DNA of 51,771 nucleotides, taken from Azoarcus sp. (GTDB lineage: Bacteria > Pseudomonadota > Gammaproteobacteria > Burkholderiales > Rhodocyclaceae). The notes beneath the pieces were generated by a model. It ran no database searches. It worked only from the letters and a program-made list of their open reading frames with translations, and was not told the origin of the DNA. This document shows positions 1-51,771 of this stretch, in pieces; the stretch's first letter is position 1, and every line of letters starts with the position of its first letter. Made by a program: the position numbers and the translations under genes. The DNA lies in contig JAISCE010000017.1 in assembly GCA_031265765.1 (NCBI GenBank), forward strand, positions 1 through 51,771, in the 5' to 3' direction.

Positions 1-179
1 CGCAGGCCGTTGAAAAACGCCTCGGCGAGATCGCCCGCCGGTGTCGCGCCGATCAGTTCCCGGTTGTAGACGAGCAGGGCCAGCCGCAACACGCTGAACA
101 TCAGCAGTAAAACCAGGCCGCTCCTCAGCGTGAAGGCCAGATGATGGCGAACGGTCGGCTGGAATGGCATGGATGGCAT
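1..179 (-). CDS. LTA synthase-family (sulfatase-fold) transferase, N-terminal fragment
   Basis: Only the first 59 codons are inside the window; the gene runs off the left edge. The fragment has a hydrophobic helix (about residues 16-36) followed by LALLVYNRELIG and AEAFFNGLR, which match my memory of the start of bacterial membrane phosphoglycerol/phosphoethanolamine transferases of the LTA synthase/MdoB type (five N-terminal helices, then a periplasmic alkaline-phosphatase-fold domain). The catalytic domain is not visible. It is the last visible gene of a minus-strand envelope operon, starting 9 bases after the beta-propeller gene stops. Two in-frame ATGs (first bases 179 and 170) are possible starts. 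The family call rests on about 60 residues. Confidence 0.7.
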   Translation of the reverse strand, partial: MPSMPFQPTVRHHLAFTLRSGLVLLLMFSVLRLALLVYNRELIGATPAGDLAEAFFNGL

Positions 180-188
180 GAATCCGGA

Positions 189-1088
189 TCAGCGCCGCAG
201 GCGTTCGAGTTCCAGAATCCGGTCCCGGCCCTGATCCGCCAGCAGGAAGCGGTCGTTGCCCAGCGGCAGGAAGGTCTGCGCCGCGCGCAATCTGCGCGCG
301 ATGACCTGCAAACCGCCGTTCGGCCCAAGCAGCATCAGCCGGGCGCCATGCGTGGAATCTTCCGTGATCCACAGGCCCTCGCCGTCGCAGAACAGGAAAC
401 CGGGCTTGTTCAGGTTTTGCCGTATCACTTGATCCGCGCCATCCGCTTGCAGGCGCAGGATGCGGTTACGCGCTTTTTCGGTGTAGAAGACATTGCCATC
501 CGGGCATACCGCGATGCCTTCGCCCTCGATCAGCCCCGAGCGCAGCACGGCGACCTCGCGGGTATCCGGGTCGTAGCGCAGGATGCGGCCGTTCTCCTTG
601 ACGTCCTCGATCGCGTACAGGTAGTGGCCGTCCGTGGAGAGTCCTTCTATCTGCCGTCCGACGAACAACTCCGCGATTTCCCCGTCATGCAGCCAATACA
701 CCGGAAATTCGCCCTGTTCCTGGGCAATTGCAATCCCGCCGCGGTAGGCGAGCAGACCATCCGGCTTGGACAGGCCGGCAAGCGCCTCCTGCCGGGAACC
801 GTCGGCCATGCGGCGGACGATCCTCCCCCGGCGATCACGCAGTTCCTCGCTGTAGTACAGATTGGCATCCGCCCCCAGGGCCAGGGCGCTGACGTGGGGA
901 ATGCTATCATCATGGACGCGGTACGTCCAGCCGTCCGACATGGTCACCGGCGCGAAACGCTGCCAGGCAAAGAATCCGCCCGCCGCCAACACAACCAGGA
1001 AGCCGGCGGCCACAAAGCCGGCAGCCAGACTGCGCCTGCAACGCGCTTTGTTGGCCGGCAAATCATTATTCATAAAATCACTTATCAT
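189..1088 (-). CDS. Membrane-anchored SMP-30/gluconolactonase-like beta-propeller protein
   Basis: A 299-residue protein with a single N-terminal hydrophobic segment (about residues 20-42, signal anchor), then a periplasmic domain of repeated short blades. Typical strings are LSTDGHYLYAIED, GIAVCPDGNVFYTEK and FLFCDGEGLWITED, which alternate D-G turns with Y/F-Y beta strands as in SMP-30/NHL-type propellers. Such domains often bind sugars, lactones or calcium; the substrate here is unknown. It overlaps the LPS-kinase gene upstream by four bases (ATGA) and is followed 9 bases later by the LTA-synthase-like gene, so it is probably co-translated. An internal ATG at codon 6 is an alternative start. 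A role in surface-glycan chemistry is inferred from context only. Confidence 0.75.
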   Translation of the reverse strand: MISDFMNNDLPANKARCRRSLAAGFVAAGFLVVLAAGGFFAWQRFAPVTMSDGWTYRVHDDSIPHVSALALGADANLYYSEELRDRRGRIVRRMADGSRQEALAGLSKPDGLLAYRGGIAIAQEQGEFPVYWLHDGEIAELFVGRQIEGLSTDGHYLYAIEDVKENGRILRYDPDTREVAVLRSGLIEGEGIAVCPDGNVFYTEKARNRILRLQADGADQVIRQNLNKPGFLFCDGEGLWITEDSTHGARLMLLGPNGGLQVIARRLRAAQTFLPLGNDRFLLADQGRDRILELERLRR

Positions 1089-1801
1089 GACTGCTGTATC
1101 CGTGACGGATTGGCAAGCTGCTGCCGATAAATTTGCTGGAAGATCGACAGGTCGGCTTCCGGTATGTTGCCGCGGTGACGGATCAATTGGCCCAGATCGT
1201 GCCTGCCCGCGGCCCTGGCGCTCAAACGACGGCGGCTCTTTTCCAGGTCGAGCAGGGCGATTTCAACCTGATGCGCGCCGCTTTCATCTTCCCATGCCTT
1301 GACGAAAATATGTTTGGGATAATAGCAGCCGTGCTGCCAGCCAGCCAGATGCAGGCGGGCCAGCGTGGAAGCCATGCCGTGCAGTACGGATTCTTTCAGC
1401 GCGGCGCTGACGCCGTCCGCATACCATTTCTCCAGGCTGACGAAGCCCTGCAAGGCTTCCGTGACCAGTATCGCCTGCCACCGCCATTGCTGTTTGCGCG
1501 CGCCGCCATAGACGAGGCGCGGCGTCATGATGCCGAGGCGGGCGAACGCGCGATAAGCCTGCAATTCGCGCAAGATCGTTGGGCGGCTGAGGAGATGCAG
1601 CGGTGTGCGATAGGTATGGCCGATCTGGCGCTTGCAATAAAGCGGCGGCTCTCCGGTATCGCGCTGCAACAGTTGTACGCCGCTTTCTCCGCCGCGGCGG
1701 TGATTGGTCGGTTCGACCCACGAACCCTGGCTATGCCACCAACGGTCGAACTCGACCTCCGATGCCCCGGACGAAGCCTCGCCCATCAACACGTCTTCCA
1801 T
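1085..1801 (-). CDS. Lipopolysaccharide kinase, InaA/WaaP family
   Basis: A 238-residue protein with the protein-kinase-like fold of InaA/WaaP/Kdo kinases, which phosphorylate inner-core LPS sugars. Visible marks are the N-lobe stretch HRRGGESGVQLL, a likely ATP-binding lysine in LYCKRQIGHTYR, a glutamate in ILRELQAYRAF, a catalytic loop HGCYYPKHIFV and a metal-binding DLEKSRR. The last two are characteristic of the InaA subgroup rather than of eukaryote-like kinases. Length fits the family (about 230-260). It sits between a methyltransferase gene (3-base gap) and the beta-propeller gene (ATGA overlap). The exact sugar target cannot be told from sequence. Confidence 0.88.
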   Translation of the reverse strand: MEDVLMGEASSGASEVEFDRWWHSQGSWVEPTNHRRGGESGVQLLQRDTGEPPLYCKRQIGHTYRTPLHLLSRPTILRELQAYRAFARLGIMTPRLVYGGARKQQWRWQAILVTEALQGFVSLEKWYADGVSAALKESVLHGMASTLARLHLAGWQHGCYYPKHIFVKAWEDESGAHQVEIALLDLEKSRRRLSARAAGRHDLGQLIRHRGNIPEADLSIFQQIYRQQLANPSRIQQS

Positions 1802-1804
1802 GAA

Positions 1805-2503
1805 TCAGGACTCCTTGCGCAGCACGTAAGTGCGCCACATGGCATAGCCGGGCAGGAAATCCAGGCGTCCGAGCACACGGAAACCGGCTTGGGAGAACTC
1901 CCTCTCGATGACCGGCTTGGCCACGATGAAACGGTTCTGGTTCTGCGAATCCAGTCCCCCGGCGGCGCGGCGGCATTCGAGGCGGCGCCGTTTCCAGGCC
2001 TTGACATTGCCATCGACCCACAACGAGACGATCGCCGTATCGCGGCTGATGCGATTGAATTCGCGCAGCATGGCGAGACGATGTTCGGCGGATTCGACGT
2101 GGTGCAGCAGGCGGATGCAGAAGACGCAATCCACCGCGTTGGCGTCCAGATCGATGGCGAACGCCGAGGTCCGAAAAGCGTCGACCCGCGCCACGACTTC
2201 GATTGGCTGTGCGGCACGGGCCGTGGCGATCATGTCCCTGGAATTGTCCGCCGCGAGGATGATTCGATCCGGCTTTTCGCAGAGCATGGGCCAGAAACGC
2301 CCCGCGCCGCAGGGTAGGTCCAGGACTGCAAGAGGCTCGCCGGCAAGTTGCAGGGCGCGGCGCGCCAATTGTTCCTCGCGCCAGTGCGACAGTCGCCGCA
2401 CGAGACCATCCTGGTGTTTGCGCAGGTATTGCTGCGCATGCGTCCAGTCATATTTGCGGGAAAAGTCGAGTTCGACGGGATTGTGGCTGCACATGGCGGA
2501 CAT
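1805..2503 (-). CDS. Class I SAM-dependent methyltransferase
   Basis: A 232-residue soluble protein with a Rossmann-type methyltransferase core: motif I is VLDLPCGAGRFWPML (about residues 60-75), followed by an acidic residue in AADNSRDM, then VDCVFCIRLLHHV and an IVSLWVDGN strand, all usual for small-molecule or glycan methyltransferases. It is first in a four-gene minus-strand operon with an LPS kinase, a propeller protein and an LTA-synthase-like transferase, so methylation of an envelope glycan or lipid is a reasonable inference; the acceptor is unknown. The divergent dadA gene starts 129 bases away, leaving room for both promoters. A second ATG at codon 4 is an alternative start. Confidence 0.8.
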   Translation of the reverse strand: MSAMCSHNPVELDFSRKYDWTHAQQYLRKHQDGLVRRLSHWREEQLARRALQLAGEPLAVLDLPCGAGRFWPMLCEKPDRIILAADNSRDMIATARAAQPIEVVARVDAFRTSAFAIDLDANAVDCVFCIRLLHHVESAEHRLAMLREFNRISRDTAIVSLWVDGNVKAWKRRRLECRRAAGGLDSQNQNRFIVAKPVIEREFSQAGFRVLGRLDFLPGYAMWRTYVLRKES

Positions 2504-2632
2504 CCGGTAATGAATACGTCCGCCATTGTGGAAAAGCGGGAATCATGGATTTGTCAAAAGAACGTGAAAGTTTCGTCAATTGCCGCGCCGTATGCGACTA
2601 TCCGGTTTCCACTAAAACAAGCCAGGATTCAT

Positions 2633-3895
2633 ATGCACGCAATGGTTCTGGGCGCCGGCATTACCGGCGTCACTACCGCCTGGTATCTGCGCCGGGCCGG
2701 ATTCGACGTCAGTGTGGTCGACCGTCAAGGCGAGGCTGGGCAAGAAACCAGCTTCGCCAACGGCGGCCAGATTTCGACAAGCCATCCGGAACCGTGGGCC
2801 AATCCCTCCGTGCCGCTCACCGTCCTACGCTGGATTGGCCGCGCGGACGCGCCCCTGCGCCTGCGCCCGCGCGCCGACCTTGCGCAATGGCAGTGGGCAT
2901 TCTGTTTCCTGCGCGAATGCCTGCCCTGGCGCAGCCGGCGCAATACCGCGGCCATTGCCGCGCTTGCCGTCCATAGTCTTGCCGAGTTGTGCAGGCTGCG
3001 GGAATTTGCCGGCATCGCCGAGGCCTACGACGCGCGGGCGCGCGGCATCCTGCACCTGTTTTTCGACGCGCGGGCATTTGCGCGCGCCCGCGCCCGCACG
3101 GCGGAACTAGCCCCTTTCGGCATTGAACTGCGGCCCTGTACCGCCGCGCAATGTGTCGACGTCGAACCGGCGCTTGCCACGCTTGTGCCCCGGTTGGCGG
3201 GCGGTCTTTACGCGCCCGGCGACGAATCGGGCGATGCGATGCGCTTCAGCCGGGCGCTGGCCGGCGTCCTCGCCGATGACGGCGTGCGTTTCCATTACGG
3301 CTCGGAGATCGAACGTCTGGATGTCGCCGACGAGCGCATCACCGGCATCGAGGTTCGCCATCCCAGCGGCGAGCGGGACGTGCGGAGAGCGGATGTCTAC
3401 GTTGTTTGCCTGGGCAGCCACGGTCGCGGGCTGTTGCGTCCGCTCGGCGAGAGTCTGCCGGTCTTTCCGCTCAAGGGATATTCGATCACCGCGCCAGTGG
3501 CCGATGTCGCGCGCGCGCCGCAAGTCAGCCTCACCGACGAATCGCGCCGCATCGTGTGCTCGCGGCTAGGCGGACGCCTGCGCGTCGCGGGCACCGCCGA
3601 ATTGAACGGCTACGACACGGGCATCGACCCCGCGCGCATCGCCGCCATGCGGGAATGGGCCGAAACCCGCTTGCCCGGCGCTATCGACCCGGAGCGCATC
3701 ACCCCCTGGGCGGGCCTGCGTCCGGCGACGCCGGGCGGCCTGCCCGTCATCGGGCGTCTGCACCACGTCAATCTCTGGTGCAATACCGGCCACGGCCCCC
3801 TGGGGTGGACGCTCGCTTGCGGCTCGGCCTCGGCGCTCGCGGCGCTGATGCGCGGGGAAGAAGCGACGATCGACTTTCCATTCCGGCGTGGCTGA
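2633..3895 (+). CDS. dadA: D-amino acid dehydrogenase small subunit (FAD-dependent)
   Basis: A 420-residue FAD-dependent oxidoreductase that converts D-amino acids to 2-oxo acids and passes electrons to the respiratory chain at the inner membrane. The N-terminus MVLGAGITGVTTAWYL gives the GxGxxG dinucleotide-binding fold, followed by ETSFANGGQIS and a C-terminal WAGLRPATPGGLPVIG and NTGHGPLGWTLACGS, all hallmarks of DadA. Length fits (about 415-435). The start at 2633 has CAGGA upstream; the open frame extends further upstream but without family homology, and an ATG three codons on is an alternative start. No alanine racemase (dadX) is beside it, so it may act in general D-amino-acid turnover. 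Confidence 0.9.
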   Translation: MHAMVLGAGITGVTTAWYLRRAGFDVSVVDRQGEAGQETSFANGGQISTSHPEPWANPSVPLTVLRWIGRADAPLRLRPRADLAQWQWAFCFLRECLPWRSRRNTAAIAALAVHSLAELCRLREFAGIAEAYDARARGILHLFFDARAFARARARTAELAPFGIELRPCTAAQCVDVEPALATLVPRLAGGLYAPGDESGDAMRFSRALAGVLADDGVRFHYGSEIERLDVADERITGIEVRHPSGERDVRRADVYVVCLGSHGRGLLRPLGESLPVFPLKGYSITAPVADVARAPQVSLTDESRRIVCSRLGGRLRVAGTAELNGYDTGIDPARIAAMREWAETRLPGAIDPERITPWAGLRPATPGGLPVIGRLHHVNLWCNTGHGPLGWTLACGSASALAALMRGEEATIDFPFRRG

Positions 3896-3991
3896 CGGCC
3901 GGATTGCCGCCAAATCGGGTGGGCCTGCTTTCAAGGGGAGCGATTGCGGAAAATAAGCCGCAGCCGCTCGCCGTTTTTCATGTACCCGAAT

Positions 3992-5539
3992 TCACCCAAG
4001 ACTTTCTACCGCGAATCCCGTCACGTTGCGTTCCTTTTTGCTGAATTCCACCCCGACCAAGTGGATGGGCTGGCGGAGCGAACGGTATTTGTCGGCGTAT
4101 TTTTTCTCCTTGATCTGCGCCAATGCCTTTCCTTCGGCTTTATCTTCCACTACCTTGAATTCAAAAAGATAAACTTGTCCGTTGAATTTGACGGCCATAT
4201 CCAGCTTTCCCCGATTGTTCACGTCTTCCGGGACAATGTCCAGTCCCAGGGCGGCAAAGATGGCATAGAAAACGCTGGCGTAATAGCCCTCGAACCGGTC
4301 GATATTGTTCTTGCGAAACCAGTCGTTGGGAATGCTGGCGTAGAGAGAAAAAAAGATTTCCCGGATGCGCTCGAAATCATTGGCTTCCAGCGCCTTGTAA
4401 AGGGCAAATCTGCTTTGTACCGCCTGCTGCGGATTCTCGACCCAGCGCCCCAGGATATTGCCTGTCAACGCGCCCCGGACTTCACGATTGGGGTAGGTCA
4501 ACGTAAACATGATGTCGTCGCCCAGGTTTTCTTCGCTGGCAATGGTCAGATAGCCGGATTGGAACATCAGGGCTTCAGTGGAAATATCGCCCACTTCAAA
4601 AGCGGAGATCAGTTCGGAAGAACTTTGCATTTCCAGGAATGCAGGCAAATAGACCTTGCGCTCTGTAAGCATATCGACCAGGAAGGTTGGCGTGCCGGTC
4701 TCGAACCAGAAGGAACGGAATTCGCGCTTTTGAAACAACAGCAATAAATCGAATGGGTTATACACCGCCTCGCCGCGCCAGTTGTAGCCGTTGTACCAGT
4801 GACGGATTTTTTCCCGATCCAGCCCTTCCAGTTCCGGCGCGAACACGGTATCGACGTCGGCATCGGTGTAGCCGCAGATATTGGAATATTCTGCATCCAG
4901 CGTGATATCCGAAAGATTGTTGAGACCGGAGAAGATATTGACCTTGCTGAACTTGGACACCCCGGTAAGCATGGCGAACTTGATGTGCGCGTCCTGCCCC
5001 TTGATGACCGAATAGAGATTGCGCAGCCCGTCGCGCATCTCAAGGGCCAGGCCGGGTGAGGTCAGATTATCCAGAATCGGTTTATCGTATTCGTCGACGA
5101 GAATGACGGCACGCTGGCCGAATTTGGCTGCCGCCGCCTGGATCAAGGCAATGAAGCGGTCGGGAATGTCTCCTTCATCTTTTGCAATGCCCAGGAGACG
5201 CTCGTTTTCCGCCAGAATGCGGTGAATCCGTGCATCCAGATTCGCCCGGCTTTCCATGATGCCTTCCGCAAAGCTGATGCGAATCACCGGATATTTGACG
5301 TTCCAATCCCATTTGTTGTGGCAATGCAACCCCCGGAACAAGGCCTCGTTGCCCGCGAGGAGTTCCGCCAAGGTGTCCAGAAAGAGGCTTTTTCCGAAGC
5401 GGCGCGGGCGGGAGAGGAAGTAGGCCGTCCCTTCTTCGATCATGCGCAGGGCGAAGGCGGTCTTGTCGACATAGTAATAATTGTCTTCGCGGATCTTGGC
5501 AAATGTCTGAATGCCAATGGGAAGTTTTTTGCGGTTCAT
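3992..5539 (-). CDS. AAA-ATPase-like / PD-(D/E)XK nuclease-superfamily protein
   Basis: A 515-residue protein of the widespread two-domain family (AAA-ATPase-like PF09820 plus PDDEXK_9 PF08011). The N-terminus LPIGIQTFAKIRE and YYYVDKT leads into a Walker A-like RPRRFGKS (residues 44-51) and Walker B VILVDEYDKPI (145-155). The C-terminal part has GKLDMAVKF with YLFEFKVVED, a D...ExK nuclease-type pattern. The function of the family is not settled; multicopy members and accessory locations are common, and defence or mobile-element roles have been suggested. The gene is visibly richer in A+T than its neighbours, stands alone between dadA and the dnpA-like gene, and may be horizontally acquired. 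All named motifs are present, so it appears intact. Confidence 0.85.
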   Translation of the reverse strand: MNRKKLPIGIQTFAKIREDNYYYVDKTAFALRMIEEGTAYFLSRPRRFGKSLFLDTLAELLAGNEALFRGLHCHNKWDWNVKYPVIRISFAEGIMESRANLDARIHRILAENERLLGIAKDEGDIPDRFIALIQAAAAKFGQRAVILVDEYDKPILDNLTSPGLALEMRDGLRNLYSVIKGQDAHIKFAMLTGVSKFSKVNIFSGLNNLSDITLDAEYSNICGYTDADVDTVFAPELEGLDREKIRHWYNGYNWRGEAVYNPFDLLLLFQKREFRSFWFETGTPTFLVDMLTERKVYLPAFLEMQSSSELISAFEVGDISTEALMFQSGYLTIASEENLGDDIMFTLTYPNREVRGALTGNILGRWVENPQQAVQSRFALYKALEANDFERIREIFFSLYASIPNDWFRKNNIDRFEGYYASVFYAIFAALGLDIVPEDVNNRGKLDMAVKFNGQVYLFEFKVVEDKAEGKALAQIKEKKYADKYRSLRQPIHLVGVEFSKKERNVTGFAVESLG

Positions 5540-5627
5540 GGCGTGCGCTTGCGGGATGAATCATATTGGAATTATATCGCAGGAAGAAACTCCTGCCCGG
5601 CTCCGTGGCGTACAGGTTGCCCGGTCG

Positions 5628-5816
5628 TCATGAATGTTCCGGGGAGGCTTGAGCGTTTCCGCCGGTGACGCCGAAGCCCGCCTCGCCGCCTGCCGCTATC
5701 TGGGCGAAGTTGTCCGGGGTCGTGGCGGCGTTATCGGCTGAAACGGCTTCTGCGCCTGCGGCTATTGCTTGAACCGTTCCGTCGTTGTTGACGTTGACGG
5801 TGTTGCCGGTCGGCGG
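5628..5816 (-). pseudogene. Possible C-terminal remnant of a repeat-rich surface protein
   Basis: The 292 bases between the AAA-ATPase gene and the deacetylase gene contain a 62-codon open minus-strand frame with no start codon, bounded upstream by two in-frame TAG codons and ending in TGA. The translation (TGNTVNVNNDGTVQA, then AAGAEAVSADNAA and AQIAAGGEAGFGVTGG) is rich in N, G, A, T and V, like beta-helical or hemagglutinin-type secreted proteins and unlike random shadow frames in this GC-rich DNA. I read it as the decayed tail of a lost gene, but it could be chance; no family is recognised. Confidence 0.3.
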
Positions 5817-5831
5817 CTATGCCTGCGGTTT

Positions 5832-7319
5832 CTAGCGCGTTGCATTTTTACGGTTTACCGTTTCCACCCAGAAAAGCTCGTGCCGCCGCACGGCTTTTCT
5901 GAAGTATTCGTTTTCGCCGTAGGGCGGATGCCGGCGTCCCGCAAGCACTTGTTGCAGAGCGCGGCGCAGGCGTTTCTTGAGCGGAAGCGGCGGGGCGAGA
6001 TCGTGGACCATCGCCAGCGCCATCGCCTTGTCGATCTGGCGGGAAGGGGCCAGCGGCAGCGACCAGGGCAGCAGCGATCCGGCTTCCGCAAAGAGCGGCG
6101 GCAGGGCGGCGCCGGTGTGCGCTTCGCCCATCGGCCAGCGATCATTGTCGTGCAGATGATTGGCGTAGTGGAGCAGTACCTCTGGTTGCCATGCCGAATC
6201 CGCCAGGGCTTCCCGCACGGCCTCGCCGGCGGCCACGTGATCGGGGTGCGGGTCGAACGACGGGTGCGGCAGGACGATGGCTTCGGGCCGGGCGGCCAGG
6301 ATGATCTCGCGCAGATCGGCCAGCAAATTATTCCAGGAAGGAATGCCATCGCGGTCGCTGCCGAGGCGGATGCGGTTGCATGCGCGGAAGAAGCGCGTGT
6401 CGCGCAGATCGGCTTCGCGCGAGGGCACGGCTGCGGCGGGCGCTTCGCGCATGACGGGGAGTTGCAGACAAAAATATCCCAATTGGATGGATCGTTCGGC
6501 GGGAACGCCTGCCCATGCGGGCACGGCGATGCTGTCCCAGGCGCGCAAACGTCCCTTGAGCCGCGCCGCTTCGACGGCGGACAGTCCCATTCGCTGGTAG
6601 TGTCCGGCTTCGATTTCGCCCGCCGTCAAGGTGACGATCCAGACTTCCTTCGCTTGGCTGTAGAGGCCGAAAGCGGCGAGTTCGGCGTCGTCGGCGTGGG
6701 GCGCGACGACGAGCAGGCGCTTTTGCCGGTAGTCGGGATGCGCCGCGCGCCACAGCCGCGGCGCGCCTTCCAGCCGGCAATGCCGGGTGCTCAGGCGCAG
6801 GCCGTCGGTTTCCAGGACTTCCGCCAGGCCGGTGAGATTGAGATAGCGCACGCCCCTTGCGCCTCGCTCGAAGGTCTGGCAATCCCTTTTTGGGCGGGGC
6901 TGGGCGCTTGCTTCTCCGCCGACGGCGTTTTCCGGGGCGCGGCGCTCGTCTGCCTCGACGATCACGGCTGGATCGAGAAAGCGCCCCGTCCATCCGGCGC
7001 GCAGGCCCACGGCCAGGATCAGTGTGTCATCCGCACCGAGTGCCGCGCCGGCGGCGAGCGTCAGGCGGTCATCGGAAAAATCGATCCGCAGCGCCTCGGC
7101 CCGTTCGTCGAAACGGTAGGTGTAATCCGCTTCGGGCGCATAGAACAGGTGATCGGAAAACCAGGCTTCGTGCGCGATCCAGGCCAGGACGAGAAGCGGC
7201 GGAACCCAGCCGGCGCCCGCGAAGACGCCTGTCCCGCAGAGCGCCAGCGCGAACAGGGCGAGCGCCACGCGCTTTTTGCGCCGGTGACGTTGCAGAAGGA
7301 GGGTTTTGCGCGAAATCAT
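5832..7319 (-). CDS. PIG-L-family de-N-acetylase (DnpA-like)
   Basis: A 495-residue protein with two N-terminal membrane segments (about residues 18-36 and 37-55) and a C-terminal PIG-L/LmbE deacetylase domain. Zinc-site motifs are APHADDAE (206-213, the usual AHPDDE variant) and PHPDH (357-361). It is followed 5'-ward by mig-14, the same order as the dnpA-mig-14 pair (PA5002-PA5003) in the LPS-core gene cluster of Pseudomonas aeruginosa, where DnpA has been linked to antibiotic tolerance. By family knowledge it removes an N-acetyl group from an amino sugar, probably of an envelope glycan; the substrate is unproven. It starts 19 bases after mig-14 ends and is likely co-transcribed with it. 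Confidence 0.85.
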   Translation of the reverse strand: MISRKTLLLQRHRRKKRVALALFALALCGTGVFAGAGWVPPLLVLAWIAHEAWFSDHLFYAPEADYTYRFDERAEALRIDFSDDRLTLAAGAALGADDTLILAVGLRAGWTGRFLDPAVIVEADERRAPENAVGGEASAQPRPKRDCQTFERGARGVRYLNLTGLAEVLETDGLRLSTRHCRLEGAPRLWRAAHPDYRQKRLLVVAPHADDAELAAFGLYSQAKEVWIVTLTAGEIEAGHYQRMGLSAVEAARLKGRLRAWDSIAVPAWAGVPAERSIQLGYFCLQLPVMREAPAAAVPSREADLRDTRFFRACNRIRLGSDRDGIPSWNNLLADLREIILAARPEAIVLPHPSFDPHPDHVAAGEAVREALADSAWQPEVLLHYANHLHDNDRWPMGEAHTGAALPPLFAEAGSLLPWSLPLAPSRQIDKAMALAMVHDLAPPLPLKKRLRRALQQVLAGRRHPPYGENEYFRKAVRRHELFWVETVNRKNATR

Positions 7320-7338
7320 TTTTCGCCTGGCTCGCCGT

Positions 7339-8238
7339 TCAGGTTTTGAACACGGGTTCGGGCAGGCACCACAGGTTCTTGTAGCCGGGTCCGGTCCGTC
7401 CGAAGGAATACCGTAGCGCCTTGCCCAGGGCCGCAGCGTCTTGTTGCGCCGCTTCGATGTTTACGGAGATCAGGACGCTGCCCGGACTGTAGTCCTGCGC
7501 TTGGGTATCTATGCCGCCATTGATGTATTCGACGCTGACCCATTGCGCGGATTCGACGCGGTACAGCACCTGCACGGCGACCGGTTCGCCGCGCAGCATG
7601 AGCACCGAGCCTCGCATCCAGTCGTGCAGCAGGGCAAACACTTCCGCCATGGTCGCCGCGCCCGGCGCGGGAAACTTCCAGCGCCGCTGGAAAAGATCGA
7701 TGTAGATTGCCGCAAGTTCGGATGGGGAAAACTCGCTCACCGGACGGATGCCGCCACCCGCCTCCATGAACAGCCGCAATTGGCGGCGCTGGTTGTAGCG
7801 GAATTTCGAGGAAAACGCTTCCACGGTCTTGAGCAGCGACAGTTTTTCCCTTTGCCGTTTCAGCCCGGCGAAATCCGCCTGGTGCCGGGCCGCGAGATAA
7901 CGCCCGGCATGGCGCAGCGGAATTCTTTCCCCGCCTGCGACGACGGGCAGGATGACTTCCGCATCGCCGAGGTCGAAAATCGCCTTCTTCCCGCGCGTCT
8001 TCAACGCCGCCTTGGACAAGGCCAGATGGCGTCCCCAAACGGGAATGGCCGCGACGAACGCATCGTCCCGCCGCCATCCCAGATAGCGCGCCGGGATGTC
8101 AGCCAGGCCGGACAGGCGCTCGACGAACGCGGGATGCGTAGCGACGCTGCCGCCGCAGCGTTGCCAGATGTCGGCGTAGTCGGCGGCGGCGATTTCCGTC
8201 CAGCCTCTTTCCCGGAAAAACCTGAAGCGATTGAGCAT
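7339..8238 (-). CDS. mig-14: Mig-14 family protein (GNAT-fold, antimicrobial-peptide resistance)
   Basis: A 299-residue protein matching Mig-14, an inner-membrane-associated protein needed for resistance to cationic antimicrobial peptides in Salmonella and Pseudomonas. Visible are the N-terminal RFFRERGWTEI, central YNQRRQLRLF and RRWKFPAPG, and a C-terminal GNAT-like half with GEPVAVQVLYRV, SVEYINGG and YSFGRTGPGYKNLW. The start at 8238 is chosen because the family begins at about this point; the open frame extends another 128 codons upstream without any homology. It lies upstream of the dnpA-like gene on the same strand and diverges from aroC across 124 bases. Confidence 0.85.
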   Translation of the reverse strand: MLNRFRFFRERGWTEIAAADYADIWQRCGGSVATHPAFVERLSGLADIPARYLGWRRDDAFVAAIPVWGRHLALSKAALKTRGKKAIFDLGDAEVILPVVAGGERIPLRHAGRYLAARHQADFAGLKRQREKLSLLKTVEAFSSKFRYNQRRQLRLFMEAGGGIRPVSEFSPSELAAIYIDLFQRRWKFPAPGAATMAEVFALLHDWMRGSVLMLRGEPVAVQVLYRVESAQWVSVEYINGGIDTQAQDYSPGSVLISVNIEAAQQDAAALGKALRYSFGRTGPGYKNLWCLPEPVFKT

Positions 8239-8362
8239 AGTGGCCGATTCTAGCGTTAACCGCGAGTCAGGCATGAGACTGTCCGCCGTATCGCGGTAAA
8301 GGCGGATTTCGCAAGGTGCTAGACTCGCTACCCGTTCCGCTTTCCCGCAAAGGCGTTTTCCC

Positions 8363-9478
8363 ATGTCCGGCAATACTTTTGGTACCTTGTTCCGCGTAAC
8401 CTCCTTTGGAGAATCCCATGGCCCGGCAATCGGTTGTGTCGTCGACGGGTGCCCGCCGGGCCTGCCGCTTGCGGCGGCGGACATCCAGGCCGCACTCGAC
8501 CGCCGCAAGCCGGGGACTTCGCGCCATGTGACGCAGCGCCGCGAACCCGATACGGTGGAAATCCTCTCCGGCGTGTTCGAGGAGCGGACGACCGGCGCGC
8601 CGGTCGCTCTCTTGATTCGCAACCGGGATCAACGTTCGCGCGACTACAACGATATTGCCGATACCTTCCGTCCCGGCCATGCCGATTACACTTGGTGGCA
8701 GAAATACGGTATCCGCGATTATCGCGGCGGCGGGCGCGCTTCGGCGCGCGAAACCGCGGTGCGGGTGGCGGCGGGCGCGATTGCGCGCAAGTGGCTGGCG
8801 GAGAGATTCGGCGTCGGAATTCGCGGCTGCGTGGCTCAGATCGGCGAGGTGGCGGTTCCGTTCGGTTCATGGGACGAAGTCGGGCGAAATCCTTTTTTTG
8901 TTTCCAATGCCGCCTTATTGCCCAGGCTCGAAACTTATCTGGATGAACTGCGCCGCGAAGGGGATTCGATCGGCGCCCGGTTGAGCATCGTTGCCAGCGG
9001 CGTGCCGGTGGGATGGGGCGAGCCTGTATTCGACCGGCTGGATGCCGACATCGCCTGCGCGATGATGGGCATCAATGCAGTCAAGGGCGTCGAGATCGGC
9101 GCGGGCTTCGCATCGGTGAGCCAGCGCGGTTCGGTGCATGGCGATGAACTGACGCGCGAGGGCTTTCTTTCCAACAATGCCGGCGGCGTGCTCGGCGGGG
9201 TGTCGTCGGGGCAGGACATCGTGGTGAGCCTGGCGGTCAAACCGGCTGCCAGCATCCGCATCGCGCGGCGTTCGATCAATCGCGCCGGTGATGCGGTGAC
9301 GGTCGGCACCGAAGGACGCCACGACCCCTGCGTGGGTATCCGCGCGGTTCCCGTGGCCGAAGCCATGCTGGCGCTGGTGTTGATCGACCATGCTTTGCGC
9401 CATCGCGCCCAATGCGGTGACGTACAAACGGCTACGCCGAAAATCGCGGGATCGGTCGATGGGCGGCGCGGCGCGTAG
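8363..9478 (+). CDS. aroC: Chorismate synthase
   Basis: A 371-residue enzyme that makes chorismate from 5-enolpyruvylshikimate 3-phosphate, the last step of the shikimate pathway; it needs reduced FMN. The N-terminus [19 protein letters not shown] with GPAIG is the family signature, followed by [46 protein letters not shown] and the C-terminal [18 protein letters not shown]. Length is normal (about 360-370). Monocistronic here, convergent with the membrane coiled-coil pair (46 bases between stops). Confidence 0.97.
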
Positions 9479-9524
9479 CGCGGAAGACGCCGCGCTTTCC
9501 CGCGCTGCATATGAAACATCCGAC

Positions 9525-10691
9525 TCAGCGCGGCAGGTGGGTCAGGTTGAAAAGCGTTTCGAGTTGTTGGTGAACACGTTCCGATCTCATGGCATCGCGG
9601 AGTCTTTCCCTTACCTGGATGGTGTAGTGGCATTGCTTGCCGCTGTGCTGTGCGACGGGCCGTATTCGATCGTCGAGGTTGTTGTAGGGGATTTGGCTTC
9701 TCGATAGCAAGCGTTCGATGCCGGGTATTGCGCGCGCCTCGGCTTCGCGCTCGGGCGGCCAGGCGGGTGCGATATGCACGCCGCCGGGGCGGAGTTCGAG
9801 CATGAGCAGGAACTGGGCGTTGCCCGCTCTATCGACCCAGCAGGGCGGCGCGGTGATGGTGTTATGGGTTCCCAGGCGGGTGGGCAGGGAAGCGAGATCG
9901 ACGCCTGCGGGCTGCGAACGCGCCGGCGTCGGTACTGGCGCTGGCGCCGGTACTACTGGCGTTGGCGTTGGCGCTGGCGCCGCTGGCGGGGTGTTCCTGG
10001 CGCTCGTTTCGGGCCGCGGGGGCGCATTGTTTGTGTTTCCGCCGTCCGGCATCGGCGACAAACGTGTTTCGACCAGCCATTTCGCCCAGACGGTTTCCTG
10101 ACCGGGGGCGAGCGGCTGGCCGAGTTCCTGTTCGAGCCGCGTTTCGATCTGGCGGAGAAGTTCGAGCGCCATGAGCGCCTGCGCGGAGATTTCGTTGTCG
10201 GTGAGTTCGTTTCCGGATGCGGCGGACAGGGCGAGGGTTTTCTCTTTCAGCCGCATGCGCAGTTCGAGCGCCGAGAGCAGCGCCTCTTCGGTCGTACCGC
10301 TCAACGTGGAGGATTTGCCCGCCAGTGCCAGAACGTCCTGGACTTCGGTCAGTCCCGCCAATTGGGTGTTGAGTTCCTGGACGCGCGCTTTCAGCGCGGC
10401 GGCTTCGGCTTCCGCCGCCGTTTTGTCGAGCAGGCGCTGGATGACTTCGTCGGCGTTCACGCCCGCTGCCGCGAGTTGGGTTTGAAGTTCCCGGCGAGCC
10501 GACTCGAAGGCATCGCGCGCCAGGGGAAGCGCGTTTTCTTGTTGGCGCTTGTCCAGGCGGGCGAGGGCTTCCGTGCGCGATATATCGGCATCGGCATACA
10601 TCCAGCCGAATACGACCAGCAGAAAGAGGATGAAGATGAACGCGGTTCCGATCAGGGAAAGCCGGAAAACGCTGTCGCTGCCTCTATACAT
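9525..10691 (-). CDS. One-helix membrane protein with coiled coil, Pro-rich linker and conserved-looking C-terminal domain; partner of the giant coiled-coil protein
   Basis: A 388-residue protein I cannot name. Order of parts: short basic N-terminus; one membrane helix (about residues 11-32) with YADAD directly after it; an Ala/Glu/Gln-rich helical, probably coiled-coil region (40-190); an exceptionally Pro/Ala/Thr-rich linker (224-262); and a globular end beginning PPCWVDRAGN with a second cysteine in KQCHYTIQV (C284, C354). It lies 33 bases after the 1047-residue coiled-coil gene and is surely in the same transcript. The arrangement, multi-helix protein with a long tail followed by a single-helix protein with a soluble end, is like MotA/MotB, ExbB/ExbD and ZorA/ZorB pairs, but no OmpA peptidoglycan-binding motif is visible. 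Function is unknown; a defence-type role is inference. Confidence 0.85.
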   Translation of the reverse strand: MYRGSDSVFRLSLIGTAFIFILFLLVVFGWMYADADISRTEALARLDKRQQENALPLARDAFESARRELQTQLAAAGVNADEVIQRLLDKTAAEAEAAALKARVQELNTQLAGLTEVQDVLALAGKSSTLSGTTEEALLSALELRMRLKEKTLALSAASGNELTDNEISAQALMALELLRQIETRLEQELGQPLAPGQETVWAKWLVETRLSPMPDGGNTNNAPPRPETSARNTPPAAPAPTPTPVVPAPAPVPTPARSQPAGVDLASLPTRLGTHNTITAPPCWVDRAGNAQFLLMLELRPGGVHIAPAWPPEREAEARAIPGIERLLSRSQIPYNNLDDRIRPVAQHSGKQCHYTIQVRERLRDAMRSERVHQQLETLFNLTHLPR

Positions 10692-10724
10692 GAATCGCCC
10701 GCGTCAAAAGAAGCCGCCCGTCTG

Positions 10725-13700
10725 TCATTTTCCGTTCGCCTGGGAATCGAAATACTGCCGCATCGTTTGCAGCGCCTGTCTGATGAGGGCAAGTTCCTTG
10801 GTCGATACCATCATGTTGGCCTGTTGCTTGTGGCTGTTTTCCGTTTGTTCGGCGAGCAGCTGTGTCTGGGCATGCATCGCGGCGGCGACTTCCGATTGCT
10901 GTTTGCGGCTGGCTTCGACGATCTGCGTCAGGGCGCGGCCCTGGGTCATGAGGGCGATGGAAACGTCGGACTGTTGCTTTTGGGCGGATTCGGCGGTCTT
11001 GGCCTGGGCGGTGGCCAGGGCCGTGATCTCGGCGTATTGCTTCTGGCTGGTTTCGACGTGTTGCGTCAGCGCCCGGCTCTGGGACATCAGCGCGCCCGAG
11101 ATTTCGGTTTGTTGCTTGCGGTTGCTTTCGACTTGCCGGGCAAGGGATTCGCTCTGGGCAAGGAGCGCGGCGGATATTTCGGTATAGCGTTCCTTGCCGG
11201 TTTTCGCCTGGGCGACCAGTTCGGCGTATTGGTTTTTGCTGTTTTCGATTTGCCGGGCCAAGGCTTGCCCCTGGGCGACGATGGCGGAGGAGGCTTCGGC
11301 TTGCTGCCGCTGGCTGTTTTCGATGTATTGCGCCAGCGTCTGTGTTTGGGAGAGCGCCGCCGCCGAGGTTTCGGCCTGTTGCTGCTGGCTGGCCGCGGTT
11401 TGCCGGGCAAGGGCTTCGCTCTGCGCGGCAACTGTGCCGGATATGTTATCGTAATTCTTGCGGATGTCTTCGATGAATTGCCTGAGCGCCTGGGTTTGCG
11501 TTGTGACCGTGGTGGAGACATCGGCGTATTGTTTGTAACCGTTTTCGACGTGCTGGATCAGAGCTTCGGATTGCGCGACGGCGGCGGCGGAGGCTTCGAT
11601 GTGTTGCCGTTTGCTGGCTTCGACGAATTGCGTGAGTGTTTCATACTGTTTCTGGCTGGCGTCGATCTGCTGCGCCAATGCCTGCCCCTGTGCGGCGACC
11701 GTGGCCGACAGTTCGGCATTTTGCGCGCGGCTCGTGTCGACGTGCCTGCCAAGCGCCTCGCTCTGTGCCACGATTGCCGCCGAGGCTTCGAGTTGCTGTG
11801 TATGGCTGCTTTCGATGTAGCGGGCCAATGCCTGGGTCTGCGTGGCGATCGTGGCGGATAGTTCGGTCTGTTGTTTGTTTTGGGCGAGAATCGTGCCGGA
11901 GAGTTCGCCGTTCCGCGTCTGGTCCGCCTCGATCTGTCGGGAAATCGCTTCACCCTGTGCCACGACCGCCGCCGAGGCTTCGAGTTGCTGCTTCTGGCTG
12001 ATTTCGACATAGCGGGCCAGCGCCTGGGTCTGTGCGATGGCGGCGGACGACATTTCGGCGTACTGCTTTTGGCTGGCCTCGACATGCTGGCTCAAGACTT
12101 GTGTTTGGGTGTGCAGGGCATCCGCGGTCTGGGCCTGCTGTTCGACTTCCTGGGTCAGCAGCCTGCCTTGGACGGCAATCGCGGTCAGAGCCTCATCCTG
12201 CCGCTTCTGGCTGCTTTCGACGTACTGGTTCAGCGATTCGCCCTGCGCCACGACGGCGGACGACACCTCGGCATAGTATTGATGATTGTCCTCGATGTGT
12301 CGGGCCAGCAATCCGGTCTGCGCGGCGAATGCGGACGAAGCTTCCGCCTGCTGCCGCTGGCTGTTTTCAATGTAGCCGGTCAGCGCCTCGATCTGGGCAT
12401 TTGCCGATTCCGACATTTCGCGCTGCTGTTCCCGGGTCGTTTCGACCTGCTGGCTCAAGGCTTCGGTTTGCGCGGCGACCGCGGAAGACAGCCGGGTTTG
12501 TTCCCGGATATTTTCGGCCAGTGCTTCGCTTTGGGCGAGCACCAGGGAGGATGTTTCGGCATGCTGTTTGCGGCTGGCCTCGATCTGTTCGGTCAGCGCC
12601 TGGCCCTGGGTGGCGACCTGGCCCGAGGTTTCGTCTTGCCGCTTCCGGTTTTCGTCGATGTAGCGGGTCAGCGTTTGGCCCTGTATCTTGATCGCGCCCG
12701 CCATCTCGGTATATTGCTTGCGGCTGGCTTCGATGTGCGCGGCCAGCGCCTGATTCTGCATCTTGATCGCACTCGACATTTCGGTCTGCTGCTGCCGGCT
12801 GGTTTCCACGTATTTGCCCAATGCCGTGTTCTGGGACAGAACCGCGGTCGACACTTGGCCGATGTCTTCGCGGGTGGCGTGCAGGGCTTCCTGGGTGGCG
12901 AGCAGGGTTTTCGCCAGTGCTTCCATGCCGCCCGCCTGATCCCGGGCGTTGGCGAGAATCTGTTCTTGCGCTTTGGCCAGTTCGATGACGTGGCCCAGGG
13001 CGTCTCCGATATCGTCGGAGCGTTCGCGCACCTGGAGCAGCGCGGGACCGAGGATTTTGAGCGATTCGGTTACGCCGTCGGACAGCGCGATGATATCGCG
13101 CGTCATCTTCCCGATATTGCCGCCCAGTTCGCCCATCGGCGTCTGGAGCATGGTGGTGAAATAATCGTCGGGGAATACGATGCCTTGCAGGCGTTTTTCG
13201 ACCGCGCCCGCATAGCCATCCACGGATACGGTCAGGCGTTTGCTGGCCGCCCCGATGTCGCCCATGACTCTGGCGAATATCTCCCTGTTCGATTGCACGA
13301 GTCCGCTGAAGAACCCGGAAAGTTCCTCGGTGTGGCTTTCGGTCAGGTGTTCGACGCTGCCGGAGACGCGAGCGACGGCGTCCCGTGCGGCTTCGGCGAC
13401 GCAGACGTCGAATTCCTGCATTTTTTCCAGCGTGGCGTTCAACTGCTGGTACAAGGTGCGCGCGGCGCTGATGGCGCTTTCTTCGGCATCGTCCAGCGCC
13501 TGTACGAGATTCGGTTTGAAACCGACGAAATAAAGCCTGGCGCCGACCCCGAACGCGATGCAGGCCAGCGCCGAGCCGAGCCTCTGCGCAATAGCGGGCA
13601 GCTTCAGGGATATCTGCTGCATGTCGAACAGGCAGGCGATGGCCACGAGAATCATGGCGATGAAGCCGAGGTAATAACACGAGTCGCCGAAATTTTCGTC

Positions 13701-13868
13701 CGAAACCTCGCGCCCCCGGATGTGCGTCGCCGCGCCCAGATATATCGACATCACCGCGAGAGGGGGAATCAGATATCCCCAGGGGCCGGGGATGAGCGTG
13801 CCGCCAAGGGCCGCGGCGGGAATCTCAAGCAAGGCTGAGACGACGAAAAGAATATGGATCTTTTTCAT
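10725..13868 (-). CDS. Giant membrane protein with four N-terminal helices and about 25 tandem coiled-coil repeats
   Basis: A 1047-residue protein. Residues 1-115 hold about four membrane helices (4-24, 32-50, 64-82, 95-113) with the stretch GDSCYYLGFIAMI in the third and FGVGARLYFVG in the fourth. Residues 116-348 are helical (AEESAISAARTLYQQL, then LTESHTEELSGFF). Residues 349-1003 are an unbroken chain of 25-residue repeats: position 2 Leu, 6 Ile/Val, 7 Glu, 9 Ser, 12-13 Gln, 15 Glu, 17 Ser, 20 hydrophobic, 23 Gln. The C-terminus is ALIRQALQTMRQYF. At 0.15 nm per residue the repeat rod would be about 100 nm. It heads a two-gene operon with the one-helix protein. The design resembles ZorA-type motor subunits with long cytoplasmic tails; this is an analogy, not proven homology. 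No annotated family is recognised with certainty. Confidence 0.9.
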   Translation of the reverse strand: MKKIHILFVVSALLEIPAAALGGTLIPGPWGYLIPPLAVMSIYLGAATHIRGREVSDENFGDSCYYLGFIAMILVAIACLFDMQQISLKLPAIAQRLGSALACIAFGVGARLYFVGFKPNLVQALDDAEESAISAARTLYQQLNATLEKMQEFDVCVAEAARDAVARVSGSVEHLTESHTEELSGFFSGLVQSNREIFARVMGDIGAASKRLTVSVDGYAGAVEKRLQGIVFPDDYFTTMLQTPMGELGGNIGKMTRDIIALSDGVTESLKILGPALLQVRERSDDIGDALGHVIELAKAQEQILANARDQAGGMEALAKTLLATQEALHATREDIGQVSTAVLSQNTALGKYVETSRQQQTEMSSAIKMQNQALAAHIEASRKQYTEMAGAIKIQGQTLTRYIDENRKRQDETSGQVATQGQALTEQIEASRKQHAETSSLVLAQSEALAENIREQTRLSSAVAAQTEALSQQVETTREQQREMSESANAQIEALTGYIENSQRQQAEASSAFAAQTGLLARHIEDNHQYYAEVSSAVVAQGESLNQYVESSQKRQDEALTAIAVQGRLLTQEVEQQAQTADALHTQTQVLSQHVEASQKQYAEMSSAAIAQTQALARYVEISQKQQLEASAAVVAQGEAISRQIEADQTRNGELSGTILAQNKQQTELSATIATQTQALARYIESSHTQQLEASAAIVAQSEALGRHVDTSRAQNAELSATVAAQGQALAQQIDASQKQYETLTQFVEASKRQHIEASAAAVAQSEALIQHVENGYKQYADVSTTVTTQTQALRQFIEDIRKNYDNISGTVAAQSEALARQTAASQQQQAETSAAALSQTQTLAQYIENSQRQQAEASSAIVAQGQALARQIENSKNQYAELVAQAKTGKERYTEISAALLAQSESLARQVESNRKQQTEISGALMSQSRALTQHVETSQKQYAEITALATAQAKTAESAQKQQSDVSIALMTQGRALTQIVEASRKQQSEVAAAMHAQTQLLAEQTENSHKQQANMMVSTKELALIRQALQTMRQYFDSQANGK
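10788..12824 (-). repeat. Degenerate 75-bp tandem repeats encoding a 25-residue coiled-coil unit
   Basis: Inside the giant coiled-coil gene the DNA is a continuous array of 75-bp coding repeats. Reading the protein in units that start at the Ala-Leu pair gives mostly 25-residue units, with a few of 21 or 14 residues (for example after residues 448, 569 and 665). The unit lengths fit 7+7+11, three heptads and two heptads, so each variant keeps the coiled-coil register. The units are diverged from each other, so the array is old or under selection for composition rather than freshly amplified. Confidence 0.85.
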
Positions 13869-13998
13869 GGTTCGGCTGTTCGACGAGCGAAGGAAAACGG
13901 CCAGCAGACGGCAACGATAGCGGAAAAACGGCTTTTCCGGAATCGGGTGGAGGCGCGGCGGCGGGCCGCCGCCGTTCGGGAGGGCAGCAGTTGTTCTC

Positions 13999-14406
13999 CT
14001 ACGTTACCGGGAAGGGCAGCGTAAGTTGCTCACTTTCCGGGAGCCTCGACCAGTCAAGCACATTGAGTATGCTGGTCTTGATCGGTCGTTTTTCGTCCCA
14101 AAAGATCAGAGAAGACAGCAAGCCCATAGCTTCCTCGCTTTCGAGACTGGCAAGGGTTTGGCGCGCTTTTTGCTCCGTATCGAAGGAAAGGTAATAAACC
14201 GTGTCATCGAACATGACAGGCCGCCCATCTATCGGCGCGACGAGGCGGAATCTCAGTTTCTTGTACAGGCCGCAGATTGCGATGCGCCACGGTTTGAAAG
14301 CATAGTCTCCAACGCCAAAGATAGAGAAACGAGGGTTCTTGGCGTAGATGGTGCTGGCGCGCGCATCCAGTTGCGAGGCGTGGGCTTCAAGGTAAGTCCA
14401 CGTCAT
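13999..14406 (-). pseudogene. C-terminal fragment of a restriction-modification DNA methyltransferase
   Basis: A 135-codon open frame whose translation (YLEAHASQLDARAS, PRFSIFGVGDYAFKPWRIA, GRPVMFDDTVYYLSF, SLIFWDEKRPIKTSIL) matches my memory of the C-terminal, target-recognition end of N6-adenine DNA methyltransferases of type II/IIG-like systems. The catalytic NPPF/NPPY motif and SAM-binding core are absent, so it cannot methylate DNA. The similarity seems to continue a few codons upstream of the ATG (PVKAIAP), up to about 14427, showing that the ATG is not an original start. It overlaps the endonuclease fragment by four bases. Together they look like the two outer ends of an R-M locus joined by an internal deletion. 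Confidence 0.65.
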
Positions 14407-14645
14407 GGGAGCAATCGCCTTGACAGGCCCTCATATCCAGGGAAGTCAATGCCATTTGCAGAATTGCCCTGCTCGAATTCGTAGCGTCCTTGCAGGTATG
14501 TCCTGAACTTGTGTTCAAGATAGGTGCCGATGGCCTTGCCATCCGTTACGCCGAACAGTTTGGGTTCTGTGTGCGTGCTTTCCATGTCGGAAAACGCCTG
14601 TGCTTCCTTACACAATAGATCAATCGTGAGTGTGATTCTTGTCAT
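14403..14645 (-). pseudogene. N-terminal fragment of a type II restriction endonuclease
   Basis: An 80-codon open frame beginning MTRITLTIDLLCKEA and containing GKAIGTYLEHKFRTYL, YEFEQGNSANGIDFPG, which I recognise as the N-terminal part of a restriction endonuclease family in which GIDFPG contains the first acidic catalytic residue and is normally followed by the D-x-K part of the active site. Here homology stops after FPG and the frame ends ten codons later, so the nuclease is cut off in its active site. The downstream sequence changes to the methyltransferase tail in another frame. It lies 57 bases from the 3' end of tRNA-Ile, a usual integration point for accessory DNA. Confidence 0.6.
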
Positions 14646-14702
14646 TGTTTTGGTGCTGACAACAGATTGTGGGGCGTGTTCGTGATGTACCCGCACCCCG
14701 TT

Positions 14703-14779
14703 TGGTGGGCCCAGCAGGACTTGAACCTGCAACCAACGGATTATGAGTCCGCTGCTCTGACCAATTGAGCTATAGGCCC
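14703..14779 (-). tRNA. ileX: tRNA-Ile(CAU), lysidine-modified type
   Basis: A 77-nt cloverleaf on the minus strand: acceptor stem GGGCCTA paired with TGGGCCC, discriminator A and encoded CCA, D-arm with AGCTCAATTGGTCAGAGC, anticodon stem GCGGA/TCCGT with loop CTCATAA, and T-arm GCAGGTTCAAGTCCTGC. The CAT anticodon could mean Met or Ile2; the acceptor and anticodon-arm sequence and the position directly after rpoD, as for ileX in E. coli, favour tRNA-Ile read at AUA after lysidine modification by TilS. Downstream lies the restriction-modification remnant. Confidence 0.93.
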
Positions 14780-14797
14780 CGAAGAACAGGATGCGCC

Positions 14798-16861
14798 TCA
14801 GGCATCGCTGTCGAGAAAACTGCGCAGCTTTTCGGAACGGCTGGGGTGGCGCAGCTTGCGCAGCGCCTTGGCTTCGATCTGGCGGATGCGCTCGCGGGTG
14901 ACATCGAATTGCTTGCCGACTTCTTCCAGGGTGTGGTCGGTGTTCATCTCGATGCCGAAGCGCATGCGGAGTACCTTGGCTTCGCGCGGGGTGAGCGAGT
15001 CGAGCACCTCTGCGGTGGCGTCGCGCAGACCTGCGTAAGTGGCGGCGTCGGCAGGCGCCAGCGTCGCGGTATCTTCGATGAAATCGCCGAGATGGGAATC
15101 GTCGTCGTCGCCGATCGGTGTTTCCATGGAGATCGGTTCCTTGGAAATCTTCATGATCTTGCGAATTTTTTCTTCGGGCATTTCCATCCGTTCGGCCAGG
15201 GTGGCCGGGTCCGGTTCCTGTCCGGTTTCCTGGAGGATTTGCCGGCTGATGCGATTCATTTTATTGATGGTCTCGATCATGTGCACCGGAATGCGGATGG
15301 TGCGCGCCTGATCCGCGATCGAGCGGGTGATGGCTTGCCGGATCCACCATGTGGCATAGGTGGAAAATTTGTAGCCGCGCCGGTATTCAAACTTGTCGAC
15401 CGCTTTCATCAGGCCGATGTTGCCTTCCTGGATGAGATCGAGGAATTGCAGGCCGCGATTGGTATATTTCTTGGCGATGGAGATGACCAGCCGCAGGTTG
15501 GCCTCGGTCATTTCGCGCTTGGCGCGGCGCATTTTGGCTTCGCCCGTGGACATCTGGCGGTTGATGTCCTTGAGTTCCTTGAGCGGAATGCCGATTTTCT
15601 CTTGCAACTCGATCAGTTTTTGCTGTTCCTCGAAAATGGCGGGGTGGGCGCGTCCAAGGGCGCTGGCATAAGGCTTGCCCAGGGCGATTTCGCCCGGCAG
15701 CCATTCGAGGTCGGTTTCGTGCCCAGGGAAGGACTTGATGAAGTGCGGGCGCGGCATGCCGACGCGCTCGACGCACAGGCTCAGGATCTGGCGTTCGTGG
15801 CTGCGCACTTTGTCGACCATTTGGCGCACGGAGTCGCACAGGCGCTCGATGGTCTTGGCTGTGAAGCGAATGCCAAGCAGTTCGTCGGAGATGGCGCGCT
15901 GGTACTTGAGATAGATTTTGTTCTGCGATCCGCTCTTGCCGAGCGTTTTCATCATCTTTTTGTAATGGTTGCGAATGATCTCGAACCGGGCGAGCGCGTC
16001 GGCCTTGAGTTGCGCCAGCGAGGCGGCGCTGGCGGCGGCTTCGCCGTCTTCGTCGCTTTCGCTGTTTTCTTCGCTCTCGCTGTTTTCACCGTTGTCGCCG
16101 CCTTCGCTTCCGCCGTCCTTGGCATTGGCGTTGCCTTCGGCGTCGATGGCGGTTTTTTCGGTTTTTTCGGCTTCGGCTTCTTCTTCGGGCGCTTCTTGTG
16201 CGACGACATCGAGATCGATCACCGCATCGACGATTTCATCGGCCCGCGTCTCGTCACGGGTGACCCTGTCGGCGATTTCCAGCATTTCGGCAATGGTGGT
16301 CGGGCAAGCGGAAATGGCCTGCACCATATGCTTCAGACCTTCTTCGATACGCTTGGCAATCTCGATTTCGCCTTCGCGGGTGAGAAGCTCGACCGTACCC
16401 ATTTCTCGCATATACATGCGCACCGGGTCGGTGGTGCGCCCGAACTCGGCGTCGACCGTGGACAGGGCCTGCTCGGCTTCTTCCTCGGCGACATCTTCGT
16501 CGACCGGATTGGCGACGCTGTCGGTCATGAGCAGGTCTTCCGTCGCGGGGGCGACATCGTAGACCTGGATGCCCAGACTGTTGAAGGTGGTGATGATGTC
16601 TTCGATCTGCTCGGCGTCGGCAACGTCGTCCGGCAGATGGTCGCTGATTTCGGCGTAGGTCAGGTAGCCGCGCTCCTTGCCGAGCGTAATCAGGGTCTTG
16701 AGCTGGGTTCGACGGACTTCGGCGTCGACCTGTGTCAGCGCGGAACTCTGGAGAGCCAATGCGACCCTGTATTTTTCCCTGGCCTCCTTGGACCTGGATC
16801 TGCGCCCCTTGGAAGCGCCTGTTTTGCGGGGATCTTTATCCTTGGCTTTTTCGCGTGCCAT
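14798..16861 (-). CDS. rpoD: RNA polymerase primary sigma factor sigma-70
   Basis: A 687-residue housekeeping sigma factor. Region 1.1 is near residues 45-100 ([21 protein letters not shown]), region 1.2 has [21 protein letters not shown], a long acidic non-conserved region (about 215-275) is rich in E, S and N, region 2 has [20 protein letters not shown] and [15 protein letters not shown], and region 4.2 ends with [18 protein letters not shown]. Length is close to the betaproteobacterial norm with a slightly long acidic insert. GAGGAG lies 5 bases before the ATG. It is the third gene of the rpsU-dnaG-rpoD operon, with a 101-base gap after dnaG. Confidence 0.98.
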
Positions 16862-16883
16862 GGCACTCCTCGAGTGGTTCGGG

Positions 16884-16907
16884 AGAATCTGTGAAACAGA
16901 AGATTCT
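16884..16907 (-). other. AU-rich hairpin in the dnaG-rpoD spacer
   Basis: The spacer between dnaG and rpoD contains a perfect 7-bp inverted repeat (AGAATCT / AGATTCT) with a 10-nt loop, 23 bases before the rpoD start. In E. coli the dnaG-rpoD junction of this operon is an RNA-processing site; a similar role here is only an inference from position and low stability. There is no U-tract, so it is not an intrinsic terminator. Confidence 0.35.
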
Positions 16908-16962
16908 ACTATGAATCGGATGGTCTTGTAAAAGTAGCAAGCGTGCTCTTTTCGCGCAACAG

Positions 16963-18711
16963 CTACTTCAAGCGGCGCCGTTCCTGTATCACCTCGGCCA
17001 GGCGACGCTGTTCAGCGAGCGAGAGTGTGTTTGCGCGCGCCTGGAGTTCGTCATATTCCTTGTTGATGGCATCGGCGCTGAGTTTGCGCAGGCTGTCTTC
17101 GAACAGGGTCTCGATCACGGCGGGGTCGAATTCGGTGTCGATGAGTCCCGCGCCGGCCTGGGCCAGCGTATCGCCGTGGGGGGTGTCCCGAAAGCGTTCG
17201 ATCAGGGCGCCCAGTCCGGTGGCCGGTTCGCCAAGCTCGACCAGATCGACGATGGCGATCAGGGCGCGTCCTTCGGCGGTATCGTCCGGGATCAGGCCGA
17301 GCGGGAGCCTTGCGGCGAGAGCGGGGTGTTGGAGGACGAGCCGCAACAGGGTCGATGCCACCGTAGGCGGCGGTTTTCGCACGGGAATGCGATGCGCGGC
17401 GGGATGGACGGCGGCGCGCGTCCGCTCGCCCGCGGGCGCGATGCCGAAGGCGCGTTCGACTTCGGCCTGGGTGAGATGGCTCATGCCGGCGATGGCCTTG
17501 AGCAGTTGCAGGCGCAGGATCGAAGCCGCCGCCGGGATGCGGGCAATGAGCGGCCTGGCTTCGTGCACCAGGCGGGCGCGGCCTTCCGCGTCGGCGGTAT
17601 CGCAATCTTGCCTGAGGCTGTCGAGCAGGAAACGCGCCAGCGGTGTGGCGTGTGCGGCGGCTTCGTGCATGGCCGCGGCGCCCTTTTCCCGGATGAAGGT
17701 GTCGGGGTCGTGCTCGGGCGGCAGGAACAGAAAGGACAAGGTGATATCGTCGCGCAGGGTTTCGAGCGCATTTTCGAGCGCCCGCCATGCGGCGCGCTGT
17801 CCGGCCGCGTCGCCGTCGAAGCAGAAAACGATGCGGTCGGTCTGGCGGAGGAGTGTCTGGATGTGATGCGGCGTGGTCGCTGTGCCGAGTGTTGCCACCG
17901 CGTTTTCCACGCCGAACTGGGCGAGCGCGGCGACATCCATGTAGCCTTCGACCACAATGGCGAAACCGGCTTCGCGGATCGCTTTTTGTGCAAGGAAGAA
18001 GCCGTAGAGTTCGCGCCCTTTTTCAAACAGCGGCGTCTCGGGCGAGTTCAGGTACTTGGGTTCGCCGCTGTTGAGCACCCGCCCGCCGAAGGCGATGATG
18101 CGCCCGCGCCGGTCGTGGATCGGAAACATGATGCGATGGCGGAAGCGATCGTAGCGCCGTCCCTGTTCGCTGTCGATGACCATGCCGGCGGTGGCCAGCA
18201 ATTTGTTCTGGTAATCTGGGAAGATTCGTTGCAGGGGAGAGCCGTCCGGGGCGAAGCCGATGCCGAAGCGCGCGGCGATTTCGCCGGAAAGCCCGCGCCG
18301 CTGGAGATAGGCGGTTGCTTCGGGCGATTGCCCCAGTGCTTCCCGGTAGAATTTCGCCGCCGTGGCCGTGATTTCGATCAGGCGCTCGTAATTGTCGTTT
18401 TGTGGCAGGGGCGTGCGTCCGTCATTGGGAACCTGCATGCCCGTGTCGCGCGCCAGTTCGTGCACCGCTTCGGAAAAGGACAGACCGCTGTAGGCCATGA
18501 GAAAACCGATTGCGGTACCATGCGCGCCGCAGCCGAAGCAGTGATAGAACTGCTTGGAAGGGCTGACGGAGAACGAAGCCGATTTCTCGCCATGAAAAGG
18601 GCAGCGCGCGAAGTAGTTCGCGCCGCTTTTCTTGAGCGGCAAATAGCGTTCGATGACATCGACAATGTCGACGCGGGCAAGCAAACCCTGGATGAAAGAT
18701 TGAGGAATCAT
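16963..18711 (-). CDS. dnaG: DNA primase
   Basis: A 582-residue primase that makes RNA primers for DNA replication. The N-terminal CHC2 zinc ribbon has C37, H40, C58 and C61 (CPFH ... CFGC). The TOPRIM core shows [16 protein letters not shown] and [16 protein letters not shown], and the C-terminal helicase-binding domain ends in [18 protein letters not shown]. The start at 18711 (MIPQSFIQ) is fixed by family alignment; a longer open frame upstream is not coding. Shine-Dalgarno bases are absent, as the T-run of a terminator lies immediately before the ATG, so translation is expected to be weak, as known for E. coli dnaG. Confidence 0.97.
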
Positions 18712-18717
18712 TCGCCG

Positions 18718-18765
18718 AAAAAAGCGCCGCGCCGGACGGGAATCCGTTGGATCCCCGTCCGGCGC
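18718..18765 (-). terminator. Internal intrinsic terminator of the rpsU-dnaG-rpoD operon
   Basis: A perfect 12-bp GC-rich stem (18754-18765 with 18729-18740) with a 13-nt loop, followed on the minus strand by GGCGC and six T residues that end 6 bases before the dnaG ATG. Its place between rpsU and dnaG corresponds to terminator T1 of the E. coli macromolecular-synthesis operon, where partial termination keeps primase low and S21 high. Confidence 0.88.
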
Positions 18766-18811
18766 ATCCGGTTGGTGGCAGCAAGCGCCGCTGGAGCCGG
18801 CGAGGCTGGCC

Positions 18812-19024
18812 TCAGAAAAGCTTGGGCGGAAGCATCTGGCTGCGCAGGCGCTTGTGATTGCGCTTGACCGCAGCCGCGAGTTTGCGCTTGCGTTCGGCGG
18901 TGGGCTTTTCGTAGAACTCGCGTGCACGTAGTTCGGTGAGTACGCCGGTCTTTTCGATCGTACGCTTGAAGCGACGGATGGCGACCTCGAACGGTTCATT
19001 TTCCTTGACGCGAATACCCGGCAT
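18812..19024 (-). CDS. rpsU: 30S ribosomal protein S21
   Basis: A 70-residue basic ribosomal protein ([43 protein letters not shown], then a lysine/arginine-rich tail ending LPPKLF). S21 helps the 30S subunit bind the anti-Shine-Dalgarno/SD duplex. It is the first gene of the rpsU-dnaG-rpoD operon, served by a promoter 37-65 bases upstream, and is separated from dnaG by a strong terminator. No gatB/yqeY-like gene lies between rpsU and dnaG, unlike in many relatives. Confidence 0.98.
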
Positions 19025-19060
19025 TGCCTACTTCCTCGGTGTCTGGAGTGAAAGCGTAGC

Positions 19061-19089
19061 AATATAAGCGAAGCTCGCGCGGCAAGCAA
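19061..19089 (-). promoter_or_regulatory. Sigma-70 promoter of the rpsU operon
   Basis: On the minus strand TTGCTT (-35, 19084-19089) and TATATT (-10, 19061-19066) are separated by exactly 17 bases, giving a transcription start near 19054, about 30 bases before the rpsU ATG. It lies in the 152-base gap shared with divergent tsaD. Confidence 0.7.
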
Positions 19090-19176
19090 GGGCCTCCGTG
19101 CGATTTTTTTCGGTTCCGGCTCGCGGCTGTGGGTAGAATTTCGCGCTTTCGAGCGGGGAGCGGAGCGGATTTTGCG

Positions 19177-20211
19177 ATGAGAGTGATGGGGATCGAATCG
19201 TCGTGCGATGAAACCGGCGTCGCCATTTACGACAGCCGGAACGGATTGCTCGCGCAGGCATTGCACACACAGGTCGATCTCCATGCCATATATGGCGGCG
19301 TCGTTCCAGAGCTGGCTTCGCGCGACCACATCCGCCTGCTGCCGGTACTGATCCGTCAAGTCTTGGACGAAGCCGGTCTTGCCGTTGCCAGCCTCGACGC
19401 AATCGCCTACACCGCCGGGCCGGGACTCGCGGGGGCGTTGTTGGCGGGGGCAAGCGTCGCCGAGGCGATGGCCCTGGGTGCGGGCATTCCGGCCCTGCCC
19501 GTGCATCACCTAGAAGGACATCTACTCTCGCCGCTGCTTTCCGGCGATCCGCCAGCTTTCCCGTTCGTCGCGCTCCTTGTGTCGGGCGGGCACACCCAGT
19601 TGATGCGGGTGCTCGGCGTGGGCGATTACGAATTGCTCGGCGAGACGCTCGACGATGCCGCCGGAGAAGCTTTCGATAAAACAGCCAAGATACTTGGCCT
19701 CGGCTATCCGGGCGGGCCGCATCTGGCGGCGTTCGCCGCGCGGGGCAAGACCGGGCGCTTCAAACTGCCGCGCCCGCTACGGCATTCCGGCGATCTCGAT
19801 TTCAGCTTCAGCGGTCTGAAAACGGCAGTGCTCAACGTCGTTTCGGCGCAAGACTGGCGGCCCGAATGGGGCGCGGACCTGGCCGCCGATTTCCAGCAAG
19901 CCGTGGTAGACGTATTGACGGCGAAAGCGGCGGCGGCGCTCGAACGAACCGGCCTGCGCGCACTGGTCGTCGCGGGCGGCGTCGGGGCCAATCAGGCGTT
20001 GCGCGCCGCGCTCGATGTCGCTGCCTGCCGTCTCGGCGCGCGAACCTATTATCCCGCGCCGGCCTTATGTACCGACAACGGCGTAATGATCGCGTTTGCC
20101 GCCGCGCGGCGTTTGGCCCAGGGAGAACGATCGCAAGGCGACAATGTCATCCGGGTGTGGCCGCGCTGGCCGTTGTCCGCGCTCGCCCGTCCGCAAGCGC
20201 CCCGTGGCTGA
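19177..20211 (+). CDS. tsaD: tRNA threonylcarbamoyladenosine transferase subunit TsaD
   Basis: A 344-residue ASKHA-fold protein that, with TsaB and TsaE, transfers threonylcarbamoyl to A37 of ANN-decoding tRNAs. Visible marks: [12 protein letters not shown] at the start, [14 protein letters not shown], the metal-binding HHLEGH (residues 110-115), [11 protein letters not shown], and [13 protein letters not shown]. The start at 19177 has GGAGCGGA upstream and matches the family N-terminus. Divergent from rpsU, as in many proteobacteria, and convergent with plsY (12 bases between stops). Confidence 0.97.
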
Positions 20212-20223
20212 TCCCTTGCCGGG

Positions 20224-20826
20224 TCAGTGCTTGTGCGCGCCGACCTTTTCTTCCGTGCCGGATAAAAACCGTTTGATGTTCGGCGTATGACGCCAGACCA
20301 GTATTGCACTGATGAACAGCACGACGGCCGTGAACGCCGCGCTGCCGGTGACGAGGCCGGTGAGGATCGGCGCGCTTGCCGCCGCGGCAAGCGCGGCTAT
20401 CGACGAATAGCGGCTCACCAGCACGACCAGCAGCCAGACGCCGAGGCTGCCGAGTGCAATGGGCAGGCCGATGCCGAGCAACACGCCGAGCCCGGTGGCG
20501 ACGCCCTTGCCGCCCTTGAAGCGCAGGAAAATACTGAAAACATGGCCGATGAAAGCGGCCAGCCCTGCCAGCGCGGCGGCAAGGGCGTCGAATCCGAGCG
20601 CGGATGCGGCCCACACCGCCAGCCAGCCCTTGAAACAGTCGCCCGCCAGCGTCAGCGCGGCGGCGGCCTTGCTGCCGCTGCGTAGAACATTGGTGGCTCC
20701 CGGGTTTCCCGAACCGTAGCTGCGCGGATCGTCGATGCCGAACAGACGGCTCGATACGATGGCGAAGGGCACGGAACCGGCAAGATAAGCGCCGGCCAAT
20801 AACAACACGAGGGGTAGAGTTATCAT
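20224..20826 (-). CDS. plsY: Glycerol-3-phosphate acyltransferase PlsY
   Basis: A 200-residue inner-membrane enzyme that uses acyl-phosphate to acylate glycerol 3-phosphate, the first step of phospholipid synthesis. Characteristic motifs: AYLAGSVPFAIV at the N-terminus, DPRSYGSGNPGATNVLR (acyl-phosphate/G3P site), LAGDCFKGWLAV, and FLRFKGGKGVATGLG. About five membrane helices are apparent and the length is normal. The C-terminal motif PNIKRFLSGTE is conserved in the family. It faces folB divergently across 183 bases. Confidence 0.97.
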   Translation of the reverse strand: MITLPLVLLLAGAYLAGSVPFAIVSSRLFGIDDPRSYGSGNPGATNVLRSGSKAAAALTLAGDCFKGWLAVWAASALGFDALAAALAGLAAFIGHVFSIFLRFKGGKGVATGLGVLLGIGLPIALGSLGVWLLVVLVSRYSSIAALAAAASAPILTGLVTGSAAFTAVVLFISAILVWRHTPNIKRFLSGTEEKVGAHKH

Positions 20827-21009
20827 CGTTTCTCCGTGGAGTCGCGCGCGCCCTGCTGTGGGCGGCTAGAATCCTGGCGATTTTATTGGGAACCGCAATG
20901 TTTCAATCCATGCCCGTAACCGGGCGACACAACGCGGAAGGGGGCGAACCCCTCCCGCATCGGATTATCCCTCTGAAGGGGGATGTTTCCAACAGGAGAT
21001 AGCTTTTCG

Positions 21010-21414
21010 ATGAATTCCATCTTTATCGAAGGTCTGCGCGTCGATGCCTGGGTAGGCATTTATTCCCGCGAGCGTCTTGCGTCCCAGACCGTCGAATTCG
21101 ACTTGAGCTTTGGTGTGCCGGAAGCTGCCGCAATCCGCGACAATATCGCCGATACCATTGATTATGCAGCGGTCGTCGAATATATCCGGGCCGAGCTTGC
21201 AGGACGCCATTTCAATCTGATCGAAACCCTGGGCGAATTTGTTGCCGGTCTGTTGTGCGAGAAATTTGCCGCGCCATGGGTGAAGATACGGCTTGCAAAG
21301 CTTGGCGTGATGAAAGGTGTGCGGCGGGTTGGCGTGTATATCCAGCGCGGAAAGCCGGAAAGCAACGTTCCCGGCGGAATGGGCGGCGAAGAATTGACTG
21401 GAATGCCGCAATGA
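21010..21414 (+). CDS. folB: Dihydroneopterin aldolase
   Basis: A 134-residue folate-pathway enzyme that cleaves 7,8-dihydroneopterin to 6-hydroxymethyl-dihydropterin and glycolaldehyde. FIEGLRVDAWVGIYSRER and TIDYAAVVEYI at the N-terminus, FNLIETLGEFVA in the middle (the active-site E of LVE/LIET) and KLGVMKGVRRVGVYIQR near the end match FolB. The start at 21010 is chosen because AGGAGA lies 11 bases upstream and the family begins with M-x-x-I-x-I-E-G-L; the frame is open nine codons further up. Confidence 0.93.
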   Translation: MNSIFIEGLRVDAWVGIYSRERLASQTVEFDLSFGVPEAAAIRDNIADTIDYAAVVEYIRAELAGRHFNLIETLGEFVAGLLCEKFAAPWVKIRLAKLGVMKGVRRVGVYIQRGKPESNVPGGMGGEELTGMPQ

Positions 21415-21480
21415 CCGGAATGCGGCAACGGCGATGCGCCATCGCATGAGTAGTTGATACGCTGCCATGAGTGGAAAAGC

Positions 21481-21506
21481 AAAAAGCCCGGAAAACCGGG
21501 CTTTTT
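21481..21506. terminator. Bidirectional terminator between folB and the H-NS-family gene
   Basis: AAAAAGCCCGG, a four-base A loop, then CCGGGCTTTTT: a symmetric stem flanked by A5 and T5, so it can end transcripts arriving from both folB (plus) and the convergent H-NS-family gene (minus). Confidence 0.9.
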
Positions 21507-21566
21507 GGAACAGCATGAGACGACGCGCGAAGCGGCGTCGACAATTGGATACTCAGCGATTGAAGC

Positions 21567-21893
21567 TCAAGCCGCAAGCTTATCCAGCGTGCCGCCATTG
21601 GCCAGATAGTCGACAACCCAGCCGGGTTTGCGGCCATGACCCGTCCAGCCTTGGCTGGGATTGACCGGGTTGCGGTATTTGATTGCCGCGCCGGAGCGGG
21701 AAGTCGTCGGGATTTCGCTGGCGCCGCCTGCAACGGCCATTAGTTCGTTGAGGGATAAACCTTGGTCGGCGGCCAGCTTTTGTACACGCTTGATTAAACG
21801 TTGAGTGGCCGATCCACGGCGACGGATTTCTGTTTCGACTTGTGCCCGCATAGTACGCAGTTCAGGCAAGGACAGGGTTTCGAGATCGATCAT
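21567..21893 (-). CDS. H-NS-family nucleoid protein (short betaproteobacterial type)
   Basis: A 108-residue DNA-binding protein. The N-terminal helical part (IDLETLSLPELRTMRAQ) forms the dimer/oligomer region; a flexible linker (EIPTTSRSGAA) leads to the C-terminal histone-family motif KYRNPVNPSQGWTGHGRKPGWV that binds the minor groove of AT-rich DNA. Members of this family silence horizontally acquired genes. I choose the ATG at 21893, four bases after GGAGAG; an in-frame ATG at 21905 is the alternative (112 residues). Transcribed toward a shared terminator with folB, and away from the flagellin-modification genes. Confidence 0.9.
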   Translation of the reverse strand: MIDLETLSLPELRTMRAQVETEIRRRGSATQRLIKRVQKLAADQGLSLNELMAVAGGASEIPTTSRSGAAIKYRNPVNPSQGWTGHGRKPGWVVDYLANGGTLDKLAA

Positions 21894-21905
21894 ATTGCTC
21901 TCCAT

Positions 21906-22286
21906 GAGTTACCTGGAATTGACGTCGCTCAGACGCCGCTGAGAACGCCACCGCAATGGCGTCGCAGATATGCGATGACTGTTGCCGCTCCAGGATGCGA
22001 ATGCAACAGTGTACAGCACCGAAATGCCATGGCACGCATTCTGCCAGCCTTCGTTTTTAAATGCAAACCCTTTTGTTTTCGGTTGGAAGATGGCCGTAAA
22101 ATACCAACACTGTTGATGCGTGTAAAGAGAGAGTAAGCCGCTATTAAAAGAGCCAGGGCGGGAGTCCCCGAGCGGAAGTTTTGCCGCCATTGTGTATCGA
22201 TCCGCGTCTTTGAGCGTGCAGTTCCGGCGATAGAAAGCGGCGGAATTGCCGGAATTCCATCGAGGGCCGTATTCCTGGCTTTTCTT
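21906..22286. other. 381-bp spacer upstream of the H-NS-family gene
   Basis: The spacer holds the promoter region of the H-NS-family gene and the 3' flank of the GT2 gene ending at 22287. It is AT-richer than its surroundings around 22045-22140. No credible coding frame and no clear terminator for the glycosylation operon were seen. Confidence 0.5.
22038..22066 (-). promoter_or_regulatory. Candidate sigma-70 promoter for the H-NS-family gene
   Basis: On the minus strand TTGCAT (22061-22066) and CAGAAT (22038-22043) are 17 bases apart, in an AT-rich stretch; the -10 is only a 4/6 match. It would give an untranslated leader of about 140 bases. Confidence 0.4.
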
Positions 22287-23156
22287 TCATTCGTTCGGGT
22301 TTTCCTGTGCTTGTCCGGTCAAAAGGCGGGACGGCTCGGGAAAAGCCGGGTTCATGCAACCGGGTTCATGCGATGGTCCTTGGGCGATGGCGTCGCGCTG
22401 AAAACTTTCCCGCCGCCAGAGCGTGATGAGGGCGCGGGAATCGGATGCAGGTGTGGCGCGTCCCGCGGGGGGCGAAACAGGGGGCGAGGAGCAGGGCAGG
22501 ACGTTCCGGTACTTTGCAAGGAAAAGGCGGGTATATTCCTGATATGTGCTGCCGAAATTGCCGGATGAGGCATGGATCACCGGAATGTCGCAGCACACTC
22601 CCAGCCTTTTGCCGGCGCGCCAGGCTGAAAAACTGAAGTCGAGATCGTAGAGATGAAAACCATCGAAGGTGGTTTCGTCGAAACCGATTTCCCGCGCCGT
22701 TTCTCGCCGCGCCATGATGCACAGGCCGTCGATGGCCTGGATGCCGTCCACCACGGGCCAGGGATCGATGTTCCAGACGCTGAGATTGATGCTTGTGCCC
22801 TGAGTGCTTGCTATGACGCCGGACGCCCAGGGGAGGCCCGCAGTCCACCAGTATCCGGATATGAGACGCCGGGTGCCCGTAAAGCCCAGGATGTCGAAAT
22901 CTTGCAGGCGTGCACTGATTTTCCGCGCGAAATCCGGGTCGAGAATCAGGATATCGTCGTGCGAGAAGATCACGATGCCGCCGCGCGCTTGCAGCAAGCC
23001 CCGGTTGTAGCCTTCGGCGAGCGAGCGGGCATCGTGGATGCCGATGATCTCGTAAGGAAGCCCGGCAAGCAGCGATTCGTACATTTCGCTGGCCTCGGCG
23101 AATTTCATCGGATCGATGCTGCAAATGACGATGGAAAAACGGAGGGTGTTTTTCAT
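22287..23156 (-). CDS. GT2-type glycosyltransferase, second of a tandem pair
   Basis: A 289-residue cytoplasmic GT-A fold protein of the Glyco_tranf_2_5-like group. Marks: FSIVICSIDP at the start, PYEIIGIHDARSLAEGYNRG, the nucleotide-sugar/metal motif FSHDDI (HDD at 66-68), QAIDGLCIMARRET, and FDGFHLYDLDFSF with the usual downstream acidic residues. It is a clear paralogue of the gene just upstream, sharing most motifs in order, so the pair arose by tandem duplication. The start overlaps the stop of that gene by four bases. It is last in a four-gene operon divergent from flagellin genes; adding sugar to flagellin or to its first O-linked sugar is the inferred role. Its C-terminal 60 residues diverge from the paralogue. 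Confidence 0.85.
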   Translation of the reverse strand: MKNTLRFSIVICSIDPMKFAEASEMYESLLAGLPYEIIGIHDARSLAEGYNRGLLQARGGIVIFSHDDILILDPDFARKISARLQDFDILGFTGTRRLISGYWWTAGLPWASGVIASTQGTSINLSVWNIDPWPVVDGIQAIDGLCIMARRETAREIGFDETTFDGFHLYDLDFSFSAWRAGKRLGVCCDIPVIHASSGNFGSTYQEYTRLFLAKYRNVLPCSSPPVSPPAGRATPASDSRALITLWRRESFQRDAIAQGPSHEPGCMNPAFPEPSRLLTGQAQENPNE

Positions 23157-24010
23157 AGTATATGGAAGTCGATGGGCATGGAATCGCGCGTTGTTTGCCG
23201 GCGGGTAGTGGTGAACGTGGTTCGGCGGAAAATGATTTCATTCCACAGGCGCATCAGCGCGAGATGGTCGTGTACATCGATGCAGACTCCGGGCGTTGGC
23301 TTGGGGGCGCATTCGGGGATTTTTTCCGCCCGGTATTTGGCGATGAAACGTTCGGTATATTTCAGGTAGGCGTCCGAAACATACGGGTTTTCGGTGGTCT
23401 GGATGCTCGCGGAAGCGTGAATGTAGGGCATGTCGCAGCAGACGCCGACCTTGTAACCGGCAAGACTCGCCGCGAAGCTGAAATCGCTGTCGTACAGATG
23501 CCAGCCATCGAAAGTATCGTCGTCGAAACCCGTTGCCGCCGCCGTATCGCGGCGGGCGATCAGGCATAGCCCGTCCAGCGTCTGTATGTCGCCGGAGACG
23601 GGCCAGCCGTTCATGCCGTAGATGTTGAATGTCAGCATATTGGACTGGAGGCGGCTCCAGTGACAGACCGCGCCATGCAGATGAGGCCAGCCGGCGGCGA
23701 ACCATCTGGGGGGATTCACTATGCGCGAGCTTCCGGCAAAACCGAGTAAATCCCAGTTTTGCATGCGTTCGCCGATTTTGTGCGCGAAGCCGCGATCCAG
23801 GAAAAGTACGTCGTCGTGGGAAAAGATTACGATGTCGCCCCGGCATTGGCGCAGTCCCCGGTTATAGCCTTCGGCAAGCGACAGCGCGTCGTGGATGCCG
23901 ATGATCTCGAAAGGGGTTCCGGCAAGCAGGCGTGCATAGCAGGCGCTCGTCTGGGCGAATTTCCATGTGTCGACGCTGCATACGATCACGGAAAAGAAGG
24001 ATGCGCTCAT
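23153..24010 (-). CDS. GT2-type glycosyltransferase, first of a tandem pair
   Basis: A 285-residue paralogue of the following gene. It has FFSVIVCSVDTWKFA, PFEIIGIHDALSLAEGYNRG, FSHDDV (HDD at 65-67), QTLDGLCLIARRDT and FDGWHLYDSDFSF, then a C-terminal helical stretch ending in MPIDFHIL. Start and stop overlap both neighbours by four bases (ATGA), so translation within the operon is coupled. By family knowledge such enzymes transfer a sugar from a nucleotide donor with inversion; the donor and acceptor are not visible. The flagellin context suggests protein glycosylation rather than LPS synthesis. Confidence 0.85.
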   Translation of the reverse strand: MSASFFSVIVCSVDTWKFAQTSACYARLLAGTPFEIIGIHDALSLAEGYNRGLRQCRGDIVIFSHDDVLFLDRGFAHKIGERMQNWDLLGFAGSSRIVNPPRWFAAGWPHLHGAVCHWSRLQSNMLTFNIYGMNGWPVSGDIQTLDGLCLIARRDTAAATGFDDDTFDGWHLYDSDFSFAASLAGYKVGVCCDMPYIHASASIQTTENPYVSDAYLKYTERFIAKYRAEKIPECAPKPTPGVCIDVHDHLALMRLWNEIIFRRTTFTTTRRQTTRDSMPIDFHIL

Positions 24011-26601
24011 TGCCGCGTTTCCGGGATGGCGGTGCGCATTTCATGAACCAGGCTTTGCATGGCGGCGGCAAACCCGCGCGCGAATGAAGCGGGGTCGTTC
24101 AGTCCGAGTTGCTGCATTCGCGCGCGAGGGGCCGGGTCGGGCGCGCGCGGCGCGTCATGCGCCAGATGCCGTGCCAGCGCGATATATTCTTCCGCGCTGT
24201 GCGCGATCCGGTTCGCCATGCCTGCCGCTTCCAGCAAGACGGCGTTGCGGCGCGACCATGGCAACGGGCTGTCGAGGACGAGACAAGGTTTGCCCATCCA
24301 CAGGGCGGCGGGCAAGGCCGGGTCGCCGCTGCCGACCGGCGGGCACAGGCCGGCATCGACGGATCGCCACAGGCGGCACAATTCTTTCGTGTTCCCGGCC
24401 CGCGTGAAGCGCAGCCGTTCTGGTGCGATGCCGGCATGGGTGAAGTGGCCGCGAATGAAATCCTTTGCTTCGTATTCCAATGCGCCGAGGTTGACCAGCA
24501 GTGTGGCGCCGGAATGCGTTTTGAGAACTTCGGCAAAAAGCCGCCAGCCATCGCTGCCGACCCGGTTCGCGGCATCGAGGCAGGCAAAGGCCGTACCGGA
24601 GGCGGCAGGCGCATCCGGTGCATCGAAGGGAAATTCCTGGAAGCTGTATACCTCGCCCAATCCCGGGAGCGGTACGCATGGCAATTGCCCGTCTATGCCC
24701 AGAGCCGTTCCGGCCAGTATCCGGCATGTGGGCAACAATGGCGGCAGGGGTGTTTCGCCCCATAGCAGCTTGTGGGGAATTCGTGCGCGCGCGAACAGGG
24801 CCGGGTGGTCTTTCGGGCCATAGGCTTCGAGGTCGATCAGGATGTCCGGCGCGATTTTGTGCAGGTATTGGAGCGCGGCGGCGTCCTCGTCTTCGTGGGA
24901 GAACATGACGGCGTCGAATAGAAGGAGATTCAGGTCGATGTTGGCGCGGGTATTGAACCGCTGGATGCGTTCGTCGCTGCAAAGCAGCGTCAGAATGAAA
25001 TCCTGTGCCGGTAAATGGGTGAGCAGGGCGGCGAGCCGGCCCAGGCGGGCTTCGCGGACGATATCGCCAAGCATGAAGGCGATATGTATCGGCGCCGCCG
25101 CGGGTTTTGCGGCGGCTGCGCCGGTGTTCCGGAAACTTTCCGGCGCCAGGCTGGCGAGCCGGTTCTGTATTCGTTCCAGGATGGCGATCAACTGTTCGCC
25201 GCCCTGGTCTGTCCAGGCGAAGCCGCGCGCTGCCAGCAGGTCGTCTTTCATACCGATCGAAAAACGCTGGCAGGTCAGGGCGAGCCTGCCGGTGTCTCCG
25301 CGTTGCGCCAGCATGGCGGCGAGGGAATGGCGGATATTGTCGCTTGCGGGGGAATTCACGCTGGCGGCGCTTTCAAGCAGGGTGACGGCTTCTTCTCCCT
25401 GTCCGGTCTGGAACAGGCTTTGCGCCAGCGCGGGGTAGGCCATCCACAGGCTGGGCTGTGCGGCCAATGCTTTGCGCAGATATTCCGCGGCGAGCGCCGC
25501 TTCGCCCGCTTGCAGGAAGTTCTCGCCCAAGGCCGCCATGAAATCGGTCCTGTCGGGAGCGAGTCGCTGCGCCTGCGCGAAAAAATTGCATGCCTCCTCG
25601 TTTTTTCCCGTGCGGGCGCGGATGAAGGCTCGCCATGCGGGCGGCTGCGGGTCTTCCGTCATTTGGTATTGCAGGTCGGAAAAAATGGCGTCCGCGTCGG
25701 CGAAACAGCCCAGACGAAACGCTTCGATTCCCTGTGACAGCAGTTTTTCCCGATCCATCCGGGCGTCCGCCTCATTTCGGGAAGGGGCCGCAGCGTTCCC
25801 CGTCGCATACATTGCCCGTGCGCGCTCGATGGCTGCCGGGTTGTTTGCCGCGGCCAGCCTTTCCGGATGCCCGAATGGTGCAACCGGGGACATTTCCCCG
25901 GCCAATAGCGGCATGAAAGCCGCCTGTTTGGGCTTGGCGAATTTCGTGATGGCGCAAATGGAATCGTAGAAGCAAACGCTGGCGATTTCTTCCCGGTAGC
26001 CGGACAGGAAGGGCGACTTGTCGGCAAGGGGTAAAAAATCGTCCGTCTCGAAGTAACCGTAATTCACCGTATCGGCAAAACGCTTGAAAAACTCGATCGA
26101 ACTGCCCTTTTTATATATGCCGCCCCCCCATGTTTTGCCGAAACTGGTGTGCAGGTCTTCGACGATATATATTCCACCGGGGTTCAGTTTCTTGAACAGA
26201 TTGGTGAAAGCCGCGATGACATCCGCGCAAATATGGGAACCGTCGTCGATGATGATGTCGAATTTCGTGTTTGCGAATCGGTGATTGATGAAGTCGACAT
26301 CGGTGGCGCTGCCATGGTGAAAATGGATGCCGTCGCTGAAATCGAGTTCGAGGCATTGGGGGGCGATGTCCACGCCATGAAGCGCCGAGCCTGGCGGAAG
26401 GTATTTTTTCCATATTTCCAATGAGCCGCCGTTCTGTACGCCGATTTCGAGCAGGACGAGGGCTTGTCCGGCATCGAGATGACGTGAGAGTATCTGGTCG
26501 TAGATGAATGGATAATGTGTCCATTTGTTTGAAATAAAACCGTGATGGGCGCGATAGATGCTGCAATAGTCCTGCTTTTGCCAGATGCGCTCGTTTGCCA
26601 T
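24007..26601 (-). CDS. Methyltransferase - TPR - degenerate GT41 fusion protein
   Basis: An 864-residue three-part protein. Residues 45-230 are a class I SAM methyltransferase of the CmcI/TylF-like group (LLEIGVQNGGS, VDIAP, FDIIIDDGSH, GGIYIVEDLHTSFG). Residues 285-450 are TPR-like helices. Residues 500-860 align in order with the catalytic half of the neighbouring GT41 enzyme, but the key residues are changed: the catalytic-loop His is lost (position about 517 is Glu), the Lys of FRKAS is Arg680, and GGTTSYD is replaced by DPALPAA. It may therefore bind rather than catalyse, or methylate sugars of the glycan chain. It lies 48 bases after the GT41 gene and overlaps the next GT2 gene by four bases. 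Confidence 0.85.
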   Translation of the reverse strand: MANERIWQKQDYCSIYRAHHGFISNKWTHYPFIYDQILSRHLDAGQALVLLEIGVQNGGSLEIWKKYLPPGSALHGVDIAPQCLELDFSDGIHFHHGSATDVDFINHRFANTKFDIIIDDGSHICADVIAAFTNLFKKLNPGGIYIVEDLHTSFGKTWGGGIYKKGSSIEFFKRFADTVNYGYFETDDFLPLADKSPFLSGYREEIASVCFYDSICAITKFAKPKQAAFMPLLAGEMSPVAPFGHPERLAAANNPAAIERARAMYATGNAAAPSRNEADARMDREKLLSQGIEAFRLGCFADADAIFSDLQYQMTEDPQPPAWRAFIRARTGKNEEACNFFAQAQRLAPDRTDFMAALGENFLQAGEAALAAEYLRKALAAQPSLWMAYPALAQSLFQTGQGEEAVTLLESAASVNSPASDNIRHSLAAMLAQRGDTGRLALTCQRFSIGMKDDLLAARGFAWTDQGGEQLIAILERIQNRLASLAPESFRNTGAAAAKPAAAPIHIAFMLGDIVREARLGRLAALLTHLPAQDFILTLLCSDERIQRFNTRANIDLNLLLFDAVMFSHEDEDAAALQYLHKIAPDILIDLEAYGPKDHPALFARARIPHKLLWGETPLPPLLPTCRILAGTALGIDGQLPCVPLPGLGEVYSFQEFPFDAPDAPAASGTAFACLDAANRVGSDGWRLFAEVLKTHSGATLLVNLGALEYEAKDFIRGHFTHAGIAPERLRFTRAGNTKELCRLWRSVDAGLCPPVGSGDPALPAALWMGKPCLVLDSPLPWSRRNAVLLEAAGMANRIAHSAEEYIALARHLAHDAPRAPDPAPRARMQQLGLNDPASFARGFAAAMQSLVHEMRTAIPETRQ

Positions 26602-26649
26602 GTCCGTTTTTGCTCCTGTGCGCCGCGTCGTTTGCCGCCGGCTTTCGTC

Positions 26650-29037
26650 TTATTTCGTCTGGTTTTCGCACCAGCGCCGCCACATGCCCTGGAATGCCGT
26701 TTCCAGGCTTCGGGCCATGCGCGGCGCATCGAGCAACGGACTGGCGAGCATGCGTTCGCGCAGACCCGTGCGCAGCGTCTTGAGCCGTTCGCGGTCATGG
26801 GCGAGCCGGACTGCGATGTCGACATAAGCATCGGCGCTGTCCGCCACCAGTTCGTGCAATCCGACGTTTTCCAGTACCGCCCTGCCCATGCGCGCACAGA
26901 GGTGTTCGCCGGGCCAGGTGACGAAGGGTACGCCCATCCAGATGGAATCGTAGCTGGTGGTGCCGCCGTTGTAGGGAAAAGGATCGAGTCCAAGGTCGAT
27001 TTCATTGTAGCTTTCGTAGTATTGCAGTCTCGGCACGTAGCCGCGGAACGCCAGTTGCCGGGGATCGACGCCGTGACGCTCGAATTTGCCGGTGAAATAG
27101 CGGATGGTGTCGTCGTCCTTGCCGCCGATGGCGACCAGGAGCAGGCGCGCTTCCGGTAATTGAATCAGGATGCGGCTCCATAGTTCAATGGTTTTTTCGC
27201 TCGCTTTGCGAAAGTGGTTGAGGCAGGCGAATGTAAAAGGCGTTTGCAAGCGTTCGCAGGGCAGGCCGGGTTCAATGGCCGCGTCGCTGATGTCGGTACG
27301 CACGCCGTAGCAATCCGGCAGCGGCCAAGGCGTCTCCGAACACCAGCCGCCTTTTTCCAGCACCGGATCGGGAGGGGTGAGGATATAGTCTATTGCCGTC
27401 ATCCCGCTGGTGCCGGGAAACCCCAGCCAGCTCACCTGGATGGGCGCGGGCTTGCGAGCGACCATGCTGGAGCGCCCGCCGTCCGTGAAGCCGTTGAGAT
27501 CGATCAGAACGTCGATTTCATCGCCCTCTATCAGATCGGCCAGCGTGTCGTCGCCGATGCCGGCGACGGTGCGCCAGTGGTCGGCATACGATTTGATTTT
27601 CCGGGTGATCTCATCTTCTTCCGAAAAGTTGTAATAGACGAAGATTTCCAGCGCCTCGTGGTCGAAGTGCGGGAGAAACGGCAGCACGAAAGCCGAGACC
27701 GGATGCCGGCGCATGTCCGAGGACAGCCAGCCGATGCGTAGCCGCCGTCCGGAGTCGCGGTTGCGGGCGGTGAAATCGTTGGCGCGCAATTGGGAGCGGA
27801 AGGCTTGTTCGTCCATGGCGCGGGCGACCGACAGGATATCCGCCGCGCTGGCCGAAGATGCGCTCAATTGCGTCCATAGCGTTTTGCTGTAGACCGCCTG
27901 TGTCTGTGGCAGGCGCTTCCGGGCGCGCTCGAACAGCGTCAGGGCTTCGTCGTGGCGGCCCTGATCGTTGTACCAGGTTGCCAGGTGCAACAGGGCATTG
28001 ATGTTGTCCGGGTCTTTTTCGAGGACGGTGTCCGCGGCTTTGCGCACTTTTTCGCTCTCGCCGCTTCGGGTATAGACCGCGAGCAGTACGTTCCAGGCGT
28101 CGATGTTGCCGGGGTTGCGTTCGACGGCCATTTCCAGATTCTCGCGCGCCATCGGCGTCCAGTATTTGAGCGTGAACATGACGCCGAGTTTTTCGAGTAT
28201 CCAGTCCTCGGCCGCGCCGAGCGCATGCAGGCGCGCCATGGCGTCGATCGCGGCCAGGGCATCGCCGCTGGCGACCAGGGCGGTGGCGAGCTTGGCCTGG
28301 ATGTCCAGTTGTTCGGGGGCAGAATCTGCCGCCTGTCCGAAAAATTTTGCCGCTTCCTGCGTATCGCCCCGCATCCAGGCCAGATCGCCCGCCAATTCGT
28401 GAGTGCTTGCCGCCGTCGGCGCCAGGATGAAAAGGGTTCGCAGACTGTCGCTGGCTTCGTCGAGCATGTTCTTCTGTTTGTATAGATGGCAAAGCGAGAG
28501 CCAGGCATCCGGGTAGTGCGGCGCGAGGGCGGTGGCTTTCTTGAAGGCCGCCAGCGCCTCGTCGAGTTCGCCCAATTGCTGGCAGGCAAGCCCGAGCAGG
28601 CAGTAATGCGCGCTTTGCGGGCGGGGCTGGCGCACGACTCCCTGCAAGATGGATTTGGCTTTGTGCCAGTTGCCGGTTTTCACGTAGCCGCCGCTCAGAC
28701 TGCAAAGCACGCCGGTATCGCGGGGAGCGAGGCGGCGCGCGGTGAGCAGATGGGCGAGCCCGTCTTTCACTTGGCCCAGGCGTCCGAGGGTTTCGCCCAG
28801 CCGCTGATGGTAACGGGCGTTTTCCGTTTGTAATTGCACCGCGTGCCCGAAGAAGGTTGCTGCCGTGTCCGTCTGCCCGATGCCCAGGGCGACTTCGCCC
28901 AGACCGTACCAGCCGCGATGCGCTTGTGGCGACAGGGTGACGGCTTTCTCGAACAGCGCGCCCGCGTCGGCGTAATTCATTTTGTCCAGTGCCTTGCCTG
29001 CCTTGGCAAGTAATTGCTTCAGGTTGACAGACGACAT
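26650..29037 (-). CDS. O-GlcNAc-transferase-like (GT41/SPINDLY-type) protein glycosyltransferase
   Basis: A 795-residue enzyme with about eleven TPRs in residues 1-390 and a GT41 catalytic half from about 430. Family motifs: RRLRIGWLSSDMRRHPV with His445, APIQVSWLGFPGTSG (531-545), FACLNHFRK with Lys611, and FPYNGGTTSYDSIWMGVP (687-704). By family knowledge it moves a sugar (GlcNAc or fucose type donors) onto Ser/Thr of proteins that its TPR superhelix holds. The start at 29037 is chosen for GGAGG five bases upstream; a start nine codons earlier lacks this. It is first in the operon and diverges from the flagellin genes over 281 bases, so flagellin is the likely substrate. Confidence 0.9.
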   Translation of the reverse strand: MSSVNLKQLLAKAGKALDKMNYADAGALFEKAVTLSPQAHRGWYGLGEVALGIGQTDTAATFFGHAVQLQTENARYHQRLGETLGRLGQVKDGLAHLLTARRLAPRDTGVLCSLSGGYVKTGNWHKAKSILQGVVRQPRPQSAHYCLLGLACQQLGELDEALAAFKKATALAPHYPDAWLSLCHLYKQKNMLDEASDSLRTLFILAPTAASTHELAGDLAWMRGDTQEAAKFFGQAADSAPEQLDIQAKLATALVASGDALAAIDAMARLHALGAAEDWILEKLGVMFTLKYWTPMARENLEMAVERNPGNIDAWNVLLAVYTRSGESEKVRKAADTVLEKDPDNINALLHLATWYNDQGRHDEALTLFERARKRLPQTQAVYSKTLWTQLSASSASAADILSVARAMDEQAFRSQLRANDFTARNRDSGRRLRIGWLSSDMRRHPVSAFVLPFLPHFDHEALEIFVYYNFSEEDEITRKIKSYADHWRTVAGIGDDTLADLIEGDEIDVLIDLNGFTDGGRSSMVARKPAPIQVSWLGFPGTSGMTAIDYILTPPDPVLEKGGWCSETPWPLPDCYGVRTDISDAAIEPGLPCERLQTPFTFACLNHFRKASEKTIELWSRILIQLPEARLLLVAIGGKDDDTIRYFTGKFERHGVDPRQLAFRGYVPRLQYYESYNEIDLGLDPFPYNGGTTSYDSIWMGVPFVTWPGEHLCARMGRAVLENVGLHELVADSADAYVDIAVRLAHDRERLKTLRTGLRERMLASPLLDAPRMARSLETAFQGMWRRWCENQTK

Positions 29038-29199
29038 ATATGCCTCCGGGCATGCGCGAGGCATGAGTCTCGCTATTCAGGATGGGACAGGCAAGATAAG
29101 CAATTCACGAGCCAGCGGGTTTTCGCGGCGCGGAGCAGCCTTTGAATGCGGTGCCGGAGTGCGGCTCTGTCCGGAATGTGTATTGCGGAAGCGTCTTGT

Positions 29200-29215
29200 T
29201 GGCACGCAAATTGCT
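29200..29215 (+). promoter_or_regulatory. Sigma-54 promoter of flagellin gene 1
   Basis: TGGCACG-CAAA-TTGCT is an exact match to the -24/-12 consensus with GG and GC exactly 10 bases apart. Start of transcription would be near 29226, about 93 bases before the flagellin ATG. A much weaker sigma-28-like site (TACA, 15 bases, GCCGTATC) lies downstream at 29233-29259. An upstream site for an enhancer-binding protein such as FleQ/FlrC could not be defined. Confidence 0.8.
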
Positions 29216-29318
29216 GTGGAAAGTGCAAAGGCTACATGCGGTGTGTTCACTGCCGTATCCGCAAAATGGATCGCCGTGAACGGAGGCCTGGTCAATTTTC
29301 TCCGGAGGAGAATACAAA

Positions 29319-30143
29319 ATGCCCCAAATCATCAACACCAATATTCCATCGCTCAACGCGCAGCGGAATCTGAATACCTCGCAAGGGTCGTTGAATAATG
29401 CGCTGCAACGGCTTTCGTCCGGCTTGCGGGTCAACAGTTCCAAGGACGATGCCGCCGGCCTGGCGGTGGCCGAGAAGATGAATTCGCAGGCGCGCGGCAT
29501 GTCCGTGGCGATCCGCAATGCCAACGACGGCATTTCACTGGCGCAGACCGCCGAGGCGGGGATGAACGCCATTGGCGAACACCTGCAACGGATGCGCGAT
29601 CTGGCGGTGCAGGCGGCTTCGGGGCAATACGATTCCGACAACCGCATGGCGTTGAATACGGAATATGACCAATTGAAATCCGAAATCGACCGTGTGGTCA
29701 GCGCCACCAATTTCAACCAGAAAATGCTTCTGGACGGGACATTCGCGAGCGGCATAACTTTCCAGGTCGGGGCGACCACGACCGGCGAATCGCAGATCGA
29801 CATCAGCATTGGAAAGGTGGACACCACCCTCCTGGGCGCCGATATCAGTACGGATGCGGGCGCCGCATTGAGCGCGATTTCCAAGATCGACAACATGATC
29901 AACACTTTGAACACCAACCGCGCCGCGCTGGGCGCGATCCAGAATCGCTTCGAGGGGGTACTCACCCAGTTGTCGGCGGCGCATGAGGCCACCGAGGCGG
30001 CGCGCAGCCGGATCATGGATGCCGATTATGCCTCCGAGACCGCGAGGCTCGCGCGCGCGCAGGTGCTGCAACAGGCAGGCGTCGCCATGTTGTCGCAGGC
30101 CAACGCTTTCCCGCAGAATGTATTGCGGTTGTTGCAAGGCTGA
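29319..30143 (+). CDS. fliC: Flagellin 1
   Basis: A 274-residue flagellin made only of the D0/D1 parts: N-terminal INTNIPSLNAQRNLNTSQG, LSSGLRVNSSKDDAAGLAV, EAGMNAIGEHLQRMRDLAVQ, and C-terminal GAIQNRFE, EAARSRIMDADYASETARL, QQAGVAMLSQANA. There is no large D2/D3 insertion, so surface variation and glycosylation would fall on the short central stretch (about residues 150-185). GGAGGAG lies 8 bases before the ATG. It is the first of two tandem flagellin genes, opposite the glycosyltransferase operon, and carries its own sigma-54-type promoter. Confidence 0.97.
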   Translation: MPQIINTNIPSLNAQRNLNTSQGSLNNALQRLSSGLRVNSSKDDAAGLAVAEKMNSQARGMSVAIRNANDGISLAQTAEAGMNAIGEHLQRMRDLAVQAASGQYDSDNRMALNTEYDQLKSEIDRVVSATNFNQKMLLDGTFASGITFQVGATTTGESQIDISIGKVDTTLLGADISTDAGAALSAISKIDNMINTLNTNRAALGAIQNRFEGVLTQLSAAHEATEAARSRIMDADYASETARLARAQVLQQAGVAMLSQANAFPQNVLRLLQG

Positions 30144-30172
30144 CGGCATATGCAATAGCGATGAATACGGGT

Positions 30173-30203
30173 GCGCCGCTCGCGGGAAATCCACAGGCGG
30201 CGC
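30173..30203 (+). terminator. Candidate terminator after flagellin gene 1
   Basis: GCGCCGC (30173-30179) can pair with GCGGCGC (30197-30203) around a 17-nt loop, followed by GACA and a run of five T. The long loop and offset T-run make it a weak candidate. Confidence 0.4.
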
Positions 30204-30281
30204 GACATTTTTCACGTGATATTTTTTGCATGACATTGCGGAAAGTACCAATGTGCGTTCCAAAAAAAACGCGGCGGCCTA

Positions 30282-30308
30282 TAAAGTAATCCGGTCGCTG
30301 GCCGTTAC
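30282..30308 (+). promoter_or_regulatory. Sigma-28 (FliA) promoter of flagellin gene 2
   Basis: TAAAG at 30282 and GCCGTTAC at 30301-30308 are separated by the standard 15 bases (consensus TAAA, 15, GCCGATAA; 6 of 8 in the -10). Transcription would start near 30315, about 93 bases before the second flagellin ATG. No sigma-54 pattern was found here. Confidence 0.75.
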
Positions 30309-30407
30309 CGCAAACAAGCAGACGAACTGTGGTCGGAGCCGGAATCTGGATGGCCGCCCAAAGTCGCGGTCTCGCTGGTGATGACTATCTCTGGAGGAGA
30401 AACGAAA

Positions 30408-31232
30408 ATGGCACAAATCATCAACACCAACATCCCGTCGCTCAACGCGCAGCGGAATCTGAATACTTCGCAAGGGTCGTTGAATAGCGCGTTGCAACGG
30501 CTTTCGTCCGGCTTGCGGGTCAACAGTTCCGCGGACGATGCCGCCGGCCTGGCGGTGGCCGAAAAGATGAATTCGCAGGCGCGCGGCATGACCGTGGCGA
30601 TCCGCAATGCCAACGACGGCCTGTCGTTGGCGAAGACCGCCGAGGCGGGGATGAACGTTGTCGGCGAGCACCTGCAACGGATGCGCGACCTGGCGGTGCA
30701 GGCGGCTTCGGGGCAATACGACGAAGACAACCGCTCGGCCCTGAATACGGAATTCCAGCAATTGAAGTCCGAAATCGACCGTGTGGTCAGCGCCACCAAC
30801 TTCAACAATAAAATGCTCTTGGACGGAACATTCTCGGGCGGCATGACTTTCCAGGTTGGGGCGACCACGACCGGCGAATCGAAGATCGACATCAGTATTG
30901 CCAAGGTGGAAACCTCTGTCCTGGCGACCCAGATCACCGGTTCGACAGGCGCCGGCGCATTGAGCGCGATCTCCCAGATCGATTCGATGATCAGCACGCT
31001 GAACACCGCCCGGGCGTCGCTGGGCGCAATCCAGAATCGCTTCGGGGGCGTGCTGGACCAGTTGGCGGCGGCACACGAAAATACCGAGGCGGCGCGCAGC
31101 CGGATCATGGATGCGGACTACGCTTCCGAAACCGCTAGGCTGTCTCGCTCGCAGGTGTTGCAACAAGCGGGGGTCGCCATGTTGTCACAAGCCAACGCCT
31201 TGCCGCAGAACGTGTTGTCACTGTTGCGATAG
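30408..31232 (+). CDS. fliC: Flagellin 2
   Basis: A 274-residue paralogue of flagellin 1, the same length. The first 120 and the last 60 residues are nearly the same in the two; the differences gather in the middle (for example KVETSVLATQITGSTGAGA in place of the matching segment of flagellin 1). The start at 30408 is preceded by GGAGGAG; an in-frame upstream ATG at 30378 lacks a ribosome site and is not used in the family. The gene has a sigma-28-type promoter and is followed by a strong hairpin and flaG. Confidence 0.97.
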   Translation: MAQIINTNIPSLNAQRNLNTSQGSLNSALQRLSSGLRVNSSADDAAGLAVAEKMNSQARGMTVAIRNANDGLSLAKTAEAGMNVVGEHLQRMRDLAVQAASGQYDEDNRSALNTEFQQLKSEIDRVVSATNFNNKMLLDGTFSGGMTFQVGATTTGESKIDISIAKVETSVLATQITGSTGAGALSAISQIDSMISTLNTARASLGAIQNRFGGVLDQLAAAHENTEAARSRIMDADYASETARLSRSQVLQQAGVAMLSQANALPQNVLSLLR

Positions 31233-31267
31233 CGATAGCGGCGGCTGGCGGTTGCAGTAGGTAAGTC

Positions 31268-31299
31268 GGGAGCGTCGGCCCTTGGCGGACGCTCCCTTT
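31268..31299 (+). terminator. Hairpin after flagellin gene 2
   Basis: A perfect 9-bp stem (GGGAGCGTC / GACGCTCCC) with an 11-nt loop ends in TTT. The T-run is short, so partial termination that leaves some read-through into flaG is likely, in keeping with the much larger need for flagellin than for the cap and chaperone. Confidence 0.65.
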
Positions 31300-31318
31300 C
31301 GGCCACGTCAAAGGGGAA

Positions 31319-31732
31319 ATGACCGTGGATATCAACTTGAACAACAATCTGGGTACCTTCGAGGCGGGGACGCCTCGTCGCATGCCAGGTGTTTCCGGGA
31401 GCGAATCCGCCGCAAATACGGCAACCAGTACGAACGAGGCTGCCGAGACGGTGAATGCGGCGCGTGCGCAGGGACAGGCGACGCAGCGGAAGGAACAGGA
31501 GCAATCCGTGCGGGAAAGCGTGGAAAAGCTCAACGAATTCATTCGTCCTTATGTGACCTCGTTGCAATTTTCGATCGACAAGGATGCGGGCAAATTCGTG
31601 GTGAAAATCCTGGATACCGAAACCAAAGAAGTCATAAAGCAGTTCCCTTCCGAAAAAGTCCTTGCGCTGGCCAAGGCTCTGGCCGAAGCAATGAGCAAAC
31701 CGGAGGGCCTGCTGGTGGAACAGGACGCATGA
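31319..31732 (+). CDS. flaG: FlaG family flagellar protein
   Basis: A 137-residue protein with a disordered N-terminal half rich in A, T, E and Q and a conserved C-terminal half (VEKLNEFIRPYVTSLQFSIDKDAGKFVVKILDTE, split here at SIDKDAG; then EVIKQFPSEKVLALAKAL). FlaG proteins influence filament length; the mechanism is not settled. It stands between flagellin 2 and fliD in the usual polar-flagellum order, 52 bases before fliD. AAAGGGG lies just before the ATG. Confidence 0.9.
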   Translation: MTVDINLNNNLGTFEAGTPRRMPGVSGSESAANTATSTNEAAETVNAARAQGQATQRKEQEQSVRESVEKLNEFIRPYVTSLQFSIDKDAGKFVVKILDTETKEVIKQFPSEKVLALAKALAEAMSKPEGLLVEQDA

Positions 31733-31784
31733 GCCGGTAGCGGCATCCGGCGTCATCGACAACCAAGAACAAGAGGAGACCATC

Positions 31785-33131
31785 ATGGCAGGCATTCAAT
31801 CGTCGTGGAGCGCGCTGGGCGTAGGCTCCGGACTGGATCTGGAAAGTTTGGTGAAAGGGCTGATGAATGCCGAGCGGGCGCCTCTCGATCGCCTGAACTC
31901 GCAGTTGTCATCCAATAACACCAAGATTTCCGCCCTGGGAACGCTTACGAGCAAGCTTTCGGCCCTGCAAACCGCAGCCAGGGACATGAAGCCGAGCGCG
32001 TTGCAATCGGCGCTCGACAAGTTCGGCACTTACACGGGCAAGCTTGGCAATGAGAACGTTGCGGGCGTAACCCTTGGCGCGGGCGCGAAGACGGGTTCCT
32101 ACAGCCTGGAAGTGACGCAACTCGCCCAGGCGCAGAAAGTGCGTATCGACGGCAACGACATCAACATCGGTGGCCAGATCGATTTCTCGTTCGCCGGCGA
32201 TCCGTCGAAGAATTTTTCCGTGACGCCATCCGGCTCCAGCCTGGCGTCGGTGGCCAATGCCATCAACCAGGCGGGCAAGGGCATGACCGCCACCGTCGTC
32301 AATGGCGGCGCCAGCGGCCAGCAACTGGTGCTGACGGGCGAGGAGGGTACGGCCAAGGCGTTCACCGTGGGCGGCGCGGGGATCGGCGGCTCGGTCAATA
32401 CCGTTCAGGCGGCGCAGGACGCGAATCTGAGTATCGACGGCATCGCTGTGACCAGCTCGTCCAATACAGTGAAAGACGTGATCGAAGGCGTGACGCTCGA
32501 ACTGAAGGCGACCAATGCCGGTGCGCCCACGACGCTGTCGATAACGGCGGAGCATGGCGAAAAGATCAAGGCGGCGCTGGAAGGTTTCGTCAAGAGCTTC
32601 AACGACGCGATCGGGAGCGTCAAGACGCTGGGCGCATACGATAGCGAAACCAAGAAAAAAGGCGATCTCAACGGTCACAGCGTGTTGCGGGATGCGCAAA
32701 GCGAATTGCGCAATCTGGTCTTCCAGAAAAGTGCCACTCTGGACAAGAACGGCGAGGCCATGACGCTCTCGAAATTGGGCATCACTTTCCAGAAAGATGG
32801 CACGCTCTCGCTCGATAGCGACAAGCTTGCCAAGGCAGTCAACGACGATGCGGTCAAGGTGGCCGGGTTCGTCGCCGAAGTCGGCGGGCGTTTCGATACC
32901 GGCCTCAACAAGCTCTCCGGTATCGGAGGGACGGTGCAATCGGCCTCGGACAGCCTGAAATCCAGCGTCAGCAGTCTGGAAAAACGCAAACTGACGCTCG
33001 AAGACCGGATGGTGTCGATCGAAGCGCGCTATCGTCAACAATTCAGCACGCTCGACACGCAGGTATCGAAGTTGAATTCGATGAGTTCCTTTCTGGCGAC
33101 CCAGTTGGCTGCGCTCACCAAGAATACGTAG
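31785..33131 (+). CDS. fliD: Flagellar filament cap protein FliD (HAP2)
   Basis: A 448-residue cap protein that sits at the filament tip and folds incoming flagellin. N-terminal GVGSGLDLESLVKGLMNAER and the FliD_N region (LDRLNSQLSSNNTKISALG) and the C-terminal FliD_C region with coiled-coil ends (SVSSLEKRKLTLEDRMVSIEARYRQQFSTLDTQ, split in the reading) followed by MSSFLATQLAAL match the family. Length is typical of betaproteobacteria. AGAGGAG is 8 bases upstream of the ATG. Followed by fliS after 59 bases. Confidence 0.97.
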   Translation: MAGIQSSWSALGVGSGLDLESLVKGLMNAERAPLDRLNSQLSSNNTKISALGTLTSKLSALQTAARDMKPSALQSALDKFGTYTGKLGNENVAGVTLGAGAKTGSYSLEVTQLAQAQKVRIDGNDINIGGQIDFSFAGDPSKNFSVTPSGSSLASVANAINQAGKGMTATVVNGGASGQQLVLTGEEGTAKAFTVGGAGIGGSVNTVQAAQDANLSIDGIAVTSSSNTVKDVIEGVTLELKATNAGAPTTLSITAEHGEKIKAALEGFVKSFNDAIGSVKTLGAYDSETKKKGDLNGHSVLRDAQSELRNLVFQKSATLDKNGEAMTLSKLGITFQKDGTLSLDSDKLAKAVNDDAVKVAGFVAEVGGRFDTGLNKLSGIGGTVQSASDSLKSSVSSLEKRKLTLEDRMVSIEARYRQQFSTLDTQVSKLNSMSSFLATQLAALTKNT

Positions 33132-33190
33132 TGGTTGCGGCAGGGAAGGCCGAGGCGGCTCTTTCTTTCAATCGATGAGGAGTATTTTCC

Positions 33191-33595
33191 ATGTTCGGCA
33201 GTCGCACAAACCCGGCCCGGAGCTATGCGGATCTCGGATATGAATCCGACATTGCCACGGCCAGTCCGCACCGGCTGATCGTACTGCTGTTCGAGGGGGC
33301 CGAGACTGCGATCAACATTGCCAAGGTTCATGCGGAAAAAGGCAACATCGCCGAGCGTGGCGCCAGTCTCTCCAAGGCCATCGACATCATCAGCAATGGG
33401 CTGAAGGTCAGTCTGGACATGCGGCAAGGGGGAGAACTGGCGGCCCGTCTGAGCGCGCTTTACGACTACATGGTTTCGCGGCTGTTGTGGGCGAACATGA
33501 AGAACGACATCCCCGCCATGCGGGAAGTGCTCTCGCTGCTCGGTGAAATCCACGGCGCCTGGAAGCAGATCGACCCTGACAAGCAGAAAACGTGA
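33191..33595 (+). CDS. fliS: Flagellin export chaperone FliS
   Basis: A 134-residue helical chaperone that binds the flagellin C-terminus before export. NPARSYADLGYESDIATASPHRLIVLLFEGAE at the N-terminus (read in two parts around ATASPH) and the middle YDYMVSRLLWANMKND are diagnostic. GAGGAG is 8 bases before the ATG. Its stop overlaps the next small gene's ATG (TGATG), so the two are coupled. Confidence 0.95.
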   Translation: MFGSRTNPARSYADLGYESDIATASPHRLIVLLFEGAETAINIAKVHAEKGNIAERGASLSKAIDIISNGLKVSLDMRQGGELAARLSALYDYMVSRLLWANMKNDIPAMREVLSLLGEIHGAWKQIDPDKQKT

Positions 33596-33810
33596 TGCTG
33601 GGCCGGGAGCGGATCGGAGCCTGTTTTACGATGAATTTCGAGGAATTCGACTTGGTAGACAGGGTGGCGCTGTACGTGCTGCCCGCGCTCCTGTCTTCGC
33701 CGGACGCGCGAAAGAATCTGAGCAGCAAGACGATTGTTCACGAGGCGCGCCAGATCGCCGAAGCTTTCGTCGCTTCCGCGATGCCGAACCGGGAGGCGGA
33801 CGAAGACTGA
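33595..33810 (+). CDS. Small protein in the FliT position
   Basis: A 71-residue open frame beginning inside the fliS stop codon (TGATG). Its sequence (MNFEEFDLVDRVALYVLPALLSS, read from the second ATG at 33631; then LSSKTIVHEARQIAEAFVAS) is not FliT-like by eye; it is a short, acidic, helical protein seen after fliS in some betaproteobacteria. Either ATG (33595 or 33631) could be the start; the second has GGATCGGAG at a reasonable distance. Function unknown; a role in flagellar assembly or regulation is inferred from position only. Confidence 0.6.
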   Translation: MLGRERIGACFTMNFEEFDLVDRVALYVLPALLSSPDARKNLSSKTIVHEARQIAEAFVASAMPNREADED

Positions 33811-33855
33811 ACCGTGCGGTTCATGCCGTTGCAATTTTTACCGATGAGGCAAAAA

Positions 33856-33879
33856 AAAGCGCCGGTGGACTGGCGCTTT
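33856..33879 (-). terminator. Terminator for the truncated antitoxin gene (minus strand)
   Basis: AAAGCGCC / GGCGCTTT with an 8-nt loop. The minus strand follows it with a run of eight T, so it best ends minus-strand transcripts; on the plus strand only TTT follows, so it could also help to end the flagellar operon. Confidence 0.75.
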
Positions 33880-33914
33880 CAGGGGCGGCAGAGCCGTCTT
33901 GGTCATTGTTGGTT

Positions 33915-34133
33915 TTATAACCCCCGCTGCTCCATGAGGTGAGTGATGGCCTCGAGCAGATCGGCTTTGGGCAGGGAAAGCGGCGTCTGGCTGGACTCAT
34001 AACTGCCGATCAGCACTGCCAGCACTTCCAGCTCATCGCTTTCCGGCGAGCCGGGTACGGCTTCCCACAGATCATCGACACGGGCCATGGCAGCGTTATA
34101 GTCGTCTTCGGTGTGAATGGGTTTGATGTTCAT
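33915..34133 (-). pseudogene. HigA-type antitoxin truncated before its DNA-binding domain
   Basis: A 72-residue frame that closely follows the N-terminal half of HigA antitoxins (MNIKPIHTEDDYNAAMAR, EAVPGSPESDELEVLAVLI, then ITHLMEQRGL). In complete family members MEQRGL is directly followed by the helix-turn-helix domain (roughly 50-60 residues). Here TAA comes right after it and no matching HTH appears in any frame behind it; a terminator lies there instead. No HigB toxin frame is recognisable upstream. It could be a functional short toxin-binding protein, but with no toxin and no DNA-binding domain it is most likely a relic. Confidence 0.7.
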
Positions 34134-34523
34134 ATCGAAAAAAAACTCCGCGTGTTCGCTTCGTTTACGGCGTTCGATTGCGATACTTGAACGCTCGATA
34201 CAGGACATATTCCCGGATTCGCCACTGCCGTAGTGGAATAATGCGGGACTTTCGTCCATCGGCGTAACGCATCGACCATTTCGGGAACGTACTGGCGAAG
34301 TTGTGGTCGCAATAGATATTGCGGCGATGGCTTGGCGCGGCATTCCTGCATGGGGCGCATGTATTCGACGGCGGGCGAAACAAAAAGAGGCCGTGTCTAC
34401 ATTAAGCCGTCACGTGCTAGTTGATTTACAATAAAGCCGCTTGTTGCAATGCGTGGCTGTTGTGGATCGCGGTGTAGTCTGCGGCCCGATAAGCCTGACT
34501 AACCATAACTCAAGGGGGTATCC
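34134..34523. other. 390-bp spacer without a recognisable gene
   Basis: All six frames are short or carry no recognisable sequence. The place where a HigB toxin would be expected (upstream of the truncated antitoxin) has no family motif such as the usual RFVGTHAEYD end. A TACAAT at 34427-34432 could serve as a -10 for the following gene but has no good -35. Confidence 0.45.
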
Positions 34524-34706
34524 ATGCCTGAAGTAGTCAAAGCGAGAAGGGGGCGGCCGCCCTATGAACGGCCCGTAAAGCAGATGGTTTCATTGCGGAT
34601 GGATATCGACGTGCTCGAAGGCTTGCGGGCCACGGGCAAGGGCTGGCAGACGCGAATCAACGCCATCATGCGCGAGTGGCTGAAAAACCAGCCGCCTGGA
34701 CTGTAA
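34524..34706 (+). CDS. Orphan BrnA-type antitoxin
   Basis: A 60-residue protein with the C-terminal half of BrnA antitoxins: RGRPPYERPVKQMVSLRMD (ribbon strand), then DVLEGLRATGKGWQTRINA and MREWL. The GKGWQTRIN motif is the family signature of the ribbon-helix-helix DNA-binding domain. Full BrnA proteins have about 20-40 further N-terminal residues that wrap the BrnT toxin; these are missing here, and no brnT lies upstream. AAGGGGG five bases before the ATG makes it translatable. It may be a stand-alone regulator or the remnant of a lost toxin-antitoxin pair. Confidence 0.75.
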   Translation: MPEVVKARRGRPPYERPVKQMVSLRMDIDVLEGLRATGKGWQTRINAIMREWLKNQPPGL

Positions 34707-34728
34707 AGCAATTTGTTGGGTGTCATGG

Positions 34729-34757
34729 GGCGCGCGGAGGAAGTCTCTCCGCGCGCC
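34729..34757 (+). other. Very stable 11-bp GC hairpin after the BrnA-type gene
   Basis: GGCGCGCGGAG and CTCCGCGCGCC form a perfect 11-bp stem with a 7-nt loop 22 bases after the stop codon. No T-run follows, so it is either a U-less terminator or another RNA structure. Confidence 0.6.
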
Positions 34758-35378
34758 GCTCATGAAACCAGCCGCTTCCGCAGCCTGCCCGCACTTGTCG
34801 ATGACATGCCTTGGCCATGCTGCCGGCGGCATGTCCCCGGTTGCGTTGCGCCGGTTTCGCCTTTCTTCGCGTACAGAGACGGTGTGCGTTTGCTGGAAAG
34901 GTGTCGTGGTTCTTTACATTACCCCCGTGAATGGCATTCCGCGCTGGTTTTGGCGGTGTCCGGCTTTTGTGCCCGGGCTGCCCGCTTTGCCGAATACCGG
35001 TAGCGTGGATACTGACCGATATATGTGCATTGACGAATGGCGGGCCGGATTTGTAAAATTTTTCGACAGCCGGTCGATATTCACGCGGCAGAGGCGGATG
35101 ACAAGGGGAAATATTGCCCCAGCGTGTTTTTGTTGGCTGTCTGTTTCCTGTGGTGTCGCAAGGGTTTTGCTGTGTATGCCGGGTACGCGGAGTGAATGTC
35201 CCGGAGGTGTGTCGAATTTTCTTACACTGTTTGATGAGAATACAGGTTTTCAGACGGGAGTTTTTTGCTAAGGCAATGAATAAACGAATATATTTCCTCC
35301 TTCGGAAGCAGAGGCACAGATTATGCTTATGAGTGGCTCAGGGTCGTTTTTATTTCTTGTTTGCACAGGAACCGTATC
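34758..35378. other. 621-bp spacer before the PEP-CTERM gene
   Basis: A 183-codon open frame crosses part of it (34720-35271) but its composition (many C, W, R, no family motif) looks non-coding, and I do not call it. The right end (from about 35215) is AT-rich and carries the sigma-54-type promoter of the next gene. No insertion-sequence ends or RNA genes were seen. Confidence 0.5.
35312..35327 (+). promoter_or_regulatory. Sigma-54-type promoter of the PEP-CTERM gene
   Basis: AGGCACA-GATT-ATGCT has the invariant GG (35313-35314) and GC (35325-35326) exactly 10 bases apart and differs from the consensus mainly in the first bases of each half. PEP-CTERM genes of floc- and biofilm-forming betaproteobacteria are known to be controlled by sigma-54 with PrsK/PrsR, which agrees. 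Start of transcription would be near 35338. Confidence 0.65.
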
Positions 35379-35999
35379 ATGAAGAACAAGCTTTGGTTGT
35401 TTGCCGTACCGGCTCTCATGGCCGTCAGCGCCGTCAGCGCCGTCGAGATCGATTTCTCGAATCAGACGTACTTCGACACCAGTGAGAATGGTTTCAACTA
35501 TCTGGTACCGGTTGACATCACTGTCAATCCTGGTGTTTACGCGGGAACTGGCTATGCAAATGTGTCAGCCGTCACCGGGGCTACTGTGTTCGGTACCAAC
35601 GTGTATGAGCACAACCCGTTTACGTTCAACTATGTCGGCCCGGGCGACTCCTTCAAACTGGACTCTTTCTATTTCGCCAATGCGTGGGGTACGCAGACGG
35701 TGACGTTCACTGGCTATAAGGATGGCGCGTTGGTCGGCACGGCAACTTACAATACGAGTACGGCTGCGACGCAGTACGATCTTGGCTGGGGGGCCATTGA
35801 CAAGTTTGTCATCACCGCCGCCGATAACTTCGTGCCGGATCCTACCTTGGCAGGAGGCGGTGCATCCTGGGCCTTGGGCAGCGTGAATGTTACGGCGGTC
35901 ACGACGGTTCCCGAGCCTGAAAGCTACGCCATGTTGCTGGCGGGTCTGGCGATAGTGGGTGCTGTGGCGCGCCGTCGTCGCGTTGCATCGCGTGCCTGA
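35379..35999 (+). CDS. Secreted PEP-CTERM protein (exosortase substrate)
   Basis: A 206-residue exported protein. Signal peptide at residues 1-22 (KNKLWLFAVPALMAVSAVSA). The mature part is rich in T, N, G, Y and F and looks like a beta-sandwich. The C-terminal sorting signal is textbook: VPEPESYAM (177-185), a membrane helix (LLAGLAIVGAVA) and a basic end RRRRVASRA. Exosortase (EpsH/XrtA type) removes the tail and the protein is exported, probably to the extracellular polysaccharide layer. No exosortase gene is in the window. AGGA precedes the ATG at 35379. The gene stands alone, with its own sigma-54-type promoter and terminator. Confidence 0.93.
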   Translation: MKNKLWLFAVPALMAVSAVSAVEIDFSNQTYFDTSENGFNYLVPVDITVNPGVYAGTGYANVSAVTGATVFGTNVYEHNPFTFNYVGPGDSFKLDSFYFANAWGTQTVTFTGYKDGALVGTATYNTSTAATQYDLGWGAIDKFVITAADNFVPDPTLAGGGASWALGSVNVTAVTTVPEPESYAMLLAGLAIVGAVARRRRVASRA

Positions 36000-36016
36000 G
36001 TCTTTCCTAGTTCGAC

Positions 36017-36041
36017 AAAAAGCCCCCGTTGGGGGCTTTTT
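36017..36041. terminator. Bidirectional terminator between the PEP-CTERM gene and epd
   Basis: AAAAAGCCCCC, loop GTT, GGGGGCTTTTT: a perfect symmetric hairpin with A/T flanks, serving both the PEP-CTERM gene (plus) and epd (minus). Confidence 0.92.
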
Positions 36042-36079
36042 CTTTTGGTGTGTCCAGTGTTCTTCCATGCGGCGCGTTT

Positions 36080-37138
36080 TCAGCTTGCCGTGGACTCCAG
36101 CCAATGGCGGGCCAGTTCGGTCATGCGGTTGGCGAAACCCCATTCGTTGTCGAACCATACGAAAAGATTCACCATGCGCGGCCCGCAGGCGCGGGTCTGG
36201 CTACCGTCGACGATGGCCGAATGCGGATCGTGATTGAAGTCGATGGAGGCGTGCGGGGCGTCCGACCAGTCGACGATGCCGGCGTAAAGGTCGCGGGCGG
36301 CTTCGCGCAACAGTTCGTTGATGCGTCCGGCGGCGATGTCTTCCTTCAAGGCGAGCACCATGTCGATGGCCGAGACGTTATGAGTCGGCACCCGGATCGC
36401 CTTGGCTTCGACCCGCCCGGCAAGCTCGGGCAAGAGGCGCTCGACGCCGCGCGCCAGCCCTGTCGCCACCGGGATGATGGATTGCATCGCCGAGCGGGTG
36501 CGGGCGAGTTCCCGGTGATGGTAGCCATCGATGAGCGGCTGATCGTTCATCGCCGAGTGCAGGGTGGTGAGCAATACCCGTTCGAGGCCGAATTCGCGTT
36601 GCAGCAAGGCAAGCACGGGAATGACGGCATTGGTCGTGCATGAGGCGGCGGAAACCAGTCTGGCGCGCGGATCGAGCCGGTCGTGGGTGACGCCGTAGAC
36701 TACGGTGGCGTCGACGTCGTGTGCATGTGCGCCGGGGTTGGAGAGCAGCAGACGCAGACAGCCTGTGTCGATGAAATGCTGCAACTGCACGCGTTCGCCA
36801 TAACGGCCCGAACATTCGACGAGCAGGTCGGGGGCAAGTGTGCGCCAGGCGGGGTTTTCAGGCGTGACGGCATGGGTGATGGCAATCGGGCGGCCATCGA
36901 GGATGAGCGTGTCGCCGCCGTGACAGGCGACCTGGCCGGGGAAGCGGCCATGGGTGGAATCGAAGCGGGTGAGGTGGGCGATGCTGGCAAGGTCGGCGGG
37001 TTCGTTGATCGCTACGACCCGGAGGCGGTCGGCAAGCCCGGCCTCGTGGATGGCGCGCACGAAGCAACGACCGATGCGACCGTAGCCGTTGACCGCAATG
37101 CGGAATGTGGCGGAAGACGCGGAATGGGGTGAGGCCAA
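36080..37138 (-). CDS. epd: Erythrose-4-phosphate dehydrogenase (GAPDH superfamily)
   Basis: A 352-residue NAD-dependent dehydrogenase. The N-terminal RIAVNGYGRIGRCFVRAIHE is the NAD fold; catalytic Cys is in SAASCTTN (167) and His in TTLHSAMNDQ (194). The C-terminal ASIDFNHDPHSAIVDG, then FDNEWGFANRM, and TRFDSTHGRF favour Epd, which makes 4-phosphoerythronate for vitamin B6 synthesis, over glycolytic GapA. No ATG exists near the family start; I choose TTG at 37138, preceded by GGAAA, but the start is uncertain and the frame is open up to 37282. No pdxB gene is nearby. Confidence 0.85.
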   Translation of the reverse strand: MASPHSASSATFRIAVNGYGRIGRCFVRAIHEAGLADRLRVVAINEPADLASIAHLTRFDSTHGRFPGQVACHGGDTLILDGRPIAITHAVTPENPAWRTLAPDLLVECSGRYGERVQLQHFIDTGCLRLLLSNPGAHAHDVDATVVYGVTHDRLDPRARLVSAASCTTNAVIPVLALLQREFGLERVLLTTLHSAMNDQPLIDGYHHRELARTRSAMQSIIPVATGLARGVERLLPELAGRVEAKAIRVPTHNVSAIDMVLALKEDIAAGRINELLREAARDLYAGIVDWSDAPHASIDFNHDPHSAIVDGSQTRACGPRMVNLFVWFDNEWGFANRMTELARHWLESTAS

Positions 37139-37257
37139 GGCTGTTTCCAGTATCTGGCATGGTCGACGCGGTATTCTACCGGCTTCCTTTCCGCGCGGAT
37201 CGACTGGAATTCGCGCCCGTCCGGGCTGTGGCGGACGGGAAGCCGGATTGAGCAGGG

Positions 37258-38724
37258 TCAGAGGCTTATTCCGCCGATACACATTTGCTTGATCGTCAGA
37301 TATTCCTCGATGCCGTATCGGGAGCCTTCGCGGCCAAAGCCCGATTGCTTGACGCCGCCGAATGGGGAAACTTCATTGGAAATCAGGCCCGTATTGATGC
37401 CGACCATGCCGTATTCCAGTTCTTCCGCCACCCGTATGATGCGGTTCAGGTTCTGGCTGAAAAGATAGCTGGCCAGGCCGGATTCCGTGCAATTGGCCAG
37501 GGCGATGGCTTCCTCGTCGGTATCGAATCGGAAAACCGGCGCGATGGGGCCGAAGGTTTCCTGCCGTGCGCACAGCATGTCCACCGTCGCGCCGGTGATG
37601 ACAGTCGGCTGGTAGAAAGTGCCGCCGCGCGGATGGCGCTGGCCGCCGGTCAGGATGCGTCCGCCTTTGGCGATGGCGTCGGCCACCTGCGTTTCCACCT
37701 TTTCCAGTGCCTCGGCGTCGATGAGGGGGCCTTGCTGGACGCCTTCCTCGATGCCGCTGCCCACCTTGAGCGCCCCGGCCTTCGCGGCCAGTCTGGCGGC
37801 GAAGGCTTCATGGACGCCGCTTTGCACCAGCAGGCGATTGGCACAGATGCAGGTCTGCCCGCTGTTGCGGAATTTCGACGCCAGCGCGCTTTCGACGGCG
37901 ATGTCCAGGTCGGCATCGTCGAACACGATGAACGGCGCGTTGCCGCCCAGTTCCATGGAAAGTTTCTTCAGGGTTTGGGCGCTCTGCGCCATGAGGAGCC
38001 GGCCGACTTCCGTCGATCCAGTAAACGAGAGTTTGCGCACGATGGGGTTTGCCGTCAGTTCGCCGCCGATCAGGGGGGCCGAGGCGGCGCTGCCGGTCAC
38101 GACATTGAAGATGCCCGGCGGGACGCCCGCGCGGCTGGCGAGTCCGGCCAGCGCCAGCGCCGTCAGGGGGGTGTATTCCGCGGGTTTGACGACCACGGCG
38201 CATCCGGCGGCCAGGGCGGGCGCGATTTTGCGCGCGATCATGGCAGCGGGGAAATTCCATGGGGTGATGGCCGCGCATACGCCGATGGGTTGCTTGACGA
38301 CGACGATGCGTTTGTCGGCGGACGGCGCCGGGATGACATCGCCGTATACCCGCTTGGCTTCTTCCGCGAACCATTCGACGAAACTGGCGGCATAGGCGAC
38401 TTCCCCGCGGGCTTCCGGGAGAGGCTTGCCCTGTTCCGTGGTCATGATGAGCGCGAGGTCATCGGTGGCGGCGACGATCAGATCGAACCACTTCCGCAGG
38501 ATCCGGGCGCGTTCCTGAGCGGCGCATCTGCGCCAGGAAATCATCGCTTCGCTGGCGGCCTCGATGGCGCTTCGGGTTTCTTCGGCGGCCATGTCGGGAA
38601 CCGAGGCAATGGTTGCTCCCGTGGCCGGGTCGATGACCGGAAATGTCGCGCCGCTTTTGGCGTCGAGCCATTTCCCGTTGATATGGGCCTTGGTTTTCAA
38701 GAGTTCCGGGTCGTTCAATTGCAT
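37258..38724 (-). CDS. gabD: Succinate-semialdehyde dehydrogenase
   Basis: A 488-residue NAD(P)-dependent aldehyde dehydrogenase. ITPWNFPAAMIARKIAPALA, FTGSTEVGRLLM, catalytic Glu258 in MELGGNAPF, Cys292 in SGQTCICANR, and ETFGPIAPVF are the family motifs, and the overall match is to GabD (oxidises succinate semialdehyde to succinate, ending GABA breakdown). There is no gabT beside it. It lies behind epd on the same strand but 119 bases separate them, and it diverges from nit across 238 bases, where its promoter must lie. GGAG stands 5-10 bases before the ATG. Confidence 0.93.
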   Translation of the reverse strand: MQLNDPELLKTKAHINGKWLDAKSGATFPVIDPATGATIASVPDMAAEETRSAIEAASEAMISWRRCAAQERARILRKWFDLIVAATDDLALIMTTEQGKPLPEARGEVAYAASFVEWFAEEAKRVYGDVIPAPSADKRIVVVKQPIGVCAAITPWNFPAAMIARKIAPALAAGCAVVVKPAEYTPLTALALAGLASRAGVPPGIFNVVTGSAASAPLIGGELTANPIVRKLSFTGSTEVGRLLMAQSAQTLKKLSMELGGNAPFIVFDDADLDIAVESALASKFRNSGQTCICANRLLVQSGVHEAFAARLAAKAGALKVGSGIEEGVQQGPLIDAEALEKVETQVADAIAKGGRILTGGQRHPRGGTFYQPTVITGATVDMLCARQETFGPIAPVFRFDTDEEAIALANCTESGLASYLFSQNLNRIIRVAEELEYGMVGINTGLISNEVSPFGGVKQSGFGREGSRYGIEEYLTIKQMCIGGISL

Positions 38725-38962
38725 GGGAGAGGCTCCTTTCGGTGGATTTTGAAGTCTTGCGCCGGGATAAGTTTCCGCTCATGGATCGGTTCTTTGCCAG
38801 CCGCGGTTTCCATGATGCGCCGGAGGAGGGCAAATACTCGCAGAAGCCAGGGTTCGCTGCCTTGCATGTTTCACGAAAGCTTGCCGTGCGGATCGGCGGG
38901 CATGAGAGAATCCCGGCAGTTAAACGCTCGGACGCCCCGCGCAGGCGAACGCCCCCCAACAG

Positions 38963-39811
38963 ATGCTTTCACGACAACCTATCGAAATCGCCGTCCTTCA
39001 GACCGTCTCCGGCCCCGTGGTGGCGGACAATCTCGCCGTCGCTGGCGAATTGATCGCCGAAGCCGTTGGGGCGGGCGCGCGTTTGCTTGCCTTGCCGGAG
39101 TTTTTCGCGCTGATATCGGGGGATGAAAATGCCAAGTTGCGCGCGCGCGAGCGGGATGGAGCCGGGCCGATCCAGGATTTCTTGCGCGAGGCCGCCGCGC
39201 GGCACAAAGTGTGGATCGTCGGCGGCACGCTGCCGCTGGCGTCCGGCTCGCCGGACAAGGTGCGCAATACTGTGCTGGTCTATGACGACCGGGGCGGGCG
39301 CGTGGCGCGTTACGACAAAATCCATCTTTTCGGGTTCACTCGTGGCGATGAACGCTACGACGAAGCCAATACCATCGAAGCGGGCGACCGGGTGGCGTGC
39401 TTCGATTCGCCCGCCGGGCGCGTGGGCCTTGCGGTGTGCTACGACCTGCGCTTTCCCGAGTTTTTCCGCGCCATGGGTGAAGTCGATCTGATCGTGCTGC
39501 CCGCGGCCTTCACTTACACTACGGGACAGGCGCATTGGGAAACGCTGCTGCGCGCGCGGGCCATCGAAAACCAGTGCTATCTGATGGCGGCGGCGCAGGG
39601 CGGGCATCATCCACATGGCCGCCGCACCTGGGGACACAGCATGATCGTCGATCCGTGGGGCGAAGTCCTTGCCTGCCGCGCCGAAGGGCCGGGGGTGGTC
39701 TCGGCCACGCTCGATTCGGCCCGTATCGCCGACATTCGCCAAAGCCTTCCGGCCTTGCGTCACCGCCGCCCGGAAGTCATGACAACCGACTCTCTAATGG
39801 ACATACGATGA
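38963..39811 (+). CDS. Nitrilase-family amidohydrolase (deaminated-glutathione amidase type)
   Basis: A 282-residue carbon-nitrogen hydrolase with the Glu-Lys-Cys triad: E46 in LALPEFFAL, K119 in RYDKIHLFGF and C159 in LAVCYDLRFPEFF. KIHLF and GRRTWGHSMIVDPWG place it with Nit1/YbeM-like enzymes that remove deaminated glutathione (a repair function). It is joined to tldD by a four-base ATGA overlap, a pairing common in betaproteobacteria. The start at 38963 fits the family N-terminus (IEIAVLQ) but has no strong ribosome site. Confidence 0.9.
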   Translation: MLSRQPIEIAVLQTVSGPVVADNLAVAGELIAEAVGAGARLLALPEFFALISGDENAKLRARERDGAGPIQDFLREAAARHKVWIVGGTLPLASGSPDKVRNTVLVYDDRGGRVARYDKIHLFGFTRGDERYDEANTIEAGDRVACFDSPAGRVGLAVCYDLRFPEFFRAMGEVDLIVLPAAFTYTTGQAHWETLLRARAIENQCYLMAAAQGGHHPHGRRTWGHSMIVDPWGEVLACRAEGPGVVSATLDSARIADIRQSLPALRHRRPEVMTTDSLMDIR

Positions 39812-41247
39812 CGAAGAATGCGTTCAGGATTGCCGACCGGTATTTGCTTTCTTCCCGCGACTTGGGGCGGGAAGACCTCGAAAAAGTGTTTCGCAAGCTG
39901 ATGCGGCATGAGGTCGATCATGGCGATCTCTATTTCCAGTACAGCCGCACGGAAGGCTGGAGCCTGGAAGAAGGTATCGTCAAGTCGGGCAGCTTCGACA
40001 TCGAGGAAGGGGTAGGGGTGCGCGCGGTAAGCGGCGAGAAAACCGCTTTCGCGTACTCCGACGATATTTCGCTTGCCGCGCTCACCGATGCCGCCCGCGC
40101 TACGCGGGCCATTGCCGAGGCTGGCGTGAAGCGGCGGGTGGCGGTCGCGCCGCGCAAGTCGCCCCGCAAGCTTTACCGCGCCGGCGATCCGCTCGCCTCG
40201 CTCGACGATACCGCCAAGGTTCGCCTGCTCGAACGGCTGGAACAATTCGCCCGCGCCGCCGATTCGAGGGTGACGCAGGCAATGGCGTATCTGGCCGGCT
40301 CCTGGGAAGTGGTGCTGGTCGCGCGCAGCGACGGCCACATGGCCGCCGACGTGCGCCCGTTGGTGCGGGTGGCCCTGACCGTCATCATGGAAGCCGGGGA
40401 TCGGCGCGAACAGGGCAGCGCCGGGGGCGGCGGACGTTACGATTACAGCTATTTCACCGAGGAGCGCCTGCGCGACTACGCGCTTGCCGCCGTGCATCAG
40501 GCCAGCGTCAATCTCGAAGCCGTTCCGGCGCCGGCGGGAGTCATGACCGTGGTACTGGGGCCGGGCTGGCCGGGCATCCTGCTCCACGAGGCGATCGGCC
40601 ACGGGCTGGAAGGCGATTTCAACCGCAAGGGCAGTTCGGCTTTTTCCGGGCGCATCGGCCAGCAGGTCGCGGCGCGCGGCGTGACCGTGGTCGATGACGG
40701 TTCCTTGCCGGGACGGCGCGGTTCGCTCACGATCGACGATGAAGGCAATCCCGGCGCGCGTACCGTGCTGATCGAGGATGGCATCCTCGTCGGTTATATG
40801 CAAGATATGCTGAATGCCCGCTTGATGGGCGCGCTGCCCACGGGCAACGGGCGGCGCGAGTCTTACGCGCACCTGCCCCTGCCGCGCATGACGAATACTT
40901 TCATGCTCAATGGAGAGCGCGATCCGGGCGAGATCGTCAAGTCGGTGAAAAAGGGGCTTTATGCGGCCAATTTCGGCGGCGGCCAGGTGGATATCACCTC
41001 GGGCAAATTCGTGTTTTCCACCGCCGAGGCGTATTTGATCGAGGATGGCAAGATCACCCGTCCGGTCAAGGGCGCGACCCTGATCGGCAACGGCCCCGAT
41101 GTGCTGACCCGCGTGAGCCTGATCGGCAACGATATGGCGCTTGATCCCGGCGTTGGCACTTGCGGCAAGGACGGGCAGAGCGTGCCGGTTGGCGTGGGGC
41201 AGCCGACCTTGCGCATCGACGGACTGACGGTGGGGGGAACGGCATGA
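39808..41247 (+). CDS. tldD: Metalloprotease TldD
   Basis: A 479-residue zinc protease subunit that works with TldE/PmbA in peptide maturation (microcin B17, CcdA). Motifs: GDLYFQYSRTEGW near the N-terminus, the HExxxH zinc site ILLHEAIGHGLEGD (H260, E261, H265), RRGSLTIDDEGNPG, and the C-terminal GLYAANFGGGQVDITSG. The open frame extends upstream to 39535 but homology starts at MTKNAF (39808), which overlaps the nit stop codon. No tldE is in the window. Confidence 0.96.
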   Translation: MTKNAFRIADRYLLSSRDLGREDLEKVFRKLMRHEVDHGDLYFQYSRTEGWSLEEGIVKSGSFDIEEGVGVRAVSGEKTAFAYSDDISLAALTDAARATRAIAEAGVKRRVAVAPRKSPRKLYRAGDPLASLDDTAKVRLLERLEQFARAADSRVTQAMAYLAGSWEVVLVARSDGHMAADVRPLVRVALTVIMEAGDRREQGSAGGGGRYDYSYFTEERLRDYALAAVHQASVNLEAVPAPAGVMTVVLGPGWPGILLHEAIGHGLEGDFNRKGSSAFSGRIGQQVAARGVTVVDDGSLPGRRGSLTIDDEGNPGARTVLIEDGILVGYMQDMLNARLMGALPTGNGRRESYAHLPLPRMTNTFMLNGERDPGEIVKSVKKGLYAANFGGGQVDITSGKFVFSTAEAYLIEDGKITRPVKGATLIGNGPDVLTRVSLIGNDMALDPGVGTCGKDGQSVPVGVGQPTLRIDGLTVGGTA

Positions 41248-41413
41248 GCGCATGGGGAAAAGACCGTCTCCCGGTTGCCGGATGGATCGGGTTCCGTGCC
41301 CGATCGCTACGACGCCGATGTCTTCATGCGGCGTGAATCGAAACGTGTGTTAGATTAATAGCCTTCGACAAGATTTCCGCGCGAGCCGGGTTGTTGCGCG
41401 CGCGGGCATTGCA

Positions 41414-42748
41414 ATGGAAATCCTTGTTCTCGCCGTCCTGATCGTCATCAATGGCGTTTTCGCCATGTCTGAAATCGCGCTGATCGCCGCCCGGCGCGGC
41501 AAGCTTGTCAAATTGGCGGAGGAGGGGGACGCAGCGGCCAAGATAGCGGTCGCCCTTGGCGAAGAACCGACGCGCTTTTTATCGACCATACAGATCGGTA
41601 TCACGTCGATCGGCATCCTGAGCGGCGTGGTGGGCGAGGCGGCGCTGGCCGCGCCGGTTGCCGCGTGGCTGTGCGAACTGGGCGTGGAGCAGCGCGCGAG
41701 CGAGATCGGCGCGACTGCGTTTGCGGTGGTATTGATTACTTATGTATCGATCGTGATCGGCGAACTCGTGCCCAAACGGATCGGCCAGATCGACCCCGAG
41801 GGAATCGCCCGCCGCGTGGCGCGGCCCATGTACGCGCTGGCGCTCGCCTCGCGTCCCGCCGTGCGCATGCTGTCGGGTTCAACCGCGCTGCTGCTGCGCC
41901 TTCTGGGTTTGCGCGACGAAAAAACGCCGGGCGTCACCGAGGAAGAAATTCATGCCCTGCTCGAAGAGGGTTCGGAGAGCGGCATCATCGAGAAGAACGA
42001 GCACGCGATGGTGCGCAACGTCTTTCGCCTAGACGACCGGCAGATCGGCTCGCTGATGGTGCCGCGTTCGGATATCGTCTGGCTCGATGTCGAGCGGCCG
42101 CTGGAAGAAAACCTCGCCCGCATGGCCGAGTCGGAGCATTCGCGTTTTCCCGTGTGCCGGGGCGGGTTGGAAGAAATCCTCGGCATCATTTCGAGCAAGC
42201 AGCTTTTCAACCAGACGCTCAAGGGCGGCGCGCCCGATATTACCCGCTCGCTGCAAGGTCCGGTCTATGTGCCCGAGTCGCTCACGGGGCTGGAATTGCT
42301 CGAACAGTTCCGCGCTTCCAATACGCACATGGTGTTCGTGGTCGATGAATACGGCGAAGTACAGGGACTGGTGGCGCTTCAGGATGTAATGGAAGCGGTG
42401 ACGGGCGAGTTTCGCCCCGACCGCCAGGAAGACGCCTGGGCCGTGCAGCGCGAGGATGGCTCCTGGCTGCTCGACGGACTCATTCCCCTGCCCGAACTCA
42501 AGGATCTGCTTGGATTCAAGGAAGCGCCCGAGGAAGACAAGGGGCGCTACAACACTCTGTCCGGCATGATTATGTGGCTGCTCGGGCGCTTGCCGCGCAC
42601 GGGAGACGTGATTGCATGGGAAAAATGGCGGCTTGAGGTCGTCGACCTCGACGGCAAGCGCATCGACAAGGTGCTGGCGAGCCTTTTGCCCGAAGCGGTG
42701 GAGGGAACGACCGTCCCGGGCGTTTCGGAGAACGCCGCCGCCGGGTGA
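41414..42748 (+). CDS. CNNM/CorC-type transporter (hemolysin C family)
   Basis: A 444-residue membrane protein: DUF21/CNNM membrane domain in residues 1-170 (EILVLAVLIVINGVFAMSEIAL with the family SEIAL motif, then STIQIGITSIGILSG, and IVIGELVPKRIG), a CBS pair (about 200-330; MVPRSDIVWLD and MVFVVDEYGEVQGLV), and a C-terminal CorC_HlyC domain (DGLIPLPELKDLLG). Family members transport or regulate Mg2+/Co2+. It stands alone, followed by a terminator. Confidence 0.92.
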   Translation: MEILVLAVLIVINGVFAMSEIALIAARRGKLVKLAEEGDAAAKIAVALGEEPTRFLSTIQIGITSIGILSGVVGEAALAAPVAAWLCELGVEQRASEIGATAFAVVLITYVSIVIGELVPKRIGQIDPEGIARRVARPMYALALASRPAVRMLSGSTALLLRLLGLRDEKTPGVTEEEIHALLEEGSESGIIEKNEHAMVRNVFRLDDRQIGSLMVPRSDIVWLDVERPLEENLARMAESEHSRFPVCRGGLEEILGIISSKQLFNQTLKGGAPDITRSLQGPVYVPESLTGLELLEQFRASNTHMVFVVDEYGEVQGLVALQDVMEAVTGEFRPDRQEDAWAVQREDGSWLLDGLIPLPELKDLLGFKEAPEEDKGRYNTLSGMIMWLLGRLPRTGDVIAWEKWRLEVVDLDGKRIDKVLASLLPEAVEGTTVPGVSENAAAG

Positions 42749-42776
42749 TCCGGGACGACTTCCCCCATCCAAAAAG

Positions 42777-42801
42777 AAAAACGGGCGCAAGGCCCGTTTT
42801 T
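42777..42801. terminator. Terminator between the CNNM gene and the BI-1 gene
   Basis: AAAAACGGGC, loop GCAAG, GCCCGTTTTT: a six-base GC stem extended by A/T pairs. It can act in both directions for the two convergent genes. Confidence 0.88.
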
Positions 42802-42838
42802 CTTGTGCTGGAGCGGTGAAGGCGTGAAGCCGCGCTCG

Positions 42839-43510
42839 TCAGTCGTCGCCGCTGAATGCACTCAACAGGTGCAGCAGGCTCGTGAAAAGATTGTAGATCG
42901 ACACGTACAGCGTGACGGTTGCCATGATGTAGTTGGTTTCGCCGCCATGGACGATTGCGCTGGTTTCATACAGGATGAGGCCCGAGGCGAGCAGGACGAA
43001 CGCTGCCGAAACCGCCAGCGCCAGGGTCGACATGTCGAAGAAGACCGCCGCCAGTCCGGCGAAGAAGGCCACCAGCACGCCCACGCACAGGAAACCGGCC
43101 ATGAAGGAAAAATCCTTGCGGCTGTAGAGCGCATAGGCCGACAGTGCAAAGAAGATGAACGCCGTGGCGCCCAGCGCCTGCATGACCAGTTGGGAGCCGT
43201 GAGACGTTTCAAGATAGACCGAAAGGATCGGCCCGAGCGTCGCGCCCATGAAGCCGGTGAGCGCGAACACGCACACGATGCCAAGGCCGCTGTTGCGGAA
43301 TTTGGTGGTCAGGAAAAGCAGCCCGAAATAACCGGCCAGCGTCACCCAAGGACCGAGGTAGGGGAGATTGAGCGCCATCGACAGCCCGGCAGCCATGGCG
43401 GAAAACGTCAGAGTCAGCGCGAGCAGGGTATAGGTGTTGCGGATGAGCCGGTTTGTTGCCAGCGCGGATGTTTGGGCATGGCCCAATGTTTGAACCTGGA
43501 CATCTTCCAT
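42839..43510 (-). CDS. Bax inhibitor-1/YccA family membrane protein
   Basis: A 223-residue inner-membrane protein of seven helices after a short hydrophilic N-terminus (TLGHAQTSALATNRLIRNTY). Family marks are NTYTLLALTLTFSAMAAG, GLGIVCVFALTGFMGATLGP, ILYETSAIVHGGETNYIMAT, and YVSIYNLFTSLLHLLSA. YccA in E. coli modulates the FtsH protease; related TMBIM proteins leak Ca2+. The start at 43510 has AGGAG 8 bases upstream; the frame is open for 16 more codons. Confidence 0.93.
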   Translation of the reverse strand: MEDVQVQTLGHAQTSALATNRLIRNTYTLLALTLTFSAMAAGLSMALNLPYLGPWVTLAGYFGLLFLTTKFRNSGLGIVCVFALTGFMGATLGPILSVYLETSHGSQLVMQALGATAFIFFALSAYALYSRKDFSFMAGFLCVGVLVAFFAGLAAVFFDMSTLALAVSAAFVLLASGLILYETSAIVHGGETNYIMATVTLYVSIYNLFTSLLHLLSAFSGDD

Positions 43511-43542
43511 TTGGGGAATCTCCTCGATCTTTGTTGGGGAAA

Positions 43543-43923
43543 TTACGGGCTTGTGCAAACTTCTGATTGCAGACTATACCAAGTCTGCCGGGGTAATGCC
43601 ACGTCGGGGTGTGCAATATCCGCTTCGCGCCGCAGGCGCTGTGCCAGCATCCGGGCCGTTCGTTCCGCGGCTTCGTCGACGGCGGCGCGCACGTCGAGGC
43701 GGGTGATGGTGAACATGACGTCCGGCAAGTTGTGCAGCCGCAGCTGCACTACGCAACGCTTGCTTTGTCCGCCATCGCCATTCGCACCGGCGGCGCTCGC
43801 CACTTTGATCCGGGCGCAACGGACATGTTCGCGAAAACGCGCCATGGCCGCGCTCATCTGTTGCATGATGTAATGGTAATTGCGCAATGATTCCGTATCG
43901 TTGCAGCGTAAGTCGATCCGCAT
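43543..43923 (-). CDS. HPF/RaiA-like ribosome-associated protein
   Basis: A 126-residue protein with the alpha/beta pattern of the RaiA/HPF (sigma-54 modulation) family: short beta start MRIDLRCND, a long helix LRNYHYIMQQMSAAMARF, RIKVASA strand, CVVQLRLHNLPDVMFTI strands and a C-terminal helix DEAAERTARMLAQRL. The match is weak and this is not the canonical HPF, so a small ribosome-binding or unrelated beta-alpha-beta protein is also possible. The start at 43923 fits the beta strand. It is 32 bases upstream of the BI-1 gene on the same strand. Confidence 0.55.
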   Translation of the reverse strand: MRIDLRCNDTESLRNYHYIMQQMSAAMARFREHVRCARIKVASAAGANGDGGQSKRCVVQLRLHNLPDVMFTITRLDVRAAVDEAAERTARMLAQRLRREADIAHPDVALPRQTWYSLQSEVCTSP

Positions 43924-44090
43924 TTTCGGTCTCCGGCAGACGCGCCGTTTTCGTACCGGCACGCTGCTTTAGACCGGAGCGGAAGCGAGAGGTTCCATTC
44001 GCGCGAAAGTTTACGGAAACCCGCAGTTCCGGGAGTCTGGCATGCCGGTTCCAGGTACGGACGGGCAGCGGGAAAGGCTGGACGGAAAGT

Positions 44091-44109
44091 GCCAGGCTTC
44101 CGGCCTGGC
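44091..44109 (-). terminator. Candidate terminator after rpmG
   Basis: GCCAGGC and GCCTGGC form a 7-bp hairpin with a 5-nt loop 39 bases after the rpmG stop; on the minus strand it is followed by ACTTT. A second stem (AGAGTC / GACTCT, 44120-44139) lies between. Neither has a proper T-run. Confidence 0.4.
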
Positions 44110-44147
44110 CAGCGTGGCGGAGAGTCCCGGCGGAGACTCTTTCGCGT

Positions 44148-44315
44148 TTATCTCAGCTTGATTTCCTTGTATGGCACGTGCTTGCGGGCAACGGGGTCGT
44201 ATTTGTTGAATTCGAGCTTTTCGGGCGTGGTGCGCTTGTTTTTCGATGTGGTGTAGAAATGCCCGGTGCCGGCGGTCGATTCCAGCTTGATCTTTTCGCG
44301 GGTGCCTTTGGCCAT
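44148..44315 (-). CDS. rpmG: 50S ribosomal protein L33
   Basis: A 55-residue ribosomal protein, translated directly from the sequence: [55 protein letters not shown] (three consecutive pieces). It lacks the zinc-binding cysteines found in some L33 forms, so it is the cysteine-free paralogue type. It follows rpmB with a 21-base spacer, the normal order. Confidence 0.97.
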
Positions 44316-44336
44316 GGCCGTCTCCGTTTCGGTGGG

Positions 44337-44573
44337 TTAGATTTTCTCGCCGCGGGCGCGAAGTTCGGCGACGACGGTGTCGATTCCTTTCTTGTCGATG
44401 GTGCGCAGCGCGGCATTGGTGACGCGCAGGCGAATCCAGCGATTTTCGGTTTCGCTCCAGAATCGGCGGTTTTGCAGATTGGGGAGAAAGCGGCGCTTGG
44501 TTTTGTTGTTGGCGTGGGAGACGTTGTTCCCCACCATCGGTGCCTTGCCGGTAACTTGACAGACGCGAGCCAT
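44337..44573 (-). CDS. rpmB: 50S ribosomal protein L28
   Basis: A 78-residue ribosomal protein: [55 protein letters not shown]. Canonical length and order with rpmG downstream. It is cysteine-poor (one Cys), again the zinc-free type. GGAGC is 4 bases before the ATG. Confidence 0.98.
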
Positions 44574-44719
44574 TGGATGCTCCTGAAGTAGCGTTCGTTT
44601 TTATGAAACGGTGGAGAATATTGCAAAAACCGCCCGGTGCGCAAGTCCACGATGCGGGACTGTCGCATGAATGCATGCCGCGCGTCCCGGCATGACGCCG
44701 GTCGATGGCGGTCGCCCGC

Positions 44720-45397
44720 TCACAGCAGCCCGCGCTCCGCGAACGACAGCGGCGCGCCGTGTGCCGGTACGATGAAGTGATCCAGCACCTTGACATCGAT
44801 CAGCGCAAGCGCCTTGCTCAGTTCATGCGTGAGCATTTCGTCGGCGTGGCTCGGTTCCGTTTCGCCCGACGGGTGGTTGTGCGCGAGGATGACCGCGGCG
44901 GCGTTGCGTCCGAGCGCGAGCTTGACCACTTCGCGCGGATAGACGCTGGCCTGGTTCAAGGTGCCGCGGAAAAGGTCGACGGCTTCGATCAGGCAGTGGC
45001 GCGCATCGAGCAGCAGGACGCAGAAAGTCTCGTGGGGAAGGTGGGCGAGGCGCAATTGCAGCCAGTCCCGCACCACCATGGGCGAATCGAACAGCGCGCC
45101 CTCATCCAGCCGTTCGGCGAGCGCGCGGCGGGCCAGTTCCATCACCGCCTGTAATTGGGCATACTTCGCCAGCCCCATGCCGGGTACCGCGGCGAATTCA
45201 CCGGCGGGGGCGTTGCACAGCCGGCACAGGGTGCCGAAGCGCGCAAGCAGGGTGCGGGCGAGGTCTACGGCGCTTTGCCCGCGCGTGCCGACGCGCAGGA
45301 ACAGCGCGAGCAGTTCGGCGTCGGTCAGCATCCGGGGGCCGTGAGCGAGGAGTTTTTCGCGCGGGCGTTCGTTTTCGGGCCAGTCGGTGATCGCCAT
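44720..45397 (-). CDS. radC: RadC-family JAB-domain protein
   Basis: A 225-residue protein with an N-terminal helix-hairpin-helix part ([16 protein letters not shown], then [18 protein letters not shown]) and a C-terminal JAB/MPN metal site: H173 and H175 in LAHNHPSGE and D186 in SHADEML. The older link to repair of radiation damage is no longer accepted; the real substrate is unknown. It starts 20 bases from coaBC, divergently, so the two promoters must overlap each other or the coding regions. It is set between ribosomal protein genes and coaBC, as in many proteobacteria (the radC-rpmBG order of E. coli is conserved). Confidence 0.95.
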
Positions 45398-45417
45398 GAT
45401 GTCATGAGTTCGAGAAA

Positions 45418-46632
45418 ATGATGGGAGATTATATAGGCGTCATCGGCGATTTGCACGGGCGGAAAATCGCGCTCGGTGTGAGCGGCGGCGTCGCGGCGTA
45501 CAAAGCCGCCGCGCTCACGCGCGAACTGGGGCGGATGGGGGCGGATGTCCATGTAGTACTGACCGAGGCGGGTTCGCGCTTCGTCTCCGCGCTTACTTTC
45601 CATGCCTTGTCGGGAAATCGCGTGTGGACCTCCCTCTGGGATGGGGGCGCGGAAAACGGCATCCCGCATGTCGTTCTCGGGCGCGGGATCGATGCCATCC
45701 TCGTCGCGCCCGCGAGCGCCGATTTCATCGCCCGTCTTGCCAACGGGCTTGCCGGCGATCTGCTCTCCGCGCTGTGTCTGGCGCGCGACTGTCCGCTTCT
45801 CGTCGCGCCTGCGATGAACCGGCAGATGTGGGAAAACCCGGCTACGCAGCGCAACGTGGCGACGCTCGGGAATGATGGCGTAGTCATTATCGGTCCGGGC
45901 GAGGGCGAGCAGGCATGCGGCGAAACCGGCCTCGGGCGGATGCTGGAACCCGAGGCGCTGTGCGAGGCGGTGCGGGCTTTCTTTACCCCGAAACGGCTGG
46001 CCGGGCGCAAGGTGGTGATGACCGCCGGGCCGACGTTCGAGGCTATCGATCCTGTGCGCGGCATCACCAATGCCAGCTCCGGCAAGATGGGTTACGCGAT
46101 TGCGGCGGCCTGTGCGCGGAGCGGGGCCGAAGTCGTGCTGGTGAGCGGGCCGGTGGCCTTGCCCGCGCCCGCCGGGGTGTGGCGGATCGGGGCGGCAAGC
46201 GCCTTGCGCATGCGTGACGAAGTGCTTGCGGTATTGCCGGGAGCGGACGTGTTCATCGCCGTGGCGGCGGTCGCCGATTATCGTCCGGTCGAAACAGCCG
46301 GGCACAAGCTCAAGAAATCGGGCGCGGCCATGCAACTCGAACTCGTTCCCAATCCGGACATTCTCGCCGAGGTCGCGGCGCGGCCCGATGCGCCATTCTG
46401 CGTCGGCTTCGCCGCCGAGAGCCACGATCTGGACATGTATGCCGAAAACAAGCGCCGTGCCAAACGCTTGCCCATGCTGGTCGGCAACCTGCTCGCCGAC
46501 GGGTTGTGCGGGGACGACAATACGGTGGTCATTTACGACGACGAAGGCCGCCACCCCTTGCCGAGAGCGCCCAAGGCGCTCGTCGCGCGCCAGATCGTCG
46601 AACATCTCGCCCGCCTGCTGCCGACGGCCTGA
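45418..46632 (+). CDS. coaBC: Bifunctional phosphopantothenoylcysteine decarboxylase/synthase
   Basis: A 404-residue enzyme for two steps of coenzyme A synthesis. The CoaC half (1-190) is a flavoprotein decarboxylase: [50 protein letters not shown], and the Cys-containing [10 protein letters not shown]. The CoaB half has [28 protein letters not shown] with KLKKSG, and FAAESHDL. Start choice is uncertain: two ATGs at 45418 and 45421 precede the family start (KIALGVSGG) by about 15 residues, and there is no clear ribosome site. It is followed by dut (21-base gap). Confidence 0.95.
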
Positions 46633-46653
46633 AATATCGAAGGAACACGAAAC

Positions 46654-47103
46654 ATGCATCGCATCGACATCAAACTGCTCGATCCCCGCCTGCGCGCACA
46701 GCCGCCGGCTTACGCTACCGCCGGTTCAGCCGGGCTGGACTTGCGCGCCTGCCTCGACGAGGCGTTGACGCTGCACCCAGGCCAGACGGCGCTGGTTCCG
46801 AGCGGCCTTGCCATTCATCTCGCCGATTCCGGGCTGGCGGCAATCGTGTTGCCGCGTTCCGGGCTTGGGCACAAGCACGGCATCGTTCTTGGCAATCTCG
46901 TCGGGCTGATCGACTCGGACTATCAGGGGCAGATCATGGTGTCGGTCTGGAACCGTGGCAGCGAGGTTTTCACCATCGCGCCGATGGAGCGGATCGCGCA
47001 ACTGGTCGTGGTGCCGGTCGTGCAGGCCGCGTTCGAGGTGGTCGACGACTTTGCCGCCAGCGCGCGCGGCGAGGGCGGTTTCGGCAGCACCGGCAAACAC
47101 TGA
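46654..47103 (+). CDS. dut: dUTP diphosphatase
   Basis: A 149-residue trimeric dUTPase, which keeps uracil out of DNA and supplies dUMP for thymidylate synthesis. All five motifs are present: [41 protein letters not shown] and the C-terminal [11 protein letters not shown] arm. AAGGAA lies 9 bases before the ATG. The coaBC-dut order is the usual one in proteobacteria and the Nudix gene follows after 18 bases. Confidence 0.97.
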
Positions 47104-47121
47104 AGCGTCCGGGCGCAGGCG

Positions 47122-47550
47122 ATGGCGGGGCGCGCGGGCATTCCCACCGGGGTGCATGTGCTGTGCGAGCGGCAGGGGCGCATCCTGCTTCTGCGCCGCG
47201 CCGGAACCGGCTTTTTCGATGGACTCTACAGCCTGCCGGGCGGGCATGTGGAAGAGGGCGAATCCATCCGCCAGGCGGCGGCGCGGGAACTGGAAGAGGA
47301 AACCGGCTTGCGGCTTGCGTCCGATGATCTCGATTGGTTCGGGGTAATGCACCGCCGTTCGGATACCAACCGCGTCGATTTTTTCTTGCGCGCCCGCCGT
47401 TGGCGCGGCGAACCCCGGCTGTGCGAGCCGGACAAATGCGATGCGCTCGGCTGGTTCGCCCGCGACGGCCTGCCGGACGGCATGACGCCGTACATCAAGG
47501 CGGCGCTGGAAAGCGGAACGGGCGGCTGGATGCGCGAATTGGGGTGGTGA
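47122..47550 (+). CDS. Nudix hydrolase
   Basis: A 142-residue protein with a complete Nudix box at 40-62 (GGHVEEGES, then RELEEETGL) that hydrolyses nucleoside diphosphates linked to another group. The substrate is not predictable by eye; the coaBC-dut-nudix context suggests housekeeping of modified nucleotides or of CoA. It begins 18 bases after dut and is likely co-transcribed. The frame starts at an ATG with GGCGCAGGCG upstream, not a strong ribosome site. Confidence 0.92.
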   Translation: MAGRAGIPTGVHVLCERQGRILLLRRAGTGFFDGLYSLPGGHVEEGESIRQAAARELEEETGLRLASDDLDWFGVMHRRSDTNRVDFFLRARRWRGEPRLCEPDKCDALGWFARDGLPDGMTPYIKAALESGTGGWMRELGW

Positions 47551-47769
47551 ACTATATATGATGTTGCTTACATCTCACTGGCTGGCGCTCGCCGGGCCAG
47601 GGTGCGCGGAACCCATTCTCCCCGTTGCCGTCCGCTTTCGGGGCGCCAGGCAACCCAGCAATACCGCCAAGGTATAATGCGCCGTCCCGCAGTCGGCGGC
47701 CCGCCGCGCGGAGGCGCCGCAGTACTGCCATTCCGCTACTTATCACAATACCCAAGGAGACAACCGACC

Positions 47770-50010
47770 ATGCCATCCGAGCAGCCGACCATCGTATACA
47801 CCATCACCGACGAAGCCCCGATGCTGGCGACCACAGCCTTTTTGCCGGTAGTCCGCGCGTTCGCCGCGCCGGCAGGCATCCGGATCGCCGAGGCCGACAT
47901 TTCGCTGGGCGCGCGTATCCTCGTCGAATTCCCCGACTATCTCGCCGATGAACAAAAAGTGCCCGACGCCCTCGCCGGACTGGCGGAACTGACGCAGCGG
48001 CCCGAAGCCAATATCATCAAGCTACCCAACATCAGCGCCTCGGTGCCGCAACTGGTGGCGGCGATCCGCGAGTTGCAGGGCAAGGGCTACAAGATTCCCG
48101 ATTACCCGGCGAACCCGCGGACGGAAGAAGAAGCGGCGCTCAAGGCTCGTTACGCCCGCTGCCTCGGTTCGGCGGTGAATCCCGTGCTGCGCGAGGGCAA
48201 TTCCGACCGCCGCGCTCCGCTATCGGTGAAGAACTACGCGAAAAAACACCCGCACTCGATGGGCAAATGGAAACAGGCGTCCCGCACGCATGCTTCCTTC
48301 ATGCGTAGCGGCGACTTCTACCATGGTGAAAAGTCGCTCACGCTCGACCGCGCCCGCGACGTGAAGATGGAACTGCTCACCAAAAGCGGCAAGACGCTTC
48401 TCCTCAAACCCAGGGTATCGCTGCTCGAAGGCGAGATCATCGATTCCATGTTCATGAGCCGGAAGTCGCTGTGCGCGTTCTACGAAGAACAGATGGACGA
48501 TGCGCGCGATGCCGGCGTCCTGTTTTCGCTGCACGTCAAGGCGACGATGATGAAGGTTTCGCACCCCATCGTCTTTGGTCATTGCGTCCGGATCTACTAC
48601 AAGGAAGCCTTTGCCAAACATGCCCGGCTGTTCAAGGAACTGGGCGTCAACGTCAACAACGGCATGGCCGACCTCGAAGAAAAAATCGCAACCCTGCCGG
48701 CATCCCTGCGCGACGAAGTCATCCGCGACCTGCACGCCTGCCACGAACTGCGCCCCGACCTGGCGATGGTGGATTCCGCCAGGGGCATCACCAATTTCCA
48801 TTCCCCCAACGATGTCATCGTCGATGCCTCGATGCCGGCGATGATCCGCAACGGGGGCAAGATGTGGGGCGCGGACGGCAAGCAGCGCGACGTGAAGGCG
48901 GTAATGCCGGAATCGACCTTTGCCCGCATCTACCAGGAGATGATCAACTTTTGCAAGACCAACGGCAATTTCGATCCCCGTACCATGGGTACGGTGCCCA
49001 ATGTCGGGTTGATGGCGCAGCAGGCCGAGGAGTATGGCTCGCACGACAAGACTTTCGAGATTCCCGAGGACGGCGTCGCCGACATCGTCGACCTCGCCAC
49101 CGGCGAAGTGCTGCTGTCGCAGAACGTCGAAGAAGGCGACATCTGGCGCATGTGCCAGGCCAAGGACGCGGCAGTCCGCGACTGGGTGAAGCTCGCCGTC
49201 ACCCGTGCCCGTAATTCCGGCATGACGGCGGTATTTTGGCTCGACGGCTACCGTCCGCACGAAGCGGAACTCATCAAGAAGGTCAACGCTTGTCTCGCCG
49301 AATACGACACCGCGGGGCTGAACATCCGCATCATGTCGCAGGTCAGGGCCATGCGCTACACGCTGGAGCGCGTCGTTCGCGGCATCGGCACCATTGCCGT
49401 CACCGGCAATATCCTGCGCGACTACCTTACAGACTTGTTCCCGATCATGGAATTGGGAACCAGCGCCAAGATGCTTTCCATCGTGCCGCTGATGGCGGGC
49501 GGCGGCATGTACGAAACCGGCGCGGGCGGCTCCGCGCCCAAGCATGTGCAGCAACTCGCCGAAGAAAACCATTTGCGCTGGGATTCGCTTGGCGAGTTTC
49601 TCGCGCTCTCGGTTTCGTTCGAGGATCTTGGCATCAAGACGGACAATGCCCGCGCCAGGATTCTCGCCAAAACGCTCGACGAAGCCACCGGCAAGCTCCT
49701 CGACGAAAACAAATCGCCTTCGCGCCGCACCGGCGAGCTCGATAACCGCGGCAGCCAGTTCTATCTGGCGCTTTATTGGGCGCAGGCGCTCGCCGGTCAG
49801 GATGAGGACAAGGGACTTGCCGCGCATTTCGCGCCGCTGGCAAAGAAGCTTGCCGCCGGTGAACGGGACATCGTCGCCGAATTACAGGCCGTGCAGGGCA
49901 AGCCCGTCGATCTCGGCGGTTATTACCGCATCGATCCGGCCAGATGCGGCGCGGTCATGCGTCCGAGCGCGACTTTCAACGCGGCGCTCGGCGCGTTTGA
50001 AGGGACGTAG
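47770..50010 (+). CDS. icd: Monomeric NADP-dependent isocitrate dehydrogenase
   Basis: A 746-residue TCA-cycle enzyme of the large monomeric class (about 740 residues; the dimeric class is about 415). Marks: [68 protein letters not shown], the isocitrate/metal region [15 protein letters not shown] with [17 protein letters not shown], and [16 protein letters not shown] lies 10 bases before the ATG. The 219-base upstream gap to the Nudix gene must contain the promoter. The frame extends upstream without homology. Confidence 0.97.
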
Positions 50011-50168
50011 GAAAAAGCAAATCCGGCCCGGTCGCGGCGAAAAGAAAGGCAGTTTGCAATGAAGGCCGCCGCCGCGCCGCCGTCACGCCCCCGGCAAGAA
50101 CTACAAGATACTCCGGGAAAATTTATGTTTGCAATATTTTTCGGCCAAAAAAACGGATTTCCGGCGGT

Positions 50169-50765
50169 CTACCGCTCGCTGGCCGGGATGCGGTAATGGC
50201 CGGTGATTGTGAACTGGTACAGCATGTCTTCTTCCTGTGCGCCGCGACCGATGTTGTGAATGATGAGCGGTCGTTTTCCGGACGGGTCTTTTTTGTCGGA
50301 AACGATGCCGATGTGTCCGACGCCCGGGCGCAATTCCCAGGTCACGATGTCGCCGGGCAGGAAATCGCCGCCATCCAGCGCATACCCGCGGCGCTCGAAA
50401 TAACGCCGAAGGTTGGGCACGCGCCGGTGGTCGATGTTGGCGTCCGGCTTCGTGAGCTTCCAGCGCGACTGGTTCGGGTACCGGCTGAAGTTTTTCCGCA
50501 TGTCCTCATGCACCCGTTGCTGCAAGTCCACGCCCTGATGGCGCAAGGCGCGAATCACTACATCCGTACACACCCCTTTGGCGATCGGTATATCTCCCAT
50601 GGGATAGCCGAGCCTGGCGTAGGCGGCGTCGTAATACAGCGTCTTGCCGACTTGGGCGCGCGCGTCGCTCGCGAGGCGTTGCGGCGAAAAGGCAAGCGCC
50701 TGTCCGCACAAAAGAAACAGAACCGGCAGGAGGATGGCGCGCAAGCGCGGGAATTTGTTCGGCAT
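50169..50765 (-). CDS. Secreted DUF1287 protein (NlpC/P60-like fold)
   Basis: A 198-residue exported protein with a signal peptide (cleavage after about residue 25, QALA) and a DUF1287/YijF-type domain. Cys66 in KGVCTDVVIRALR and His151 in VGHIGIVSDKK are the likely catalytic pair, followed by a conserved LIIHNIGRGAQEED. Family members are periplasmic cysteine amidohydrolases of unknown target, perhaps peptidoglycan peptides. It stands alone, transcribed away from mrcA, with its stop 158 bases from that of icd. No clear terminator was seen in that gap. Confidence 0.88.
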   Translation of the reverse strand: MPNKFPRLRAILLPVLFLLCGQALAFSPQRLASDARAQVGKTLYYDAAYARLGYPMGDIPIAKGVCTDVVIRALRHQGVDLQQRVHEDMRKNFSRYPNQSRWKLTKPDANIDHRRVPNLRRYFERRGYALDGGDFLPGDIVTWELRPGVGHIGIVSDKKDPSGKRPLIIHNIGRGAQEEDMLYQFTITGHYRIPASER

Positions 50766-50926
50766 GGTCGCGGCTGGGGTCGTGATGATCTGGAACGCCG
50801 TGGCGGGGAGACGGCAGACCGCCGCCTGGCGATCTGTTCGCGCAATGGAAATACGAAAAGCGCGGACGGGATTTTACGCCTGCAAGATCTTTATAATGAA
50901 GCCTCTTTATTTCACACGAGCATGTG

Positions 50927-51771
50927 ATGCATCGTCAGTTGATTCGCCGCTGGATACTGTATTCCGTTGCCGGAATGGCGGCGCTGGCCGTGATAGGGTT
51001 TGCCTTCCTGGCAACGGCTTCGGCGCTGATATGGCCCAAACTGCCGTCCCTCGATGTCCTGACCGATTACCGCCCGCGCGTGCCCTTGCGCGTCTATACC
51101 GCCGACGGTTATCTCATCAGGGAAATCGGCGAAGAGCGGCGCGCGGTCGTCAAGATCGAAAACGTCCCCGCGATTCTCAAGCAGGCTCTCCTTTCCGCGG
51201 AAGACGAACATTTCTACAAGCACATGGGTGTCGACCCGGTCGGCCTCATACGTGCGGTACTGGCCAATCTGCGCAGCGGCGGGCGCAGGCAGGGCGCTTC
51301 GACGATCACCATGCAGGTGGCGCGCAACTTCTTCCTGACGCGGGACAAGTCGTATACCCGCAAGCTGAACGAAATCCTGCTTTCGCTCAAGATCGAGCAC
51401 CATCTCAGCAAAGACCAGATTCTTGAGCTTTACATCAACCAGATCTTCCTGGGCCAGCGCGCCTACGGCTTTGCGGTCGCCGCCGAAACCTACTTCGGCA
51501 AGCCGCTCGCCGACATCACGCTGGCCGAAGCCGCCATGCTTGCCGGGCTACCCAAGGGGCCGTCCATCCTGAACCCCATCGTCAACCCGGCGGGCGCGCA
51601 GCGGCGGCAACGCTACGTCCTGCGGCGCATGCGCGAAATCGACATCATCGACGAAGCCGCCTACCGGCAAGCCCTGGACGAACCCTTGCGCACGACTTCC
51701 GGCAGCGCCGCGCGCGATCCCGGCGTTCTCAGCCCGGTACACGCCGAATACGTCGCCGAACAGGCGCGGCA
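50927..51771 (+). CDS. mrcA: Penicillin-binding protein 1A, N-terminal part
   Basis: The first 281 codons of a class A PBP; the gene continues past the right edge. After a short basic start there is one membrane helix (about residues 12-34), then the glycosyltransferase domain GT51 with the catalytic Glu in SAEDEHFYKHMGVDP, the RQGASTITMQVARN motif, KLNEILLSLKIE and ELYINQIFLG. The transpeptidase domain is not visible. It polymerises and cross-links peptidoglycan in the periplasm. In betaproteobacteria it is usually next to the pilM-pilQ genes on its 5' side; here DUF1287 stands there instead. Confidence 0.96.
   Translation, partial: MHRQLIRRWILYSVAGMAALAVIGFAFLATASALIWPKLPSLDVLTDYRPRVPLRVYTADGYLIREIGEERRAVVKIENVPAILKQALLSAEDEHFYKHMGVDPVGLIRAVLANLRSGGRRQGASTITMQVARNFFLTRDKSYTRKLNEILLSLKIEHHLSKDQILELYINQIFLGQRAYGFAVAAETYFGKPLADITLAEAAMLAGLPKGPSILNPIVNPAGAQRRQRYVLRRMREIDIIDEAAYRQALDEPLRTTSGSAARDPGVLSPVHAEYVAEQAR

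Follow-up and report, generated by a model that had tools for sequence, protein, structure and literature searches.

Genes A and B, adjacent on the reverse strand at positions 9525 to 13868 of the window (the whole 51,771-nucleotide Azoarcus sp. stretch analysed here, a contig of a 2.58-Mb, 98-contig assembly), encode a pair of membrane proteins which, by their sequences, appear to be kin of the MotA/TolQ/ExbB-TolR motors and are not Zorya. The membrane helix of B carries a glycine where relatives with a shorter A protein carry an acidic residue, the pore threonines of A are gone and the cytoplasmic tail of A is greatly amplified. With moderate confidence we propose that the pair is a derived MotA/TolQ/ExbB-TolR/MotB relative which has turned into a passive, non-conducting structural or mechanical element. 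The features of the locus are as follows.

9525..10691, reverse strand: gene B, 388-residue single-pass partner located 3' of A (open reading frame, hydropathy)
9528..9848, reverse strand: B residues 282-388, PPCW domain with Cys284 and Cys354 (sequence)
9906..10052, reverse strand: B residues 214-262, Pro-rich linker (by eye)
10605..10661, reverse strand: B residues 11-29, membrane helix, Gly15 at the Glu/Asp place of short-tail relatives (alignment and hydropathy)
10692..10724, reverse strand: A-B spacer, 33 bases (open reading frame coordinates)
10725..13868, reverse strand: gene A, MotA/TolQ-like, 1047 residues, four membrane segments, very long coiled-coil tail (open reading frame, hydropathy, lag-25 repeats, Pfam match of orthologues)
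10779..12878, reverse strand: A residues 331-1030, 25-residue coiled-coil repeats (lag-25 identity)
13539..13859, reverse strand: A residues 4-110, membrane bundle, helix-3 pore Thr replaced by M72 and helix-4 Ser-Thr by C103-I104 (alignment and hydropathy)
13999-14406, reverse strand: truncated type II methyltransferase, a restriction-modification remnant (model match to positions 355-475 of 475 only)
14703-14779, reverse strand: tRNA-Met (tRNA found in the window)

The layout given in a preliminary description of this DNA was confirmed in its main points. Open reading frame coordinates agree with proteins of 1047 and 388 residues encoded 33 bases apart, and hydropathy (Kyte-Doolittle, 19-residue windows, cut 1.3) gives the expected four N-terminal segments in A (residues 4-22, 32-50, 63-81 and 90-108) and one in B (residues 11-29). 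B has just two cysteines, at 284 and 354, both in the C-terminal domain where a cysteine-bearing end had been noted, and they likely form a candidate periplasmic disulfide. The dead restriction locus and the tRNA gene described as neighbours are both present, as the truncated methyltransferase and tRNA-Met. Directly after B lies aroC (read by eye), in the window as in L007, one of the two metagenome-assembled 'Azoarcus sp.' contigs (L006 and L007) which are the nearest named relatives and have an identical A-B order. Among the six window proteins scanned with PADLOC, none is a ZorC, ZorD or ZorE.

Proteins of the A family differ mainly in their tails. Long-tail A proteins such as that of the window are 1043-1342 residues long (15 complete proteins, starts trimmed), while the short-tail A proteins read have 341-632 residues. 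Homology between the N-termini of the two forms is clear (hhalign 99.95%, E 5e-38). Kinship with MotA and ExbB and their division of labour, as suggested for the pair, are supported. Four orthologues of A pass the Pfam MotA_ExbB cut-off of 22.9 bits (L050, 24.1; L052, 24.1; L053, 28.2; L059, 26.0); A of the window itself has no match to this model. When 10 of the 15 long-tail N-termini were rescanned, four scored above the cut-off, three below it and three had no match at E 0.01. At E up to 0.1, a match is found in 7 of 14 short-tail and 7 of 15 long-tail N-termini, and the short-tail protein of L016 reaches 22.8 bits. Elsewhere in the window genome, six other MotA_ExbB (PF01618) genes exceed the cut-off, some of them being TolQ, ExbB and flagellar MotA by eye. 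Profile-profile comparison of A with the TolQ/ExbB-type proteins of that genome gave low probabilities (28, 14 and 18%, and 6% with two MotA-type proteins added); in the 28, 6 and 18% comparisons the helix-4 Thr of short-tail A aligns on the TolQ Thr. Because direct profile comparison is weak, the superfamily placement rests on the Pfam matches and on the residues described below. Against the PDB, the N-terminal profile of A had no match at E up to 10, the full-length profile had coiled-coil and helical-bundle proteins among the best 60 of 133 matches listed, and the B profile had seven weak helical matches. AlphaFold monomer models, made from three close sequences, were unusable (mean pLDDT 38.7 and 44.1).

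In MotB, TolR and ZorB a conserved Asp of the membrane helix handles ions, according to parts of PMC9389320 and PMC11890865, and a passage of the latter reports the ZorB acid as crucial for Zorya defence. At the aligned site, short-tail B proteins have an acidic residue in 14 of 14 cases (Glu in 13, Asp in one), whereas all 15 long-tail B proteins have Gly, which is Gly15 in the window. This 14-pair alignment excludes L017, where A was not found, and L092-L098; in these eight further B proteins Glu was read by eye, so that the acid is present in 22 of 22 short-tail B proteins read. The pore side of A differs as well. The helix-3 Thr is found in 14 of 14 short-tail versus 10 of 16 long-tail proteins and the helix-4 Thr in 13 of 14 (Ser in the other) versus 5 of 16, and in the window both are gone. 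Residues D62, Y65, Y66, G68 and R111 are kept in all 16 long-tail proteins; to judge from the alignment, the long-tail pore is eroded, not erased. In the same alignment of 16 proteins neither helix 3 nor helix 4 of long-tail A carries a conserved acid to replace that of B, which rules out a relocated acid of the GldL style. Four of the 16 have Glu15 in helix 1, a residue that varies even inside the long-tail clade, and seven have an acid where helix 2 ends. The long-tail pair is probably not ion-driven, and with Gly in place of the acid the earlier suggestion of an ion-driven pair is not supported at the window locus.

Repeats at a lag of 25 residues dominate the tail. Over residues 331-1047 of A the lag-25 identity is 0.309, as compared to 0.097 ± 0.011 in shuffled sequences, and the hydrophobic period of the tail is 3.56 residues, near 25/7. 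Together these signals show that the long coiled coil recognised earlier is real. Lag 25 is also the strongest in six other long-tail A proteins (0.138-0.376, L059 and L051 being the weakest). In six short-tail A proteins the lag-25 identity lies 0.4 to 3.2 SD over shuffles, and the three tested have a hydrophobic period of 3.51-3.53. The highest of these values, 3.2 SD in L016, hints that the 25-residue unit predates the long tail. At the DNA level a repeat, of period 75, is seen only at 12655-12806.

The A-B pair is core in the genus of the window. Of 21 genomes of the genus, 17 contain the N-terminus of A, among them all 12 of good quality (completeness of 90% or more, contamination of 5% or less); completeness is 66-87%, or contamination 9%, in the four that gave no match. 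The two genes occur together in all loci where both can be read, A and B being adjacent in 16 of 16 (window included). Of 16 further loci in the genus, 15 show B next to A and the remaining one (L060) ends at a contig edge. Loci L046 and L047 match L007 and L006 in size and gene places, and the latter two were excluded from the counts. In one subclade the position is fixed, with argJ (read by eye) just before A and secA before argJ in L009, L050, L053, L054, L057 and L060; in L052, of the same subclade, argJ is at the contig start. Beyond the genus A is rare, being found in 5 of 374 other genomes of the family and 2 of 368 other genomes of the class. When B or its end domain was the query, the other matches numbered 3 among 100 at family level (including G054, of the same genus), 2 among 273 at class level and 1 among 397 at phylum level. 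A weak match was also observed in G035 (E 7.9e-5, stretch L010).

The three closest comparisons, among the window, L046 and L047, gave dN/dS of 0.03-0.42 for every segment, with 0.03-0.14 for the membrane segments of A and B. In four other comparisons all values are 0.07-0.36 except two for the B helix, 2.09 (L052/L053) and 0.67 (L055/L056), of 45 codons each. The long-tail pair is therefore mostly under purifying selection. Open frames, conservation and dN/dS rule out a pseudogene.

All 16 long-tail proteins, from 16 of the 17 lineages of the genus, group together in the A tree (100/100), from which L084 and L089 were omitted for their high divergence. In the RpoD tree the genus is supported at 99/97; within it, 17 genomes form a group (100/98) that leaves G390 outside, and 15 of these have the long-tail form while two, G376 and G380, gave no A. 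This tree represents one gene and 15 of the 16 long-tail lineages, leaving out G374 and also G384 and G391. G390, the deepest branch of the genus, has a short tail, the Glu in B and two further genes, X and Y, in the order X-Y-A-B. Searched separately in the 21 genomes, X and Y were each found in one, G390, and were absent from the long-tail lineages; the window contains neither. These trees show a single origin for the long-tail form. Loss of the acid, growth of the tail and loss of X and Y fall on one stem branch, so that their order and causal tie cannot be fixed, and the link among them is a correlation of n = 1. The X-Y-A-B set of G390 may also have been gained separately.

Outside the long-tail lineage the order X-Y-A was found in 17 fetched loci, with B following by BLAST in 14 and by annotation or position in L021, L089 and L095. 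Hydropathy in six loci gives four membrane segments for X and a single one for Y; neither has a Pfam or NCBIfam model over cut-off or a PADLOC model better than E 7e-4. As separate queries against 72,556 plasmid records, X and Y find an identical set of 24. A of L016 matches 24 plasmid records with the same genus counts, and the 20 listed are all among the 24 of X and Y; searches of the plasmid records with B of the window, L008 and L016 gave no match. Viral contigs searched with the A profile yielded one locus (L092), in X-Y-A-B order. B of the relatives ends either in an OmpA-type domain (rhizobial and Paracoccus loci by annotation, L020 by model) or in a PPCW domain with two conserved cysteines.

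A thermonuclease gene (SNase, PF00565) lies within 0.8 kb in 10 of 15 X-Y-A-B records where 0.215 are expected, the nominal P of 1e-19 being overstated because related rhizobial plasmids are not independent. The test covers 15 of the 16 X-Y-A-B records searched, without G390, whose SNase lies on a different contig; it uses approximate values for one genome length and for some operon ends, and in L086 the X frame, extended mechanically, overlaps an SNase. Six of eight SNases near X-Y-A-B start with a hydrophobic, signal-like segment. An SNase is missing from four plasmid records and from the surroundings of the G349 and G390 loci. The A-B loci of G008, G901 and G1093 have no such gene beside them, nor have the A-B loci whose fetched stretch has no X and Y (L008, L087 and L088). 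Short-tail relatives are found on plasmids, in mobile elements or islands, or beside defence genes. The G493 locus adjoins a TerY-P triad, the G974 locus a PDC-S37/Hhe-like gene and the G901 A-B pair a type III restriction gene, all neighbours picked by hand for looking like defence genes and therefore giving no rate; the G349 locus lies among transposase, resolvase and umuDC genes (read by eye). More weakly, we propose that the short-tail system is an envelope DNA barrier in which an energised motor is joined with a secreted nuclease.

By analogy with 5:2 motors, we infer that five A subunits would surround the helix of a B dimer in the inner membrane. B would pass through its coiled coil and Pro-rich linker to the disulfide-bearing periplasmic domain, which could fix it in the envelope. 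Bundled together, the A tails might project into the cytoplasm as a rod, about 105-120 nm long if continuous (717-785 residues, 0.15 nm each). Without ion flow, such an assembly would not rotate but would link the envelope to cytoplasmic contents as a strut, tether or spacer; alternatively, the rod may pass envelope strain along. The long-tail form would have arisen once, after the G390 lineage split, from an ancestor with all four genes, X-Y-A-B, and with the acid in place. A bolder scenario, which we regard as possible and hold only tentatively, is that a mobile X-Y-A-B system with a secreted nuclease, its ion-driven motor helping the periplasmic nuclease to destroy incoming DNA, was captured by one genus and stripped of acid, pore residues, X, Y and nuclease, leaving a conserved, envelope-fixed intracellular rod of more than 100 nm, a 5:2 motor used as a cytoskeletal strut.

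Other explanations were weighed against a passive element. The pair might still be ion-driven, with Ser/Thr, backbone carbonyls or an acid outside helices 3-4 replacing the B acid. Strong conservation of the membrane helices between the window, L046 and L047, the helix-3 Thr kept in 10 of 16 long-tail A proteins, the scattered acids of helices 1 and 2, and the acid of GldLM, which can sit in the A subunit according to part of PMC8986121, are all consistent with this; but the pore helices have no conserved acid, Glu15 is not constant in the clade and the window has neither pore Thr, and we consider continued ion drive unlikely. Kinship itself could be deceptive if A and B were a membrane-anchored coiled-coil pair of other descent that came to resemble MotA/TolQ by convergence. 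The missing PF01618 and PDB matches of window A, the weak profile-profile scores and the unusable structure models would fit such a view. We find it quite improbable, as against it stand the four orthologues above the Pfam cut-off, the acid at the expected place in every short-tail B read and, as in MotB and ZorB, OmpA-type B proteins in relatives (L020 by model, others by annotation).

A defensive role, raised in the preliminary description, is not supported for the window locus. In that description, a conserved non-defence context had been taken to speak against it, and the core status of the pair together with its fixed argJ/secA place in one subclade goes part of the way to such a context. 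For the family the idea survives, because short-tail kin occur on plasmids, in mobile elements and by defence or thermonuclease genes. Defence suits these relatives better than the window locus. A ZorAB-like sensor working without a current, in which phage damage to the envelope would move B and the A tail would signal to an unlinked effector, draws on the ZorAB-like layout, the defence-type neighbours (hand-picked) and thermonuclease genes of short-tail kin and the truncated methyltransferase adjoining the pair. Such a sensor is doubtful, however: the pair is core in 12 of 12 good genomes and holds a housekeeping place in one subclade, X and Y are absent, no SNase was found in G000, and long-tail B is missing the acid that is reported, in part of PMC11890865, as crucial in ZorB. 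A passive, non-conducting element remains the reading that we prefer.

Described 5:2 motors depend on an acidic membrane residue, according to parts of PMC9389320, PMC11890865 and PMC8986121. A pair kept under selection after losing its acid, with an eroded pore and a grown tail, offers a natural split of 'motor' from 'structure', and the long-tail lineage lets one ask what a ring and a rod do without ion flow. The comparison also reveals the X-Y-A-B module, which often has a thermonuclease gene nearby; its X and Y lie outside Pfam and NCBIfam cut-offs. Parts of PMC12505986 divide such motors into flagellar ones and a 'generic ion transporter' group with varied A-subunit extensions, and these parts make no mention of an acid-less lineage. 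The literature covered on Zorya- and MotAB-like systems with a thermonuclease and on loss of the motor acid, with most subscription papers outside its scope, contains no recognisable account of the pair or the module.

The pair resembles TolQR, ExbBD and MotAB in the four A orthologues that pass the Pfam cut-off and, among short-tail relatives, in the Thr/Ser of A helices 3 and 4 and the acid of the B helix; it differs in that the window pair has neither acid nor pore Thr and possesses a giant tail and another periplasmic domain. GldL/GldM, of type IX secretion and gliding, resembles the pair as a 5:2 motor whose essential acid lies outside the B-type subunit (part of PMC8986121) and whose A-type subunit has a long cytoplasmic tail (part of PMC9389320). 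However, GldL has a strictly conserved Glu49 in helix 2 (part of PMC8986121), while long-tail A is without a conserved pore-helix acid. Likeness to Zorya lies in a MotA-like subunit with a long cytoplasmic coiled-coil tail and a single-pass partner, and short-tail A proteins have weak ZorA model matches, mostly in coiled coil (PADLOC 7.3e-6, NCBIfam 1.1e-5 and 2.3e-5). However, the relatives score 22.9-24.5 bits against cut-offs of 190-250, and the window pair reaches only 0.068 for ZorA1 and 0.024 for ZorB1 in PADLOC. B of the window lineage has a PPCW domain, not OmpA, and no acid in its helix. The absent OmpA match in window B, with no ZorA or ZorB model near its cut-off, rules out plain Zorya and agrees with the earlier view that B is not a plain ZorB. 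Moreover, unlike Zorya, the relatives carry X, Y and often a thermonuclease gene, and the long-tail pair is core and not accessory.

Lag-25 identity, the measure of the 25-residue coiled-coil repeat, is raised in the short-tail A, a relative of the MotA/TolQ-like protein of the pair, encoded in the fetched stretch L016:

L016 10455-11969, minus strand: short-tail A

The value lies 3.2 SD over shuffles and is a hint that the 25-residue unit is older than the long tail.

Short-tail relatives in the four-gene order X-Y-A-B are found, among others, in L085, on a contig listed in IMG/VR and in a Paracoccus locus, and an RTX-like ORF (judged by eye) lies upstream of the pair in L006, a contig of a metagenome-assembled Azoarcus sp.:

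L085 14241-17547: TerY-P triad, downstream of X-Y-A-B and a thermonuclease (SNase) gene
L092 7492-12107: X-Y-A-B, genes in order, IMG/VR contig
L095 4474-6561: T6SS VgrG gene (annotation), near the Paracoccus X-Y-A-B
L006 1067-3535, minus strand: 822-aa ORF, many GGxGxD-type repeats

The window itself contains the following genes:

3992-5539, minus strand: AAA-ATPase_like (PF09820) and PDDEXK_9 protein, 515 aa
5832-7319 and 7339-8622, minus strand: adjoining PIG-L-type deacetylase and Mig-14 family protein
13999-14406, minus strand: truncated type II methyltransferase (E 6.1e-59)

The methyltransferase match is limited to the last 121 of 475 model positions, and a Pfam scan of the adjoining 109-aa ORF (14403-14732) returned no matches. 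A tRNA-Met also adjoins this remnant.

The TerY-P triad of L085 is matched by the STK_OB, PP2C and TerY models (E 1e-76 to 1e-188).
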